Origin: Mesorhizobium sp.
GTDB taxonomy: Bacteria; Pseudomonadota; Alphaproteobacteria; Rhizobiales; Rhizobiaceae
DNA: 64,000 nt
Direction: 5' to 3'
Assembly (NCBI GenBank): GCA_004963905.1
Contig: SUGL01000011.1
Span: 98,429 to 162,428 of the forward strand
The notes under the pieces are model-generated. The model did no database searches and was not told the DNA's origin. It worked only from the letters and a program-made list of their open reading frames with translations. The position numbers and the translations under genes are program-made. Of the stretch, positions 1-64,000 are shown piece after piece (within the stretch, counting starts at the first letter, position 1; every line of letters begins with the position of its first letter).

Positions 1-185
1 AGCACGATGAGCCCGGCCAGTTCGGAGCCTTCCTCCAGAAGCCAGATCTCGCCGCGCTCGATGCGCGGGGCATAGTCCTCGGTGACCGGGATCGGCGGTG
101 CGCCGAGCAGGGCGGTATAGGGCGCATAGGCTTCCGTTGTCAGCGCGACGATGGCGGAGATATCTTCGGAGCGGGCTAGTCTCAT
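1..185 (-). CDS. GNAT family N-acetyltransferase, N-terminal part (runs off the window)
   Basis: The minus-strand frame opens with ATG at 185 and stays open to base 1, giving about 61 residues beginning MRLARSEDISAIVALTTEAY and containing EIWLLEEG followed by ELAGLIV. This is the usual start of a GNAT fold: first helix, then the beta2-beta3 hairpin. The acetyl-CoA loop would lie beyond the edge, so substrate class cannot be told. Its ATG overlaps the stop of the DUF302 gene by four bases (ATGA), suggesting translational coupling in a uvrA-DUF302-GNAT operon. Confidence 0.75.
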   Translation of the reverse strand, partial: MRLARSEDISAIVALTTEAYAPYTALLGAPPIPVTEDYAPRIERGEIWLLEEGSELAGLIV

Positions 186-591
186 GATTGATTGGTTCCA
201 GCGGCGGCCGAAACAACCTTATGCATCCCTGCGGCAATCGCCGCGACGGCATCGCGGCTGGTATCGCCGAGGCCATGCCGCTCGGCCAGCCACTGCGCTT
301 GGTTGTAAGACAGCCAGACCTTGCCCTGCGCATCTTCCCAGGCCAACGCCTTCACCGGCAGGTCGATGCCCGCAAGCTGCCGGTCCTGCATCAGCGGCGT
401 GCCGCCTTTGGGATGGCCAAAGATCAGCAATTCGGTCGGGCGCAGCGCGGCGCCAATTTCATGCGCGCCGGCTGCGTGATCGATGCGAGCGAAGACGCGC
501 AATCCGGCATGGATGATGGTATCGACCAGCCGGTCGATGGTTTCGGCCACGCCAAAACGGCTTTCAACGGAGACGAGGCCGTCATTCGTCA

Positions 592-592
<1 letters not shown>
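182..592 (-). CDS. DUF302 domain protein
   Basis: A protein of 136 residues. It has the DUF302 pattern: an N-terminal strand-helix stretch with RFGVAETIDRLVDTI, then GLRVFARIDHAAGA, then TELLIFGHPKGGTPLM and a central LPVKALAWEDAQGKVWLSY. No enzymatic role is established for this family. The start may be ATG at 592, sharing one base with the uvrA stop (TGATG), or GTG at 595. Either way it is translationally coupled to uvrA. It overlaps the downstream GNAT gene by 4 bp, so the three probably share a message. Confidence 0.85.
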
Positions 593-3513
<2,921 letters not shown>

Positions 3514-3675
3514 CGCCGGTCGCCGCCTCAGGTCTGGAATTTTGCTGGATTGGCGGGTTTGTCCCGGCCATCCTCTATGTAGGTAGTTTGGCCGCCGCGT
3601 CGAGAGACGCCACAATCTCGACGGAAGCGGCCAACTATGGGTTTAACCGTCTTTCACGCGAGCGGGCAAGCGGAA

Positions 3676-3704
3676 AGAACAAAGGCCGAACACGCTCCTG
3701 ACAA
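3676..3704 (-). promoter_or_regulatory. uvrA promoter with overlapping LexA (SOS) box
   Basis: On the minus strand a -35 TTGTCA (3699-3704), a 17-bp spacer and a -10 TGTTCT (3676-3681) can be read. The direct repeat GAAC-AAAGGCC-GAAC (plus strand 3677-3691; GTTC-N7-GTTC on the coding strand) covers the -10 region. GAAC/GTTC-N7 direct repeats are the known LexA operator type of alphaproteobacteria. It lies about 160 bp before the uvrA start. Bound LexA would block RNA polymerase, fitting DNA-damage induction. Confidence 0.7.
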
Positions 3705-4305
3705 AGCGCTGTGGAAACAAACGCCGTCTATTGCCGGCCTCACTGATCCGGTGGTGCTCGACTAACCCGCACGTAACCTCCCGGCGATCACATTTTTCGG
3801 TAATCGGCTACTGAACGGTTGACGCAGGCGACCCGCGGGAGCAGTCTCGGGTCGTCAGCGAAGCCGGCCGTCTTTCGATGGCCTCGCCACCCGAAGGTGG
3901 CCTGCGAGACGCCGCAGGCACTTGCGATTAGAGCTTCGTACGACAATGGTCGCAACGGACAGAAGGAGCGGAGCATGACGCCACCGGACAGTCCCTTGAG
4001 GCTCCACGCAAGGATGGAGCCGCGGCGGGCATAAGTGCCAGGGTGGCGTGAGCGCCGACCCGACAAACCGTGACCTGCCGATTCCTACAATCAGAGACCA
4101 TAGTCGGATCGTCGGCTGAAGGCCGCGTTGCATCCGAAACAGAACGCCGGCAGTCCACTCCCGGCCAAAGTTGGGTTTCAGATCCATGAAGGCCCCGTCC
4201 ACCTGCGGAAGCAGTGGCGGGGCTTACATTTTACGTCAGAAGTCGGGCGGTTGTTCTACCGTCTACATAATTCCGGACTGGGGCCGCGCTTTTCCCGGAA
4301 TTGCC
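3705..4305. other. gene-poor, structured intergenic stretch between uvrA and a secreted hypothetical
   Basis: No convincing protein gene is visible in about 600 bp. It contains adjacent hairpins: CCACC-CGAA-GGTGG at 3887-3900 and GCCTGCG-N6-CGCAGGC at 3900-3919. A possible 19-codon ORF at 3975-4034 (MTPPDSPLRLHARMEPRRA) sits behind the strong ribosome-binding site AAGGAGCGGAGC. I do not recognise a known RNA family; RNase P, tmRNA and 6S signatures were looked for and not seen. It may hold a small RNA or a leader peptide. Confidence 0.35.
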
Positions 4306-4587
4306 TCAGTGGTTGGGTGGCCTGATGCCGCCCGTTGCCATGTCGATGGTGATGCTGCCGGAAATCCTGACATCGGTATCGCCGATCTTGAACGTGCCGT
4401 TGCTGTCGGCGGGCTGCGCGTCGTCCGGTTCGGGCTGCGGGGCAGGTTTGGCAATACGATAGTCGCCGCTGACGCCTGGCAGTTTCTGCGTCGAGCCATC
4501 GTCGGCAAAGGCGGTGTTGGAGGCGATCAGCGCGACCGCGAGTGCCACTGCCGCAGCGACAAGTGGATTTCTGAACGAACGGATCAT
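4306..4587 (-). CDS. small secreted hypothetical protein
   Basis: 93 residues from ATG at 4587. The N-terminus MIRSFRNPLVAAAVALAVAL and the following IASNTAFA-DD form a clear Sec signal peptide with cleavage after AFA. The mature part, about 65 residues, is Pro/Asp rich and ends in a short beta-like stretch with IGDTDVRISGSITIDM. I do not recognise a family. An upstream in-frame start at 4638 is less likely because it would bury the signal peptide. It lies downstream of clpP on the same strand, 68 bp away. Confidence 0.7.
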   Translation of the reverse strand: MIRSFRNPLVAAAVALAVALIASNTAFADDGSTQKLPGVSGDYRIAKPAPQPEPDDAQPADSNGTFKIGDTDVRISGSITIDMATGGIRPPNH

Positions 4588-4655
4588 GCCGGGACTATAG
4601 AGGCGCGCCGAAAGCGAAGCCAGACGCGCGGCAATCAAATTGCCGCGCAGCGCTG

Positions 4656-5261
4656 TCAGGCCGCTTTCTTGCGCGTGTCGTAGACATGGTCGACGAGGCC
4701 CCAGGCCTTGGCTTCCTCGGCGGTCATGAAATAGTCGCGGTCGAGCGTGCGTTCGACCTCTTCATAGCTGCGGCCGCAATGCTTGGCATAGAGCTCGGTC
4801 ATATGGCGCTTGGTGCGGAGGATGTCCTCGGCATGGCGCTGGATGTCGGAGGCCTGGCCCTGAAAACCGCCGAGCGGCTGGTGCAGCACGATCCTGGTGT
4901 TGGGCAGAGCGATGCGCCGCCCCGGCGAGCCGGCCATCAAAAGGAACGAAGCCATCGACGCGGCAAAGCCCATGCACACCGTCGACACCGGACAGGAGAT
5001 GTACTGCATCGTGTCGTAGATGGCGAAGCCGCTGGTCACCACGCCGCCCGGCGAGTTGATGTAGATCGATATCTCCTTGTCGGGATGGTCCGATTCCAGC
5101 GACAGGAGCTGCGCGCAGACCAACGCCGAGACGCCGTCATTGATCTCGCCGTTGATGAAGACGATGCGCTCGCGCAGCAGCCGCGAGAAAATGTCGAAGG
5201 CGCGCTCGCCGCGGCTCGACTGCTCGATCACCATCGGCACCAGATTGGCAAAGGCGCTCAT
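4656..5261 (-). CDS. clpP: ATP-dependent Clp protease proteolytic subunit
   Basis: 201 residues. ClpP forms the double-heptameric serine protease chamber fed by ClpA or ClpX. The triad is readable: Ser102 in [11 protein letters not shown], His127 in [10 protein letters not shown] and Asp176 in LDRDYFM. The handle region [19 protein letters not shown] is also normal. The residue before the catalytic region is Cys ([10 protein letters not shown]) where many ClpPs have GQA, which may mark this as one of the several ClpP paralogues usual in rhizobia. It is monocistronic here; the partner genes clpS-clpA lie 55 kb away in the same window. Confidence 0.95.
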
Positions 5262-5286
5262 CGCAGATCTCCTCGGTTGTGTTTGG

Positions 5287-5763
5287 TCAGGCCGCGCGCA
5301 GCATCATGCAGGGCGCATTGGCGGCGGTCGGGTTCTTGCGCGCGTCGAGCGAAAGCCCGCAGCCGGCACCGGAAACGGCGAGGACAGGCTGCGCCACCGG
5401 CACGAAACCGTCATGGACGATGCGCAGGTGCGTGCCGCCGGAAACCGTGCGCGCGAGCATGAAGGTGACGATGCTGTCAAAGGCCGGCAACGGGTTGGTC
5501 GCGTCGTCGCGGGACCGCTCGTGCCAGGAATAACGCAGCCGCTTGCCGGGCTCGGCCTCGAGCACCTCGCATTCGATCGCTATGTCCGGCGCGGCAAAGG
5601 CGAAGCGCCTGCCGGTTTCGGGCTTCATGTCGTTCGGCATCATCCAGGCGGCGAGCAGTTCCGGCTCGGTCAGCGCCCGCCAGACCTTTTCCGGCGGGTC
5701 GGGAAGATCGCATTCGAAGCTGAGCGGCGCATTGGCCGCTTCCGGGTGTTTTGCAGTCGTCAT
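5287..5763 (-). CDS. SRPBCC (AHSA1-type) domain protein
   Basis: 158 residues. The START/Bet v1-like AHSA1 signature is seen in [28 protein letters not shown], then GRRFAF and [13 protein letters not shown], and [12 protein letters not shown] near the end. Such proteins bind small hydrophobic ligands or act as co-chaperone-like domains; no ligand can be named. Its start overlaps the stop of the upstream ArsR-type regulator by 4 bp (5760-5763). This is a very common ArsR-SRPBCC pair in which the regulator controls the operon. Confidence 0.88.
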
Positions 5764-6074
5764 TGGTCCATTTCCTTCAGAACCGTCTTCAACCTCTCGA
5801 TGCGCTCCGGCCAGAAGGCGCGGTAGCGTTCGATCCAGCCGAGCAGAGGATCGAGCCCTTGCGGGTCGGCGCGATAATAGGCGTTGCGGCCGGCGCGCCG
5901 CTCGACTACGAGACCGGCGCCGCGCAGCACGGCAAGATGCTGCGAGACCGCCGGCTGCGACACGCTCATGCCGGCGCGCAGCTCGGACACCGTCAGTTCG
6001 CTGGCCGCCAGCCGCTCATAGACGGCGCGCCGTGTCGGATCGGCCAGTGCCCGGAAAATCTCTGCTTCGATCAT
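5760..6074 (-). CDS. ArsR-family winged-helix transcriptional regulator
   Basis: 104 residues. The winged helix is plain: IFRALADPTRRAVYERLAAS, the recognition helix in SVSQPAVSQHLAVLRGAGLV, then the wing VERRAGRNAYYRADPQGLDPL. No Cys metal-site motif (such as CxC in helix 3) is present, so it is probably not a classical metal sensor. It belongs to the subgroup paired with SRPBCC proteins. It is translationally coupled to the downstream SRPBCC gene and probably autoregulates. Confidence 0.9.
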   Translation of the reverse strand: MIEAEIFRALADPTRRAVYERLAASELTVSELRAGMSVSQPAVSQHLAVLRGAGLVVERRAGRNAYYRADPQGLDPLLGWIERYRAFWPERIERLKTVLKEMDQ

Positions 6075-6118
6075 AGATGAAGCATAAGTCGATACTTATT
6101 GGTTTGGCAAGTGCCCTT

Positions 6119-6499
6119 TTAGGGCGTCCAGCGTTTCAACGGTTCCGCGGCTCCGTCGAAGCTTGCCTCGAAGATCGGCGACGCGAGCACGGCATGGATG
6201 TGAAGCGTGCCGGAGCCGACGTTTCGAAAGCCATGTTTGCAGTGCGCGGGAATGATCAGCGACTGCCCCGCGCTGAGCACGGCCTGCCGGTCGTCGACCC
6301 ACATTTCGGCTTCGCCGGCAATCACCGTCAGCACTTCTTCGACCGTGTGCTTATGCGTCGGCGCGCCGGCGCCTGGTCCGACCCACTGCTCGAATATGCA
6401 AAGGCCGGCCGCGCCATTGGCGGCGGCAACATGCATGCGGGTCTCGACTCCGGCCCGCCACGTTTCGCGCGGCTGGTCCTCATGCGAAACAATGATCAT
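6119..6499 (-). CDS. cupin-domain protein
   Basis: 126 residues from ATG at 6499, chosen because AAAGGGGG lies just upstream; the frame continues much further back through ssb antisense. Cupin motif 1 is read as APTHKHTVEEVLTVIAGEAEMW and motif 2 as SLIIPAHCKHGFRNVG, supplying His and Glu metal ligands of a single small beta-barrel. The function (dioxygenase, isomerase or sensor) is not deducible. It is divergent from ssb, and the roughly 195-bp spacer carries the ssb SOS promoter. Confidence 0.85.
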   Translation of the reverse strand: MIIVSHEDQPRETWRAGVETRMHVAAANGAAGLCIFEQWVGPGAGAPTHKHTVEEVLTVIAGEAEMWVDDRQAVLSAGQSLIIPAHCKHGFRNVGSGTLHIHAVLASPIFEASFDGAAEPLKRWTP

Positions 6500-6553
6500 T
6501 CCGATATCCCCCTTTGTTTCCTGCGCAGGAATACCACCTGTTGCTGACATTCC

Positions 6554-6593
6554 TTGACAGAAGTAGCGGTCGAGACTAGAACGAAAAGAGAAC
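6554..6593 (+). promoter_or_regulatory. ssb promoter with overlapping LexA (SOS) box
   Basis: The -35 TTGACA (6554-6559), a 17-bp spacer and the -10 TAGAAC (6577-6582) are followed by GAAC-GAAAAGA-GAAC at 6579-6593, a perfect direct-repeat alphaproteobacterial SOS box overlapping the -10 element. The arrangement mirrors that of uvrA and predicts LexA repression of ssb. The ssb start is about 100 bp downstream. Confidence 0.78.
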
Positions 6594-6694
6594 AAAAACC
6601 TTGTGGGAAAAGCCAGCCTTTGCGGGCATGGGTGGCCCGTAGGCTGTAAGGTGAGCGACTTAAAATTTGTTTCGGATGAGCGCGGAGAAGTACG

Positions 6695-7210
6695 ATGGCG
6701 GGTAGCGTCAATAAGGTCATTCTGGTTGGCAATCTCGGAGCGGACCCTGAAATCCGCCGGCTGAATTCGGGCGATCCGGTCGTCAACATCCGTATCGCCA
6801 CCTCGGAAAGCTGGCGCGACAAGAATTCCGGCGAGCGCAAGGAGAAGACCGAGTGGCATAACGTCGTCATCTTCAACGACCAGATCGCCAAGGTCGCCGA
6901 GCAGTATCTGAAGAAGGGCATGAAGGTCTATGTCGAGGGCCAGCTGCAGACGCGCAAATGGCAGGATCAGACCGGCAACGACCGCTACACGACCGAGGTC
7001 GTGCTGCAGAAGTTCCGCGGCGAATTGCAGATGCTCGACGCGCGCGGCGAAGGCGGCGGCCAGGTCGGCAATTATTCCGGCGGCAATAGCCGCGGCTCCG
7101 ATTTCGGCCAGTCGGGCCCGAACGAGGGCTTCAGCCGTGGCGGCGGTGGCGGCTCCAGGGGCGGTGGCGGCGGCTCGTCGCGCGAGCTGGACGACGAGAT
7201 TCCGTTCTGA
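6695..7210 (+). CDS. ssb: single-stranded DNA-binding protein
   Basis: 171 residues. An OB fold occupies roughly 1-110 ([53 protein letters not shown]). It is followed by a Gly/Ser-rich flexible linker with poly-Gly runs and the acidic tip DDEIPF that recruits partner proteins. SSB coats single-stranded DNA in replication, repair and recombination. The start follows GGAGAAGTACG. In many Rhizobiales ssb lies between uvrA and gyrA; here that order is kept but several accessory genes intervene. Confidence 0.97.
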
Positions 7211-7247
7211 GAACCGAGACCGCGTGGCAAGCATCTGAGGAGAGGGG

Positions 7248-7646
7248 ATGTCGCTCGGGCCGCTTCTATCCGCGCCGCCTCCCATTCCATGGCATGCGTT
7301 CGCGGCTCTTGCCGCGCTGGCGGTGGGCGGCGCCCAGCTGGCGCTGCCGAAAGGCACGACGCGCCATCGCGTAATGGGCTATCTCTGGGCGGCGCTGATG
7401 CTGGTCATCGCCGTCTCGAGCTTCTGGATCCAGCAGATCCAGCTGATCGGGCCGTTCAGCCCGATCCACGTCCTGTCCATCCTGGTGGTCGTCACCGTGC
7501 CGCTGGCGGTGTGGCATGCGCATACCCATAAGGTGGCCGCGCATCGCGGCGTCATGATCAAGCTCTACTTGTTCGCGCTGGTCGGCGCCGGCATCTTCAC
7601 CTTGCTGCCCGGACGTATCATGCATGCCGTGGTGTTCGGGCAGTAG
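7248..7646 (+). CDS. DUF2306-type small integral membrane protein
   Basis: 132 residues with four predicted membrane segments (about 15-33, 45-61, 72-90 and 105-122). Conserved-looking His residues lie between segments (GTTRHRVMGYLWAALM, SPIHVLSILVV, HAHTHKVAAHRGVMIKLY). This pattern matches DUF2306 predicted membrane proteins, whose function is unknown; the histidines suggest possible haem or metal contact, which is inference. A good ribosome-binding site (GAGGAGAGGGG) precedes the ATG. It lies 37 bp after ssb on the same strand. Confidence 0.75.
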   Translation: MSLGPLLSAPPPIPWHAFAALAALAVGGAQLALPKGTTRHRVMGYLWAALMLVIAVSSFWIQQIQLIGPFSPIHVLSILVVVTVPLAVWHAHTHKVAAHRGVMIKLYLFALVGAGIFTLLPGRIMHAVVFGQ

Positions 7647-7676
7647 GGCAGCCACGGCTTCGCAAGGAAGAATGCA

Positions 7677-8099
7677 ATGAAAGCACGCGTCAAATGGGTC
7701 GAGGAACGCACCTTTGTCGGCGAGTCCGGCAGCGGTCACAAGGTCGTGCTGGGCACGGCGCATGGGCCGGAAGGCCGAACGCCGGGACCAAGCCCGATGG
7801 AGCTGGTGCTGATCGGCACCGGCGGCTGCTCGGCCTATGACGTCGTCCACATCCTCGAAAAGGGCCGCGAGGCGGTCGAGGACTGCGTGGTCGAGCTCGA
7901 TGCCGATCGCGCGGAAACCGAGCCGCGCGTCTTCACCCGCATCCACATGCATTTCATCGTCAAGGGCCGGGCGCTGTCGCGCGACAAGGTGAAACGCGCG
8001 ATCGACCTCTCGATCGAGAAATATTGCTCGGCGACGGCCATGATGGCCAAGACGGCGACCGTCACGCATGATTTCGAGGTCGTCGATGCGGCCAAATAA
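7677..8099 (+). CDS. OsmC/Ohr-family protein
   Basis: 140 residues. The OsmC fold is recognised from GRTPGPSPMELVLIGTGGC and the two reactive cysteines Cys51 (GGCSAYDVV) and Cys117 (EKYCSATAMM). In this family the two cysteines reduce organic hydroperoxides in a thiol-dependent reaction. It is the YhfA/OsmC-like subgroup rather than classical Ohr. It stands 30 bp behind the DUF2306 gene and may share its transcript. Confidence 0.9.
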   Translation: MKARVKWVEERTFVGESGSGHKVVLGTAHGPEGRTPGPSPMELVLIGTGGCSAYDVVHILEKGREAVEDCVVELDADRAETEPRVFTRIHMHFIVKGRALSRDKVKRAIDLSIEKYCSATAMMAKTATVTHDFEVVDAAK

Positions 8100-8104
8100 G
8101 GGAA

Positions 8105-8150
<46 letters not shown>

Positions 8151-8158
8151 GGTGCCGC

Positions 8159-8788
8159 TCAGGCGGCCATCAGCGCCCTGACGCCGTCAGCCACGAACTG
8201 CACGGCGAGCGCCGCCAGGATGACGCCGAGCAACCGCGTCAGGATCGAGCGGCCGGTCTGGCCGAGGATGCGGTCGATGCGCTCGGCGAGCACAAAGACC
8301 AGGTAGGTGAGGACAAGACAGATCGCGATGATGCCGACCAGCGCGGCTTGAGCGCTAAAACCCTCGAAATGTCCCGACAGCAGCACGGTCGCCGAGATCG
8401 CGCCGGGGCCGGCGATCAGCGGGATCGCCAGCGGGAAGGCGGCGATGTTGTGGATCATGTCCTTGGTGATGGCGACGTCGCCGATCTTCTCCTTGCGGTC
8501 TTGCCGGCGCTCGAAAACCATTTCGAAGGCGATGAAGAAGAGCAGGAAGCCGCCGGCGACGCGGAAGGCCGGCAGCGTGATGCCGAACACCGACAGGATC
8601 GAGGCACCGGCGAGCGCGAACAGCGCCATCACCAGGAAGCCGATCACCGAGGCGCGGACGGAAACCTGCTGACGCTCCTCGCGGTTCATGCCGCGCGTCA
8701 CCGCGAGGAAGAGCGGCGCCAGACCCGGCGGGTCGATGGTCACCAGGATGGTGACGAAGGCGTTGAACAGGCTGTCGAAACTCGGCAT
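8159..8788 (-). CDS. MarC-family integral membrane protein
   Basis: 209 residues from ATG at 8788, with six hydrophobic segments. Family landmarks are FVTILVTIDPPGLAPLFLAV at the N-terminus, GGFLLFFIAFEMVF in the third segment and FPLAIPLIAGPGAISATVLL in the middle. MarC/YhcE proteins are inner-membrane proteins of uncertain transport function; the old link to multiple antibiotic resistance was not upheld. It converges on the OsmC gene across the heptamer array. Confidence 0.9.
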   Translation of the reverse strand: MPSFDSLFNAFVTILVTIDPPGLAPLFLAVTRGMNREERQQVSVRASVIGFLVMALFALAGASILSVFGITLPAFRVAGGFLLFFIAFEMVFERRQDRKEKIGDVAITKDMIHNIAAFPLAIPLIAGPGAISATVLLSGHFEGFSAQAALVGIIAICLVLTYLVFVLAERIDRILGQTGRSILTRLLGVILAALAVQFVADGVRALMAA

Positions 8789-8905
8789 CGCTGGTCCCCT
8801 CCCGCCGGGCGAAGCCCAAGCCCCGCAATTGGTAGAGCAAAGCCGGGGCGCTGGAAACAGGCGCGACAGAAATGGTGTGCGAAGCTGTGAAAGCTGGCGG
8901 GACAG

Positions 8906-9105
8906 CGCCCCCCTCTGTCCTGCCCGTCCTGCGCAGCAGCTGCGCTGCAGCTTCGGAGGGTGAACCGGACATCTCCCCCACAAGGGGGGAGATCGGATGC
9001 CGCATCGGCCTTCGCCAATCACTAGCATGCAGGAAGGGCGCCGTCGCCGAAACTGCCAATCTCCCCCCAAGTGGGGGAGATGCCCGGCAGGGCAGAGGGG
9101 GGCGC
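8906..9105. repeat. about 200-bp inverted intergenic repeat element
   Basis: The ends are inverted: a GCGCCCCCCTCTG-type sequence begins at 8906, and its near complement, ending in GAGGGGGGCGC, lies at 9082-9105. Inside are two further hairpins with identical arms: ATCTCCCCC-N5-GGGGGAGAT at 8971-8993 and at 9059-9081. The layout is typical of short palindromic mosaic repeats in rhizobial intergenic regions. No ORF of its own is present. It fills most of the 367-bp gap between marC and the next gene. Confidence 0.7.
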
Positions 9106-9155
9106 GAAGGATCGCTACGGCTCTTTTTTCGTGCCGCTGCGATCTTCGGTGGTCA

Positions 9156-9686
9156 TCAACTCTCACCCACCCGCCGCGCGAGGAACTCGACCTCGATGCG
9201 CCAGGTCTCGCCGCCGTCATGCGAACGCTCGCCCAGCCAGCGGAACGAGTTCTGGGTGATGCGCGAAAAGCTCCAGCGTACCGAGGACCCGGTGTCATCG
9301 ACGCCTTGCTGGACGATCGTGTCACCCTCGCCACGGCCGAGCTGGCGGCTGAAATAGCGGCTGCGCGGATCGCTCCAGAAGATGTGCCAGGCATCGATGC
9401 CGGGATCGTAGACGCGCAGCGTTGTGCCATAGAAAGTCCAGGGACCGAGGGAGGGCGAGGGGCTGGCGTCCCGGGCGGGCAATATCCAGACGTCCTGCAC
9501 CGCCTTGCCTTCCAGGACCCAGCCGAAATGCACCTCGCCGCGTCCGGTAAGCCGGGTGCCGTCCTCGAGAGTGCGTGTGGCGTCGAATGTCCAGGCGCCG
9601 ACGAAGCGGCCGTAGAGCTTGAGCTTCTCGGCAAGGTCCGGATCGGGGCCGTCGCTGTGCAGGGCTTCAGCAAAAGGATCGGTCAT
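9156..9686 (-). CDS. hypothetical protein, DUF1579-like beta-barrel
   Basis: 176 residues, cytoplasmic, with alternating beta-like stretches: LKLYGRFVGAWTFDATRTL, GRGEVHFGWVLEGKAVQDVW, TLRVYDPGIDAWHIFWSDP, and a C-terminal WSFSRITQNSFRWLGERS then WRIEVEFLARR. The pattern of a start like 'G-W-T/F' followed by paired strands resembles DUF1579 or lipocalin-like proteins of unknown role. It is divergent from the neighbouring AraC-type regulator gene, which may control it. Confidence 0.65.
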   Translation of the reverse strand: MTDPFAEALHSDGPDPDLAEKLKLYGRFVGAWTFDATRTLEDGTRLTGRGEVHFGWVLEGKAVQDVWILPARDASPSPSLGPWTFYGTTLRVYDPGIDAWHIFWSDPRSRYFSRQLGRGEGDTIVQQGVDDTGSSVRWSFSRITQNSFRWLGERSHDGGETWRIEVEFLARRVGES

Positions 9687-9770
9687 GTTGCTGCCTCGTT
9701 TGTCAGGAGAGGGGAAGCAATAGGGGCTTGGCCGGGTTCTGCGCTTGGGAAAAATTGCTATTTTTCGCCC

Positions 9771-10627
9771 ATGACGACGACGCCCATGACGACGACCGAG
9801 AAAAATCTTGCCTCTGGGCCTGGCTGGCAGGTGTCAGACGTGATCTGCACGGCTCGCGCCGGCGACCGGCCCTTCGAGGAACAGCATCGCTGTTTTTGCG
9901 TCGCCGCCGTGACCAGGGGCACGTTCCGCTACCGGACGCGGCAGGGCACGGTGATGCTTGCTCCCGGCGCCGTCCTGCTCGGAAATCCCGGCGCCTGCTA
10001 CGAATGCGGCCACGAACATGGCGCCGGCGACCGCTGCCCCATTTTTCGCCGGCCTATATGGAGCGCGTCGTCGCCGACACGCCCGGCGGGAGGCGGCTCG
10101 GCTTCGCCGGCCCGCGCCTGCCGCCCTTGCCGGCGCTGGCATCATTGCTGGCGCAAGCGGAGGCCGCGCGGGAAACGAACGACGGCGAAGCGTTCGAAGA
10201 ACTCGGCCTGCGCATCGCCGGCGCGGTCGTCGCGGCTGCGCACGATTCCAGGGTGGCATCCGCACCCGGCCGCCGCGACCAGAAACGCGTTGCCGAGGCG
10301 GTGCGCCTGATAGAGCTCAACGCCGAACGGCCGTTGTCGCTGACCGAGCTCGCCGACGGCACGGCGACCAGCCCGTTTCACTTCCTGCGCACGTTCCGGC
10401 ACGTCGCCGGCATGACGCCCTATCAGTTCCTGCTGAGGACCAGGCTGCACCGAGCCGCCGTGCGGCTGCGCGTGTCGAACGAAGCGATCTCGACGATCGC
10501 TTTCGACGCCGGCTTCAACGACCTGTCGACCTTCAATCGGCGGTTCAAGCGCGAGATGGGCGAGGCGCCCGGCGCCTATCGCGCCCACGGCGTCAGAGCG
10601 ATCCGGCGCTTCACTGAACCGCTCTAA
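9771..10627 (+). pseudogene. AraC-family transcriptional regulator, frameshifted
   Basis: The N-terminal half reads in one frame from ATG 9771 (VSDVICTARAGDRPFEEQHR ... NPGACYECGHEHGAGDRC), a cupin-like AraC sensor domain. The rest reads in another frame (FSPAYMERVVADTPGGRR onward), ending in an intact double helix-turn-helix with PLSLTELADGTATSPFHFLR and FDAGFNDLSTFNRRFKREMG. The switch lies between about 10030 and 10050, near CCCC-A-TTTTT, and is explained by loss of one base. It may be a real pseudogene or a base-call error in a homopolymer. It is divergent from the hypothetical at 9156-9686. Confidence 0.8.
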
Positions 10628-10689
10628 CCGTTTGTTTTGAAAACGCTACGCACTTTCCTGGGATTGCACCAGCCAATGGGATGCACCCG

Positions 10690-11310
10690 TCAGTCCGATG
10701 TCGGGCCGCACCAGCCGGGCAGATAATCCGCGTCCTTGCTCTTGGCCAGGGCAAGGGCCCGCTTCATCGCCTTGTCGAAGCTTTTCGCCACCGCAGCCCG
10801 GTCGATGCGCCGACGCAGGAAATCCGCCCACAGGAACTCGCTGAAGGGCGTCGTGTCCTTGGCGAAGCCGCCCTCCCTGCGCAATTCGCCGGCGAGGCTG
10901 CGATAGGGGTCGTCGACGAGATCGGCCATGCTCTTCGGCAGCGCGTCATAGTCGCGCCGCCTGCCGTTCTCGTCGAACGGATGCATCCAGCCGCGATTGT
11001 CGAGCATGGTGAGGAAAGCGTCCTTGTCGAGCTTCGACAGGTCGCTGGTCACCGTCACCAGCACGTCCTTGACGCCCTCCTCGAGCAGGGCGCGGGCCAT
11101 GTGGTGATGGTCGACGACATAGTTGCGCTTCTTCGGACCCAGCACCACCGGCACCATGTGACGGCCGAGGAACGTGCCCGTTTCCTCGTCGTTCCGCGCC
11201 CGGATCATCCGGCGTTTCAGCTCCACCTCGCGCATGCCGACCGTCATTTGCGTAGGCCGCAGTTCCTTCACCGCGACCGGAGTAACGATGGGTTCGCGTG
11301 GACTTGTCAT
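10690..11310 (-). CDS. ParB-like nuclease-superfamily protein (PF08857 type)
   Basis: 206 residues. The N-terminal part is ParB/Srx-like: VAVKELRPTQMTVGMREVEL, then HMVPVVLGPKKRNYVVDHHH (ParB box II-like), then ARALLEEGVKDVLVTVTSDL. The C-terminal half carries RGWMHPFDENGRRRDYDALP and FLWADFLRR. It has no DNA-binding helix-turn-helix of true ParB and no parA neighbour, so a role in chromosome segregation is unlikely. The ATG overlaps the stop of the SulP transporter gene by 4 bp, showing coupling. Function unknown. Confidence 0.82.
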   Translation of the reverse strand: MTSPREPIVTPVAVKELRPTQMTVGMREVELKRRMIRARNDEETGTFLGRHMVPVVLGPKKRNYVVDHHHMARALLEEGVKDVLVTVTSDLSKLDKDAFLTMLDNRGWMHPFDENGRRRDYDALPKSMADLVDDPYRSLAGELRREGGFAKDTTPFSEFLWADFLRRRIDRAAVAKSFDKAMKRALALAKSKDADYLPGWCGPTSD

Positions 11311-13082
11311 TGCACGTCGTCCTGCTGTTGAGGTTGTCCTGGGCCAAGCGCCTTGATGGCGGCGTCGACGCTGTGGAATATCCGCTGCGTGCCGACCAGG
11401 TCGGCGATGCCGAAGCGGTTCAGCGCCGCCTGGCCGCGCAGCGATTCCATGCGCGCGATGGCAAAGACGGCGCCTTTGTCGCGGCAGTGGCGGATGGTGT
11501 CGATCAGCGCCTGGGCGGCGGTGTAGTCGATCTCGACGATGTTGCTGGCCTCCAGCACCACCAATTTCACCTCATCGCTCCTGGCGTCGATCAGGTCGCG
11601 CAGGCCGCGCTTGAAGCGGTCGGCGTTGACGAAGGAGAGCGGCGCCTGGAACGCAGCCACCAGCACGCCGGGGCGCTGCTCGCCCGCGCTCGAGCCGCTC
11701 GGCGGCCACCAGACCGACGTGCCCGGCACCTGCGCCAGCTCGATCGGCTCCGTATGCGTCGAGCCCCAGATGCCGTGCAGCAGCGACAGGCCGATGCCGA
11801 TCGCGACGCCCGTTTCGATCGGCAGGACGACAATGGCGATCATGGTGACCAGGATCAGCGCGAACTCGCCCGGCGCCTGGCGATAGACTTTGGCGAAAAC
11901 CTGCCAGCGCAGGATGTGCTGGGCCACGAACATCAGCACCCCGGCAAGGGCGGCCTGCGGCACGTTGGCGAGCAGGCTTCCTCCAAAGGTACTGAGCGCC
12001 AGCACGATGGCCGCTGCAATCAGGCCAGACAGCTGCGAGCGGCCGCCGGTCTGGGCGACGATGGCCGTGCGCGGCGGGCTGGAGTTGACGGCAAAGGCGC
12101 CGAACAGGCCGGCCACGATGCTGCCCACGCCGACGCCGACGAAATCGCGGTTGACGTAGGGTGCTTCGCCATCCTGCGGCGCGAACGAGCGGCTGGTGGC
12201 CGCCGTCTGCACCATGACGACGATGGCGATCAGCAGCGCGAGCGGGACAAGGGCCTGCGCATCCCGGAAGTCGACGGTCGGCATTTCGGGCGTCGGCAAC
12301 CCGTTCGGCAAGGCGCCGAGTACTTCGACCCCCTGGCGCTTCAAGTCGAAGACGATGACGGCGAGTGTGGCCAGCACCATCCCGATCAGGGCCGCGGGGA
12401 TGCGGGCGCTGATGCGCGCGGCAATGAAAACGATCGCGAACACGCCGAGCCCGAGCGCCAGGCTCCACGGATTGGCGAAGTGAAGATTGGCGGCGATTTC
12501 ACCGATGCGCCGCAGCGTCTCGCCGCTTTCCTGCGGCAGGCCGAGAAGACCCGGCAATTGCGAGACTATGATGTGGAGGGAAATGCCGGCGAGGAAGCCG
12601 GTCGTGACCGGCACCGAAAGGAGATCGGCGATCCAGCCGAGACGGAAGACGCCGCTCAGCGCCACCAGCAGCCCGACCATCAGCGCCAGCATGGCCGCCA
12701 GTGCCAGGTAGTGCGGCGAGCCGGATGTCGCTACCAAGGCAAGCCCGCCGGCGAAAAGCGGCGTGATCGTCGAATCCGCCCCGACCGAGAGCTGGCGGTT
12801 GGAGCCGAAGAGGGCGAATGCCACGGATCCGGCAACGAAGGCGAAGAAACCGATCTCCGGCTGGAAGCCGCCGAGCCTGGCCGTCGCCATCTGTTCGGGA
12901 ATGGCGATCGCCGCCAACGTGATGCCGGCCGCCAGATCGCTATCGAGGTCCTTTGCCGTCCAGCCGCTCAGCGCCCGCAGAGGCAGCCATGAGGTCCAGT
13001 TCATCGCGTTGGCTGTTTCCGCCCGAGGAAGACGATCCATGGCCGACCTTGCCACTCTGGCGGCGAAATCGACCTTGGCCAT
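11307..13082 (-). CDS. SulP-family anion transporter with STAS domain
   Basis: 591 residues. About a dozen membrane segments span roughly 45-440, with the SulP hallmark LDSDLAAGITLAAIAIPEQMATARLGG near the first segments, the VTTGFLAGISLHIIVSQLPGL stretch and NSSPPRTAIVAQTGGRSQL in the core. A C-terminal STAS domain (about 460-570) contains VKLVVLEASNIVEIDYTAAQ. SulP proteins carry sulfate, bicarbonate or dicarboxylates; the substrate is not evident here. It is divergent from gyrA and co-translated with the ParB-like gene. Confidence 0.92.
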   Translation of the reverse strand: MAKVDFAARVARSAMDRLPRAETANAMNWTSWLPLRALSGWTAKDLDSDLAAGITLAAIAIPEQMATARLGGFQPEIGFFAFVAGSVAFALFGSNRQLSVGADSTITPLFAGGLALVATSGSPHYLALAAMLALMVGLLVALSGVFRLGWIADLLSVPVTTGFLAGISLHIIVSQLPGLLGLPQESGETLRRIGEIAANLHFANPWSLALGLGVFAIVFIAARISARIPAALIGMVLATLAVIVFDLKRQGVEVLGALPNGLPTPEMPTVDFRDAQALVPLALLIAIVVMVQTAATSRSFAPQDGEAPYVNRDFVGVGVGSIVAGLFGAFAVNSSPPRTAIVAQTGGRSQLSGLIAAAIVLALSTFGGSLLANVPQAALAGVLMFVAQHILRWQVFAKVYRQAPGEFALILVTMIAIVVLPIETGVAIGIGLSLLHGIWGSTHTEPIELAQVPGTSVWWPPSGSSAGEQRPGVLVAAFQAPLSFVNADRFKRGLRDLIDARSDEVKLVVLEASNIVEIDYTAAQALIDTIRHCRDKGAVFAIARMESLRGQAALNRFGIADLVGTQRIFHSVDAAIKALGPGQPQQQDDVQ

Positions 13083-13150
13083 ATCGTCGCAATCAGCGGT
13101 ATCCTTTTGAAATTACCACCGAAATTGTCTCTGGAAAAGTGTCGCCGCCA

Positions 13151-13178
13151 TTGGAGTTTCAGCCCGGCTTCCTATATA
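13151..13178 (+). promoter_or_regulatory. candidate gyrA promoter
   Basis: TTGGAG (13151-13156), a 16-bp spacer and TATATA (13173-13178) precede the gyrA start by about 37 bp. This is the best sigma70-like pair in the 132-bp divergent spacer between the SulP gene and gyrA. Confidence 0.45.
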
Positions 13179-13214
13179 AGCGGTGAGTGATTCCCGACAG
13201 GATTGTGACCTGAT

Positions 13215-16010
<2,796 letters not shown>

Positions 16011-16026
16011 GCTTTGGCTACGCGCC

Positions 16027-16044
16027 ACCGGCCCTTGGGCCGGT
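16027..16044. terminator. hairpin between convergent gyrA and small ORF
   Basis: ACCGGCCC-TT-GGGCCGGT is a perfect 8-bp inverted repeat 17 bp after the gyrA stop and 18 bp before the stop of the convergent small gene. There is no T-run on either side, so it may be a rho-dependent or mRNA 3'-end structure rather than a classical terminator. Confidence 0.45.
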
Positions 16045-16061
16045 GCGATCATGGCTGGAAA

Positions 16062-16214
16062 TCAGTGGCGACGGTAGACGTTGTGGGCAGCGAAACCGTC
16101 GAGCCGCTTGGCGTTTGCCTTGACGCGCACTCGCGCCGCTTCCTGATGCAACCCGAAGGCGGTTGCGATCAGCATCACGATGGTCATTGCAGTGGCAAGC
16201 ATGTAGATCAGCAT
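16062..16214 (-). CDS. small single-pass membrane protein, 50 residues
   Basis: ATG at 16214 follows the strong ribosome-binding site CAGGAGAA. The peptide begins MLIYMLATAMTIVMLIATAF, a complete membrane segment, and continues with a basic amphipathic tail (HQEAARVRVKANAKRLDGF, then AAHNVYRRH). Codon use looks like that of neighbouring genes. The basic tail would face the cytoplasm or DNA. No family recognised; too short for most gene callers. It converges on gyrA. Confidence 0.6.
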   Translation of the reverse strand: MLIYMLATAMTIVMLIATAFGLHQEAARVRVKANAKRLDGFAAHNVYRRH

Positions 16215-16408
16215 TTGCGTGTTCTCCTGCGCTCACAACGATAAAGGTGGTGCTTTGGTTTCATCTCCTGAAGTGGCAACATAGTGAACGCTGCGTGAAG
16301 CGTTCGTGATTGTCGCATTCATCCGTCGTTCATGTCCGCGAAATGGTTCACACGATGCCGCAACTAATCGGATTTGCCTTCCGCCCGCGTGCCCGCTAGA
16401 AGCCTGCC

Positions 16409-16909
16409 ATGACCGAACGCACCGCCCTCTACGCCGGCTCCTTCGACCCGCTGACCAACGGCCATCTCGACGTCCTGAAGGCCTCGCTCGCCGTGGCCGA
16501 CACCGTCTACGCGGCGATCGGCATCCATCCGGGCAAGACGCCGCTGTTTTCCTTCGAGGAACGCGTGAAGCTGATCGCGGCCGCGACCAAGGCGGAGTTC
16601 GGCCGCGACAGCGCCCGTATCAAGGTCGTTGCCTTCGACGGTCTGGTCATCGACGCCGCCAGGAAGCATGGCGCCTCGATCATCATCCGCGGCCTGCGCG
16701 ACGGCACCGATCTCGACTACGAGATGCAGATGGCCGGCATGAACGAAACCATGGCGCCGGAGCTGCAGACCGTTTTCCTGCCGGCCAGCCCGTCGGTGCG
16801 CACCATTACCGCCACACTTGTCCGCCAGATTGCGTCGATGGGCGGCGACATCCGCCCATTCGTGCCGGCTGCCGTTGCAGGCGCGCTCACTGCCAAATTC
16901 GCGAAATAG
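16409..16909 (+). CDS. coaD: phosphopantetheine adenylyltransferase
   Basis: 166 residues, the family's standard length. The enzyme transfers AMP from ATP to 4'-phosphopantetheine, giving dephospho-CoA, the penultimate step of coenzyme A synthesis. Motifs: [19 protein letters not shown] (nucleotidyltransferase TxGH motif), [20 protein letters not shown] (phosphopantetheine/ATP site) and a C-terminal [20 protein letters not shown] in place of the common ISSS-VR motif. A 45-bp palindromic repeat begins one base after the stop. Confidence 0.96.
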
Positions 16910-16910
16910 T

Positions 16911-16955
16911 GCATGTCGCCCAAAAGTGGATCCCGGTTTTGGGGTAACGACATGC
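16911..16955. repeat. palindromic intergenic repeat, short form
   Basis: GCATGTCG ... CGACATGC with inner complementary arms around CAAAAGTGGATCCCGGTTTTG. It starts one base after the coaD stop. It is the first-hairpin half of the 102-bp element found at 21051, 22477 and 43566; the second hairpin half is absent here. Confidence 0.75.
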
Positions 16956-16986
16956 ACCCAAACAAAAGACTTTCGGAGAAGAGTTC

Positions 16987-17577
16987 ATGCAGCTGAAAAA
17001 GCTCGCTTCGTTCCTTGTCGTGCTTGCCGGTCTTTTGGCGGCGCCCCTGCCTGCCTTCGCCGCCGACAAGGAAAACACCATGGTCGTCACGCTGAAGGAC
17101 GGCGACGTGACCATCGCGCTGCGTCCCGATCTCGCGCCCAAACATGTCGCGCAGATCAAGAAGCTGGTGCGTGACGGCGCCTACGACAACGTCGCGTTCC
17201 ACCGCGTCATCGACGGCTTCATGGCGCAGACCGGCGACGTCAAGTTCGGCAACATGAAGAAGGGTTTCAACCCCGAAGCCGTCGGCACCGGCGGCTCCGA
17301 CCTTCCCGACCTGCCTGCCGAGTTCTCGCAGACCGAGAAGTTCACCCGCGGCGTGGTCGGCATGGCCCGCTCGCAGGACCCGAATTCGGCCAATTCCCAG
17401 TTCTTCATCATGTTCGCGCCGGCGCCGAACCTCGACGGTCAGTACACCATCGTCGGCAAGGTCGAGAGCGGCATGGAACTGGTGGACAAGATCAAGAAGG
17501 GCGACGAGGCCGACAACGGCACGGTCACCGACCCCGATCGCATGATCAAGGTTCGCATCGCCGCCGACAACAAGTAA
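16987..17577 (+). CDS. periplasmic cyclophilin-type peptidyl-prolyl cis-trans isomerase
   Basis: 196 residues. Signal peptide 1-25 (MQLKKLASFLVVLAGLLAAP then LPAFA) followed by a bacterial cyclophilin domain. Catalytic-region residues are visible in VAFHRVIDGFMAQTGDVKFG and NSANSQFFIMF. It would assist protein folding in the periplasm. It is followed 29 bp later by a second, leaderless cyclophilin with near-identical active-site sequence, so the two look like a tandem duplication divided between compartments. Confidence 0.94.
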   Translation: MQLKKLASFLVVLAGLLAAPLPAFAADKENTMVVTLKDGDVTIALRPDLAPKHVAQIKKLVRDGAYDNVAFHRVIDGFMAQTGDVKFGNMKKGFNPEAVGTGGSDLPDLPAEFSQTEKFTRGVVGMARSQDPNSANSQFFIMFAPAPNLDGQYTIVGKVESGMELVDKIKKGDEADNGTVTDPDRMIKVRIAADNK

Positions 17578-17606
17578 CCAACTCAATTTTCAAAGGATTT
17601 TCTGAC

Positions 17607-18119
17607 ATGGCTGAGATCAAGGACCGCGAGAATGCGCTCATCATGGAAACGACCAAGGGCCAGGTCGTCATCGAGATGTATCCGGACCTTGCGCCCGGCC
17701 ACGTCGCCCGCATCAAGGAGCTGTCGCGTGAAGGCGCCTATGACGGGGTGGTCTTTCACCGCGTCATCGACGGCTTCATGGCGCAGACCGGCGACGTCAA
17801 GTTCGGCAATTCGAGCAAACCCTCTTTCGCGCCGTCCCGCGCCGGCATGGGCGGCTCCGACAAGCCGGACCTCAAGGCCGAATTCTCCAACGCCAACCAC
17901 GGCCGCGGCACCTGCTCGATGGCTCGCGCGCAGAACCCGAACTCGGCCAATTCGCAGTTCTTCATCTGCTTCGACGACGCTTCCTTCCTCAACCGCCAGT
18001 ACACGGTCTGGGGCCAGGTCATCGAAGGCATGGAGAATGTCGACAAGATCAAGCGCGGCGAGCCGGTGCAGGATCCCGACAAGATCGTGTCGCTGAAGGT
18101 CGCAGCGGACGTCAAGTAA
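17607..18119 (+). CDS. cytoplasmic cyclophilin-type peptidyl-prolyl cis-trans isomerase
   Basis: 170 residues without a signal peptide (MAEIKDRENALIMETTKGQV). The cyclophilin core has VVFHRVIDGFMAQTGDVKFG and MARAQNPNSANSQFFICF, matching the upstream paralogue over the active site. It catalyses proline isomerisation in the cytosol, equivalent to E. coli PpiB. It is followed at 13 bp by a DMT transporter and then queA, suggesting one operon. Confidence 0.94.
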   Translation: MAEIKDRENALIMETTKGQVVIEMYPDLAPGHVARIKELSREGAYDGVVFHRVIDGFMAQTGDVKFGNSSKPSFAPSRAGMGGSDKPDLKAEFSNANHGRGTCSMARAQNPNSANSQFFICFDDASFLNRQYTVWGQVIEGMENVDKIKRGEPVQDPDKIVSLKVAADVK

Positions 18120-18132
18120 AGGCATATCGATA

Positions 18133-18579
18133 ATGGGCGCTGTCTGGTCCCTGCTTGGCATCCTGTCCGGTGCCTTCATCGCCATTCAGGCGCCGATCAA
18201 CTCGCAATTGGCGCGCGGCCTCGGCCTGCCGGTCGCGGCCGCCGCCTTTTCCTTCCTGTCGGGTGCTGTGGTGCTCGGCATCATCGCGGCCGCCGTGGTC
18301 AAGCTGCAGGGCGTCTCGCTTGACTGGAAGGCGCCGGCGCCGTGGTTGTTCGTGGCCGGCGGCGTGCTTGGCGGCTTCTACGTCACGCTCTCCACCATCC
18401 TGACTCCGCGCATCGGCGCGGCCGCGCTGATGGCCTTCCTGGTCGCCGGCCAGCTGATTGCCGGCATGCTCGTCGATCGCGTCGGCTTCCTCGGCGTCGC
18501 GGTGCGCGAGATCTCGCTTGGCCGCGTCGCCGGGGCCGTGCTGCTGCTGGCCGGAGCGTTGCTCATCCGGCTGTTCTGA
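18133..18579 (+). CDS. DMT-superfamily small membrane protein (DUF606/YdcZ type)
   Basis: 148 residues with five membrane segments. The start [20 protein letters not shown] then [13 protein letters not shown] and the [20 protein letters not shown] segment are characteristic of DUF606 half-size DMT transporters. The substrate is unknown. The TGA stop shares its last base with the ATG of queA (TGATG), showing translational coupling. Confidence 0.85.
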
Positions 18580-19667
18580 TGCGTGTCGACCTGTTCGACT
18601 TCGACCTGCCGGAGGACCGCATCGCGCTGCGTCCGGCGGAGCCGCGCGACAGCTCCAAGATGTTGGTCGTCAGGCCCGACGAAGGCTTGGAAGATCGGAT
18701 CGTGCGCGATCTGCCGGCGTTGCTCCGCAGGGGCGACGTGCTGGTGTTCAACGACACCAAGGTCATCCCGGCGCAGCTCAAAGGCATCCGCAAGCGCGGC
18801 GAGGCGATGGCGCAGGTCGAGGCGACGCTGCATATGCGTGTGGCGCCGGACCGCTGGCAGGCGTTCATGCGGCCGGGCAAGCGTATCGCTGCCGGCGACC
18901 GCATCCATTTCGGCCATGACCAGAATTCCTGCTTCCTCGGCCAGCTCGACGCGACGGTGATCGAGAAGGGCGAGGCGGGCGAGGCGCTGCTCGGCTTCGA
19001 TCTTTCCGGCCCGTTCCTCGATGAGGCGATGCACGCCGTCGGCCACATTCCGCTGCCGCCCTACATCGCCTCGAAACGCGACGACGACGAGCGCGACCGC
19101 AGCGACTATCAGACCATCTATGCCAGGGAAGAGGGCGCCGTCGCCGCGCCCACCGCGGGACTGCATTTCACGCCGGAGCTGTTTGCCGCGCTCGATGCCA
19201 AGGGCTTCGAGCGCCGCTTCGTCACACTGCATGTCGGCGCCGGCACCTTCCTGCCGGTGAAAGCCGACGACACCGCCGATCACAGGATGCATGCCGAAAC
19301 CGGCTTGGTAAGCGCCGACACGGCGGATGCGCTCAATGCGGCAAGGGCGCGGGGAGGGCGGATCGTCGCCGTCGGCACGACGTCGCTACGCCTCCTCGAA
19401 AGCGCCGCGCGCGAAGATGGCAGGATCGAGCCCTGGTCGGGGCCGACCGATATCTTCATCACCCCAGGCTACCGCTTCCGGACGGCCGACATGCTGATGA
19501 CCAATTTCCATTTGCCGCGCTCGACGCTGTTCATGCTGGTCTCGGCCTTCAGCGGGCTGGAGACGATGCGTTCGGCCTATGCGCATGCCATCGAGAGCCG
19601 CTACAGGTTCTATTCCTACGGCGACTCCAGCCTGCTTTTCCGAGCGGAGACACGCGATGGACAGTGA
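18579..19667 (+). CDS. queA: S-adenosylmethionine:tRNA ribosyltransferase-isomerase
   Basis: 362 residues from ATG at 18579, which overlaps the preceding stop. QueA transfers and isomerises the ribosyl group of SAM onto preQ1 at position 34 of tRNA, forming epoxyqueuosine. Seen: [61 protein letters not shown] and [19 protein letters not shown], all family landmarks. Its end overlaps a small ORF by 11 bp; that ORF in turn overlaps tgt, the previous enzyme of the queuosine pathway. Confidence 0.97.
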
Positions 19668-19926
19668 TCTCGAGACAATGGGGCGCGACGCGCTGGTCGC
19701 GGAGATCAAGAAGCTGCGTGCCGGCATCCGCGCGCATCGCGATGCGACCGGCCATGATCTGTGCTGGCATCACCCCGACCTCTGGAACCTTTTGCCGGAG
19801 AAGACCGAGCCGGCGATCGCCGTGCCGCCCTGGCCGAAATTCATGCGCGGGTGCATCCGCTACCGGCAGTCGCTCGACGAGCAGGCACCCGGCGCGCCCG
19901 TACACGACAAGGAATTCGATGGCTGA
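19657..19926 (+). CDS. hypothetical protein between queA and tgt
   Basis: 89 residues. It begins [20 protein letters not shown] and continues with a helix, then [15 protein letters not shown] and [19 protein letters not shown]. The Cys-Trp-His-His-Pro core is distinctive. It overlaps queA by 11 bp and tgt by 8 bp, so its translation is locked to the queuosine genes. Small proteins of this type are common in rhizobial genomes; no function is known to me. A role linked to tRNA modification is only suggested by position. Confidence 0.75.
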
Positions 19927-21049
19927 GACTTTTTCGTTCAAGCTCACCGCCACCGACGGCAAGGCGCGGCGCGGCGCAATCCGCATGCCGCGCGGCGAGA
20001 TCCGCACGCCGGCCTTCATGCCGGTCGGCACCGGCGGCACCGTCAAGGCCATGTATATGGACCAGGTGCGCGGCGTCGGCGCCGACATCATCCTCGGCAA
20101 CACCTATCATCTGATGCTCAGGCCCGGCGCCGAACGCGTGGCGAAGCTCGGCGGCCTGCATGAGTTCGCGCGCTGGCCCCATCCGATCCTGACCGACAGC
20201 GGCGGCTTCCAGGTCATGTCGCTATCGAAGCTGAGGAAACTCAGCGAAAAGGGCGTCACCTTCCGCTCGCATATCGACGGCGCCCCCTACGAGATGTCGC
20301 CGGAGCGGTCGATCGAAATCCAGGGGCTGCTCGATTCCGACATCCAGATGCAGCTCGACGAATGCACCGCGCTTCCGGCCAAGCCGACGGAGATCGAGCG
20401 CGCCATGGAGCTGTCGCTGCGCTGGGCCGAGCGCTGCAAGACCGCGTTCGGCGACCAGCCGGGCAAGGCCATGTTCGGCATCGTGCAGGGCGGCGACAGC
20501 GCGGTGATGCGCGTGCGCTCGGCGCAGGCGTTGAAGGCGATGAACCTCAAGGGCTATGCCGTCGGCGGGCTGGCGGTCGGCGAGCCGCAGGCGGTGATGC
20601 TGGAAATGCTGGACATCACCTGCCCGGAACTGCCGGCCGACAGGCCGCGCTACCTGATGGGCGTCGGCACGCCCGAGGACATCCTGAAATCGGTGGCACG
20701 GGGCATCGACATGTTCGACTGCGTGATGCCGACGCGCGCCGGCCGCCATGGGCTAGCCTACACGCGTCGCGGCAAGATCAACCTGCGCAACGCCCGTCAT
20801 GCCGACGATCCACGTCCGCTGGACGGGGAAAGCGACTGCCCGGCCGCTCGCGACTACTCGCGCGCCTATCTGCATCACCTCGTGCGTTCGCAGGAGTCTC
20901 TGGGGGCGATGCTGCTCACCTGGAACAACCTGTCCTACTATCAGAAGCTGATGCAGGACATCCGCGCGGCGATCGAGGCGCAGGCATTCGAAGCCCGCGC
21001 GGCCGAGATTTCGGAAGGCTGGGCGAGGGGCGATATTCCCGCCCTCTAA
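19919..21049 (+). CDS. tgt: tRNA-guanine transglycosylase (queuine tRNA-ribosyltransferase)
   Basis: 376 residues. It exchanges guanine 34 for preQ1 in GUN tRNAs. The active site is intact: nucleophile region [19 protein letters not shown], second Asp in [17 protein letters not shown], and the substrate loop [10 protein letters not shown]. The usual zinc site is not: the CxCxxC motif is Ser305-Asp-Cys307-Pro-Ala-Ala310 and the fourth ligand (normally His in a T-I-H-N-like motif) is Asn336 in [11 protein letters not shown] palindromic repeat starts one base after the stop. Confidence 0.96.
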
Positions 21050-21050
21050 T

Positions 21051-21152
21051 GCATGTCTTCCGAAAGTGGGAACCGGTTTCGGGATAAAGACATGCGTAAA
21101 ATCAAGAACCTAAAGCGCAGGGAGCGTATCTGAAAGATCGCGACGCGCTTTA
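21051..21152 (+). repeat. 102-bp palindromic repeat, copy A
   Basis: First hairpin GCATGTCTT...AAGACATGC (21051-21095) with inner CCGAAA...TTTCGG. It is followed by a second hairpin TAAAGCG...CGCTTTA (21111-21152). It starts one base after the tgt stop. Copy B at 22477-22578 lies in opposite orientation and differs at only four positions. A more diverged full copy lies at 43566. Confidence 0.9.
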
Positions 21153-21219
21153 GCCGCTCCGTTCCCGCAATTGACGGGCGGCCGCTCCCGGGAGCAGACT
21201 TGGTGCCTTGGGGATCAGC

Positions 21220-21945
21220 ATGAGTGTAACCTACGACTTTGCCGGCAAGACGGCTATCGTGACCGGCGGCTCACGGGGCATTGGCAGGGGTGTGGCGACG
21301 CTGTTGGCCCGGTCGGGTGCGGACGTCTGGGTATGGGACGCCGACCCCGCGCCTGCCGACGGAATCCGCAGCCAGACCGTCGACGTCACCAAGGCGCAAG
21401 ACATAAGCGGAGCCCTTAGCGAGATCGTCGCCAGGACGGGGCGGGTCGACATTCTCGTCAACAATGCGGGCTATCTTGGTCCCTACCTTGGCTTCGAGGC
21501 TTTCGATCCGGCCGAGTGGCAGCGCATCGTTGGTGTGAATGTCATCGGCACGTTCGAGGTCACGCATCAGGTGCTGCCGGTCATGCGCAAGGCCGGCAGC
21601 GGCCGCATCGTCAATATGGGGTCGCTCGCCGGCAAGGAGGGATTGCCGAACCTTGCGGTCTATTCGGCGGCGAGCGCGGGCATCATTGCCTTCACCAAGG
21701 CCTTATCGCGTGAGGTCTGCGACACCGACATCCGCGTCAACTGCGTCGCGCCGGGTCCGATCGACACCGATCTTATCCGGCGTCTCGGAAACGAGGTCGT
21801 CAGCGACATGGTCGGCGCCAGCCCGCTGAAGCGGCTCGGAGCGGTGGAGGAGGTCGCGGCGCTGGTGCTCTGGCTCTGTTCCGATGCCTCGAGCTTCAAC
21901 ACCGGCGCGGTGTTTGACATGTCTGGCGGCAGGGCGCGGTATTGA
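21220..21945 (+). CDS. short-chain dehydrogenase/reductase with altered catalytic motif
   Basis: 241 residues from ATG at 21220. The Rossmann glycine motif TGGSRGIGRG, the NNAGYLG motif, catalytic Ser135 (VNMGSLAG), Tyr148 and the C-terminal VAPGPIDTDL are those of classical SDRs such as 3-oxoacyl-ACP-type reductases. However the YxxxK motif reads Tyr148-Ser-Ala-Ala-Ser152, so the catalytic Lys is replaced by Ser. The substrate is unknown. The gene stands between two inverted repeat copies and converges with the DUF4864 gene. Confidence 0.9.
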   Translation: MSVTYDFAGKTAIVTGGSRGIGRGVATLLARSGADVWVWDADPAPADGIRSQTVDVTKAQDISGALSEIVARTGRVDILVNNAGYLGPYLGFEAFDPAEWQRIVGVNVIGTFEVTHQVLPVMRKAGSGRIVNMGSLAGKEGLPNLAVYSAASAGIIAFTKALSREVCDTDIRVNCVAPGPIDTDLIRRLGNEVVSDMVGASPLKRLGAVEEVAALVLWLCSDASSFNTGAVFDMSGGRARY

Positions 21946-21954
21946 TCGACCGCG

Positions 21955-22374
21955 TCAGGTGCTGACCGAAGTCGAGGCGCGCAGGCTGCAGCCGGTGATC
22001 TTGAAGCTGCCGTCCGGCTGCTGTTCCAGCGTGTAGACTGCTTCGTAGTCCTTGCCGTCGGGGCCGACGATCAGCACCTGCTGGATGATCGAACTCGGTC
22101 CGGTCTGCTCGACCTTGCCGAAGGAATAGCTCTGCGGCCTGCGCACCGGCGCATAGCCGTTGGTCACCATGTTCATGAAGGTGTCGATGGTCGGAAAGAT
22201 GCGCTTCACGTTGGGCGCCGCGAAGCTGTAGGCGGTTGCGCCGTCATCGGCGAGGAAAGCCTTGAGCTGGCTGTCGATGACCGTTTGCGCCGCCTTGATC
22301 TCGGCATCGCCGGCGAAGGCCATGGAAGTCACAAGCATCGGAACGAGAGCGAGTGCGAACAAAGCGCGGCGCAT
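21955..22374 (-). CDS. DUF4864 secreted protein
   Basis: 139 residues from ATG at 22374, preceded by GGGAGGCAGG. Signal peptide of about 22 residues (MRRALFALALVPMLVTSMAF-AG), then an NTF2-like fold: EIKAAQTVIDSQLKAFLADD, TAYSFAAPNVKRIFPTIDTF, SYSFGKVEQ and YEAVYTLEQQPDGSFKITGC. This is the DUF4864 pattern; function unknown, location periplasmic. It converges with the SDR gene at a 9-bp spacer. Confidence 0.85.
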   Translation of the reverse strand: MRRALFALALVPMLVTSMAFAGDAEIKAAQTVIDSQLKAFLADDGATAYSFAAPNVKRIFPTIDTFMNMVTNGYAPVRRPQSYSFGKVEQTGPSSIIQQVLIVGPDGKDYEAVYTLEQQPDGSFKITGCSLRASTSVST

Positions 22375-22476
22375 GGCCTGCCTCCCGGAATTCACTTGCA
22401 AAGCGCAGTCTAACATACGCTGGGCGGCCTGCCGCGGTTTCATCGTGTTCGGAATATTCTTACCCGCGCCGCCGTC

Positions 22477-22578
22477 TAAAGCGCGTCGCGATCTTTCAGA
22501 TTCGCTCCCTGCGCTTTAGACTCTTGATTTTACGCATGTCTTTATCCCGAAACCGGTTCCCACTTTCGGGAGACATGC
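22477..22578 (-). repeat. 102-bp palindromic repeat, copy B
   Basis: Reverse-oriented partner of the copy at 21051-21152, 98 of 102 positions identical by eye. It lies about 100 bp upstream of the DUF4864 start. The 180 bp after it (22579-22761) show no gene; a 24-codon open stretch near 22608 is not convincing. Confidence 0.9.
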
Positions 22579-22761
22579 ATTAAGCCGGCGCATCTCATTC
22601 AAAGGCATGCTGGCGCTGGTCAATGGCGGCTGCCGATCGGGCATGGCCATCGCCGGATTGCGGCAAGCGGTCGCCGAGACCTGCGCCGCCTGATGCTTGA
22701 AAGCAGGGCGGCAGTCTGCCACAAGGGCCGCTTATTCGCGTAGAAGCTCACAGGATCGGCA

Positions 22762-22998
22762 ATGAAGGCATTTTTCGTGCAGATAAAGTGCGATCTGGGC
22801 AAGGCCTACGAGGTCGCCAGCGCGCTCGCCGACGCCGAGATCGCCTCCGAAATTTATTCGACCGCCGGCAATTACGACCTGCTCGCCAAGTTCTATGTCG
22901 ACGATCAAGAGGATATCGGCCACTTCGTCAATGAACGGGTGCAGATCCTGCCTGGAATCAAAGACACCTTCACCATCGTTACCTTCCGGGCATTCTGA
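22762..22998 (+). CDS. stand-alone Lrp/AsnC ligand-binding (RAM) domain protein
   Basis: 78 residues covering only the alpha-beta RAM domain: MKAFFVQIKCDLGKAYEVAS, ASEIYSTAGNYDLLAKFYVD and GIKDTFTIVTFRAF. No helix-turn-helix precedes it, and the ATG is the natural start of the first strand. Such single-domain proteins bind amino acids and may modulate full-length Lrp partners. It is followed at 11 bp by a TGCCCGG-TCA-CCGGGCA hairpin (23010-23026), possibly its terminator. It is therefore probably separate from the ATP-grasp gene 167 bp downstream. Confidence 0.88.
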   Translation: MKAFFVQIKCDLGKAYEVASALADAEIASEIYSTAGNYDLLAKFYVDDQEDIGHFVNERVQILPGIKDTFTIVTFRAF

Positions 22999-23009
22999 CT
23001 CGCCTTTTA

Positions 23010-23026
23010 TGCCCGGTCACCGGGCA
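23010..23026 (+). terminator. short hairpin after the RAM-domain gene
   Basis: TGCCCGG-TCA-CCGGGCA, a perfect 7-bp stem 11 bp after the stop, without a following T-run. Possible weak terminator. Confidence 0.35.
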
Positions 23027-23164
23027 GGGTCTGACCCAGCATTGCTCCCGCTGCCCTAATCTTAGGCAATTTGCATGGAGCGGCCGCCGCCGCCTCTCAA
23101 ATCACCGATTGCGCTTGATTTTCTCCGGCGAGGCCAGTGAAATGGCTTCAGAGGGAGTACGCGA

Positions 23165-24577
23165 TTGGCAGCGTTCGACGAAATGCTTCCGGAAGCCTCC
23201 GGATTGAGAAGACCATATCAGGCTTACGATCGCTGGCTGAAAGAACAGGATCCGGCCAGGCTTACCGAGAAAATGCAGGACGCCGAGCGCGTCTTCCGCA
23301 AGACCGGCATCACCTTTGCCGTCTATGGCGAGCAGGAAGCCTCCGAGCGGCTGATCCCTTTCGATATCGTCCCGCGCATCATCTCCGGCCAGGAATGGCG
23401 CCGGCTGACGCAGGGCATAGAGCAGCGCGTGCAGGCGCTGAACGCTTTTCTCGACGACATCTATCACCGCCAGGAAATCCTGCGCGCCGGGCGCATTCCC
23501 AAGGAGCTGGTGGCGAAGAACGAAGCGTTCCTGCCAGAGATGATCGGGGTGAGGCCGCCAGCCGGTGTCTACACCCACATCATCGGCGTCGACATCGTCC
23601 GCATCAGCGAGAACGAATTCTACGTGCTCGAAGACAATGCCCGCACGCCGTCGGGCGTCTCCTACATGCTGGAGAACCGCGAGACGATGATGCAGCTCTT
23701 CCCCGAGCTGTTCCAGCAGGTCAAAGTGCGGCCGGTCGAGAACTATCCGCAGCTGCTGCGCCAGTCGCTGGCAGCGGTAAGGCCGCAGAGCGCCAAGGGC
23801 GCGCCGACCATCGCGGTGCTGACGCCGGGCAGCTACAACTCAGCCTATTTCGAGCATGCTTTCCTCGCCGACCAGATGGGCGTGCAACTTGTCGAAGGAC
23901 AGGACCTGCGCGTGGTCGACGGCCATGTCACGATGCGCACCACCGAAGGCTACAAGCAGATCGACGTGCTTTACCGGCGCGTCGACGACGCCTTCCTCGA
24001 TCCGCTGACCTTCCGGCCGGACTCCGCCCTTGGCGTGCCGGGCATCATGGACGTCTATCGAGCCGGCAACATCACGATTGCGAATGCGCCGGGAACCGGT
24101 ATCGCCGACGACAAGGCGATCTATTCCTATATGCCCGAGATCGTCGAGTTCTACACCGGCCGCAAGGCGATCCTTGGCAACATCCCGACCTGGCGCTGCT
24201 CGGAGCCGGACAGCCTGAAATATGTGCTGGAGCACATTGGCGAGCTCGTGATCAAGGAAGTGCACGGCTCCGGCGGCTACGGCATGCTGGTCGGTCCAGC
24301 GGCGACCAAGAAGGAATGTGAGGCGTTCGCCAAGAAGCTGCAGGCCAAGCCCGGCAATTACATCGCCCAGCCGACGCTGGCGCTGTCGACCTGCCCGATC
24401 CTCACCGAGAAGGGCCTGTCGCCGCGGCATGTCGATCTCAGGCCTTATGTGCTCGTCTCGGACCGCATCCAACTCGTGCCTGGCGGACTGACCAGGGTAG
24501 CGCTCAAGGAGGGGTCGCTGGTTGTGAACTCGTCGCAAGGTGGCGGGACGAAGGATACGTGGGTGCTGGATGATTAA
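23165..24577 (+). CDS. circularly permuted ATP-grasp protein (DUF404/DUF407 type)
   Basis: 470 residues from TTG 23165 behind GAGGGAG; no ATG in frame is better placed. The permuted ATP-grasp family is recognised from YGEQEASERLIPFDIVPRII, VQALNAFLDDIYHRQEIL, YVLEDNARTPSGVSYMLENR and, at the end, VIKEVHGSGGYGMLVG and LVVNSSQGGGTKDTWVL. ATP-grasp enzymes form peptide-like bonds through acyl phosphates. Comparative genomics in the literature links this family with alpha-E proteins, transglutaminases and the Anbu peptidase, all of which follow here. The gap to alpha-E holds an inserted element. Confidence 0.92.
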   Translation: MAAFDEMLPEASGLRRPYQAYDRWLKEQDPARLTEKMQDAERVFRKTGITFAVYGEQEASERLIPFDIVPRIISGQEWRRLTQGIEQRVQALNAFLDDIYHRQEILRAGRIPKELVAKNEAFLPEMIGVRPPAGVYTHIIGVDIVRISENEFYVLEDNARTPSGVSYMLENRETMMQLFPELFQQVKVRPVENYPQLLRQSLAAVRPQSAKGAPTIAVLTPGSYNSAYFEHAFLADQMGVQLVEGQDLRVVDGHVTMRTTEGYKQIDVLYRRVDDAFLDPLTFRPDSALGVPGIMDVYRAGNITIANAPGTGIADDKAIYSYMPEIVEFYTGRKAILGNIPTWRCSEPDSLKYVLEHIGELVIKEVHGSGGYGMLVGPAATKKECEAFAKKLQAKPGNYIAQPTLALSTCPILTEKGLSPRHVDLRPYVLVSDRIQLVPGGLTRVALKEGSLVVNSSQGGGTKDTWVLDD

Positions 24578-24580
24578 GAT

Positions 24581-24604
24581 GAGCGAGTAGCGAATAGCGA
24601 GTAG
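24581..24604 (+). repeat. left heptamer-repeat end of the inserted element
   Basis: GAGCGAGTAGCGAATAGCGA-GTAG: three to four imperfect units of GCGAGTA/GCGAATA. The reverse complement occurs at the right end. Confidence 0.85.
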
Positions 24605-24616
24605 GGAAAGAGGGGA

Positions 24617-24982
24617 ATACGACGGCAATCTTACCGAGACCTGATCGTTTGGAAGGCAGCCTTGAAGTTGGCGGCAAATTGCTACTCGGCCACGAAAGCT
24701 TTTCCGAACAGCGAAGCTTACGGGATGACCTCTCAGATACGACGCTCGGCGGCTTCCATCGCAGCGAATGTTGCAGAGGGTCACGGAAGAGAAAGTACAG
24801 GAGCCTTTATTCAATTTCTTCGCACGGCGTAGGGCTCTCTGAAAGAGTTGGAGACTCATCTCATATTAAGTGGAGAGGTAGGATTGATGGTCGAAGCGGA
24901 GGTCACCAGCTTGCTTGGCCAAACTGATGAAATCGGGAAAATGCTGCGTTCGATGATCAGGAGCCTGCAACAAAAGTCATGA
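24617..24982 (+). pseudogene. four-helix-bundle (23S rRNA intervening-sequence type) protein, internal stop
   Basis: One frame reads RRQSYRDLIVWKAALKLAAN, then TKAFPNSEAYGMTSQIRRSA, ASIAANVAEGHGRES, FIQFLRTA, a TAG at 24830-24832 (codon 72), then GSLKELETHLILSGEVGL and DEIGKMLRSMIRSL to TGA at 24982. This matches the TIGR02436/S23-IVP family along its whole length. The stop replaces the residue that is usually Arg or Gln before GSL. No ATG is available; ATA at 24617 follows AAGAGGGG and may be a mutated start. About 121 codons; both defects point to decay. Confidence 0.85.
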
Positions 24983-24995
24983 AGTCCTTTTTCCG

Positions 24996-25026
24996 CTACT
25001 CGCTACTCGCTATTCGCTATTCGCTC
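24996..25026 (-). repeat. right heptamer-repeat end of the inserted element
   Basis: Four to five units of CTACTCG/CTATTCG, inverse of the left end, with unit order slightly different from the left copy. It ends 19 bp before the alpha-E start codon. Confidence 0.85.
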
Positions 25027-25045
25027 GACACTGGAGCAAGCTGAT

Positions 25046-25987
25046 ATGCTCTTGGGCCGCACCGCCAACGGTCTCTACTGGATGAACCGCTATATCGAGC
25101 GGGCCGAAAACATGGCGCGCCTGGTCGATGCCGGCCTGCGCATGGCGCTGACGCGTACTCAGAACGCATCGGAGGAATGGAATTCGGTGCTGCTGAGCGC
25201 CGGCTCCGACGTTGCCTTCAGCCAGAAATACCAGGATTACACGGCCGCCAACGTCTCGGACTTCCTGGTGCGCGACACCTCGAACCCGTCGAGCACGATG
25301 TCGTCGATCGAGACGGCGCGCAACAATGCGCGCATGGTGCGCACCGCGCTGACCCGCGAAACCTGGGAGAGCATCAACGAAGCATGGATGTCGCTGAAGC
25401 GCATGCTGGCAAGGCCGATCGACGAGCGCGACCTGCCGACCGTGCTCGACGCCATCAAGCGCGAGACGGCGCTGATCCGCGGTTCGTTCTACGGCACCAT
25501 GCTGCGCAACGAGATCTTCGACTTCTCGCAGCTCGGCACCTATGTCGAGCGCGCCGACAACACGGCCCGCATCCTCGACGTCAAATACTACGTGCTCTTG
25601 CCGTCGATCTCCTGGGTCGGTTCGACGCTCGACAATTATCAATGGGAATCGATCCTGCGCTCGGTGTCGGCGCATCGCTCCTACCGCTGGGTCTACGACG
25701 CCGACTACAAGCCGACCAACATCGCAGACTATCTGATCCTCAACGTGCGCATGCCGCGCTCGCTGACCTTCTGCTATCGCTTCCTCGGCGAGCATTTGAA
25801 GTTCCTCGCCGACGATTATGGCGAGCGCCACGCCTGCCACGCCACGGCCGAGAAGATCCAGGCCATGCTGAAGAAAGGGTCGATCAAGGATATTTTCGAC
25901 CATGGCCTGCACGAATTCCTGGCGGAATTCATTCGCGACAACACCAGGCTGGGCGACGAGATTGCCCAGGATTATCGGTTCTATTGA
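25046..25987 (+). CDS. alpha-E domain protein
   Basis: 313 residues, almost wholly alpha-helical. The N-terminus MLLGRTANGLYWMNRYIERA then ENMARLVDAGLRM, the GSFYGTMLRNEIFDFSQLGT stretch, YVERADNTARILDVKYY and NVRMPRSLTFCYRFL are the alpha-E (DUF403) signature. The biochemical role is unknown. The family nearly always sits beside a permuted ATP-grasp gene and a transglutaminase, as here, and is thought to act with them in making or modifying a peptide. The transglutaminase follows at 14 bp. Confidence 0.93.
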   Translation: MLLGRTANGLYWMNRYIERAENMARLVDAGLRMALTRTQNASEEWNSVLLSAGSDVAFSQKYQDYTAANVSDFLVRDTSNPSSTMSSIETARNNARMVRTALTRETWESINEAWMSLKRMLARPIDERDLPTVLDAIKRETALIRGSFYGTMLRNEIFDFSQLGTYVERADNTARILDVKYYVLLPSISWVGSTLDNYQWESILRSVSAHRSYRWVYDADYKPTNIADYLILNVRMPRSLTFCYRFLGEHLKFLADDYGERHACHATAEKIQAMLKKGSIKDIFDHGLHEFLAEFIRDNTRLGDEIAQDYRFY

Positions 25988-26001
25988 GCGGGGCAGGCGC
26001 C

Positions 26002-26796
26002 ATGCGGCTCAAGATCACCCACCGGACCGAGTACCACTACGACGCACCGGTACAGTATCTGCTGCAGCGGCTGCGCCTGATGCCACTCAGCGGGCCGACG
26101 CAGACGGTCGCGTCCTGGGCGATCAAGATCGACGGCGCGCGCGAGGAAGTGCGTTTCACCGACCATTTCGGCAACGACACCCGGCTGGTGAGCGCCGAGG
26201 GCGGCCACAACGTCATCACGGTCGAGGCGCAGGGCGAGGTGACGACGCGCGACACGGCCGGCGTGTACGGCCCTCACCAGGGCTTCGCCCCGCTCTGGCT
26301 GTTCGCCCAGGAGACGCAGCTCACCGTCGCCGGTGACGGCATCCGCCAATTGGCCGCATCGGTCGGCGAGGGGACCGACATCGACCGGCTGCACAGGCTG
26401 ATGGGCGCGATCCGCGAGCGCGTCGCCTACAAGCCCGGCACGACCAGCGTCGTGACGCCGGCGGAGGAAGCGCTGGCGCTGAAGGCCGGCGTCTGCCAGG
26501 ACCACAGCCACATTTTCGCTGCCGTGGCGCGCGTGATGGGCTTTCCCGCCCGCTATGTCAGCGGCTATCTGATGATGGACGCCTCGGTCGAGCAGGCGGC
26601 AAGCCATGCCTGGGCCGAAGCGCATGTGCCCGGCCTCGGCTGGGTTGCCTTTGATCCCGCGAACGGCATCTCTCCCGACGAACGCTACGTGAGAGTGGCG
26701 ACGGGTCGCGACTATCGCGACGCCTCGCCGGTGTCGGGAATACTGCTGGGGCAAGCGCAAGAGAAGCTTGCCGTCACCGTCACGGTAGAGCAGTAA
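26002..26796 (+). CDS. transglutaminase-like cysteine protease
   Basis: 264 residues from ATG 26002. An N-terminal bacterial transglutaminase beta domain (MRLKITHRTEYHYDAPVQYL then LLQRLRLMPL) is followed by the papain-like core with Cys165 (AGVCQDHSHIF), His202 (ASHAWAEAHVPGLGW) and Asp218 (AFDPANG), a complete triad. It may cleave or form amide bonds on the product of the adjacent ATP-grasp enzyme. It lacks a signal peptide, so is cytoplasmic. Anbu follows at 30 bp. Confidence 0.94.
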   Translation: MRLKITHRTEYHYDAPVQYLLQRLRLMPLSGPTQTVASWAIKIDGAREEVRFTDHFGNDTRLVSAEGGHNVITVEAQGEVTTRDTAGVYGPHQGFAPLWLFAQETQLTVAGDGIRQLAASVGEGTDIDRLHRLMGAIRERVAYKPGTTSVVTPAEEALALKAGVCQDHSHIFAAVARVMGFPARYVSGYLMMDASVEQAASHAWAEAHVPGLGWVAFDPANGISPDERYVRVATGRDYRDASPVSGILLGQAQEKLAVTVTVEQ

Positions 26797-26826
26797 TCTC
26801 GTCCGAGACTCATCAGAAGAGCGACC

Positions 26827-27558
26827 ATGACCTATTGCGTCGGCCTCAAGATCGATCGCGGGCTCGTGTTCATGTCGGACACGCGCACCAATGCCGGCAT
26901 GGATTCGATCTCGACCTTCAAGAAGATGCATGTCTGGGAAGAGCCGGGAGAGCGCGTCATCGTGCTGATGTCGGCGGGCAATCTTGCCACGACCCAGGCC
27001 GTCGTCAGCCTGCTCGACGAACGCAACAAGGCGGTCGGCGACCGCCACGAGAAGCTGCTCGAAACGCCGTCCATGTACCAGACCGTGCGGCTGGTCGGCG
27101 AAACTGTGAAAGAGGTGATCGCGCAATCGTCGCCAACCGGCGACCAGGCCGATTCCTATTTCAACGCCTCCTTCATCCTCGGCGGGCAGATCAAGGGCAG
27201 CCCACCACGGCTTTTCATGATCTATCCCGAGGGCAATTTCATCGAGTCGACCGACGACACGCCGTTTTTCCAGATCGGCGAGACGAAATACGGCAAGCCG
27301 ATCATCATCCGCGCCTACGACCGCGCGATGAGCCTGGCCGAGACGGTGAAGCTGCTTCTGGTTTCCTTCGACTCGACGCTGAAGTCGAACCTGTCTGTCG
27401 GCTTGCCCCTCGATCTGCTCTTCCTGGAGAAGGACGCGCTCAAGGTCGGTCTCAAGAAGCGGTTCGGCCAGGACGACCAGTATTATCGCGCCATTTCCGA
27501 GGGCTGGTCGAACGCGCTTAAAACGGCTTTCGCCAGCTTGCCGGACTTTCCGGTGTAG
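26827..27558 (+). CDS. Anbu-type proteasome-related peptidase
   Basis: 243 residues. The chain starts MTYCVGLKIDRGLVFMSDTR; removal of Met would expose Thr2 as the N-terminal nucleophile, with Asp18 and Lys32/33 (STFKKMHVW) in the usual Ntn positions. The family's ILGGQIKG, MIYPEGNFIE and GETKYGKPII stretches are present. Anbu assembles into open helical or ring oligomers, and its substrate is unknown. It is the last gene of the ATP-grasp/alpha-E/transglutaminase cluster. Confidence 0.92.
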   Translation: MTYCVGLKIDRGLVFMSDTRTNAGMDSISTFKKMHVWEEPGERVIVLMSAGNLATTQAVVSLLDERNKAVGDRHEKLLETPSMYQTVRLVGETVKEVIAQSSPTGDQADSYFNASFILGGQIKGSPPRLFMIYPEGNFIESTDDTPFFQIGETKYGKPIIIRAYDRAMSLAETVKLLLVSFDSTLKSNLSVGLPLDLLFLEKDALKVGLKKRFGQDDQYYRAISEGWSNALKTAFASLPDFPV

Positions 27559-27598
27559 GGCGCCTTTTTCCGTTCCGGTGGCGGTTGATCGATTATAT

Positions 27599-27610
27599 TT
27601 AACATGTTAA
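27599..27610. promoter_or_regulatory. palindrome upstream of the decarboxylase gene
   Basis: TTAACATGTTAA is a perfect 12-bp palindrome in an AT-rich island 62 bp before the decarboxylase start. It is suitable as a dimeric repressor operator, but no adjacent regulator gene identifies the protein. Confidence 0.35.
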
Positions 27611-27671
27611 TCAATTGCTGATGGGCTGGCGCTATAGCCGGCTATGACTGCTCGATCCAGCGAGAGGCTGT

Positions 27672-29084
27672 ATGAACAACGATGAATTCAAGGCATGGTC
27701 GAGACGCGCGGCCGACTGGGGCGCGGACTACCGCGCGAGTCTGCGCGAGCGGCCGGTGCGGCCCGCGATAGGTCCGGGCGAAATCTTCAGGAGTATCGAG
27801 GCCTCGCCGCCTGAAACGGCAGAGCCGATGGAGAAGATCTTCGCCGATTTCGAAGCGAAGATCGTGCCTGGCATGACGCATTGGCAGCATCCGCGCTTCT
27901 TCGCCTATTTTCCGGCTAACGCGGCGCCGGTTTCGGTCGTGGCGGAATATCTGGTTTCGGCGATGGCGGCGCAGTGCATGCTGTGGCAGACCTCGCCGGC
28001 TGCTACCGAGCTCGAGATGCGCATCGTCGACTGGATGCGCCAGGCGCTCGGGCTGCCCGAAGGGTTCTCCGGCGTCATCCAGGATTCCGCCTCATCGGCG
28101 ACGCTTGCCGCGGTGCTTACCATGCGCGAGCGGGCGCTGGACTGGCAGGGCAACAAAAAGGGGCTCGCCGGACAGGCGAAGTTGCGCGTCTATTCTTCCG
28201 ATCAGGTCCACACGTCGATCGACCGGGCGATCTGGGTTTCGGGCATCGGCGAGGAGAACCTCGTTCGCATCCCTGTAGCCGGCCGTTTCCGCGCGATGGA
28301 CGCGGCGGCGCTGGAGGCAGCGATCATTACCGATCGCGAGGCCGGCCTGCTACCCGCCGGCATCATCGCATGTGTCGGCGGCACCAGCACCGGCGGCACC
28401 GACGACATCGCCGCCGTTGCCGCTGTCGCGAAGCGGCATGGGCTTTACCTTCATGTCGACGCAGCGTGGGCAGGATCGGCCATGATCTGCCCGGAATACC
28501 GGCATTTCTGGGCTGGCGTCGAGGGCGCCGATTCGATTGTCTTCAATCCGCACAAATGGCTGGGCGCGCAGTTCGACTGCTCGATCCAGTTTGTCCGCCA
28601 ACCGGAAGACCTCGTGCGCACGCTGGCGATCAAGCCGGACTATCTCAAGACCCGCGGCCATGACGGCATCATCAACTATTCGGAATGGTCGGTGCCGCTC
28701 GGCCGCCGTTTCCGGGCGCTGAAGCTCTGGTTCTTGCTGCGCGCCCATGGGCTGGAAGGCCTGCGCAGGATGATCCGCAATCACGTCGCCTGGAGCGAAG
28801 GCCTCGCCGGGCGACTTGCCAAGGAGGACGACTTCGAGCTCGTCACCGAGCCGATGCTGTCGCTGTTTTCGTTCCGGCATCGCGCCCCGGCGGACGCCGA
28901 TCCGGACGAGCACAATCTGCGACTTGTCGATGCCATCAACACGGACGGCCGCATCTATCTGACGCAGACCCGCGTGGACGGACGAGTGTCGATCCGCTTC
29001 CAGGCGGGGCAGTTCGAGACCACGGCTGCCGATATTGACGCGGCCTTCGATGTGGTCACCGAGGTCGCGCGTCGTCTTGTCTGA
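27672..29084 (+). CDS. PLP-dependent aromatic-L-amino-acid decarboxylase (group II)
   Basis: 470 residues. The fold-type I decarboxylase is recognised from WQHPRFFAYFPANAAPVSVV, MLWQTSPAATELEMRIVDWM, the cofactor contacts IQDSASSATL and HVDAAWAGSA, and the PLP lysine Lys295 in VFNPHKWLGAQFDCS. It probably removes CO2 from tryptophan, tyrosine or DOPA to give an aromatic amine; the exact substrate cannot be told. It stands alone between the Anbu cluster and glpR. Confidence 0.92.
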   Translation: MNNDEFKAWSRRAADWGADYRASLRERPVRPAIGPGEIFRSIEASPPETAEPMEKIFADFEAKIVPGMTHWQHPRFFAYFPANAAPVSVVAEYLVSAMAAQCMLWQTSPAATELEMRIVDWMRQALGLPEGFSGVIQDSASSATLAAVLTMRERALDWQGNKKGLAGQAKLRVYSSDQVHTSIDRAIWVSGIGEENLVRIPVAGRFRAMDAAALEAAIITDREAGLLPAGIIACVGGTSTGGTDDIAAVAAVAKRHGLYLHVDAAWAGSAMICPEYRHFWAGVEGADSIVFNPHKWLGAQFDCSIQFVRQPEDLVRTLAIKPDYLKTRGHDGIINYSEWSVPLGRRFRALKLWFLLRAHGLEGLRRMIRNHVAWSEGLAGRLAKEDDFELVTEPMLSLFSFRHRAPADADPDEHNLRLVDAINTDGRIYLTQTRVDGRVSIRFQAGQFETTAADIDAAFDVVTEVARRLV

Positions 29085-29161
29085 GGCGGCAAATGGGTTG
29101 CGAACCGGTTTGCCTTTGCGATCAAGTGAATTTCGTTAGCCGGCTTATGCCTTTTCATCGC

Positions 29162-29194
29162 TTTCGTTTTCCGATATAGACCAGAAAAACGAAA
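29162..29194. promoter_or_regulatory. candidate GlpR operator upstream of glpR
   Basis: TTTCGTTTTC at 29162-29171 is mirrored by GAAAAACGAAAA at 29183-29194, an inverted repeat immediately before the glpR ribosome-binding site GGAGGAGG. DeoR-family glycerol repressors bind TTCG-containing inverted repeats, so autoregulation is likely. Confidence 0.5.
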
Positions 29195-29211
29195 ACGGAG
29201 GAGGACGCCGG

Positions 29212-29979
29212 ATGTTTCTTTCGCCACGCCATGCCGAGATCATACAGATGGCGAAGGACCACGGCCGGGTTCTGGTCGAAGACCTGGCGACACATTTCAA
29301 CGTGACGCCGCAGACCATCCGCAAGGACCTCAACGACCTGTGCGACCAGCGTTTGCTGACACGCGTCCATGGCGGCGCGTTGTTTCCGTCCGGCATCGAG
29401 AACATGGAATATGAGGCGCGGCGCAAGATTGCGGCCGAGGAGAAGGAGGCGATCGGTCGCGCCGCAGCCAGGCTGATCCCCGACAACGCCTCGCTGTTCA
29501 TCAATATCGGTACTACCACTGAAGCCGTCAGCAAGGCGCTGCTCGATCATAACGGGCTTATGGTCATCACCAATAATATCAATGTTGCCAATAGGATGCG
29601 CATCTACCCTTCGATCGAGGTGGTGATCGCCGGCGGCGTGGTGCGCGGCTCGGACGGCGGCGTCGTCGGTGAGGCCGCCGTCGATTTCATCCGGCAGTTC
29701 AAGGTCGACTACGCCGTCATCGGCGCCTCGGCCATCGACCATGACGGCGCGTTGCTCGACTTCGATTTTCGCGAGGTGAAGGTTGCGCAAGCCATCATCG
29801 CCAATGCGCGCCACGTGATTCTCGTCTCCGACCAGACCAAATTCGAGCGCACGGCGCCGGTTCGCATCGGCCACCTGTCGCAGGTCAACACCTTCATCAC
29901 CGATCGCTGCGACATCCCTTCGGTGCGCCGGATCTGCGAGGAGACGGAGGTTCGTCTGATCGAGACGGCGCTCGGATAA
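29212..29979 (+). CDS. glpR: DeoR-family transcriptional repressor of the glycerol regulon
   Basis: 255 residues. A winged helix at 6-57 (HAEIIQMAKDHGRVLVEDLA, THFNVTPQTIRKDLNDL) with the family's RVHGGALFPSG linker, then a sugar-isomerase-like sensor domain (NIGTTTEAVSKALL, VVIAGGVVRGSDGGVVGEAA, VSDQTKFER). By family it senses glycerol-3-phosphate. It is placed directly before the glp catabolic and transport genes; TTTCG/CGAAA boxes lie both before it and before glpD. Confidence 0.9.
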   Translation: MFLSPRHAEIIQMAKDHGRVLVEDLATHFNVTPQTIRKDLNDLCDQRLLTRVHGGALFPSGIENMEYEARRKIAAEEKEAIGRAAARLIPDNASLFINIGTTTEAVSKALLDHNGLMVITNNINVANRMRIYPSIEVVIAGGVVRGSDGGVVGEAAVDFIRQFKVDYAVIGASAIDHDGALLDFDFREVKVAQAIIANARHVILVSDQTKFERTAPVRIGHLSQVNTFITDRCDIPSVRRICEETEVRLIETALG

Positions 29980-30012
29980 TGTCGCTTCGCGGGCGTCTCA
30001 CACATCTGTGAT

Positions 30013-30048
30013 ATTTCGTTTGACATTCGTATTGAGTTCGAAATAATT
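30013..30048 (+). promoter_or_regulatory. glpD operon promoter with overlapping candidate GlpR operator
   Basis: TTGACA (30020-30025), a 17-bp spacer and ATAATT (30043-30048) form a near-consensus sigma70 promoter. The inverted half-sites ATTTCG (30013-30018) and CGAAAT (30039-30044) bracket it, so a repressor bound there would block polymerase. A further CGAAA lies nearer the glpD start. The site is 58 bp upstream of the glpD GTG. Confidence 0.65.
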
Positions 30049-30105
30049 CCATCACGGTTTCGCAAAACACAAAAATGGTGCAATGCGAAATCGCGGAGGA
30101 AACTT

Positions 30106-31632
30106 GTGAGCGCATCCCCGATCCATGACATTTTCGTCATAGGTGGCGGCATCAACGGCTGCGGCATCGCCCGTGACGCCGTCGGCCGTGGATTTTCGGT
30201 TTTCCTGGCCGAGATGAACGATCTCGCCAGCGGGACCTCCTCCGGCTCGACCAAGCTTATCCATGGCGGCCTGCGCTATCTTGAGTTCTATGAATTCCGC
30301 CTGGTGCGCGAGGCGCTGATGGAGCGCGAGGTTCTATGGAAGAACGCGCCGCACATCATCTGGCCGATGCGCTTCGTGCTGCCCTATGCCAAGGGTTTGC
30401 GCCCGGCCTGGCTGATCCGGCTCGGCCTGTTCCTCTACGACCATATCGGCGGGCGCAAGCTGCTGCCGGCGACGAAAACGCTGGACATGGCCAGCGACCC
30501 GGCCGGCAAGCCGCTTAAGCCGCTCTTCCGCAAGGCGTTCGAATATTCGGACGGCTGGGTCAACGATGCCCGCCTGGTGGCGCTCAATGCCCGCGACGCG
30601 GCCGACCGCGGCGCCATCATCCGCACCCGCACCAAAGTGGTCAGCGCGCGCCGCGACGGCGCGCTGTGGACGATCAAGATCCAGAACGTGCTGAGCGGCG
30701 AGACCGAGGAAGTCCGGGCCCGCCTTCTCGTCAATGCAGCGGGACCCTGGGTCGATCAGGTGCTGGCAAAGGCGGTCGGGCAGAACGACGTGCACAATGT
30801 TCGCCTGGTGCAGGGCAGCCACATCGTCATCAGGAAGAAATTCGACGATCCGCGCGCCTACTTCTTCCAGAACAAGGACGGCCGCATCATCTTCGCCATT
30901 CCCTACGAGGAAGAGTTCACGCTGATCGGCACTACCGACCGCGACTATCCCGGCGATCCGCATGACGTGAAGATCAGCGATGCCGAGATCGACTATCTCT
31001 GCGCCGCGGCAAGCGAATATTTCGCGCAACCCGTCAAGCGCTCGGACATCGTCTGGACCTATTCCGCCGTGCGCCCTCTTTATGACGACGGTGCCTCGAA
31101 GGCGCAGGAAGCGACGCGCGACTATGTGCTGAAAGCCGAAGGCGGGGAGGGCGCCGCCCCCTTGCTCAATTCATTCGGCGGCAAGATCACGACGTTCCGC
31201 CGGCTCGCTGAATCGATGCTGGAGAAGATCGAAGGTTTTCTCGGCAAGCGCGGCAAGCCATGGACCGCCAATGCGCCGCTGCCGGGCGGCGATTTCCCGG
31301 CGACCGGCTTCGACGCGCAGGTTGCCAGGTTGAAGAACGCCTATCCGTTCCTCGACCAGCGGCTGGCGCGCAGGCTCACCCGGCTATACGGCACGCGCGC
31401 CGAGAAGCTGCTTGGGCTGGCCAAGTCGAACGCCGATCTCGGCCGCAATTTTGGCGCCGACGTTTACGAGGCCGAGCTGCGCTACCTCGTCGAGAACGAA
31501 TGGGCCGTCACCGCCGAAGACGTGCTGTGGCGCAGGACCAAGCGCGGCCTGCATTTCAGCCGCGAGCAGACAGCGGCGCTCGAAGAATTCATGCGTGGAC
31601 TGAGCCGACGCCACGTCGCGGCGGCCGAATAA
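30106..31632 (+). CDS. glpD: glycerol-3-phosphate dehydrogenase, FAD-dependent
   Basis: 508 residues from GTG 30106 behind CGGAGGAA. An N-terminal FAD motif DIFVIGGGINGCGIARDAVG, the GlpD stretch SGTSSGSTKLIHGGLRYLE, VRPLYDDG, LNSFGGKITTFRRLAE and a helical C-terminal cap. It oxidises glycerol-3-phosphate to dihydroxyacetone phosphate at the membrane, passing electrons to quinone. It is the first gene of the glycerol operon; the transport genes follow after 39 bp. Confidence 0.96.
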   Translation: MSASPIHDIFVIGGGINGCGIARDAVGRGFSVFLAEMNDLASGTSSGSTKLIHGGLRYLEFYEFRLVREALMEREVLWKNAPHIIWPMRFVLPYAKGLRPAWLIRLGLFLYDHIGGRKLLPATKTLDMASDPAGKPLKPLFRKAFEYSDGWVNDARLVALNARDAADRGAIIRTRTKVVSARRDGALWTIKIQNVLSGETEEVRARLLVNAAGPWVDQVLAKAVGQNDVHNVRLVQGSHIVIRKKFDDPRAYFFQNKDGRIIFAIPYEEEFTLIGTTDRDYPGDPHDVKISDAEIDYLCAAASEYFAQPVKRSDIVWTYSAVRPLYDDGASKAQEATRDYVLKAEGGEGAAPLLNSFGGKITTFRRLAESMLEKIEGFLGKRGKPWTANAPLPGGDFPATGFDAQVARLKNAYPFLDQRLARRLTRLYGTRAEKLLGLAKSNADLGRNFGADVYEAELRYLVENEWAVTAEDVLWRRTKRGLHFSREQTAALEEFMRGLSRRHVAAAE

Positions 31633-31671
31633 AGACCGCCCAATAGCGCGCAAGGCCTGGGAGGAGGCGTG

Positions 31672-32751
31672 ATGCTGGAATTGAGGAACGTGACGAAGAC
31701 GGTCGGTGCGCAGGAGCATATCCGCGACGTGTCGCTGACGCTTCAGCACGGCTCGCTGAACGTCCTGCTCGGGCCGACGCTTTCCGGCAAGACCAGCCTG
31801 ATGCGGCTGATGGCAGGCCTCGACGCGCCGACCTCCGGCTCGGTCTGGTTCGACGGCAAGGACGTCACCGGACAGCCGGTGCAGAGGCGCAACGTCGCCA
31901 TGGTCTACCAGCAGTTCATCAACTATCCGGCGATGACCGTATACGAGAACATCGCCTCGCCGCTTCGGGTCGCCGGCGTCGAGCACGCCAGGATCGACAA
32001 GGAAGTGCGCAACGCCGCCGCGCTGCTCAAGCTCACGCCCTATCTCGACCGCACGCCGCTCAGCCTGTCGGGCGGCCAGCAGCAGCGCACGGCGCTTGCC
32101 CGCGCCATTGTCAAGAACGCCAGCCTGGTGCTGCTGGACGAACCGCTCGCCAATCTCGACTACAAGTTGCGCGAGGAATTGCGGGCCGAGCTGCCGAAGA
32201 TCTTTGCCGCCGCCGGCACCATCTTCGTCTACGCGACCACCGAGCCGCACGAGGCGCTTTTGCTCGGCGGCAACACGGCGACTCTCTCTGAGGGCCGCGT
32301 CACGCAATTCGGGCCGACCGTGGAAGTGTTCCGCAAACCGGTCGACCTGGTGACGGCACGAACGTTCGCCGATCCGCCGCTCAATACCATCGTGCTTGCC
32401 AAGAAGGGATCCGATTTCCTGCTCGAAGGCGGCGTCAAGCTGCCGGTTCCGCCGGAATTGCTCGGCATTCCGGATGCCAGCTACACGATCGGCTTCCAGC
32501 CGCACCATTTGTCGCTCGAGCGCCCCAGTGCCGGCGCCGTGCCGGTGCGGGCAAAGGTGACCATCACCGAGATCACCGGCTCGGAAAGCTTCGTCCATCT
32601 CGACTTCGCCGACGCGCGCTGGGTCATGCTTGCGCATGGCATTCTCGATTTCGAGACCGACGACGAGGTCGAGGTGTTCATCGATCCGCGCCACATCATG
32701 GTGTTCGACCAGAACGGCCGCGCCGTGACTGCGTCGAAGCTGGCGGCCTGA
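31672..32751 (+). CDS. glpS: glycerol ABC transporter ATP-binding subunit, GlpS-like
   Basis: 359 residues from ATG 31672 (GTG three bases earlier is possible). MalK-type ATPase: Walker A G34PTLSGKT41, signature L132SGGQQQR, Walker B LVLLDEP (156-157 Asp-Glu), C-terminal OB-like regulatory domain. The H-loop His is replaced: VYATTEPHEA has Thr190 where VTHDQxEA is normal. Paired with GlpT, which has a broken signature. Named after the Rhizobium leguminosarum glpDSTPQUV glycerol system, which has the same gene order. Confidence 0.9.
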   Translation: MLELRNVTKTVGAQEHIRDVSLTLQHGSLNVLLGPTLSGKTSLMRLMAGLDAPTSGSVWFDGKDVTGQPVQRRNVAMVYQQFINYPAMTVYENIASPLRVAGVEHARIDKEVRNAAALLKLTPYLDRTPLSLSGGQQQRTALARAIVKNASLVLLDEPLANLDYKLREELRAELPKIFAAAGTIFVYATTEPHEALLLGGNTATLSEGRVTQFGPTVEVFRKPVDLVTARTFADPPLNTIVLAKKGSDFLLEGGVKLPVPPELLGIPDASYTIGFQPHHLSLERPSAGAVPVRAKVTITEITGSESFVHLDFADARWVMLAHGILDFETDDEVEVFIDPRHIMVFDQNGRAVTASKLAA

Positions 32752-32761
32752 GGAGGAAGCG

Positions 32762-33829
<1,068 letters not shown>

Positions 33830-34696
33830 ATGGACAAGACCTGGAACAACAAGGCCTGGTTCCTTGTCCTGCCGGTGCTGGTGCTGGTGGCGTTCTCCGC
33901 CGTCATCCCGCTGATGACCGTCGTCAACTATTCGGTGCAGGACACGTTCGGCAACAACGTCTTCTTCTGGGCCGGCACCGAGTGGTTCGAGGAGCTGCTG
34001 CATTCCAACCGCTTCTGGGAAGCGATGGTGCGCAACCTGATCTTCTCCTTCATCATCCTGGCGATCGAAGTGCCGCTCGGCGTCTTCATCGCGCTCAACA
34101 TGCCGAAGAAGGGCTGGGGCGTGCCGGTTTGCCTGGTGCTGATGGCGTTGCCGCTGCTCATTCCGTGGAACGTCGTCGGCACGATCTGGCAGGTCTTCGG
34201 CCGCAACGACATCGGCCTGCTCGGCTACTACGTCAACAGGCTCGGCATCAATTACAACTATGTGCAGAATCCGATCGATGCCTGGGTCACGGTCATCGTC
34301 ATGGACGTCTGGCACTGGACGAGTCTGGTCGTGCTGCTGTGCTATGCCGGCCTGGTCTCGATCCCCGACGCCTTCTACCAGGCGGCCAAGATCGACGGCG
34401 CGTCGCGCTGGGCGGTATTCCGCTACATCCAGCTACCGAAGATGCAGCGCGTGCTGCTGATCGCCGTGCTGTTGCGCTTCATGGACAGTTTCATGATCTA
34501 CACCGAGCCCTTCGTCGTTACCGGCGGCGGTCCGGGCAATTCGACGACCTTCCTGTCGATCGATCTGGTCAAGACGGCGCTCGGACAGTTCGATCTCGGT
34601 CCGGCGGCCGCCATGTCGCTGGTCTACTTCCTGATCATCCTGTTGTTGTCATGGGTGTTCTACACCGTGATGACCAACTACGACGCGGAGCGCTGA
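33830..34696 (+). CDS. glpP: glycerol ABC transporter permease, GlpP-like
   Basis: 288 residues, six membrane segments, MalF-type permease. The cytoplasmic EAA loop is YQAAKIDGASRWAVFRYIQL-P, which docks on the ATPases. The first codon directly follows the glpT stop with no spacer (TAG-ATG). A further feature is the TEPFVVTGGGPGNSTTFLS segment typical of carbohydrate ABC permeases. Confidence 0.92.
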   Translation: MDKTWNNKAWFLVLPVLVLVAFSAVIPLMTVVNYSVQDTFGNNVFFWAGTEWFEELLHSNRFWEAMVRNLIFSFIILAIEVPLGVFIALNMPKKGWGVPVCLVLMALPLLIPWNVVGTIWQVFGRNDIGLLGYYVNRLGINYNYVQNPIDAWVTVIVMDVWHWTSLVVLLCYAGLVSIPDAFYQAAKIDGASRWAVFRYIQLPKMQRVLLIAVLLRFMDSFMIYTEPFVVTGGGPGNSTTFLSIDLVKTALGQFDLGPAAAMSLVYFLIILLLSWVFYTVMTNYDAER

Positions 34697-34697
34697 G

Positions 34698-35606
34698 ATG
34701 GCGAGTGCCAACGAGACGACACGCGTGAGCGAAACGGTGGTCACCGAAGTAGGCAGCACGTTGTCGCAGGACGAGGTGGCGAAGCTTATGCGCCGTCGCG
34801 GCGAGGAGTCGCGCTGGTGGTGGATCGTGCCGACAATCTACATCGTCCTGCTTCTGCTGCCGATCTACTGGCTCATCAACATGAGCTTCAAGACCAACCA
34901 GGAGATCGTGTCCTCGCTGACGCTCTTCCCGCACGAGCCGACGCTGCGCAACTACAAGATCATCTTCACCGATCCGTCCTGGTATTCCGGCTACATCAAT
35001 TCGATCACCTATGTGGTGATGAACATGGTGATCTCGGTGGCGGTCGCGCTGCCCGCGGCCTACGCCTTCTCACGCTACCGTTTCCTCGGCGACAAGCACC
35101 TGTTCTTCTGGCTGCTCACCAACCGCATGGCGCCGCCGGCGGTGTTCGCGCTGCCGTTCTTCCAGCTCTACTCGGCCTTCGGCCTGATCGACACGCATAT
35201 CGCGGTGGCGCTGGCGCACTGCCTGTTCAACGTGCCGCTGGCGGTGTGGATCCTCGAAGGCTTCATGTCCGGCGTGCCGAAGGAGATCGACGAGACCGCC
35301 TATATCGACGGCTATTCCTTCCCGCGCTTCTTCGTGAAGATCTTCATGCCGCTGATCGCGAGCGGCATCGGCGTCGCCTGCTTCTTCTGCTTCATGTTCT
35401 CGTGGGTTGAGCTCTTGATCGCCCGCACGCTGACGACGACCGACGCCAAGCCGATCGCCGCCACCATGACCCGCACCGTCTCGGCCGCGGGCATGGACTG
35501 GGGCCTGCTCGCCGCCGCCGGCGTGCTGACGCTGATCCCCGGCGCTTTGGTCATCTGGTTCGTCCGCAACTATATCGCCAAGGGCTTCGCCCTGGGGAGG
35601 GTGTGA
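34698..35606 (+). CDS. glpQ: glycerol ABC transporter permease, GlpQ-like
   Basis: 302 residues, MalG-type permease. A cytoplasmic N-terminal extension of about 40 residues (MASANETTRVSETVVTEVGS...) precedes the first membrane segment WWWIVPTIYIVLLLLPIYWL. The EAA loop is DETAYIDGYSFPRFFVKIFM-P. One base separates it from glpP. The symbol is that of the rhizobial operon; it is not the glycerophosphodiesterase GlpQ of E. coli. Confidence 0.92.
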   Translation: MASANETTRVSETVVTEVGSTLSQDEVAKLMRRRGEESRWWWIVPTIYIVLLLLPIYWLINMSFKTNQEIVSSLTLFPHEPTLRNYKIIFTDPSWYSGYINSITYVVMNMVISVAVALPAAYAFSRYRFLGDKHLFFWLLTNRMAPPAVFALPFFQLYSAFGLIDTHIAVALAHCLFNVPLAVWILEGFMSGVPKEIDETAYIDGYSFPRFFVKIFMPLIASGIGVACFFCFMFSWVELLIARTLTTTDAKPIAATMTRTVSAAGMDWGLLAAAGVLTLIPGALVIWFVRNYIAKGFALGRV

Positions 35607-35609
35607 TCC

Positions 35610-35897
35610 ATGAATCTCGACTTCTCCTGGATGGCATGGACCTGGCCGACGGCCGCCTTCTTCGTCGTCATCGTGCTGATGCTCTTCGGCATGGGCGTGT
35701 GGGAATATGTCTCGCCCGGCGGCAATCCGCGCGTCGGCGTGCTGCGCTTCGAGACGACGCGCGGCGACCGCCTCTTCGTTTCGCTGCTCGGCAGCGCCTT
35801 TATCCATCTCGCTTGGTTGGGTCTCGTCGGGCCTAACCTGTGGTGGGCTCTCGCTCTCTCCGTGGTCTACGCGATTGGCGTATTCCGATACGTATAG
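35610..35897 (+). CDS. glpU: DUF2160 small membrane subunit of the glycerol transporter, GlpU-like
   Basis: 95 residues with three hydrophobic segments (about 11-31, 54-74 and 76-93). The start MNLDFSWMAWTWPTAAFFVV and the WEYVSPGGNPRVGVLRFETT loop match DUF2160 proteins, found almost only between permease and binding-protein genes of glycerol ABC systems. Its role in the complex is unknown. It begins 3 bp after glpQ. Confidence 0.9.
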   Translation: MNLDFSWMAWTWPTAAFFVVIVLMLFGMGVWEYVSPGGNPRVGVLRFETTRGDRLFVSLLGSAFIHLAWLGLVGPNLWWALALSVVYAIGVFRYV

Positions 35898-35910
35898 AGG
35901 GGGAATAGTT

Positions 35911-35938
35911 GGAGCGGCCGCGTGCTGGCGGCCGCTCC
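35911..35938 (+). terminator. strong hairpin between glpU and glpV
   Basis: GGAGCGGCCGC-GTGCTG-GCGGCCGCTCC is a perfect 11-bp stem with a 6-nt loop 13 bp after glpU. There is no T-run, so it is more likely a 3'-end-protecting or processing structure that sets different mRNA levels for membrane subunits and the binding protein. Confidence 0.6.
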
Positions 35939-35973
35939 AGATCGCACTTGAAACCTAAGACTGGAGGAGACAC

Positions 35974-37698
35974 ATGCGACGGCAATTTCTAACATCAACG
36001 ACCGCCCTTGTTCTATTGCTCGGCGCGGGCCACGCCTACGCCGGAATGGACGAGGCAAAAACCTTTCTGGACAAAGAGATAGGCCCCTTGTCGACGCTTT
36101 CGCGCGCCGACCAGGAAAAGGAAATGCAGTGGTTCATCGACGCAGCCAAGCCGTTTGCCGGCATGGAGATCAAGGTCGTGTCGGAAACCATCGCCACCCA
36201 TTCCTATGAATCGCAGGTGCTGGCGCCGGCCTTCTCCGCCATCACCGGCATCAAGGTCACGCATGACGTCATCCAGGAAGGCGACGTCGTCGAGAAGATC
36301 CAGACCCAGATGCAGACCGGCCAGAATCTTTATGACGGCTGGGTCAACGACTCCGACCTGATCGGCACGCACTGGCGCTACCAGCAGGTGCGCAACCTGA
36401 CGGACTGGATGGCCGGCGAGGGCAAAGACGTCACCGATCCGATGCTCGATGTCGACGACTTCATCGGCAAGTCGTTCACCACCGCGCCGGACGGCAAGCT
36501 CTATCAGCTGCCCGACCAGCAGTTCGCGAACCTCTACTGGTTCCGCTACGACTGGTTCAACGACGAGAAGAACAAGGCGGACTTCAAGGCCAAGTACGGC
36601 TACGACCTCGGCGTGCCGGTCAACTGGTCGGCCTATGAAGACATCGCCCAATTCTTCACCGGCCGCGAGATCGACGGCAAGAAGGTCTTCGGCCATATGG
36701 ACTACGGCAAGAAGGACCCGTCGCTGGGCTGGCGCTTCACCGATGCGTGGCTGTCCATGGCCGGCAACGGCGACAAGGGCATTCCGAACGGCAAACCGGT
36801 CGACGAGTGGGGCATCAAGGTCGACGAGAACTCGCGTCCCGTCGGCTCCTGCGTCGCCCGTGGCGGCGACACCAACGGCCCGGCCTCGGTCTACGCCATC
36901 CAGAAATATCTCGACTGGCTGAAGGCCTATGCGCCACCGGAAGCGCAGGGCATGACCTTCTCCGAATCCGGTCCGGTGCCCTCGCAGGGCACGATCGCGC
37001 AGCAGATCTTCTGGTACACCGCCTTCACCGCCGACATGGCCAAGCCCGGCCTGCCGGTGGTGAACGAGGACGGCACGCCGAAATGGCGCGTCGCGCCGTC
37101 GCCGCACGGCGTCTACTGGAAGGACGGCATGAAGCTCGGCTATCAGGACGCGGGTTCCTGGACGCTGATGAAGTCGACGCCGACCGACCGCGCCAAGGCC
37201 GCCTGGCTCTACGCGCAGTTCGTGGTGTCGAAGACGGTCGACGTGAAGAAGAGCCATGTCGGTCTCACCTTCATCCGCGACTCCACGATCCACGACAAGA
37301 GCTTCACCGAACGGGCGCCGAAACTCGGCGGTCTCGTCGAGTTCTACCGCTCGCCGGCACGCGTGCAGTGGACCCCGACCGGCACCAACGTTCCGGATTA
37401 TCCGAAGCTGGCGCAGCTCTGGTGGCAGAACATCGGCGACGCTTCTTCCGGCGCCAAGAGCCCGCAGGAAGCGATGGACTCGCTCTGCGCCGACCAGGAG
37501 AAGGTGCTCGAACGTCTCGAGAAGGCGGGCGTGCAGGGCGACATCGGCCCGAAGATGGCCGAGGAGCACGACCTCGACTACTGGAACAAGGACGCCGTCT
37601 CGAAGGGCAACCTTGCGCCGCAGCTCAAGGTCGAGAACGAGAAGGACAAGCCGATCACCGTCAACTACGACGAGCTGGTCAAGAGCTGGCAGAAGTAA
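35974..37698 (+). CDS. glpV: glycerol ABC transporter substrate-binding protein, GlpV-like
   Basis: 574 residues, larger than ordinary sugar-binding proteins (about 400), as is usual for this glycerol group. Signal peptide MRRQFLTSTTALVLLLGAGH-AYA, cleavage near 23. Family type-1 extracellular binding motifs follow: LAPAFSAITGIKVTHDVIQE, LYQLPDQQFANLYWFRYDWF and DAGSWTLMKSTPTDRAKAAW. It binds glycerol in the periplasm and delivers it to GlpPQ. It is separated from glpU by a hairpin. Confidence 0.94.
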   Translation: MRRQFLTSTTALVLLLGAGHAYAGMDEAKTFLDKEIGPLSTLSRADQEKEMQWFIDAAKPFAGMEIKVVSETIATHSYESQVLAPAFSAITGIKVTHDVIQEGDVVEKIQTQMQTGQNLYDGWVNDSDLIGTHWRYQQVRNLTDWMAGEGKDVTDPMLDVDDFIGKSFTTAPDGKLYQLPDQQFANLYWFRYDWFNDEKNKADFKAKYGYDLGVPVNWSAYEDIAQFFTGREIDGKKVFGHMDYGKKDPSLGWRFTDAWLSMAGNGDKGIPNGKPVDEWGIKVDENSRPVGSCVARGGDTNGPASVYAIQKYLDWLKAYAPPEAQGMTFSESGPVPSQGTIAQQIFWYTAFTADMAKPGLPVVNEDGTPKWRVAPSPHGVYWKDGMKLGYQDAGSWTLMKSTPTDRAKAAWLYAQFVVSKTVDVKKSHVGLTFIRDSTIHDKSFTERAPKLGGLVEFYRSPARVQWTPTGTNVPDYPKLAQLWWQNIGDASSGAKSPQEAMDSLCADQEKVLERLEKAGVQGDIGPKMAEEHDLDYWNKDAVSKGNLAPQLKVENEKDKPITVNYDELVKSWQK

Positions 37699-37736
37699 CG
37701 GCATGACGTGGGCGGGCTCGCCCATGCTAGGAAATG

Positions 37737-37765
37737 CAGGGGAGGCGGCTTTGCCGTCTCCCCTG
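37737..37765 (+). terminator. hairpin between glpV and glpK
   Basis: CAGGGGAGGCGGC-TTT-GCCGTCTCCCCTG: a 13-bp stem with one G-T pair and a TTT loop, 39 bp after glpV and 27 bp before glpK, followed by TTGCA rather than a T-run. Partial terminator or RNA-stabilising element likely reducing read-through into glpK. Confidence 0.6.
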
Positions 37766-37791
37766 TTGCATGAGAAGCGGAGGGATGCGGA

Positions 37792-39285
37792 ATGAGCGGT
37801 TTTGTGCTGGCCATCGATCAGGGGACGACCTCGACCAGGGCGATCCTCTTCGACGAAAAGATGAAGGTGGCGGGCGTCGGCCAGCAGGAATTCACGCAGC
37901 ACTATCCGGCTTCCGGCTGGGTCGAACATGACCCGGAAGACATCTGGGCAAGCGTGGTCGCGACGGTGAAGGCGGCGCTGAAAGCGGCCGGCGGGGCGGC
38001 ATCCGACGTGGCGGCGATCGGCATCACCAATCAGCGGGAAACCGTCGTCATCTGGGACAAGGCGACCGGCAAGCCGATCCACAATGCGATCGTGTGGCAG
38101 GACCGTCGCACTGCACCGCTCTGCCAGAAGCTTCGTAGCCAAGGGCTGGAGAAGACATTCACCCGCAAGACGGGGCTGCTGCTCGATCCCTATTTTTCCG
38201 GGACCAAGATCGCCTGGATGCTGGACAAGGTGAAGGGCGCAAGGAAGCGCGCCGAGAAGGGCGAGCTGCTCGCCGGCACCATCGACAGTTTCCTGATCTG
38301 GCGGCTCACCGGCGGCAAGGTGCACGCCACCGACGCCACCAACGCCTCGCGCACGCTGATCTACAACATCGAGAAGAACATCTGGGACGACGAGCTGCTG
38401 GCCATTCTAAGGATACCAGCCGCGATCCTGCCGCAGGTGAAGGACTGCGCCGATGATTTCGGCGCCACCGAGAAGGGCCTCTTCGGCGCCGAGATGAGGA
38501 TCCTCGGCGTCGCCGGCGACCAGCATGCGGCGACCATCGGCCAAGCCTGCTTCGAGCCCGGCATGATGAAGTCCACCTACGGCACCGGCTGTTTCGCGCT
38601 GCTCAACACCGGCGCCGACCTGGTGCGCTCCAAGAACCGGCTCTTGACCACCATCGCCTATCGGCTGAACGGCAAGACAACTTACGCGCTGGAGGGCTCG
38701 ATCTTCATCGCGGGTGCGGCCGTGCAATGGCTGCGTGACGGCATCAAGGTGATCGGCAAGGCCGAGCAGAGCGGTGTGCTTGCTGCGGCCGCCGACCCGG
38801 CGCAGCAGGTCTATCTGGTGCCGGCCTTTGTCGGGCTCGGCGCGCCGCACTGGGACGCCGACGCGCGCGGCGCCATTTTCGGACTGACCCGCAATTCGGG
38901 TCCCGCAGAATTTGCCCGGGCAGCGTTAGAGTCCGTCGCCTTCCAGACGCGCGACCTGCTCGACGCCATGCGCAAGGACTGGAAAGGCGCTTCCGCCAAG
39001 ACCGTGCTGCGGGTCGACGGCGGCATGGTGGCGTCCGACTGGACCATGCAGAGGCTGGCCGACATCCTCGACGCGCCGGTCGACCGCCCGACGATCCTGG
39101 AGACGACCGCGCTGGGTGCCGCCTGGCTTGCCGGATCGAAAGCCGGCGTGTGGCCGAAGGCGAGGGAGTTCGCCAAGACCTGGGCGCTCGACCGCCGTTT
39201 CAAGCCGGACATGGATGGCGGCACCCGCTCGGCGAAGCTCGCTGGCTGGCGCGACGCTGTGCGGCGCACGCTGAGCGTGCAATGA
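37792..39285 (+). CDS. glpK: glycerol kinase
   Basis: 497 residues. FGGY kinase fold: phosphate-1 motif [18 protein letters not shown], glycerol contacts [12 protein letters not shown] and the [14 protein letters not shown] segment, catalytic Asp in [16 protein letters not shown], and ATP-site [14 protein letters not shown] and [15 protein letters not shown]. It phosphorylates imported glycerol to glycerol-3-phosphate, the GlpD substrate and probable GlpR inducer. Start is ATG behind a GGAGGGATGCGG sequence. Confidence 0.97.
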
Positions 39286-39308
39286 GGGAGCGCAGCAGAG
39301 GCGAAGGC

Positions 39309-39788
39309 ATGAAGCAGCCAGACTGGTATCCTGCATGGCGCGATGAGGCTTTCGATCAACTGAACGCCAAGAACGATCGCCTGCAGCGCGAATTCCACCT
39401 CGGCAGCTGGTCACGCTACGACTACGACTTGACGACCGGAAAGCTGCTTTTCTCGGCAGACGGCGTCGTGAAGGTGGTCTCTGAAATTCAGATCGCCGGC
39501 TCCACAAGCGCCAAGGCGAGCAACTGGCTCTGGGCGTGGGCGAATTCGAACTTGCCCGGCGAACTTCTCAGCGATGCAAAACTGGTCCGGTCGTTCGGCG
39601 AGGAGAAGGGCATAGACGAACTGAAGCAGGCTTATGTGATAGACATGGCCAACGACCTCGAAGCGCTCGGCTGGGAACTGACCGGCGCGATGGTTCGAAT
39701 TTGCAACGCGCTTGGGGCTTACCGGTCTCCGCGTGGCGAAGGCGGAGGCCTGTATTTGGTTTTCAAAAGCATCAGCTGGGCCAGCTGA
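39309..39788 (+). CDS. DUF6882-type protein
   Basis: 159 residues from ATG 39309; an alternative start at 39282 overlaps the glpK stop. The pattern WYPAWRDEAFDQLNAKNDRL, SRYDYDLTTGKLLFSADGVV, SASKASNWLWAWANSN-like core (here STSAKASNWLWAWANSNLPG) and a C-terminal YRSPRGEGGGLYLVFKSI matches DUF6882, a family of unknown function often found beside immunity or toxin loci. No partner toxin is visible here. Confidence 0.75.
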   Translation: MKQPDWYPAWRDEAFDQLNAKNDRLQREFHLGSWSRYDYDLTTGKLLFSADGVVKVVSEIQIAGSTSAKASNWLWAWANSNLPGELLSDAKLVRSFGEEKGIDELKQAYVIDMANDLEALGWELTGAMVRICNALGAYRSPRGEGGGLYLVFKSISWAS

Positions 39789-39854
39789 CTCGCAGCAAAG
39801 CCCGCGCCTTGCGGCGCGAGCTCGGTCAGCGAGCTGGAGACTTACCAAAGGCCG

Positions 39855-40301
39855 TCAGTAGGGCGAGCGGCACTCGCGCCTGCCGTAGCTGGACAGGTAT
39901 GTATTGTCCGAGGCGCGATAACTTCTGTAGTGATCGTAGCACCACTGTACATGCGCATCCGCATAGCGGTTCTGGCTGTTGACGATCGCGCCGGTGATCA
40001 GCGCGCCGGTAGCGAATGCGGCAAGCGGGAACCAGAAATCGCCGTGACGGCGATAGCCGCGACGATATTCGCGGTAGCCGCGATGGCCGTTCCAGTACAC
40101 GGCGCCATTGCGCTCATACATGCCGCGGGAGCGATTGAAACTGCGGCGCTTTCTCCAGTCCTGGTACTGTACCGTCTGGACATTCGAGAGGTCTTGGCCT
40201 TGCGGCACATAGTTCGGCTGGGCATTGACCGGCACGACCTCCGCCGCGGCGAACGAAACCGATAGCGCGGTTGCCAGCAGACCCGATGAAATCTTGTTCA
40301 T
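39855..40301 (-). CDS. BA14K-family secreted protein
   Basis: 148 residues from ATG 40301 behind GAGGAGAAGACC. Signal peptide MNKISSGLLATALSVSFAAA; then an Arg/Tyr-rich linker (RKRRSFNRSRGMYERNG, YREYRRGYRRHGDFWF), one hydrophobic segment FPLAAFATGALITGAIV, and the C-terminal BA14K motif VQWCYDHYRSYRASDNTYLS with YGRRECRSPY. BA14K proteins of Brucella and relatives have lectin-like, immunoreactive properties. Two Cys in the C-terminal motif probably form a disulfide. Confidence 0.87.
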   Translation of the reverse strand: MNKISSGLLATALSVSFAAAEVVPVNAQPNYVPQGQDLSNVQTVQYQDWRKRRSFNRSRGMYERNGAVYWNGHRGYREYRRGYRRHGDFWFPLAAFATGALITGAIVNSQNRYADAHVQWCYDHYRSYRASDNTYLSSYGRRECRSPY

Positions 40302-40580
40302 GGTCTTCTCCTCGAGGGTGGTTGTCGTCCCTTGCGGGGGCAACGGTCGGGCGGTGCGATAGTTCCGCCAAACGCCTGGTCGCGTTTAACGAGCACGCCC
40401 GATGCGCGCAGTCGGTCTGAGCGTAAGACATGCGTGAAAACAATAGTTTAAGCGCGCCTCGCGATTCCGTTCAACACGACGTGCACGACCCGATGGGTCG
40501 ACCTTCCGGCCTTGCGGGGGCAGGGTTCGGGAGGACCTCGACACTGCGAGAAGCAAGACTTGCGGGCGATGTTTTTCCGG
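40302..40580. other. intergenic region with a truncated palindromic repeat
   Basis: No protein gene is supported. At about 40424-40480, GTAAGACATGCGTGAAAAC-A followed by TTAAGCGCGCCTCGCG matches the middle of the 102-bp element (second half of hairpin 1 and the start of hairpin 2), so it looks like a degraded copy. Confidence 0.5.
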
Positions 40581-40609
40581 TTGACCGGCCGATGTACTCT
40601 CCCTATGTT
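40581..40609 (+). promoter_or_regulatory. candidate tRNA-Lys promoter
   Basis: TTGACC (40581-40586), 17-bp spacer, TATGTT (40604-40609). Predicted start of transcription is near 40616, leaving a leader of about 30 nt before the tRNA. Confidence 0.6.
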
Positions 40610-40645
40610 CCGCGCAATTTCGAGGGCGGCGTTTCCAGCCCACGG

Positions 40646-40721
40646 GAGCGCGTAGCTCAGCCGGTAGAGCAACTGACTTTTAATCAGTAGGTCATGGGTT
40701 CGAATCCCATCGCGCTCACCA
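40646..40721 (+). tRNA. tRNA-Lys (anticodon UUU)
   Basis: 76 nt with encoded CCA. Acceptor GAGCGCG pairs with CGCGCTC; D arm GCTC-AGCCGGTA-GAGC; anticodon stem ACTGA/TCAGT with loop CTTTTAA (anticodon TTT at 40679-40681); T arm ATGGG-TTCGAAT-CCCAT. No second copy of its 3' end was seen in the window, so there is no evidence of an integrated element here. Confidence 0.98.
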
Positions 40722-41000
40722 AGATTTTACCAATAAATTCAATGTCTTGTCAGAGATCGCGCGGTTGAGGCGGCGTCGGTGCCTAGTATCCCAGGCACTC
40801 GATTTCGCCGTCGCATTTTTTGCTTTCCGCCAGGGCATTGGGTCGCTGCCCCAACGGAATAAGGGGCTATATCTGTCGTTTATTCGGACCAATGCCGTTG
40901 GGAGGATGGACCTCAGCCGATTGTGGGCCTGCCGGCAACTCGGGCATTTTGCAGCGCGCCGGCTGATAACCCCAAGCCCCCCGCCCATCAGTCGGCGTAC

Positions 41001-41047
41001 AGCCCGGCTTGCGAACCTCAATCCAACCCAAAGCAAGCCGGGCTTTT
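41001..41047 (+). terminator. rho-independent-like terminator downstream of tRNA-Lys
   Basis: AGCCCGGCTTGC and GCAAGCCGGGCT form a 12-bp stem around a 20-nt loop, followed by TTTT (41044-41047). The 280 bp between the tRNA and this hairpin hold no convincing gene; short open stretches on both strands there have no family resemblance. Confidence 0.6.
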
Positions 41048-41081
41048 GATCTAGCATCCATGCCGAACCGAGGAGCGCCGC

Positions 41082-41168
41082 ATGATCACTTACATCCTCG
41101 TAGCATGGCTCCTCCTCCAGCCAGCCAGCATCGTCGCCGGCAAATCGATCGCCTTCGGCAGCCGGTGA
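41082..41168 (+). CDS. possible 28-residue hydrophobic peptide
   Basis: ATG 41082 follows GAGGAGCGCCGC. The peptide starts MITYILVAWLLLQPASIVAG and ends KSIAFGSR: one membrane segment plus a short basic tail. The ribosome-binding site and clean hydrophobic profile support translation; there is no family evidence. The following 150 bp up to the J-domain gene show nothing convincing. Confidence 0.4.
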   Translation: MITYILVAWLLLQPASIVAGKSIAFGSR

Positions 41169-41318
41169 TGGCCGACTGATGTACCCCAAGCTCCCGCCCA
41201 TGGCCGGAGATGAAGGTGTCGGGCCGGCAGGGGAAGCCGGCTTGCGTGGGCAGAATGGTTGCGCGATGCTGTCGTTGGGGTGTGGTGTTCGCTATGCCGA
41301 TTCTGTGGAAGCACCACT

Positions 41319-41858
41319 ATGTTCATCGACTATTACGAACTTCTGGAAATCAGCCCGAACGCGAATTCGGAAACGATTGAACGGATATTTCGTTATTTTG
41401 CCATGCGCTATCATCCCGACAATCGGGAAACCGGCGATGAATCACGCTTCAGCGAAATCGTCGAAGCCCACAATACGCTCAAGGATCCGGTCAAGCGCGC
41501 CCAATACGATGTCCAATATAAAGACCGTTTGAGCCTTCACCGTGAACTGACGGAGGAGGCCAGCGACACCAAGGGGATTGAGCGGGACGCTGTCATTCAG
41601 GCAAAACTGCTGTCGCTTCTCTATGTAAAACGCCGACAGGACGTCAACAATCCCGGCATTGGCGATGAAGAGCTGGAACGCCTGTCGGGCTGCCCGCGAG
41701 AACATCTGGAGTTTCATCTCTGGTATCTGAAGGCAAAGGGCTGGATAGCCAGGATCGAGAACGGCATGTTCGCGATCACCGTGGAAGGCATCGATCGCGC
41801 CAATTCCGAACATCGCCGCGAAACCGTCGCGACCAGACTGCTGGATCATCCACATTAA
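41319..41858 (+). CDS. J-domain protein with C-terminal winged-helix-like region
   Basis: 179 residues. N-terminal J domain at 1-67: YYELLEISPNANSETIERIF, RYFAMRYHPDNRETGDES with the HPD motif intact, and AHNTLKDPVKRAQYDVQYKD. The C-terminal half (about 90-165) has EELERLSGCPREHLEFHLWY and LKAKGWIARIENGMFAITVE, resembling a winged helix. HPD means it can stimulate a DnaK-type ATPase; the second domain may choose the client. Not in a dnaK neighbourhood. Confidence 0.8.
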   Translation: MFIDYYELLEISPNANSETIERIFRYFAMRYHPDNRETGDESRFSEIVEAHNTLKDPVKRAQYDVQYKDRLSLHRELTEEASDTKGIERDAVIQAKLLSLLYVKRRQDVNNPGIGDEELERLSGCPREHLEFHLWYLKAKGWIARIENGMFAITVEGIDRANSEHRRETVATRLLDHPH

Positions 41859-41935
41859 AAGGGCACAGCCGGGGCTCCTCGATCTGCGCAAGTCGGGTTG
41901 CGGACAGGCTTAGGGCGTCCAAGGGGAGGGCGAAA

Positions 41936-42124
41936 TTGGCCGAGAAAAAGGTGATCGCAGTCAAGGACTGGACCTGCGCCATGAGCGACGAGCTTGGTCG
42001 TGTGGCCTTGACGGTCAACCCGACCGACGGCGAGCCTATCCTGGTTTTGCTGACGATCTTTCAGGCAGCGAAAATGGGGCGCGAGCTGCAGTCTCCGAAA
42101 CGCACACAGCTACCGATCTCGTAG
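41936..42124 (+). CDS. small hypothetical protein
   Basis: 62 residues from TTG 41936 behind AAGGGGAGGGCG. Sequence MAEKKVIAVKDWTCAMSDEL, then GRVALTVNPTDGEPILVLLT and FQAAKMGRELQSPKRTQL. It looks like a small beta-rich cytoplasmic protein. No family recognised. Confidence 0.55.
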   Translation: MAEKKVIAVKDWTCAMSDELGRVALTVNPTDGEPILVLLTIFQAAKMGRELQSPKRTQLPIS

Positions 42125-42181
42125 CGATGCTGAAGCAGTGAAGCGTAGAGTCTCAGCATCGGAGCCTGTCGGAGACTGGGC

Positions 42182-42340
42182 TTGGACAAATGGCGTTACG
42201 ACACTCGTTCTGAACAGTGGCGCAAGCGCGCAGCGCGAGGCCACCGGTGGCGCTTTTCCGGCAATGCGGTGATATGGGCGCTGACCCTAGCAGCAATTTT
42301 GGTCTTTTCCGTTCTGATAGCGATGAAGGCTTGGAGGTAA
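42182..42340 (+). CDS. possible 52-residue single-pass membrane protein
   Basis: TTG 42182 to TAA 42340. A charged N-terminus (DKWRYDTRSEQWRKRAARGH) precedes one membrane segment with AVIWALTLAAILVFSVLIAM and a short KAWR end. GGAG lies 11 bp upstream. The architecture is plausible for a small inner-membrane protein. No family recognised; too short for default gene calling. Confidence 0.42.
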   Translation: MDKWRYDTRSEQWRKRAARGHRWRFSGNAVIWALTLAAILVFSVLIAMKAWR

Positions 42341-42421
42341 TCGGCAAGCGCAGAAGGAACCCCAACCTTGTCGCCAAACCGGGTGATGGCTAAAGTCGGC
42401 TTTCCCGAGGGAGGCTCCAAG

Positions 42422-43564
42422 ATGGCACTTGACCTTTCGGTAGATGCTTCAGCCGCCAAAGTGGCGACGCCTGGCAAATATCTCTTCGGCCCCGTCGCCG
42501 ACTTCCTCATGCTCGGAGGCAGCGCGTTTCTGATCCTGCCAATCCTGTTCCTGGTGCCGCTCGAATACGAAGGCCTGGTCGCCGCAACGATGGTCGTCGT
42601 GGCCTATCTTGTGAACTATCCCCACTTCGCTCACTCGTACCAGATTTTCTACCGCAATTTCGGGCGCAAGGTGAGCGGGAACGGCTACGACAGGAGCCTG
42701 CAGCTTCGCTATATTTTCGCGGGCATCGTCGTCCCCGTGATCATGGGCGCATTCTTTGCCTATGGTGCGGCGACGGAGAATACCCGGCTGCTCGGATATG
42801 CAGCCAATGCGATGTTCTTCTTCGTGGGCTGGCATTACGTCAAGCAGGGCTACGGCATGCTGATGGTGGACGCCGTGCTCAAGCGCAAGTTCTTCGACGA
42901 CCGCGACAAAAAGGTGCTGCTGGTCAACAGCTATGCCGTGTGGATCCTGGCGTGGCTGCAGACGAACACTGCAGTCACCCAAGGGAACTACTACGGCCTG
43001 CAATATTACACATTCGCCGCTCCTTCATGGATCGCCAACGTCGCCCTTCTGGCGGCCGTCGCATCCACGGCGGCCACGGTTCTGATGCTGGTCAACCGCT
43101 GGCGAAAAAACGGCCGCGCGCTGCCGTATAACGGCATCGTGGCCTATGTCGCGTCACTCTATCTGTGGATCCTGATTGCCAGAATTAACCCGCTCTGGCT
43201 GCTGGTGGTGCCGGCGCTCCATTCGCTGCAATATCTGGCCGTGGTCTGGCGTTACCAGACCAATGTCGAGCGCGACGGCCCCGATGCCGCAAGAGACCCG
43301 AGGCCGAAGATACTGTCCTTTCTCGGTCCCCTCTACAGGCTGCGAGTGCTGGGATTTATCGCAGGCGGCGGTGCGCTTGGGTATCTCGGTTTCTGGCTGA
43401 TCCCATTCGCGTTGACCGCCTTGATCCCCTACGACAGGCAGGTCCTCGGCTCCTCGCTGTTCTTCTTCATCGTGCTGATCTTCATCAACGTGCACCACTA
43501 TTTCCTGGACAATGTGATGTGGCGCCGCGGCAATCCGGAAGTGTCCAAATATCTGTTCCGCTAA
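42422..43564 (+). CDS. polytopic membrane protein with paired-histidine motifs
   Basis: 380 residues from ATG 42422 behind GAGGGAGGCTCC. About nine to ten membrane segments. Histidines recur at segment ends: VNYPHFAHSYQIFYRNFG, FFVGWHYVKQGYGMLMVDA, VVPALHSLQYLAVVWRYQT and FINVHHYFLDNVMWR. This spacing recalls membrane metal- or haem-binding oxidoreductases, but I do not recognise the family and no such function is shown. It stands alone; a 103-bp palindromic repeat begins one base after its stop. Confidence 0.85.
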   Translation: MALDLSVDASAAKVATPGKYLFGPVADFLMLGGSAFLILPILFLVPLEYEGLVAATMVVVAYLVNYPHFAHSYQIFYRNFGRKVSGNGYDRSLQLRYIFAGIVVPVIMGAFFAYGAATENTRLLGYAANAMFFFVGWHYVKQGYGMLMVDAVLKRKFFDDRDKKVLLVNSYAVWILAWLQTNTAVTQGNYYGLQYYTFAAPSWIANVALLAAVASTAATVLMLVNRWRKNGRALPYNGIVAYVASLYLWILIARINPLWLLVVPALHSLQYLAVVWRYQTNVERDGPDAARDPRPKILSFLGPLYRLRVLGFIAGGGALGYLGFWLIPFALTALIPYDRQVLGSSLFFFIVLIFINVHHYFLDNVMWRRGNPEVSKYLFR

Positions 43565-43565
43565 T

Positions 43566-43668
43566 GCATGTCGCGCAAAAGTGTGCAGCGGTTTTGCGGA
43601 ACCGACATGCATAAAAAACAAGGATTTAAAGCGCGTTGCCTGAATCCGCCTCAGCGCAACACGCTTTA
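43566..43668 (+). repeat. palindromic repeat, full-length diverged copy
   Basis: GCATGTCG...CGACATGC (first hairpin), then TTTAAAGCGCGTTG ... CAACACGCTTTA (second hairpin). It has the same two-hairpin plan and length (103 bp) as the 21051 and 22477 copies but a diverged sequence. It begins one base after the upstream stop codon and ends 9 bp from the dprA stop. Confidence 0.85.
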
Positions 43669-43676
43669 AGAGCGAT

Positions 43677-44813
43677 TCAGGAACGTCCGAGAACCAGCGA
43701 TACGTTCCCGCCGGCATGGCGTTCGAGCCGGCCGGCAAGGTCGAGCTCCAGCAGCACCATGGCGATCTGCGCGGCGCTTAAGCCGGTGTGGCGGATGATC
43801 TCGTCCACCCCTACCGGGGTCGGCCCAAGCGCTTCCAGCACGTCGGCGCGGTCATTCTCGCCGGGCGGCGGCATTGCCGACAGGTCGGGCGCCTCGGCGA
43901 GCGGGGCCGGGCGGGATACGCGAACTCCGGCAAGCGGCGCCAGCGCTCCCAGGATATCGGCTGCCTCGGTGACGAGCGAGGCGCCGTCCTTGAGCAGGGC
44001 ATTGCTGCCGGCGGCGCGCGGGTCGAGCGGCGAGCCCGGCACGGCGAAAACCAGCCGGCCCATCTCGTTGGCGAGGCGGGCGCTGATCAGCGAGCCGGAA
44101 CGCTGTGCGGCTTCGACCACGACCAGCCCGAGCGCCATCCCGGCGACGAGGCGGTTGCGACGCGGGAAATCCTGCGCGCGCGGCTGCCAGCCGAACGGCA
44201 TTTCCGAAACGATGGCGCCGCCGCGCTCGGCTATCTCCTCGCACAGTCCGGCGTTTTCGGGCGGGTAGGGGGCATCGAGCCCGCCGGCGAGCACGCCAAC
44301 GGTGCCGGTCGAGAGACTGCCCTGATGCGCCGCCGTGTCGATGCCGCGCGCGAGGCCCGATACGATGGCGTAACCGTCGCGGCCGAGATCCTGCGCCAGC
44401 ATGCGCGCCATCTTGATGCCGGCGAGCGAGGCGTTGCGGGCGCCGACGATCGCCACCGCCGGCAGGCGGAACACCGCGCCTTCGCCCTTCATCGCCAGCA
44501 GCGGCGGCGGGTTGTCCATGGTCTTCAGCATGGACGGGTAGTCGGCCTCGCCGATGCCGACGAAGCGAGCGCCGGCGCGCCGGGCCACTTCCAATTCTGC
44601 TTCGGCTTCGGCGGTGGAGGGAATGCGGACGATGCGGTTGGCGCCGCCCGAAATCATCAGCTCTGGCAGCATTTCGAGCGCGGCCTCGGCCGAGCCGAAG
44701 CGGTTGATCAACTCGCGGAAGGAGGCAGGGCCGACATTCGGCGTGCGGATCAGACGAAGCCAGCTCAGCCGCTGCCGGTCGCTGAGGCGCGGGCCGGCGG
44801 CGGGCGCGCTCAT
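43677..44813 (-). CDS. dprA: DNA processing protein DprA
   Basis: 378 residues. N-terminal SAM-like region ([20 protein letters not shown]), Rossmann-like core with [58 protein letters not shown] and [12 protein letters not shown], and a C-terminal winged helix of about 60 residues ([20 protein letters not shown]). DprA loads RecA onto incoming single-stranded DNA in transformation and recombination. Its ATG overlaps the plsY stop by 4 bp. Confidence 0.95.
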
Positions 44814-45391
44814 CCTTTCACCCCGATCTTGCCCTCGGTGCCGGCGAGAAGCCGCGAGATGTTGGCGCGATGCTTGATGAAGACGATCAGGCTCATCACC
44901 GCGAACAGGCCGGCAATCTGGGGCGTGCTGATGAAATAAAGCGCGACCGGCACGACCACGGCCGCCGCCAGCGCGGCCAGGGAGGAATAGCGGAATAGAA
45001 AGGCCATGGCGAGCCAGACGGCGGCGAAGACGAGCATGCCTTGCCAGGCAAGACCGAGCAGCACGCCGAGATAGGTGGCGACGCCCTTGCCGCCCTTGAA
45101 GCCGAGCCAGACCGGAAAGAGATGGCCGAGGAATGCGCCGAAACCGGCGGCGAGCGCCAGCTCCGGCGCGAAGCGGCCGGCAATCAGCACCGCCGCGGTG
45201 CCCTTCAGCGCGTCAAGCAGCAGCGTGGCGGCGGCGAGGCCCTTATTGCCGGTGCGCAGCACATTGGTCGCGCCGATATTGCCGGAACCGATCTGGCGCA
45301 CGTCGCCGAGACCGGCCGCGCGCGTGATCAACAGCCCAAACGGGATCGAGCCGAGCAGGTAACCGAATATCAGTGCGAGCCCGTAACCCAT
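44810..45391 (-). CDS. plsY: acyl-phosphate glycerol-3-phosphate acyltransferase
   Basis: 193 residues, five membrane segments. The conserved loops [29 protein letters not shown] and [20 protein letters not shown] are those of PlsY, which acylates sn-1 of glycerol-3-phosphate in phospholipid synthesis. Placed between pyrC' and dprA in the rhizobial pyrBC-plsY-dprA operon order. Confidence 0.95.
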
Positions 45392-45449
45392 TGTTCTCCC
45401 GCTTATTTCTGTCAGCCGAACCGTCCTTCCGGCTCTGTCGACCGAACGC

Positions 45450-46736
45450 TCAGGCCGAAAACACTGTGCGGCCCGCCACCATGGTTTGCAAGACCTTGCC
45501 CTGCAGGCGCGCGCCCTCGAAGCAGGTGTTCTTGGAGCGCGAGCGCAAGCCGCTCTCGCTGACGATCCAGGGCTCGTCGAGATCGATCACGGCGAGGTCG
45601 GCCAGGGCGCCGGGTTTGAGCGTGCCGCCGGGCAGGCCGAATAGCTTTGCCGGCGCGGTCGAAAGCGTCTCGACCAGCCTTAGCAGCGGCACGTCGCCAT
45701 TGTGGTAGAGCCGAAGTGCGGCGCCAAGCAGCGTCTCCAGCCCGATCGCGCCGGCGGCGGCATCGGCAAAGGGCAGGCGCTTGGTGTCGACATCCTGCGG
45801 ATCGTGCGAGGAGACGATGATGTCGATGGTGCCGTCCTTGATCGCCTCGATCATCGCCAGGCGATCGTCCTCGGCGCGCAATGGCGGGGTCAGTCGGAAG
45901 AAGGTGCGGTATTCGCCGACGTCGTTCTCGTTGAGCGACAGATTGTGGATGGCGACGCCGGCCGTGACATTGGCGCCGTCCGTCTTCGCCCGGCTCACGG
46001 CTCCAACCGCCATCGCGGTCGAGATCTTGGCGGCGTGATAGGCGCCGCCCGTCAGCCGCGCCAAGGCCAGGTCGCGCTCCAGCGGGATGAGCTCGGCCTC
46101 GCGCGGAATGCCGGAAAGCCCGAGCCAGCTCGCATAGAGGCCTTCGTTCATCACGCCTGACGAGGCGAGGTCGGCATCCTGCGTCTCATGCGCGATCACG
46201 CCGCCGAAATCGCGTGCATAGGTCAGCGCCCGGCGCATCACCAGCGCGTTGGCGATCGTATGGTGGCCATCGGTGAAGGCGACAGCGCCGGCCTCGCGCA
46301 GCAAGCCGAACTCGGTCATCTCGCGGCCTTCGAGGCCCTTGGTAATGGCCGCCGCCGGGAAGATGTTGACGCTGGCCGTATCCCTTGCCGTGCGCAGCAC
46401 GAACTCGACCAGCGCTACATTGTCGATCACCGGATTGGTGTCGGGCATCATGACGATGGAGGTGACGCCACCGGCGGCCGCCGCCACACTTGCCGAGGCA
46501 ATGGTCTCGCGGTGCTCGCCGCCTGGTTCGCCGATGAAGACGCGGGCATCGACGAGGCCAGGAATGATCGTCTTGCCGGCGCAGTCGATGACAACGGCGC
46601 CTTCGGGCGCGCCCTGGTTCAGCGCCGCCTTGCCGGCGGCCGCGATCTTGCGGCCGTCGACGACGACGGTGCCGATCTCATCGACGCCGCGCGATGGATC
46701 GACGATATGCGCCTTGCTGAAGACCGTCACGCTCAT
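45450..46736 (-). CDS. pyrC: dihydroorotase-like protein, probably noncatalytic (PyrC')
   Basis: 428 residues, amidohydrolase fold from [20 protein letters not shown] to [20 protein letters not shown]. The catalytic residues are missing: the zinc HxH after PGLVD reads Arg65-Val-Phe67, and the TDHAP Asp is Ser310 in [10 protein letters not shown]. In Pseudomonas an inactive PyrC' of this kind is needed to assemble aspartate carbamoyltransferase. Its start overlaps pyrB by 4 bp, which fits a structural role. A working PyrC would then be encoded elsewhere. Confidence 0.92.
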
Positions 46737-47713
46737 GCGCCGCGCCCTTCATGGTTACGGCTCTCATAGTTGCGGCGGGGATCGAGCAGCGCTTCCATCA
46801 CCGCCATGCGCACGGCGACTCCCATCTCGACCTGTTCCTGGATGACGCTCTGCGGTCCGTCGGCGATCTCCGAGGCGATCTCGACGCCTCGGTTCATCGG
46901 TCCCGGATGCATGACCAGCGCATCCTCCTTGGCCGCCTTCAGCTTCTCGGCGTCGAGGCCGAAATAGCGGAAATATTCGCGGGTCGAGGGCACGAAGGCG
47001 CCTTCCATGCGCTCGCGCTGCAGGCGCAGCATCATCACCACGTCGGCGTCCTTGAGGCCCTCGGCCATCGAGCGCGACACGATCACGCCCATCCTGTCGA
47101 TACCCGCCGGCAGCAGCGTCGAGGGCGCTACGACGCGCACCTGCGCGCCGAGCGCGTTCAAGAGCATGATGTTGGAGCGGGCGACGCGCGAATGCAGGAT
47201 ATCGCCGCAGATCGCCACGATCAGCTTCGACAGCGGACCCTTGGCGCGGCGGATGGTCAGCGCGTCGAGCAGCGCCTGCGTCGGATGCTCATGCGCGCCG
47301 TCCCCGGCATTGACCACCGAGCAGCCGACCTTTTGTGCCAGAAGCGCTGCAGCACCCGCCGACTGGTGGCGGATGATCAGGATGTCCGGCCGCATGGCGT
47401 TGAGCGTCATCGCCGTATCGATCAGCGTCTCGCCCTTCTTCACCGAAGAGCTCGCCACCGACATGTTCATGACGTCGGCGCCGAGCCTTTTTCCGGCGAG
47501 CTCGAAGGACGACTGCGTGCGGGTCGAGGCCTCGTAGAAGAGGTTGATCTGGGTGCGGCCGCGCAGGGTCGAGGTCTTCTTTTCCGGTTGTCGCGAGATC
47601 GCCACGGCCTGGTCGGCGCGATCGAGCAGCAGCTCGATATCGGCGGGAGAAAGATCGCGGATGCCCAGAAGATGGCGGTGAGGAAAAAGCGGCAGGGACG
47701 AAGCGTCGGTCAT
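46733..47713 (-). CDS. pyrB: aspartate carbamoyltransferase catalytic subunit
   Basis: 326 residues. It condenses carbamoyl phosphate with aspartate in pyrimidine synthesis. Phosphate-binding [20 protein letters not shown], the [19 protein letters not shown] loop, the carbamoyl site [13 protein letters not shown], and [20 protein letters not shown] are intact. It is coupled to the inactive dihydroorotase-like pyrC', as in PyrB-PyrC' dodecamers. First gene of the minus-strand operon; divergent from aidB with 174 bp between. Confidence 0.97.
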
Positions 47714-47887
47714 CTCAAGGCGCTGCTATAGGGTGCGGCCCGGCCAGCCGCAAGCGCCAGCTTTGGATTGCGGGCGTTCTCCCCGGTATTTTCGTCGCGC
47801 GCCTTGCATTGCTTGGGCTATAAGGCCCACTGGCTTCGGATTCGCGACCGCGGCCTTGAGATGGTAAGGCCAACTGAAGGATTGGGC

Positions 47888-49516
47888 GTGACCGACGAGG
47901 TGATCAACCAGCCGCCGCCATTGACGGGCGGCAATGCATGGCGGGGCGATCCGTTGCTCATCCAGCTTGCCGAGCGTTTTTCCGATCCGGTGCGCAAGGA
48001 CCTCGACGCTCTCGGTCGGTTCGTCATGACGCAGGAGGCGCAGGAGCTTGCACGCCTCGCCAACACCGACACGCCGAAGCTCAAGACGCATGACCGCCAG
48101 GGCCGGCGCATCGATCTGGTCGAATTCCATCCGGCCTATCACGCTTTGATGCGTCGTTCCATCGCCGGCGGCCTGCATTCCTCGGTCTGGGAAAACGGTG
48201 ATGCCGAGATAGGGCGCCGGCACCAGGTGAGAGCGGCGCGCTTCTACCTGACCGCGGAGCTCGAGACCGGGCATCTTTGCCCCATCACCATGACCAGCGC
48301 TTCGCTGGCCGCGCTGATGGCAAGCCCAAAACTGTTCCGCGAATGGGCGCCGCGCGTGACGACGCGCAAATACGACCAGAGCCAGAAGCCGCCGGTGCAA
48401 AAGACCGGGCTGACGCTCGGCATGGGCATGACCGAGAAGCAGGGCGGCACCGACGTGCGGGCCAACACCACAAAAGCCGAGCGCGCGGGAAACGGCTTCT
48501 ACCGGCTCACCGGCCATAAATGGTTCATGTCGGCGCCGATGTCCGACGCCTTCCTGGCGCTTGCCCAGGCACCGGAAGGCCTGTCTTGCTTCCTCGTTCC
48601 ACGCATTCTGGGCGACGGTTCCGGCAACGGTTTTCGCTTCCAGCGTCTGAAGGACAAGCTCGGCAACCGCTCCAACGCCTCGTCGGAAGTGGAATTCGTC
48701 AACGCCATCGGCGAGATGGTTGGAGAACCGGGCGCCGGCATAAAGACGATCATGGATATGGTCACGCTGACCCGGCTCGACTGTGCGGTCGCGTCTTCTG
48801 CGCTCATGCGGGCAGGGCTGGCGGAAGCCGTTCACCACACCCGTCATCGCCAGGTGTTCGGCACCAATCTGATCGACCAGCCGCTGATGCAGCGGGTGCT
48901 GGCCGACATGGCGCTCGACGTCGCCGCCGCGACGGCGCTGTCGTTTCGACTGGCGCGCTCCTTCGACGAGGCCGCGAGCGATCGCGGCGAGGCGGCTTTT
49001 GCCCGCGCCATGACGCCGGTCGTCAAATACTGGGTCTGCAAGATCGCGCCGGCGCTGCTTTACGAGGCGATGGAGTGCCTGGGCGGCAACGGCTATGTCG
49101 AGGAAGCGCCGCTCGCCCGCTATTATCGCGAGGCCCCGGTCAACGCGATCTGGGAAGGGTCCGGCAATGTCATGGCGCTCGACGTGCTGCGCGTGCTCGG
49201 GCGCGCGCCCGGCCTGTTCGAGGAGGTGCTGGCCGGCATCGACCGCGATCTCGGCACAGGCGGCCGCGGCACCATAGGCGTGCTCAAGGCGGCAATGCAG
49301 GTGGCTTCGACCGACCAGGGCTCGGCGCGCCTGCTCACCGAGCAGCTCGCGCTGTCGGCGGCGGCGGCGGAACTGCGCCGGCTGGGAGCAGGGCGGATTG
49401 CCGACGCCTTCGTCGAAACAAGGCTCGGCGGGCAGTGGCGCACCACATACGGCATGCTCGATTCGCGCCATGACGCGCGCATGATCATCGACACGCTCTA
49501 TCCGCCGCTGACCTGA
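47888..49516 (+). CDS. aidB: AidB-like acyl-CoA dehydrogenase
   Basis: 542 residues from GTG 47888 behind GAAGGA, close to the length of E. coli AidB; ATG 47861 in frame is an alternative. Characteristic AidB stretches: MGMTEKQGGTDVRANTT, HKWFMSAPMSDAFLALAQ, RLKDKLGNRSNASSEVEFV and ECLGGNGYVEE. AidB is an FAD protein that binds DNA and is induced by alkylating damage in E. coli. No ada gene or Ada-type operator is visible here. Confidence 0.9.
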   Translation: MTDEVINQPPPLTGGNAWRGDPLLIQLAERFSDPVRKDLDALGRFVMTQEAQELARLANTDTPKLKTHDRQGRRIDLVEFHPAYHALMRRSIAGGLHSSVWENGDAEIGRRHQVRAARFYLTAELETGHLCPITMTSASLAALMASPKLFREWAPRVTTRKYDQSQKPPVQKTGLTLGMGMTEKQGGTDVRANTTKAERAGNGFYRLTGHKWFMSAPMSDAFLALAQAPEGLSCFLVPRILGDGSGNGFRFQRLKDKLGNRSNASSEVEFVNAIGEMVGEPGAGIKTIMDMVTLTRLDCAVASSALMRAGLAEAVHHTRHRQVFGTNLIDQPLMQRVLADMALDVAAATALSFRLARSFDEAASDRGEAAFARAMTPVVKYWVCKIAPALLYEAMECLGGNGYVEEAPLARYYREAPVNAIWEGSGNVMALDVLRVLGRAPGLFEEVLAGIDRDLGTGGRGTIGVLKAAMQVASTDQGSARLLTEQLALSAAAAELRRLGAGRIADAFVETRLGGQWRTTYGMLDSRHDARMIIDTLYPPLT

Positions 49517-49670
49517 ACAAGCCCGAAACGCGGTTCCATCCCGGCTGTGGACAGCCGTTAACCTTAACAAATGGTTTCCATTGCCGGGAGCCTTTGCAAA
49601 GCCCACTCTGTCCACCGGAGTAGGGAAGTGTTAACCATGAACATCCCGTGCTCCGCCAGGCAGGAAGCGC

Positions 49671-50234
49671 ATGCGGCACGTCTTGACATCATTTCTGGCC
49701 TTGCACTGGGCGGTCGTTTTCGCCCTGCTGGCCTACATCTGCATGGATGGGAACCGCGGCATCGCGTCGGCGCTCGGTGTGCTTGGCGTGTCGGTGCAAA
49801 GCAGCCGTTTCCCGGGTCTTGAACACGCTCTCGTCGTGGCGCCGCTCGCGATCGCGCTGCTGATCGTCGCGCTGCTGTTCTGCTGGGCTTTCGTCGAGAC
49901 GCTGCTCAACATTGCGGCGAGGCCGGATACCGGCGATGCGGTGGTGCGGATCGCCTTCATCGGCGCCTCTTTCCTGCTTTCGATCATCCTCGTCGGCGGC
50001 GCCGCGCAAGGGATCAACGGGCTGTTCATGGTGGTCGCCATCCAGATGACGGCGCTGCTTGCCTCCTATGTCGCGGTGCTCGCGGAGCGACGCTCGACGC
50101 TTGCAGCCGCCATGGCCTCGCATGACAGCGACGCCCGCCTGGCTGCCCATCGCATGGCAGCTGGCGCCGCGCACAGCTCCCTGCTTTCCCGCATCTCCGC
50201 ACGACCGGAAACCAGACCCGGAGGCCGCCGCTGA
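49671..50234 (+). CDS. hypothetical inner-membrane protein
   Basis: 187 residues with four membrane segments (about 8-25, 53-77, 91-109 and 115-135) and a basic, Ala/Ser-rich cytoplasmic tail (ERRSTLAAAMASHDSDARLA). No family recognised. Its stop TGA shares bases with the next ATG (TGATG-type coupling at 50234), so the two membrane proteins are probably made together. Confidence 0.75.
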   Translation: MRHVLTSFLALHWAVVFALLAYICMDGNRGIASALGVLGVSVQSSRFPGLEHALVVAPLAIALLIVALLFCWAFVETLLNIAARPDTGDAVVRIAFIGASFLLSIILVGGAAQGINGLFMVVAIQMTALLASYVAVLAERRSTLAAAMASHDSDARLAAHRMAAGAAHSSLLSRISARPETRPGGRR

Positions 50235-50575
50235 TGCGCGCGCTGTTGGCATTCTGGGCGGCTCCGCTGGTCCTGTTCTGGGGCTGGTTCTTCCTGTCGC
50301 TCAACGACATCAATTTCGGCTACGTGATGCTCAGCCGCCAATTGCATGACCTAGTCTTCCAGCTCTACGGCCAGATGCTGGGCATCGATCCGGCGATCAT
50401 CCCTGGCATGGTCGCGCGGGCCTGCGTGTTCGACAGTTTCCTGCTGGCCGGACTGGTGGCTTTCCGGCGCCGGCGCCAGATCTCCGAATGGATCAGGCAG
50501 CGCCGCGAAGGCCCGGTCAGTCCTGAGAGGCTCGGCGGAGCGACTGAAGCCGGTCCAACGCTCCCTGCAGAATAA
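50234..50575 (+). CDS. DUF6105-like membrane protein
   Basis: 113 residues. The N-terminal membrane segment [20 protein letters not shown] and then [20 protein letters not shown] and [20 protein letters not shown], with an Arg-rich tail ([16 protein letters not shown]), resemble DUF6105, a small Rhizobiales family of unknown function. The 3' end overlaps the convergent ruvX gene by 59 bp. Confidence 0.72.
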
Positions 50576-50999
50576 AGGCCGCCGCGGCCGAATCGATCTT
50601 GCCGGCGCGCTTCTTGCGCGAGAAATCCATCTCGATCAGCGTCCGTTCCGCAGCGACTGTCGAAAGCCGTTCGTCCCACAGCACAAAGGGCAGGTCGGAC
50701 AGGGGCGCCATGTTGCGCGCGAAAGCGCGGGACTTTTGCGCGCGCGGCCCTTCCGATCCGTCCATGTTGACGGGAAGGCCGAGCACGATCGCCCCGACAT
50801 TGTCCTTCTCGAGCTGAGCCAGCAACTGGGCGGCATCGATCGAGAACTTCTTGCGCAGGATGACCGGGCGCGGATGGGCAAAGGACAGGCCGCGGTCCGA
50901 CACCGCCAGGCCGATCGTCTTGTCGCCGAGATCGAGGCCAGCGAGCGTGCGGCCGCCCACGAGCCTTGCCGGCAATTCCTCGATGCCGATGATGCTCAA
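50517..50999 (-). CDS. ruvX: putative Holliday junction resolvase (YqgF/RuvX)
   Basis: 160 residues. RNase H-like fold with [20 protein letters not shown] (first acidic strand), [33 protein letters not shown] and [17 protein letters not shown] (last acidic helix). The family acts in 16S rRNA 5' processing and possibly in Holliday junction cleavage. Tail-to-tail overlap of 59 bp with the DUF6105-like gene could give antisense pairing of the two mRNAs. Confidence 0.92.
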
Positions 51000-51106
51000 C
51001 AGCCCTCCATGATCTTTCGCTGCGCGGCTTTTTGACAGGCCGCTGGACTTTCAATTTGCCGCCGGCGTTCTATCCTTTGATAACGGGAAAATCGAGGAAC
51101 GCATTC

Positions 51107-51814
51107 ATGAAACTCACCTGGTACGGCCATTCGGCATTCCGCATCGAGACAAAGGACGCCACCATCCTCATCGACCCCTATCTGGTCGGCAATCCTTCAT
51201 GGACGGGCGGCTGGGAAGGCCCGGCGGAAGGTGTGACGCATGTTCTCCTTACCCATGGCCACAACGACCATGTCAGCGGTTCGATCGAGGTGCTGAACAA
51301 GAGTGGCGCCATGCTGGTCGCCAATTTCGAGGTCTGCATGTATCTGGTCGGCCAGGGCGTCAGCGACAAGGAGATCAACCCCGGCAATATCGGCGGCACC
51401 GTCGATTGCGGTCCCTTCACCACCACCTTCGTCCAGGCGCTGCACTCCTCCTCCTTCGGCGGGCAGGGCGGCACCAATACCTATCTCGGCAATCCGGGCG
51501 GGCTGGTGCTGCATTTCCCGGAGGAGAAGACGCTCTACCACATGGGCGACACCGACATCTTCTCCGACATGGGGCTGATCAACGAGCTGCATGAGCCGAA
51601 GATCGGCATCGTGCCCATAGGCGACCGCTTCACCATGGGCGGCGCGGTGGCGGCCCTTGCCTGCCGCCGCTTTTTCAGCTTCGACACGGTCGTCCCCTGC
51701 CATTTCGGCACCTTCCCGATCATCGACCAGACCGCTGACAAATTCGTGGCCGGCATGGAAGGATCCGGCGTCAAGGTGGCGCTGCCGGAGAAAGGCAAAG
51801 CGATCGCGATCTAG
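51107..51814 (+). CDS. UPF0173-type metallo-beta-lactamase-fold hydrolase
   Basis: 235 residues from ATG 51107. Metal-binding motifs of the fold are plain: [21 protein letters not shown] (HxHxDH), [22 protein letters not shown] and [12 protein letters not shown]. The family (UPF0173, YtkL-like) is present across bacteria and archaea, with poorly known substrate. Single gene, divergent from ruvX. Confidence 0.93.
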
Positions 51815-51944
51815 ACGCTTCGCCCTGTTGCGCTGCCTTTGGCGGCGCCCGAAGCATCCGTAGCCGGTCCGCCCGGCATGATCGATGTTGCGCCGCAAGC
51901 GTCGCGCCGCTATAGCCCGCACTGGTTTTCCCGAGGCAACAAAC

Positions 51945-52232
51945 ATGTCCGTTGATCTTCAGACCGTTAAGCGCGTCGCGCACCTTGCCCGCATCGCGGT
52001 GAGCGAGGAGGACGCCGAACGCATGACCGGCGAACTGAACGCCATCCTTGGCTTCGTCGAGCAACTGAACGAGGTCGATGTCTCCGGCGTCGAGCCGATG
52101 ACCTCGGTCACGCCGATGGAGATGAAGAAGCGCCAGGACGTCGTCACCGACGGCAGCAAGGCGGCCGACATCGTCGCCAACGCGCCGGCCACGGACGAGA
52201 ATTTCTTCCTCGTTCCCAAGGTCGTGGAGTAG
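51945..52232 (+). CDS. gatC: Asp-tRNA(Asn)/Glu-tRNA(Gln) amidotransferase subunit C
   Basis: 95 residues from ATG 51945. GatC pattern: [40 protein letters not shown], and the extended tail [16 protein letters not shown] that wraps GatA and GatB. It is needed for formation of Gln-tRNA and Asn-tRNA by transamidation. A GNAT gene is interposed before gatA. Confidence 0.95.
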
Positions 52233-52238
52233 GGCACG

Positions 52239-52697
52239 ATGGCCGTCGAGATCGCCGTCGAGACCCCCTTGCAGGACGATGTGCGCGCGCTGGTGGCGGA
52301 GCTCAATGTGACGTTGCTCGAACTGACGCCGCCGGAACATTGCTACCACCTGAGCGTCGAGCAGATGGCCGGCGAAGATACGACCGTGTTCATCGCCCGC
52401 GACGGCGGCCTTGCCGTCGCCTGCGGCGCGCTGAAGCGCCACGGCGATGCGACCGGCGAGGTCAAGCGCATGTATACGCGGCCATCGCATCGCGGCCAGA
52501 AGATCGGCGCGCAAATCGTCCAACGGGTCGAAGCGCTTGCGCGGCAGGAAGGGCTGAAGCGCCTGGTTCTCGAAACCGGCGATCGCCACCCTGCCGCCTG
52601 GACCGTCTATGAACGTGCCGGTTTTTCGCGTTGCGGCCCGGTACTGGATTATCCCGATTCCAAGTGGTCGGTGTTTTACGAAAAGAGCCTTGCCTGA
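52239..52697 (+). CDS. GNAT family N-acetyltransferase between gatC and gatA
   Basis: 152 residues. The acetyl-CoA motif is [20 protein letters not shown] with the following helix, then [20 protein letters not shown] and [10 protein letters not shown]. The start is 6 bp behind gatC and the stop shares one base with the gatA ATG (TGATG), so it is fully embedded in the amidotransferase operon. Acceptor substrate unknown. Confidence 0.9.
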
Positions 52698-54262
52698 TGA
52701 GCGACCTCACACATCTCACCATTTCCGAGGCCCGCGCCAAGCTGCGCGGCAAGGAGATTTCGGCTGCCGAGATCACCGAGGCCTATCTCTCGGCGATCGA
52801 CCGCGCCAATCCGGTGCTCAATGCCTATATCGCGGTGACCGCCGACAAGGCGCGCGACATGGCCAAGGCTTCCGACGCCAAGCTGGCCCGGGGCGAGGGC
52901 GGGGCGCTCGAAGGCGTTCCGCTCGGCATCAAGGACCTGTTCGCCACCGAAGGCGTCCACACCCAGGCCTGCAGCCATGTGCTTGACGGCTTCAAGCCGC
53001 GCTATGAATCGACCGTCACGGCCAATCTCTGGGCCGACGGCGCCGTCATGCTCGGCAAGCTCAACATGGACGAGTTCGCCATGGGCTCGTCCAACGAGAC
53101 CTCTTATTACGGCCCGGTCATCAACCCGTGGCGGCGCTCGCGCCTCGATACGGTGGTGATGCCGACGACGCATCAGGGCGACGGCGGCTTCGTCTCGGCC
53201 GGAGGCGCGAAGACCCTGCGCACGCTGGACAATGCACAGCTCGTGCCGGGCGGCTCTTCCGGCGGATCGGCCTCGGCTGTCGCCGCCTTCCTCTGCGCCG
53301 GCGCCACCGCGACCGACACCGGCGGCTCGATCCGCCAGCCGGCAGCGTTCACGGGCACGGTCGGCATCAAACCGACCTATGGCCGCTGCTCGCGCTGGGG
53401 CGTGGTCGCCTTCGCTTCGTCGCTCGATCAGGCCGGGCCGATCGCGCGCGACGTGCGCGACGCCGCGATCCTGTTGAAGTCGATGGCCTCCTCCGACCCG
53501 AAGGACACGACGTCGGTCGACCGGCCGGTGCCGGACTACGAAGCGGTGATCGGCAAGCCGATCAAGGGCATGAAGGTCGGCATCCCGAAGGAGTACCGCG
53601 TCGACGGCATGCCGGAGGACATCGAGGCGCTGTGGCAGAAGGGCATTGCCTGGTTGAAGGATGCCGGCGCCGAGATCGTCGACATCTCGCTGCCGCACAC
53701 CAAATACGCGCTGCCGGCCTATTACATCGTGGCGCCCGCGGAAGCCTCGTCCAACCTCGCGCGCTATGACGGCGTGCGCTACGGGTTGCGCGAGCCCGGC
53801 AAGGACATTGTCGACATGTACGAGAAGACGCGCGCCGCCGGCTTCGGCCGCGAGGTCAAGCGCCGCATCATGATCGGCACCTATGTGCTGTCGGCGGGCT
53901 ACTACGACGCCTATTACCTGCAGGCGCAGAAGGTGCGCACGCTGATCAAGCGCGACTTCGAGAGCGTCTTTGCCGCCGGCGTCGACGTCATCCTGACGCC
54001 GGCGACGCCGTCCGCCGCTTTCGGTATTGCCGACGAGGACATGAATTCCGATCCGGTGAAAATGTATCTCAACGACATCTTCACGGTGACGGTGAACATG
54101 GCCGGACTGCCCGGCATCTCGGTGCCGGCTGGCCTCGACGGCAAGGGCCTGCCGCTCGGCCTGCAGCTCATCGGCCGGCCGTTCGATGAGGAAACGCTGT
54201 TCCAGACCGCCCATGTCATCGAACAGGCGGCGGGCAGGTTCCAGCCGGACAAGTGGTGGTAA
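52697..54262 (+). CDS. gatA: Asp-tRNA(Asn)/Glu-tRNA(Gln) amidotransferase subunit A
   Basis: 521 residues from ATG 52697. Amidase-signature triad Lys79 ([10 protein letters not shown]), cis-Ser in [11 protein letters not shown] (187/188) and nucleophile Ser211 ([10 protein letters not shown]). It frees ammonia from glutamine for GatB. Compared with the usual length of about 493 there is an extra block of about 28 residues between PWRR (147) and DNAQLVPGG (178), containing [20 protein letters not shown], just before the cis-Ser loop. Confidence 0.96.
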
Positions 54263-54292
54263 CGTTGTCCCTCATCTGAAACGGGGTGAGGG

Positions 54293-55090
54293 ATGTTCTA
54301 CTATCTTTCCAAGATCCTCTGGTTCTTCATCCAGCCGCTGAACCTGTCGATCTTCCTGCTGCTTGCAGGTTTGTTGGCGGCGCTCGTCGGCCGCCGTCGG
54401 CTGGCTGCCACCGGCAGCGTGCTCGCCTTCGTGATCCTCGCCCTTTCGGCCTGGACCTCGCTCGGCGCGATGATGCTCAATCCATTGGAAGAGCGCTTCC
54501 CCAAGCCGCCGCTGCCGGCCAAGGTCGACGGCATCGTCGTGCTCGGCGGCGGCCTCGAGGGCGCCATCAACCTCGCGCGTGGCGGCTACGAGCTGAACAG
54601 CGGCGGCGACCGCATGGTCGAGACCGCGATCCTCGCCCGCCGCTTCCCGCAAGCGAAGGTGGTCGTCTCCGGCGGGAATGGCGAGCTTTTCTTCGACGGC
54701 GAGGGCGATGCCGATACCGCGCCACGTTTGCTCACCGCCCTGGGTGTTTCGGCGGATCGCCTGGTTCTCGAGAACAAGTCGCGCAATACCCATGAGAATG
54801 CGGTCTTCACGCGCAGGCTGGTCGACCCGAAGCCGGGCGAGACATGGCTGCTGGTGACGTCCGCCTTCCACATGCCGCGCGCCAAGGCCCTCTTTGACAA
54901 GGCAGGTTTTCCAACCGTTCCCTGGCCGGTCGACTACCGCACGTCAGGCCGCGAAGGCATCGGCCTCTACCGCGACAACCCGGCCGATGCGCTGCAGGCG
55001 ACCACGATGGCAATCCGCGAATGGATCGGGCTCTTCGCCTACTGGCTGTCGGGCCGCATCGACCGGCCTTTCCCGACGCCGGGCGGCTGA
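54293..55090 (+). CDS. YdcF/ElyC-family DUF218 membrane protein
   Basis: 265 residues. Two N-terminal membrane segments (about 10-30 and 37-58), then a periplasmic DUF218 domain with GIVVLGGGLEGAINLARGGY, VVVSGGNGELFFDGEGDADT, LENKSRNTHENAVFTRRL and LLVTSAFHMPRAKALFDKAG. ElyC-type relatives act in envelope or peptidoglycan-lipid homeostasis. The last 52 bp overlap the end of the convergent DUF599 gene. Confidence 0.88.
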   Translation: MFYYLSKILWFFIQPLNLSIFLLLAGLLAALVGRRRLAATGSVLAFVILALSAWTSLGAMMLNPLEERFPKPPLPAKVDGIVVLGGGLEGAINLARGGYELNSGGDRMVETAILARRFPQAKVVVSGGNGELFFDGEGDADTAPRLLTALGVSADRLVLENKSRNTHENAVFTRRLVDPKPGETWLLVTSAFHMPRAKALFDKAGFPTVPWPVDYRTSGREGIGLYRDNPADALQATTMAIREWIGLFAYWLSGRIDRPFPTPGG

Positions 55091-55782
55091 CCGAGCACGG
55101 CTTGCCTTGCGGCCGAGAAGAACTGGCGCCGCACCAGCACCGCAAGCAGCACCAGCGTCGACAGGACGAACACTACCGGGTCGACGAACCAGCCGAGATA
55201 GCCGATCGAGAAGAAGACGGCGCGCAGACCGGAATTGAAGTGCTTGCCGGCAAGCACGTTCATGCGCGTCGCGCGCCACACCGCCGTCTCGCTGACGGGA
55301 TTGCGCGAGGCCTCGCCATGCGGGATCGGCACGGCGCCGATGAGGATCGAGCAGTAGTTGAACAGCCGGTAGGCCCAACCGAATTTGAAGAAGGCGAAGG
55401 CAAGGATCAGCACCAGGCCGAACACCTTGGTCTGGAAGGTCTCGCGTGATGAAGCCGCGCCGAACGGCAGGTCGGCCAGCACCTGGAGGACGCGGTCGGA
55501 TGCGCCGAGCAGGGCGAAGCAGCCGCCGAGCGCGATCAGCGAGCTGGAGGCAAAGAAGGCGGTGCCTTGCTGCAAGCCGTTCATGATCGCGGTGTCGACG
55601 ATGCGCACCTCGCGCTCGGCCATGTTGCGCATCCAGGCCTCGCGCTGGGCGTTCATCGCGGTCGTCAGCGACACGCGGCTGATCAGCTTGCCGTCCGAGG
55701 CCAGCGTGTGCAGCACCCAGACGACCAGGAAGAAAGCCAGCGCCGCCACATCGGCGGCGGAAAGATGGATGGAATCGCCCAT
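55039..55782 (-). CDS. DUF599 integral membrane protein
   Basis: 247 residues from ATG 55782. Four membrane segments; family stretches include MGDSIHLSAADVAALAFFLV, TAMNAQREAWMRNMAEREVR, VDTAIMNGLQQGTAFFASSS and the RATRMNVLAGKHFNSGLRAV loop before the last pair. DUF599 proteins have no known activity. An upstream start (55830) is possible but lacks family support. Confidence 0.87.
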   Translation of the reverse strand: MGDSIHLSAADVAALAFFLVVWVLHTLASDGKLISRVSLTTAMNAQREAWMRNMAEREVRIVDTAIMNGLQQGTAFFASSSLIALGGCFALLGASDRVLQVLADLPFGAASSRETFQTKVFGLVLILAFAFFKFGWAYRLFNYCSILIGAVPIPHGEASRNPVSETAVWRATRMNVLAGKHFNSGLRAVFFSIGYLGWFVDPVVFVLSTLVLLAVLVRRQFFSAARQAVLGQPPGVGKGRSMRPDSQ

Positions 55783-55957
55783 GCATTCTTCTACCACAGG
55801 CCCGGCGGGCACTTCGACGGGCAGAGGCAAGCGCCGGAGGATGTCGCTGCCGGAGCAGACAAGGTCGGCAGACGCGGCGACGCCGCACGCAAAACAGCGG
55901 AAACATCGCAGGAATTCCTATATGTGATTTTCAAGCGGCCCCAGGAGACAACGGCGC

Positions 55958-57361
55958 GTGTTCCTTTCGGTTTTCGACCTGTTCAAGATCGGCATCGGTC
56001 CATCGAGCTCGCACACGATGGGGCCGATGACGGCCGCGCGCCGCTTTCTGGACGAGATCCTCGCCGACGACTGGCCGCGCCCCGCGGGCGTCAAGGTCGA
56101 TCGCATCGGCGCCAGCCTGCACGGCTCGCTCGCCTACACCGGCATTGGCCATGGCTCGGACCGCGCCGTCGTCCTGGGCTTGGCCGGCCAGACGCCTCAG
56201 ACGGTCGATCCGGATGAGGCTGATGGTATCGTTGCCCGCATCGGAGCAGACAAGCGGATTTCGCCGCCTGGGCATCCGTCCTATCGCTTCGACCCGGCCA
56301 AGGACCTGGTGCTCGACCGCAAAACGCCGCTGACCGGCCACGCCAACGGCATGGCCTTCTATGCCTATGACGCATCCGACCGGCTGCTGCTCAAGCGCAT
56401 CTACTATTCGATCGGCGGCGGCTTCGTCGTCTCCGAGGAAGAATTGCAGCGCATGAAGGCCAAGGGCTCGGTGACGACCGAGGGCAAGAAAGTGCCGTAT
56501 CCGTTCAAGAACGCCGTCGAGATGCTGGCGATGGCGGCCAAGAGCGGGCTTTCCATCGCCGAGATGAAGCGCGTCAACGAGGAAAAGCACATGTCGCGCG
56601 AGGAGCTCGATGCCGGCCTCGACGCGATCTGGAGCGCCATGAAAGGCTGCATCGATCGCGGCCTGTCGCAGGACGGCGTCATGCCCGGCGGCTTGAAGGT
56701 GCGCCGCCGCGCGCGCCAGCTGCACGACAAGCTGCAGGAGCAGTGGCAGCAGAACCGGCCCAATCCCTTGCTCGCCAATGACTGGCTGTCGATCTATGCC
56801 ATGGCCGTCAACGAGGAGAACGCCGCCGGCGGACGCGTGGTGACCGCGCCGACCAACGGTGCCGCCGGCACGCTGCCGGCGGTGCTGCGCTACTGGCTGC
56901 ATTTCCATCCCGAGGCCGACCAGCCGAGCATCCGCGATTTTCTGCTGACGGCAGCAGCCGTCGGCGGCATCATCAAGTCCAATGCGTCGATTTCCGGCGC
57001 CGAGGTCGGCTGCCAGGGCGAGGTGGGGTCCGCCTCGGCGATGGCTGCCGCTGGGCTCTGCGCCGTCATGGGCGGCACGCCGGAGCAGGTCGAGAACGCC
57101 GCCGAGATCGCGCTCGAACATCATCTCGGCATGACTTGCGATCCTGTCGGTGGCCTGGTGCAGGTACCATGCATCGAGCGCAATGCGCTGGGCGCGGTCA
57201 AGGCGGTGACCGCCGCCTCGCTCGCCATCAAGGGCGACGGCACGCATTTCGTGCCGCTGGACGCAGCGATCGAAACCATGCGTCAGACCGGCCTCGACAT
57301 GAACGAGAAATACAAGGAAACCAGCCTCGGCGGGCTGGCCGTCAACGTGGTCGAATGTTGA
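55958..57361 (+). CDS. sdaA: L-serine ammonia-lyase, iron-sulfur type
   Basis: 467 residues from GTG 55958 behind CCAGGAGACA. It deaminates serine to pyruvate. N-terminal beta domain [21 protein letters not shown], Cys residues of the [4Fe-4S] site in [20 protein letters not shown], and [20 protein letters not shown]. Single-chain form with domains in the E. coli SdaA order. DUF1489 follows at 72 bp. Confidence 0.96.
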
Positions 57362-57433
57362 GGGGCCGACTGGTCTTGTGGAGAAGCCGCTCCAGGCGTT
57401 GACGCTTTGGCCTTCGTGGCTACATCTTGGGCC

Positions 57434-57871
57434 ATGTCTCTCAATCTCATCAAGCTCTGTGTCGGCTGCGACAGCGTCGAGGATTTGGAAGAGTGGATCG
57501 CGTTCCGCCTCGACGAGCGGCGCCGCGCCGGCGAGCCGGCCGAGCACTGGCACACCACCCGCATGGTGCCGACTCGGGGCGAGGAGATCACCGACGGCGG
57601 CTCGCTCTACTGGGTGATCAAGGGCAACGTGCAGTGCCGGCAGCTGATCACCGAGATCCGGCCTTTCGTTGACGGCGAAGGCATCGGCCGCTGCCATCTG
57701 GTCCTTGACCCTGAAGTGGTGCGCACCGACTGGCAGCCGCGCCGCGCCTTCCAGGGCTGGCGCTATCTCAAGCCTTCCGACGCTCCGGCCGATCTCGGCA
57801 AGGGCAAGGCCGCACTGGCCGAGATGCCGCCGAAACTGCGCCTGGAGCTTGCCGAACTCGGCCTGCTCTAA
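57434..57871 (+). CDS. DUF1489 family protein
   Basis: 145 residues from ATG 57434. Family pattern: MSLNLIKLCVGCDSVEDLEE, HWHTTRMVPTRGEEITDGGS, LYWVIKGNVQCRQLITEIRP, CHLVLDPEVVRTDWQPRRAF then QGWRYLKP. DUF1489 is near-universal in alphaproteobacteria and of unknown function; the fixed Cys and His residues suggest nucleic-acid or metal binding, by inference only. Confidence 0.92.
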   Translation: MSLNLIKLCVGCDSVEDLEEWIAFRLDERRRAGEPAEHWHTTRMVPTRGEEITDGGSLYWVIKGNVQCRQLITEIRPFVDGEGIGRCHLVLDPEVVRTDWQPRRAFQGWRYLKPSDAPADLGKGKAALAEMPPKLRLELAELGLL

Positions 57872-57990
57872 CTCGGTATCGCACTGTCATTTGGCGGCTG
57901 GCCTCGCTGCTCGTCCAATGTGGGACTTGCAAGCACGGCGACCGCGCCCCATCCTGATTAGAGACGCAATCATCCGGACGATGCAAACCG

Positions 57991-58689
57991 ATGGGCGTGA
58001 TCATCGCGTTGGCGGCCCTGCTGCTGGTGCTTTTCGGCGCCGCCACTATCTTCGTGCGCGCCGATGCCGCCACGATGGCGGACAATCTCAGAACCCTTGG
58101 ACCTGCGCTGCTGGGGCTGATCGGCACGGCCATGCTCGTTGTCGGCCGCAGCGGCATCGGCGGGCTACTCCTGATGGCGGCGGTCGGCTGGTATGCCTGG
58201 ATGCGATCGAAGCGGCCGCTCGCCAAACCTGTGGCGGCCAAACGCTCGACCGTGCGCACCGCGGCTCTCGAAATGGATCTCGACCACGATAGCGGCAAGC
58301 TCGAGGGCCTGGTTCTCGCCGGCCACTATGAAGGTAAGATGCTTGGCGCGATGGGAATTGCGGACCTGCAGCAACTCCATGCCGAGCTGCGGCCCGATCC
58401 GGAAAGCCGCCAGCTCTTAGAGACGTATCTTGACGGCCGTTTTCCCGTCTGGCGCAAGAACGCGCAGCCGGACAGTAGCGAAGGGCTGGGTGTTGCGCCA
58501 GGTGCGGGCGCCATGACTAAGGAGGAGGCCTACAAGATCCTTGGTCTTGAAGCGGGGGCTGCCGCGGCGGATATCCGCAAGGCGCATCGCCGCCTGATGC
58601 AGCGCCTGAACGCCGATGTCGGCGGCACGTCTGTCCTGGCGGCGCGAATCAATGAAGCCAAGGACGTCTTGCTCTCCAATCACGACTAG
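57991..58689 (+). CDS. membrane-anchored J-like protein with altered HPD motif
   Basis: 232 residues. Three N-terminal hydrophobic segments (2-22, 35-49 and 53-70), a middle region with AALEMDLDHDSGKLEGLVLA and EGKMLGAMGIADLQQLHAEL, and a C-terminal Tim14-like J domain EAYKILGLEAGAAAADIRKA then HRRLMQRLNADVGGTSVLAA and RINEAKDVLL. The HPD triad reads Asn207-Ala208-Asp209, so DnaK stimulation is probably lost. Similar anchored J proteins are common in Rhizobiales. Confidence 0.85.
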   Translation: MGVIIALAALLLVLFGAATIFVRADAATMADNLRTLGPALLGLIGTAMLVVGRSGIGGLLLMAAVGWYAWMRSKRPLAKPVAAKRSTVRTAALEMDLDHDSGKLEGLVLAGHYEGKMLGAMGIADLQQLHAELRPDPESRQLLETYLDGRFPVWRKNAQPDSSEGLGVAPGAGAMTKEEAYKILGLEAGAAAADIRKAHRRLMQRLNADVGGTSVLAARINEAKDVLLSNHD

Positions 58690-58730
58690 TCTCCTTCGAC
58701 GCGGAACTTCCCGGGAGGTTCAAAAGCCGC

Positions 58731-60182
58731 CTATTGCTGGACGGCGTAGCACGAGATTTTCTTTCGCTTCAGGGCATCGCAGGCCTTCCAGGCGGCGTCC
58801 TTCGACCCGAACCCGCCGAAACGGGCGCGGTAATAGGTGACGCCGTCCTTGTCGAACGCGACCGTGAAGCCCTCAGCGTCCGCAAGAACCTTCGGCGCCT
58901 GCTTGCTCGTCTTGTCGAGGAGGGCCTTGGCCCCCGACTGCGTGGGCGAGGAGGCGACCTGCACCACCCATCCCGACGGCACCGACGAGGTCTTGACCGG
59001 ATCGACGGACGGCGCGGGGGCCGGAGCCGGCTCGGCGTAGGCGGCAACGGCCTGGGATGCAGTCTCTGTCTGCGACGCGGTTTCTTGAGGCGCGGGGGCC
59101 GGAGCCATGGCGGCCACGGCAACCGTCTTCACCTTCCTGACCTGGATCACCGGCTTGGTCTCCTCGGCGATCGGGGTGCTGTCGTCAGCCGCATTGTCGT
59201 CGGCCGACGCGACTTCGGTGTCGTCGACGGCCGGTTTTTCGTCCGGGGTCGGCGCGTCATGCTTCGGCAGAAGGACCTTCGCCAGGGCCTTGATCGGATT
59301 GTCGCCGCCGGCCTTGGCGATCAGATTGCCGCCGCCGCGGGTCGAGGCGCGCGGCAGGTAGGTGTTGATCAGCGAGGCCATCTGGTTGTCGCGGCTGCGG
59401 CCGGAAGCGCCGCCCATCACCACGGCGACGAGGCGACGATCGCCATCGGCGACGGAGGAAACCAGGTTGTAGCCCGAAGCGCGCGTGTAGCCGGTCTTGA
59501 TCCCGTCGACGCCCTTGATGCGGCCGAGCAGGCGGTTGTGGCCGTTGATGCGCTGGCGGCCGTAAAGGAACGAGCGCTGCGAGAAATAGCCGTAGTATTG
59601 CGGGAAGTGCTCGCGGAGCGCGATGCCGAGCATGGCCATGTCGTGCGCCGTGGTGAACTGACCCGGATCGGGCAGGCCGTTGGCGTTGCGGAAGACGGTG
59701 CCGTTCATGCCGAGCTGGCGCGCCTTGGCCGTCATCATGCGGGCGAAATTGTCTTCGCTGCCGCCCAGCAACTCGCCAAGCGCGGTGGCCGAGTCGTTGG
59801 CGGACTTGGTCACCATCGACAGGATCGCGGTCTCGACCGGAACCGAGCCGCCGGCGCGCACGCCGAGCTTGGTCGGCGGCTCGGACGCGGCATGGGCCGA
59901 GTACGGCACCGGCGTGTTCTTGCTGATCCTGCCCTTCGCCAGCGCCTCGAAGGTCAGGTAGAGCGTCATCATCTTGGTGAGCGAGGCCGGATAGCGCCGG
60001 CCGTTGGCGTCGGCCGAATAGAGCACCTTGCCGGTCTTGGCGTCGACGACGATGGCCGCGGACTTCGCGGCGAGAGCCGATGCGACATCGGCGGCGACAA
60101 TCGTCACCGCGAGCGCGGCGACCATGATTGCCTTGAAGGAGAATGAAGATTTCGAGACGAAGCCCGACAACGCCTGACGCAC
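58731..60182 (-). CDS. dacA: D-alanyl-D-alanine carboxypeptidase with SPOR domain
   Basis: 483 residues from GTG 60182. Signal peptide about 1-38 (SFKAIMVAALAVTIVAADVA...). Penicillin-binding motifs: Ser67-x-x-Lys70 (ASLTKMM), Ser127-Ala-Asn129 and Lys229-Thr-Gly231 (GIKTGYTRASGYN). A Pro/Ala/Thr-rich linker (about 290-400) leads to a C-terminal SPOR domain (about 405-483; GWVVQVASSPTQSGAKALLD) that binds denuded septal peptidoglycan. It trims the terminal D-Ala of stem peptides. Symbol is by class; the paralogue cannot be fixed. Confidence 0.93.
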   Translation of the reverse strand: MRQALSGFVSKSSFSFKAIMVAALAVTIVAADVASALAAKSAAIVVDAKTGKVLYSADANGRRYPASLTKMMTLYLTFEALAKGRISKNTPVPYSAHAASEPPTKLGVRAGGSVPVETAILSMVTKSANDSATALGELLGGSEDNFARMMTAKARQLGMNGTVFRNANGLPDPGQFTTAHDMAMLGIALREHFPQYYGYFSQRSFLYGRQRINGHNRLLGRIKGVDGIKTGYTRASGYNLVSSVADGDRRLVAVVMGGASGRSRDNQMASLINTYLPRASTRGGGNLIAKAGGDNPIKALAKVLLPKHDAPTPDEKPAVDDTEVASADDNAADDSTPIAEETKPVIQVRKVKTVAVAAMAPAPAPQETASQTETASQAVAAYAEPAPAPAPSVDPVKTSSVPSGWVVQVASSPTQSGAKALLDKTSKQAPKVLADAEGFTVAFDKDGVTYYRARFGGFGSKDAAWKACDALKRKKISCYAVQQ

Positions 60183-60466
60183 CGCTACTTACCCTGAATT
60201 TTCGTTGCCCCGGAGGCGGCTGAGGGAGTGCCTGCCCCGCTTCCGGCCAAGCTATCGCGGGCAGCGTTACCAATCCGTTTATGGTAACCGCGGCGTTCAC
60301 CATTTTCCGGCGATTTGAGCCTCTGTTTATTCGAATTTTAGCCGTTGCGCCTCTCGGACCCTTGCGGCTAAAGGGAATCTTGACTTTTTGTGCAGCGCAC
60401 AATACATTCGATGCATTGCACAAGGGCGCCCGGGGCTAAAGGGCGTTTCAACCAAGGGAAAGTGAA

Positions 60467-60796
60467 ATGACCCAGACCTATGAGGACTTCACGAAATACG
60501 GCAAGGAGTTTGCCGACACCGGGCTGAAGAGCTTTGCCTCGCTCACCAAGGGCGCGCAGGCAATCGCCACCGAAGCCGGCGAATACACCAAGAAGAGCTT
60601 CGAGGCCGGCAGCGCCGCCTTCAAGAAGCTGTTCTCGGCCAAGTCGATCGAGAAGGCCATCGAGATCCAGACCGACTACGCCAAGCAGAGCTACGAGAGC
60701 TTCGTGGCCGAGGCCAGCAAGATCGGCAACCTCTATGCCGAGCTCGCCAAGGAAGCCTACAAGCCGTTCGAATCGGTCGTCGCCAAGGCGAAGTAA
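60467..60796 (+). CDS. phasin-family protein
   Basis: 109 residues, helical and Lys/Ala/Glu rich: MTQTYEDFTKYGKEFADTGL, TEAGEYTKKSFEAGSAAFKK, EKAIEIQTDYAKQSYESFVA and YAELAKEAYKPFESVVAKA. The pattern is phasin_2, proteins that coat polyhydroxyalkanoate granules. The start follows AAGGGAAAGTGAA. A strong terminator at 60842-60872 marks a monocistronic, probably highly expressed gene. Confidence 0.92.
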   Translation: MTQTYEDFTKYGKEFADTGLKSFASLTKGAQAIATEAGEYTKKSFEAGSAAFKKLFSAKSIEKAIEIQTDYAKQSYESFVAEASKIGNLYAELAKEAYKPFESVVAKAK

Positions 60797-60841
60797 TTTC
60801 GTCGGATCACATCTGACACGGCCTGCGGGCCCGCAGGAAGG

Positions 60842-60872
60842 ACCCGGTCGCGGAAGCGCGGCCGGGTTTTTT
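60842..60872 (+). terminator. rho-independent terminator of the phasin gene
   Basis: ACCCGGTCGCG-GAAG-CGCGGCCGGGT: an 11-bp stem with one T-G pair and a GAAG loop, followed by a run of six T (60867-60872). It is 46 bp after the stop. Confidence 0.92.
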
Positions 60873-60995
60873 CATGCCCGGCTGCAACCGCCCGAGCCCT
60901 GCCGCATTCACGATTGAGAAAAACGCTGAAGTTTGCCCACCTAGCCATATTGTCAGCTAAACAGAAGGGCTTAAAATCGGCCATCGAAGACCTAC

Positions 60996-61400
60996 ATGTT
61001 GAACTCGCACGAGGATTCGAAAAGGCAGGACTACGTGACGATCGGTTTGACTGCCACGGCAGACGTGGTGCGAATGCAAGGTGACGGCGACCGAAACGAT
61101 CCCGGTCGCGGCACGGCGGTCATCACGCGCACCAAAACCAAGACCAAGAAGCCCAGCCTCTACAGGGTCCTCATCCTCAACGACGACTACACTCCGATGG
61201 AGTTCGTGGTCCACGTCCTGGAGCGTTTTTTCCAGAAGGACCGCGAGGCCGCCACACGCATCATGCTGCATGTTCATAATCATGGAGTGGGCGAGTGCGG
61301 GGTCTACACATTCGAGGTGGCCGAGACCAAAGTGTCTCAGGTCATGGATTTCGCCCGACAGAATCAGCATCCGCTGCAATGCGTGATGGAGAAGAAGTGA
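60996..61400 (+). CDS. clpS: ATP-dependent Clp protease adaptor ClpS
   Basis: 134 residues if started at ATG 60996; ATG 61074 (108 residues) gives a length closer to other ClpS proteins, and no ribosome-binding site decides. The core is unmistakable: [60 protein letters not shown] and [10 protein letters not shown]. ClpS hands N-degron substrates to ClpA, which is encoded 6 bp downstream. Confidence 0.94.
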
Positions 61401-61406
61401 GGTAAC

Positions 61407-63872
61407 ATGCCGGCTTTCTCCCAAGGCCTGGAAAAGGCGCTACATCAGGCGCTGACATTCGCCAACGAACGACACCATGAGTATGCAACGCTAGAACACC
61501 TGCTGCTCGCGCTGATCGACGACACCGAGGCGGCCGCCGTCATGCGCGCCTGCAGCGTCGATCTCGACGAGCTCAAGCACACCGTTCTCACCTATATCGA
61601 CACCGAGCTCGACAATCTCGTCACCGGTTACGACGAGGATTCCAAGCCGACCGCCGGGTTCCAGCGCGTCATCCAGCGCGCCGTCATCCACGTGCAGTCA
61701 TCCGGCCGCGAGGAAGTGTCCGGCGCCAACGTGCTCGTCGCCATCTTCGCCGAGCGCGAGAGTCACGCCGCCTATTTCCTGCAGGAACAGCAGATGACCC
61801 GCTACGATGCGGTCAATTACATCTCGCACGGCATCGCCAAGCGTCCCGGCGCCTCGGAGTCGCGCACGCCGCGCGGGGCAGAGGACGAGCAGGGCGGCCA
61901 GAACGGCGCCGAGCCGCAGGAGGACGGCGGCAAGAAGAAGCCGCAGGACGCGCTGACGGCCTACTGCATCAACCTCAACAACAAGGCCAAGGCCGGCAAG
62001 ATCGATCCGCTGATCGGCCGCGAGAGCGAGATCAACCGCACCATCCAGGTGCTGTGCCGCCGCTCCAAGAACAACCCGCTCTATGTCGGTGACCCCGGCG
62101 TCGGCAAGACGGCCATCGCCGAGGGCCTCGCCAAGCGCATCGTCGAAGGCGACGTGCCCGAGGTGCTGCAGGACGCCACCATCTTCGCGCTCGACATGGG
62201 CACGCTCTTGGCCGGCACCCGCTATCGCGGCGACTTCGAGGAGCGGCTGAAGCAGGTCGTCAAGGAACTCGAGGACTATCCCGGCGCGGTGTTGTTCATC
62301 GACGAGATCCACACCGTGATCGGGGCGGGGGCCACCTCCGGCGGCGCCATGGATGCGTCGAACCTGTTGAAGCCGGCGCTGTCGTCCGGCGCCATCCGCT
62401 GCATCGGCTCGACCACCTACAAGGAGTTCCGCCAGTTCTTCGAGAAGGACCGCGCCTTGGTGCGGCGCTTCCAGAAGATCGACGTCAACGAGCCGACCAT
62501 CGAGGACGCCATCGAGATCATGAAGGGTCTCAAGCCCTATTTCGAGGAGTTCCACAAGGTCCGCTACACGAGCGAGGCGATCAAGGCCTCGGTCGAGCTC
62601 TCGGCTCGCTACATCAACGACCGCAAGCTGCCGGACAAGGCGATCGACGTGATCGACGAGACCGGCGCCTCGCAGATGCTGGTGCCGGAGGCCAAGCGCA
62701 AGAAGACGATCGGCATAAAGGAGATCGAGGCGACGATCGCCACCATGGCGCGCATCCCGCCGAAGACGGTTTCGGCCGACGACGAGAAGGTGCTGCAAGG
62801 CCTCGATGTCGAGCTGAAGCGCGTCGTCTACGGTCAGGACACCGCGATCACCGCGCTGACGTCGGCGATCAAGCTGGCGCGAGCCGGCCTGCGCGAGCCG
62901 GAGAAGCCGATCGGCTCCTACCTGTTCTCGGGCCCGACCGGCGTCGGCAAGACGGAAGTCGCCAAGCAGCTTGCCGCCTCGCTCGGCGTCGAACTGATCC
63001 GCTTCGACATGTCGGAATATATGGAACGCCACACCGTCTCGCGGCTGATCGGCGCGCCTCCCGGCTATGTCGGCTTCGACCAGGGCGGCCTGCTGACCGA
63101 CGGCGTCGACCAGCATCCGCATTGCGTGCTCTTGCTCGACGAGGTCGAGAAGGCGCATCCGGACCTGTTCAACATACTGTTGCAGGTGATGGACCACGGC
63201 AAGCTGACCGACCACAACGGCAAGCAGATCGACTTCCGCAACGTCATCCTGATCATGACGACAAATGCGGGCGCGTCGGACGCTCAGCGCGCGGCGATCG
63301 GCTTCGGCTCGACGAAGCGCGAGGGCGACGACGTCGAGGCGATCAACCGGCTGTTCACGCCGGAGTTCCGCAACCGCCTCGATGCGATCATCCCGTTCGG
63401 CTCGCTGCCGGTGCCGGTCATCCATCAGGTGGTGCAGAAGTTCGTCATGCAGCTCGAGGCCCAGCTTTCCGAGCGTGGCGTCACCTTCGACCTGTCGCCC
63501 GAGGCGATCGCCTGGCTGGCCGACAAGGGCTATGACGAGCGCATGGGCGCGCGTCCGCTCGGCCGCGTCATCCAGGAGCACATCAAGAAGCCGCTGGCGG
63601 ACGAGGTGCTGTTCGGCAAGCTGAAGAAGGGCGGCGCGGTGCGCGTCACCGTTGAGAAGAAGGAGACCGGCGAGACCGGCCTGAAGCTCGAGTCGCTCGC
63701 CGACGAAGCGCCGGTGAAGCCGAAGAAGGAGCAGCCGGAGGACGCGCCGAAGCCGAGGAAAGCGGCGGCGAAGAAGCCGGCGGCCAAGAAGGCGGTGGCG
63801 CAGAAGCCGGACCCGAAGGGTAAGGACGGCGGCAAGCGCAGCCTTGTCCCGCAGCTGCCCCGCAAGGGCTGA
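61407..63872 (+). CDS. clpA: ATP-dependent Clp protease ATP-binding subunit ClpA
   Basis: 821 residues. N-domain ([20 protein letters not shown]), AAA1 with Walker [13 protein letters not shown] and Walker [13 protein letters not shown]2 with [13 protein letters not shown] and [14 protein letters not shown]. The ClpP-docking loop is [10 protein letters not shown], matching the IGF/L type. The C-terminus carries a lysine/alanine/proline-rich tail of about 55 residues ([20 protein letters not shown]) absent in E. coli ClpA. It unfolds proteins for ClpP. Confidence 0.97.
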
Positions 63873-63878
63873 TCGGCC

Positions 63879-63921
63879 TAAGCGCGTCGCGCCAATGCGC
63901 CGCGCACTTTGGGCGACATGC
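63879..63921. repeat. palindromic repeat remnant after clpA
   Basis: TAAGCGCGTCGCGCCAATGC ... CACTTTGGGCGACATGC combines pieces of the second hairpin start and the GACATGC end of the 102-bp family. It begins 7 bp after the clpA stop. It looks like a copy with the middle deleted. Confidence 0.6.
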
Positions 63922-63945
63922 ATTGAAGTCAAAAAAGCCCCGGCA

Positions 63946-64000
63946 TGAACTGACCCCATAAAGTTGGACGGTTCATTGAGCTGGTAGATCTAAGGATTGG
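63946..64000. mobile_element. probable terminal end of an IS3-family insertion sequence (cut by window edge)
   Basis: TGAACTGACCCCATAAAGTT then GGAC at 63946-63969 resembles IS3-family (IS150-like) terminal inverted repeats of the TG...CCCC...AAAGTTGGAC type. The bases just before it, AAAAAAGCCCCGGC at 63931-63944, look like the left half of a bidirectional terminator hairpin whose right half is missing. Only 55 bp of the element are in view and no transposase can be read, so family and orientation are provisional. Confidence 0.5.

Follow-up and report, generated by a model that had tools for sequence, protein, structure and literature searches.

IVP genes came to notice in the 1990s and, to our knowledge, still have no assigned function; heptamer repeats are reported from several genomes as a feature without an explanation. 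The two meet in the intervening sequence (IVS) of Coxiella, which is 428 nt long, carries tandem heptamers in front of an S23 open reading frame, the number of heptamers varying between strains, and is closed by a 28-bp terminal stem at which RNase III cuts (PMC4990558). The S23 protein of Coxiella is reported as decaying, and earlier proposals that IVSs were mobile are cited in the paper on this IVS (PMC4990558). IVP genes are also reported from cas loci (PMC3936711) and have been linked to CRISPR (PMC10910872). An excess of heptamer repeats has been noted in many genomes (PMC4692102, PMC4679880), the TAACTGA heptamers of Beggiatoaceae being another such family (PMC4679880). In two Xanthomonas genomes 186 and 183 arrays of the GGGANTN type are described, each with at least one GGGAATC, and 70 and 75 cases are inverted pairs; these arrays are intergenic, close to stop codons and, according to the same account, generally not associated with mobile elements (Rehm et al., PMC4692102). 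Neither S23 nor four helix nor XCC0516 appears as a term in the main text of that paper.

The window, by which is meant the whole stretch of 64,000 nucleotides analysed here, holds an S23/IVP gene with one TAG and no ATG between inverted heptamer arrays at 24581-25026. Upstream is a circularly permuted ATP-grasp gene (Pfam; 23165-24577, plus strand) with a TAA stop codon (24575..24577, plus strand) that ends 3 nt before the left (5') G-rich arm. This arm (GAGCGAGTAGCGAATAGCGAGTAGGGA; 24581..24607, plus strand) comprises about 3.9 heptamers GCGARTA, that is GCGAGTA or GCGAATA, and the right (3') C-rich arm (24994..25026, minus strand) comprises about 4.6 units of the reverse complements, both arms being defined by arm alignment and by TRF, which places the left 7-mer array at 24582-24608 and the right one at 24994-25025. 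Across 27 nt (24581-24607 and 25000-25026) the arms are 93% complementary. The broken frame between them (23S_rRNA_IVP, TIGR02436/PF05635; 24626..24982, plus strand) was read from its TIGR02436 match and translation and represents a near-complete S23 domain, scoring 119.3 bits against a curated cut-off of 24, with the TAG at 24830-24832 (plus strand) and the final stop at 24980-24982. The remaining spacer (25027..25045, plus strand), where a GGAG resembling a ribosome-binding site was picked out by eye, runs up to the start of the Alpha-E gene at 25046 (25046-25987; Pfam); it resembles the spacer of S23-filled relatives and differs from that of empty sites. Beyond the Alpha-E gene is a proteasome-family gene (26827-27558), named Anbu in the first-pass annotation, which had been made from the letters of the window and had proposed an insert with an S23 frame between inverted heptamer arrays, a proposal that the arm complementarity and the TIGR02436 score bear out. 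Rfam returned no match over 24400-25200. Elsewhere in the window, a one-sided TAGGCAG array of 6.6 copies (8099-8150) starts directly after a TAA stop and has no inverted partner in the neighbourhood inspected; its unit is that of another S23 element of the home genome (L001).

Within the genus the spacer between the ATP-grasp and Alpha-E genes was classed by eye in 50 cases, the 30 best and 20 hand-chosen, from 95 genomes with a match. S23 is present in 13, two arrays without S23 in 20 and the right array only in five, while nine spacers are bare at 24 nt and three contain something else. Given the bare spacer in nine of the 50, the 24581-25026 block is an insert, and the expectation of the first-pass annotation that related genomes would lack the whole block has been realised, with an empty site of the same species seen at another locus. 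The contrary pattern that it had named, in which all close relatives would carry the insert with an intact gene and S23 genes elsewhere would be free of repeats, did not occur. Two side observations concern this site. The S23-less array pairs have in common, at 12 loci (L045, L051, L055, L056, L059, L060, L061, L063, L068, L069, L080 and L084), a short core starting ATGCC, which may be a small conserved peptide or a remnant. In 11 of the S23 copies (L026, L035, L036, L038, L042, L044, L049, L057, L062, L066 and L070) no in-frame ATG, GTG or TTG is present upstream of the domain's conserved start, yet purifying selection acts on the frame, and translation may begin at a non-standard codon downstream of the G-rich arm.

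The gene had been called a pseudogene, a description that holds for the window copy with its one TAG and fails for its relatives: in a same-species copy (strain G002) and in the other relatives inspected the S23 frame is uninterrupted, though likewise without an ATG. Four intact relatives are assigned by Pfam to 23S_rRNA_IVP with 114.9-135.6 bits against a cut-off of 33.8, together with weak bAvd (PF22296) scores below the cut-off of that model. The median dN/dS is 0.064 in a first site group (16 sequences, 120 pairs, range 0.014-0.45) and 0.061 in the group of the window site (11 relatives, 50 pairs), and purifying selection acts on the protein that the gene encodes. S23 is a conserved protein, decayed in the window copy, rather than pseudogene cargo. 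Structures of S23 relatives have been solved (2GSC, which is XCC0516, and 2RLD), and the XCC0516 protein is said to consist of five four-helix bundles.

How far the arrays accompany the gene was examined at increasing distance. In the home genome each of the four S23 copies has arms, and each has a unit of its own (TAGGCAG; TAGCGAR; mixed TAGGGAG/GGGGAGTA; and the 8-mer GAGGAACT). S23 is present in 82 of 99 genus genomes; at the 29 top genus loci outside the home genome arrays were seen by eye wherever the sequence reached the flank. Named genomes, when scanned, yielded at least 578 S23 relatives, of which the best 80 were taken for analysis; by record title these belong to Alphaproteobacteria, Cyanobacteria, Acidobacteria, Bacteroidetes, Planctomycetes, Chloroflexi, Clostridia, Fibrobacteres and others, with one Methanophagales archaeon bin among them. 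Phages gave no S23 match. The left flank was aligned with the reversed right flank, and the resulting arm score, which measures inverted pairing only, reaches the threshold of at least 24 at 65 of 78 loci with full flanks, across phyla, and falls below it at 13. The corresponding figures for controls are 0 of 73 distal flanks, 0.8% of shuffles and 6.6% when flanks are mixed between loci. As a check on independence, 14 alphaproteobacterial loci of the 80 lying in one common neighbourhood, one locus per neighbourhood was kept and 49 of 60 remain at or above 24. In the genus 38 of 39 copies, a few of them inspected before, reach the threshold, so that the inverted 7-mer arrays predicted at other S23 genes by the first-pass annotation are there. 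On both sides of S23 the autocorrelation has maxima at lags of 7 and 14, the lag-7 signal being 0.40 and 0.39 on the two sides as against about 0.26 distally. Arrays were also found at 166 of 191 loci in a larger, overlapping set, at 16 of the 17 S23 copies of a single genome, at 26 of 30 loci in a further set made up in part of the same loci and, by eye, at eight plasmid loci (two of which are a segmental duplicate). Across 68 loci the arms stand a median of 29 and 28.5 nt from S23 on the two sides and the space between them fits S23 only, the median element size being about 470 bp. Gene and arrays thus form one unit in most of the S23 loci examined, and the feature in the window is a decayed member of this widespread element.

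What is it about the heptamers that is conserved, when each copy seems to have its own? Among 139 loci with arrays, a set that leaves out the genus loci L012-L040 and counts some loci twice, the period is 7 in 111, 8 in 22 and neither in six. The units follow a common grammar of approximately AG(G/T)NANT, that is A, G, G or T, any base, A, any base and T, with an EM score of 263 against 190 +/- 2.6 for permuted units; the same grammar is recovered from 38 non-Pseudomonadota loci alone (100.5 against 74.3 +/- 2.5). The more alike two S23 proteins are, the more alike are their arrays (Mantel r 0.30, 131 loci, p 0.001), also within one genome (r 0.52, 15 of 17 copies, p 0.001). The unit varies between copies, keeps one grammar, is matched between left and right, and tracks the protein lineage. 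Agreement between protein and unit is expected from co-inheritance alone and is compatible with recognition without proving it, and the matching of left and right arrays could partly reflect quasi-palindrome correction. A purely mutational origin, in which slippage and template switching would make inverted arrays in any spacer and S23 would merely be resident, could draw on the over-representation of heptamer repeats in many genomes (PMC4692102, PMC4679880) and on the differing array lengths of orthologous plasmids (L093, L098). It is nevertheless very improbable in view of the complete absence of such pairing from the distal flanks of the same loci, the single grammar across phyla, a unit that follows the protein lineage, and empty sites that, where inspected, are without arrays.

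Filled and empty states of the same site were compared in several settings. At a site between genes read by us as ACAD and HIBADH, eight of the 30 best loci have S23 and one has arrays alone, while 21 have a spacer of 42-48 nt, including that of the same-species strain G002. Azospirillum lipoferum 4B has empty 23S copies on AZO_p1 and AZO_p3 and a filled one on AZO_p2, where a 473-nt element replaces a 19-nt hairpin between flanks 99-100% identical to those of the empty copies; Rfam recognises 23S rRNA in both states. One element thus takes the place of the tip of a 23S rRNA hairpin, and this copy (L097) lies within 23S, the window copy in the ATP-grasp/Alpha-E spacer. The flanks of the Azospirillum rRNA operon match only three of the screened loci, over 52-82 nt each, about 2.5 kb from S23 and within the tRNA portion of the query. 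On Nostoc plasmids about 42 nt between a stop codon and a start are replaced by the element (flanks 94% identical), with an S23-less unit at the same site of a third plasmid, and on Calothrix plasmids the element stands in place of about 11 nt, stop codon included (flanks 90% identical), its end providing a new in-frame stop. The close empty plasmid sites were found by BLAST and the replaced lengths counted by hand. Filled and empty sites differ, then, by replacement of about 11-42 nt without target duplication. The duplication for which the first-pass annotation had proposed to search the junction was not found in these three comparisons, two of which rest on flanks about 90-94% identical, a short target being replaced instead; the target site duplication of DDE-type insertion sequences and MITEs is likewise missing from all three.

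The 5' arm starts no more than 10 nt from a co-directional stop codon at 36 of 61 loci, and at 26 of 45 when each neighbourhood contributes a single locus. The figure for random positions is 1.3%; co-directional frames of at least 150 codons were considered and the random positions include gene interiors. The suggestion in the first-pass annotation of a mobile unit gains replacement-type filled and empty sites, movement itself being an inference, and loses the notion of a pseudogene cargo. Since many genus copies occupy a few conserved sites, movement must be rare. Seven close S23 copies in Calothrix PCC 7103 (L264-L270; five of them identical), with decayed arrays, were considered as a case of recent movement and rejected, as all are part of one larger unit that includes an ISL3-type transposase; because they adjoin this transposase, some spread is by hitch-hiking.

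Array pairs also occur without the gene. In the home genome there are short pairs with the same unit as S23 arms and no gene (L008, L010), and a probe for one arm type, allowing up to two mismatches, found matches in 52 of 99 genus genomes, its reversed control finding none. An inverted partner scoring at least 24 accompanies 27 of 30 fetched arrays, and gene-less pairs of the same unit are dispersed in the same genomes. Arrays of GCGARTA number 2.59 per genome with a GCGA-type S23 at the window site and 0.69 per genome without (22 versus 77 genomes, p 1.5e-5), a comparison uncorrected for relatedness, made after removal of the two own-arm matches and from an S23 list compiled by hand, in which S23 elsewhere or with another unit counts as absence; the unit of seven of the 22 GCGA-type genomes had at first been assumed and on checking is GCGARTA. 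At two orthologous sites of such mini-elements, followed by eye in 15 hand-chosen relatives with 29 placed loci, array pairs are present in 25, the right array only in one, and three are empty. In the same orthologous spacers (L404-L433) the unit families differ between lineages, and the cores differ even within one species, as if units had been swapped in place.

Occupancy of these two sites in most relatives inspected is what would be expected if the arrays were binding sites or terminator-like hairpins that regulate their neighbours while nothing moves, and intergenic arrays that hug stop codons, a position described also for the Xanthomonas repeats (PMC4692102), point the same way. Fixed regulatory sites are hard to reconcile with a conserved site that switches unit family between lineages and changes its core within a species, with whole S23 blocks that are present in one relative and absent from the next, and with an element inside 23S rRNA, and this explanation is considered improbable.

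The crystallised S23 protein XCC0516 comes from Xanthomonas, which brings the element into contact with the published heptamer repeats of that genus. In the XCC0516-like family S23 is present in 125 of 297 genomes; among the 30 best loci arms occur at 28, and two or more GGGANT units on each side at 26. As these 30 all lie in one neighbourhood, they represent one ancient insertion. The four S23 genes that are 90-92% identical to XCC0516, presumably from Xanthomonas themselves, are flanked by GGGANTN arms, the left of which includes GGGAATC; this is the array type found dispersed in two Xanthomonas genomes (PMC4692102). In sampled stretches of five genomes with S23, GGGANT arrays number 23, 80, 121, 44 and 0 per Mb, and in those of three genomes without it 0, 28 and 0, a relation between array density and S23 presence that is suggestive and, with one exception on each side, not clean. 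In cyanobacteria, GGGGAYT arrays gave 33, 54 and 3 matches in three genomes and none in two others. Of 30 such array loci (16 distinct arrays, several truncated at contig ends) none has S23 within up to 1.5 kb or an inverted partner of at least 24 in the expected orientation, and two (L304, L329) have an inverted partner in the other orientation. An S23 copy with one TGA in an Oscillatoriaceae genome (L498, G245) has GGGGATT in both arms, a unit like STRR, which we take to be the GGGGAYT heptamer. The link between cyanobacterial STRR and S23 is weak.

At which level, DNA or RNA, might the arms act? An RNA-level element, with arms that form a stem cut by RNase III, an S23 protein that binds RNA, and spread through RNA, perhaps with a reverse transcriptase in trans in the manner of Avd in diversity-generating retroelements, would be in keeping with the RNase III-cut stem of the Coxiella IVS (PMC4990558), with the stable RNA fold of the window element (z -4.1), with an S23 gene mostly co-directional with the upstream gene, and with the kinship of the S23 and Avd families (PMC10053308) that the weak bAvd scores also indicate. 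The mini-elements of the genus, in a set of 25 that includes orthologous copies, favour it too, with 29 G.U against 11 A.C arm mismatches. At the S23 loci, by contrast, arm mismatches are symmetric, with 134 wobble against 133 A.C (42 versus 43 loci), as they are in 17 mini-element pairs of the XCC0516-like family (16 versus 15). At S23 loci, then, the arms do not seem to be under selection for an RNA stem, DNA recognition with replacement is favoured, and an RNA-level element appears unlikely.

The preferred reading is that of a compact element, made up of S23 and inverted heptamer arrays and present in the window as a decayed copy, which probably spreads through recognition by S23 of its own arrays. 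We infer that the element is mobile, that S23 binds the arrays and that a host enzyme acts on them. S23 would then be a specificity factor, the chemistry falling to a putative host enzyme, and could promote the copying of array-bearing units, its own and the gene-less ones, much as RAYT does for REPINs. The simplest route might lie in replication or repair, when array-bearing single strands could anneal; a target that is replaced and not duplicated would thereby be explained. The arrays might lengthen and shorten by slippage. Since S23-array elements lie widely outside 23S, the 23S IVS is one location of a general element, and a 23S IVS with an S23 frame would be its rRNA-located form.

A broader proposition, held tentatively and at slightly less than even confidence, is that this is a transposase-free mobile class found in many phyla and perhaps in archaea, consisting of a pentameric four-helix-bundle protein and copy-specific inverted heptamer arrays, that it inserts by replacing short segments at stop codons and the tips of rRNA hairpins, that it drives gene-less pairs in trans, and that it is the source of 23S IVSs and of the heptamer repeats of Xanthomonas and perhaps of other genomes. 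A single element behind IVP genes and heptamers gives a testable picture of protein binding, heptamer abundance and split rRNA, and IVP genes in cas loci may be passengers in operon spacers (PMC3936711). If true, movement with neither target duplication nor a recognisable transposase would be of general interest.

With regard to precedent, the first-pass annotation knew of no description of heptamer-bounded units of this kind, which has to be narrowed, as the heptamers of the Coxiella IVS (PMC4990558) and the Xanthomonas heptamer family (PMC4692102) were already published; it stands for S23 elements outside rRNA, whose association with heptamer arrays was not recognised in the literature searched, preprints and most subscription journals falling outside its scope. 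The Avd protein of diversity-generating retroelements belongs to a related four-helix-bundle family (PMC10053308), but the S23 arms leave no room for a reverse transcriptase and the bAvd scores are below cut-off. The GGGAATC and GGGGA(T/C)T repeats of Xanthomonas and Nostoc resemble the arms in their GGGANTN heptamers, inverted pairs and position close after a gene, but were described as G-quadruplex repeats that in general show no association with mobile elements (PMC4692102). With REPIN/RAYT there is the likeness of a gene between short inverted repeats, inverted pairs of which also lie scattered through the genome without the gene (PMC3116915, PMC2817692), whereas the S23 element has no tyrosine (Y1) transposase between its arms (68 loci), ends in tandem heptamer arrays with copy-specific units, and replaces its target. 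The 23S IVS has the S23 family, the size, the inverted ends and the heptamers before the reading frame in common with it, an S23 frame within about 0.4-0.5 kb having inverted complementary ends and heptamers here as well, and the Azospirillum 23S copy has such arrays; it differs in that the other copies examined lie outside 23S and in that the protein is conserved here, that of Coxiella being reported as decaying. The S23/heptamer element therefore extends the known IVS element, and would constitute a new kind if mobilisation in trans were confirmed.
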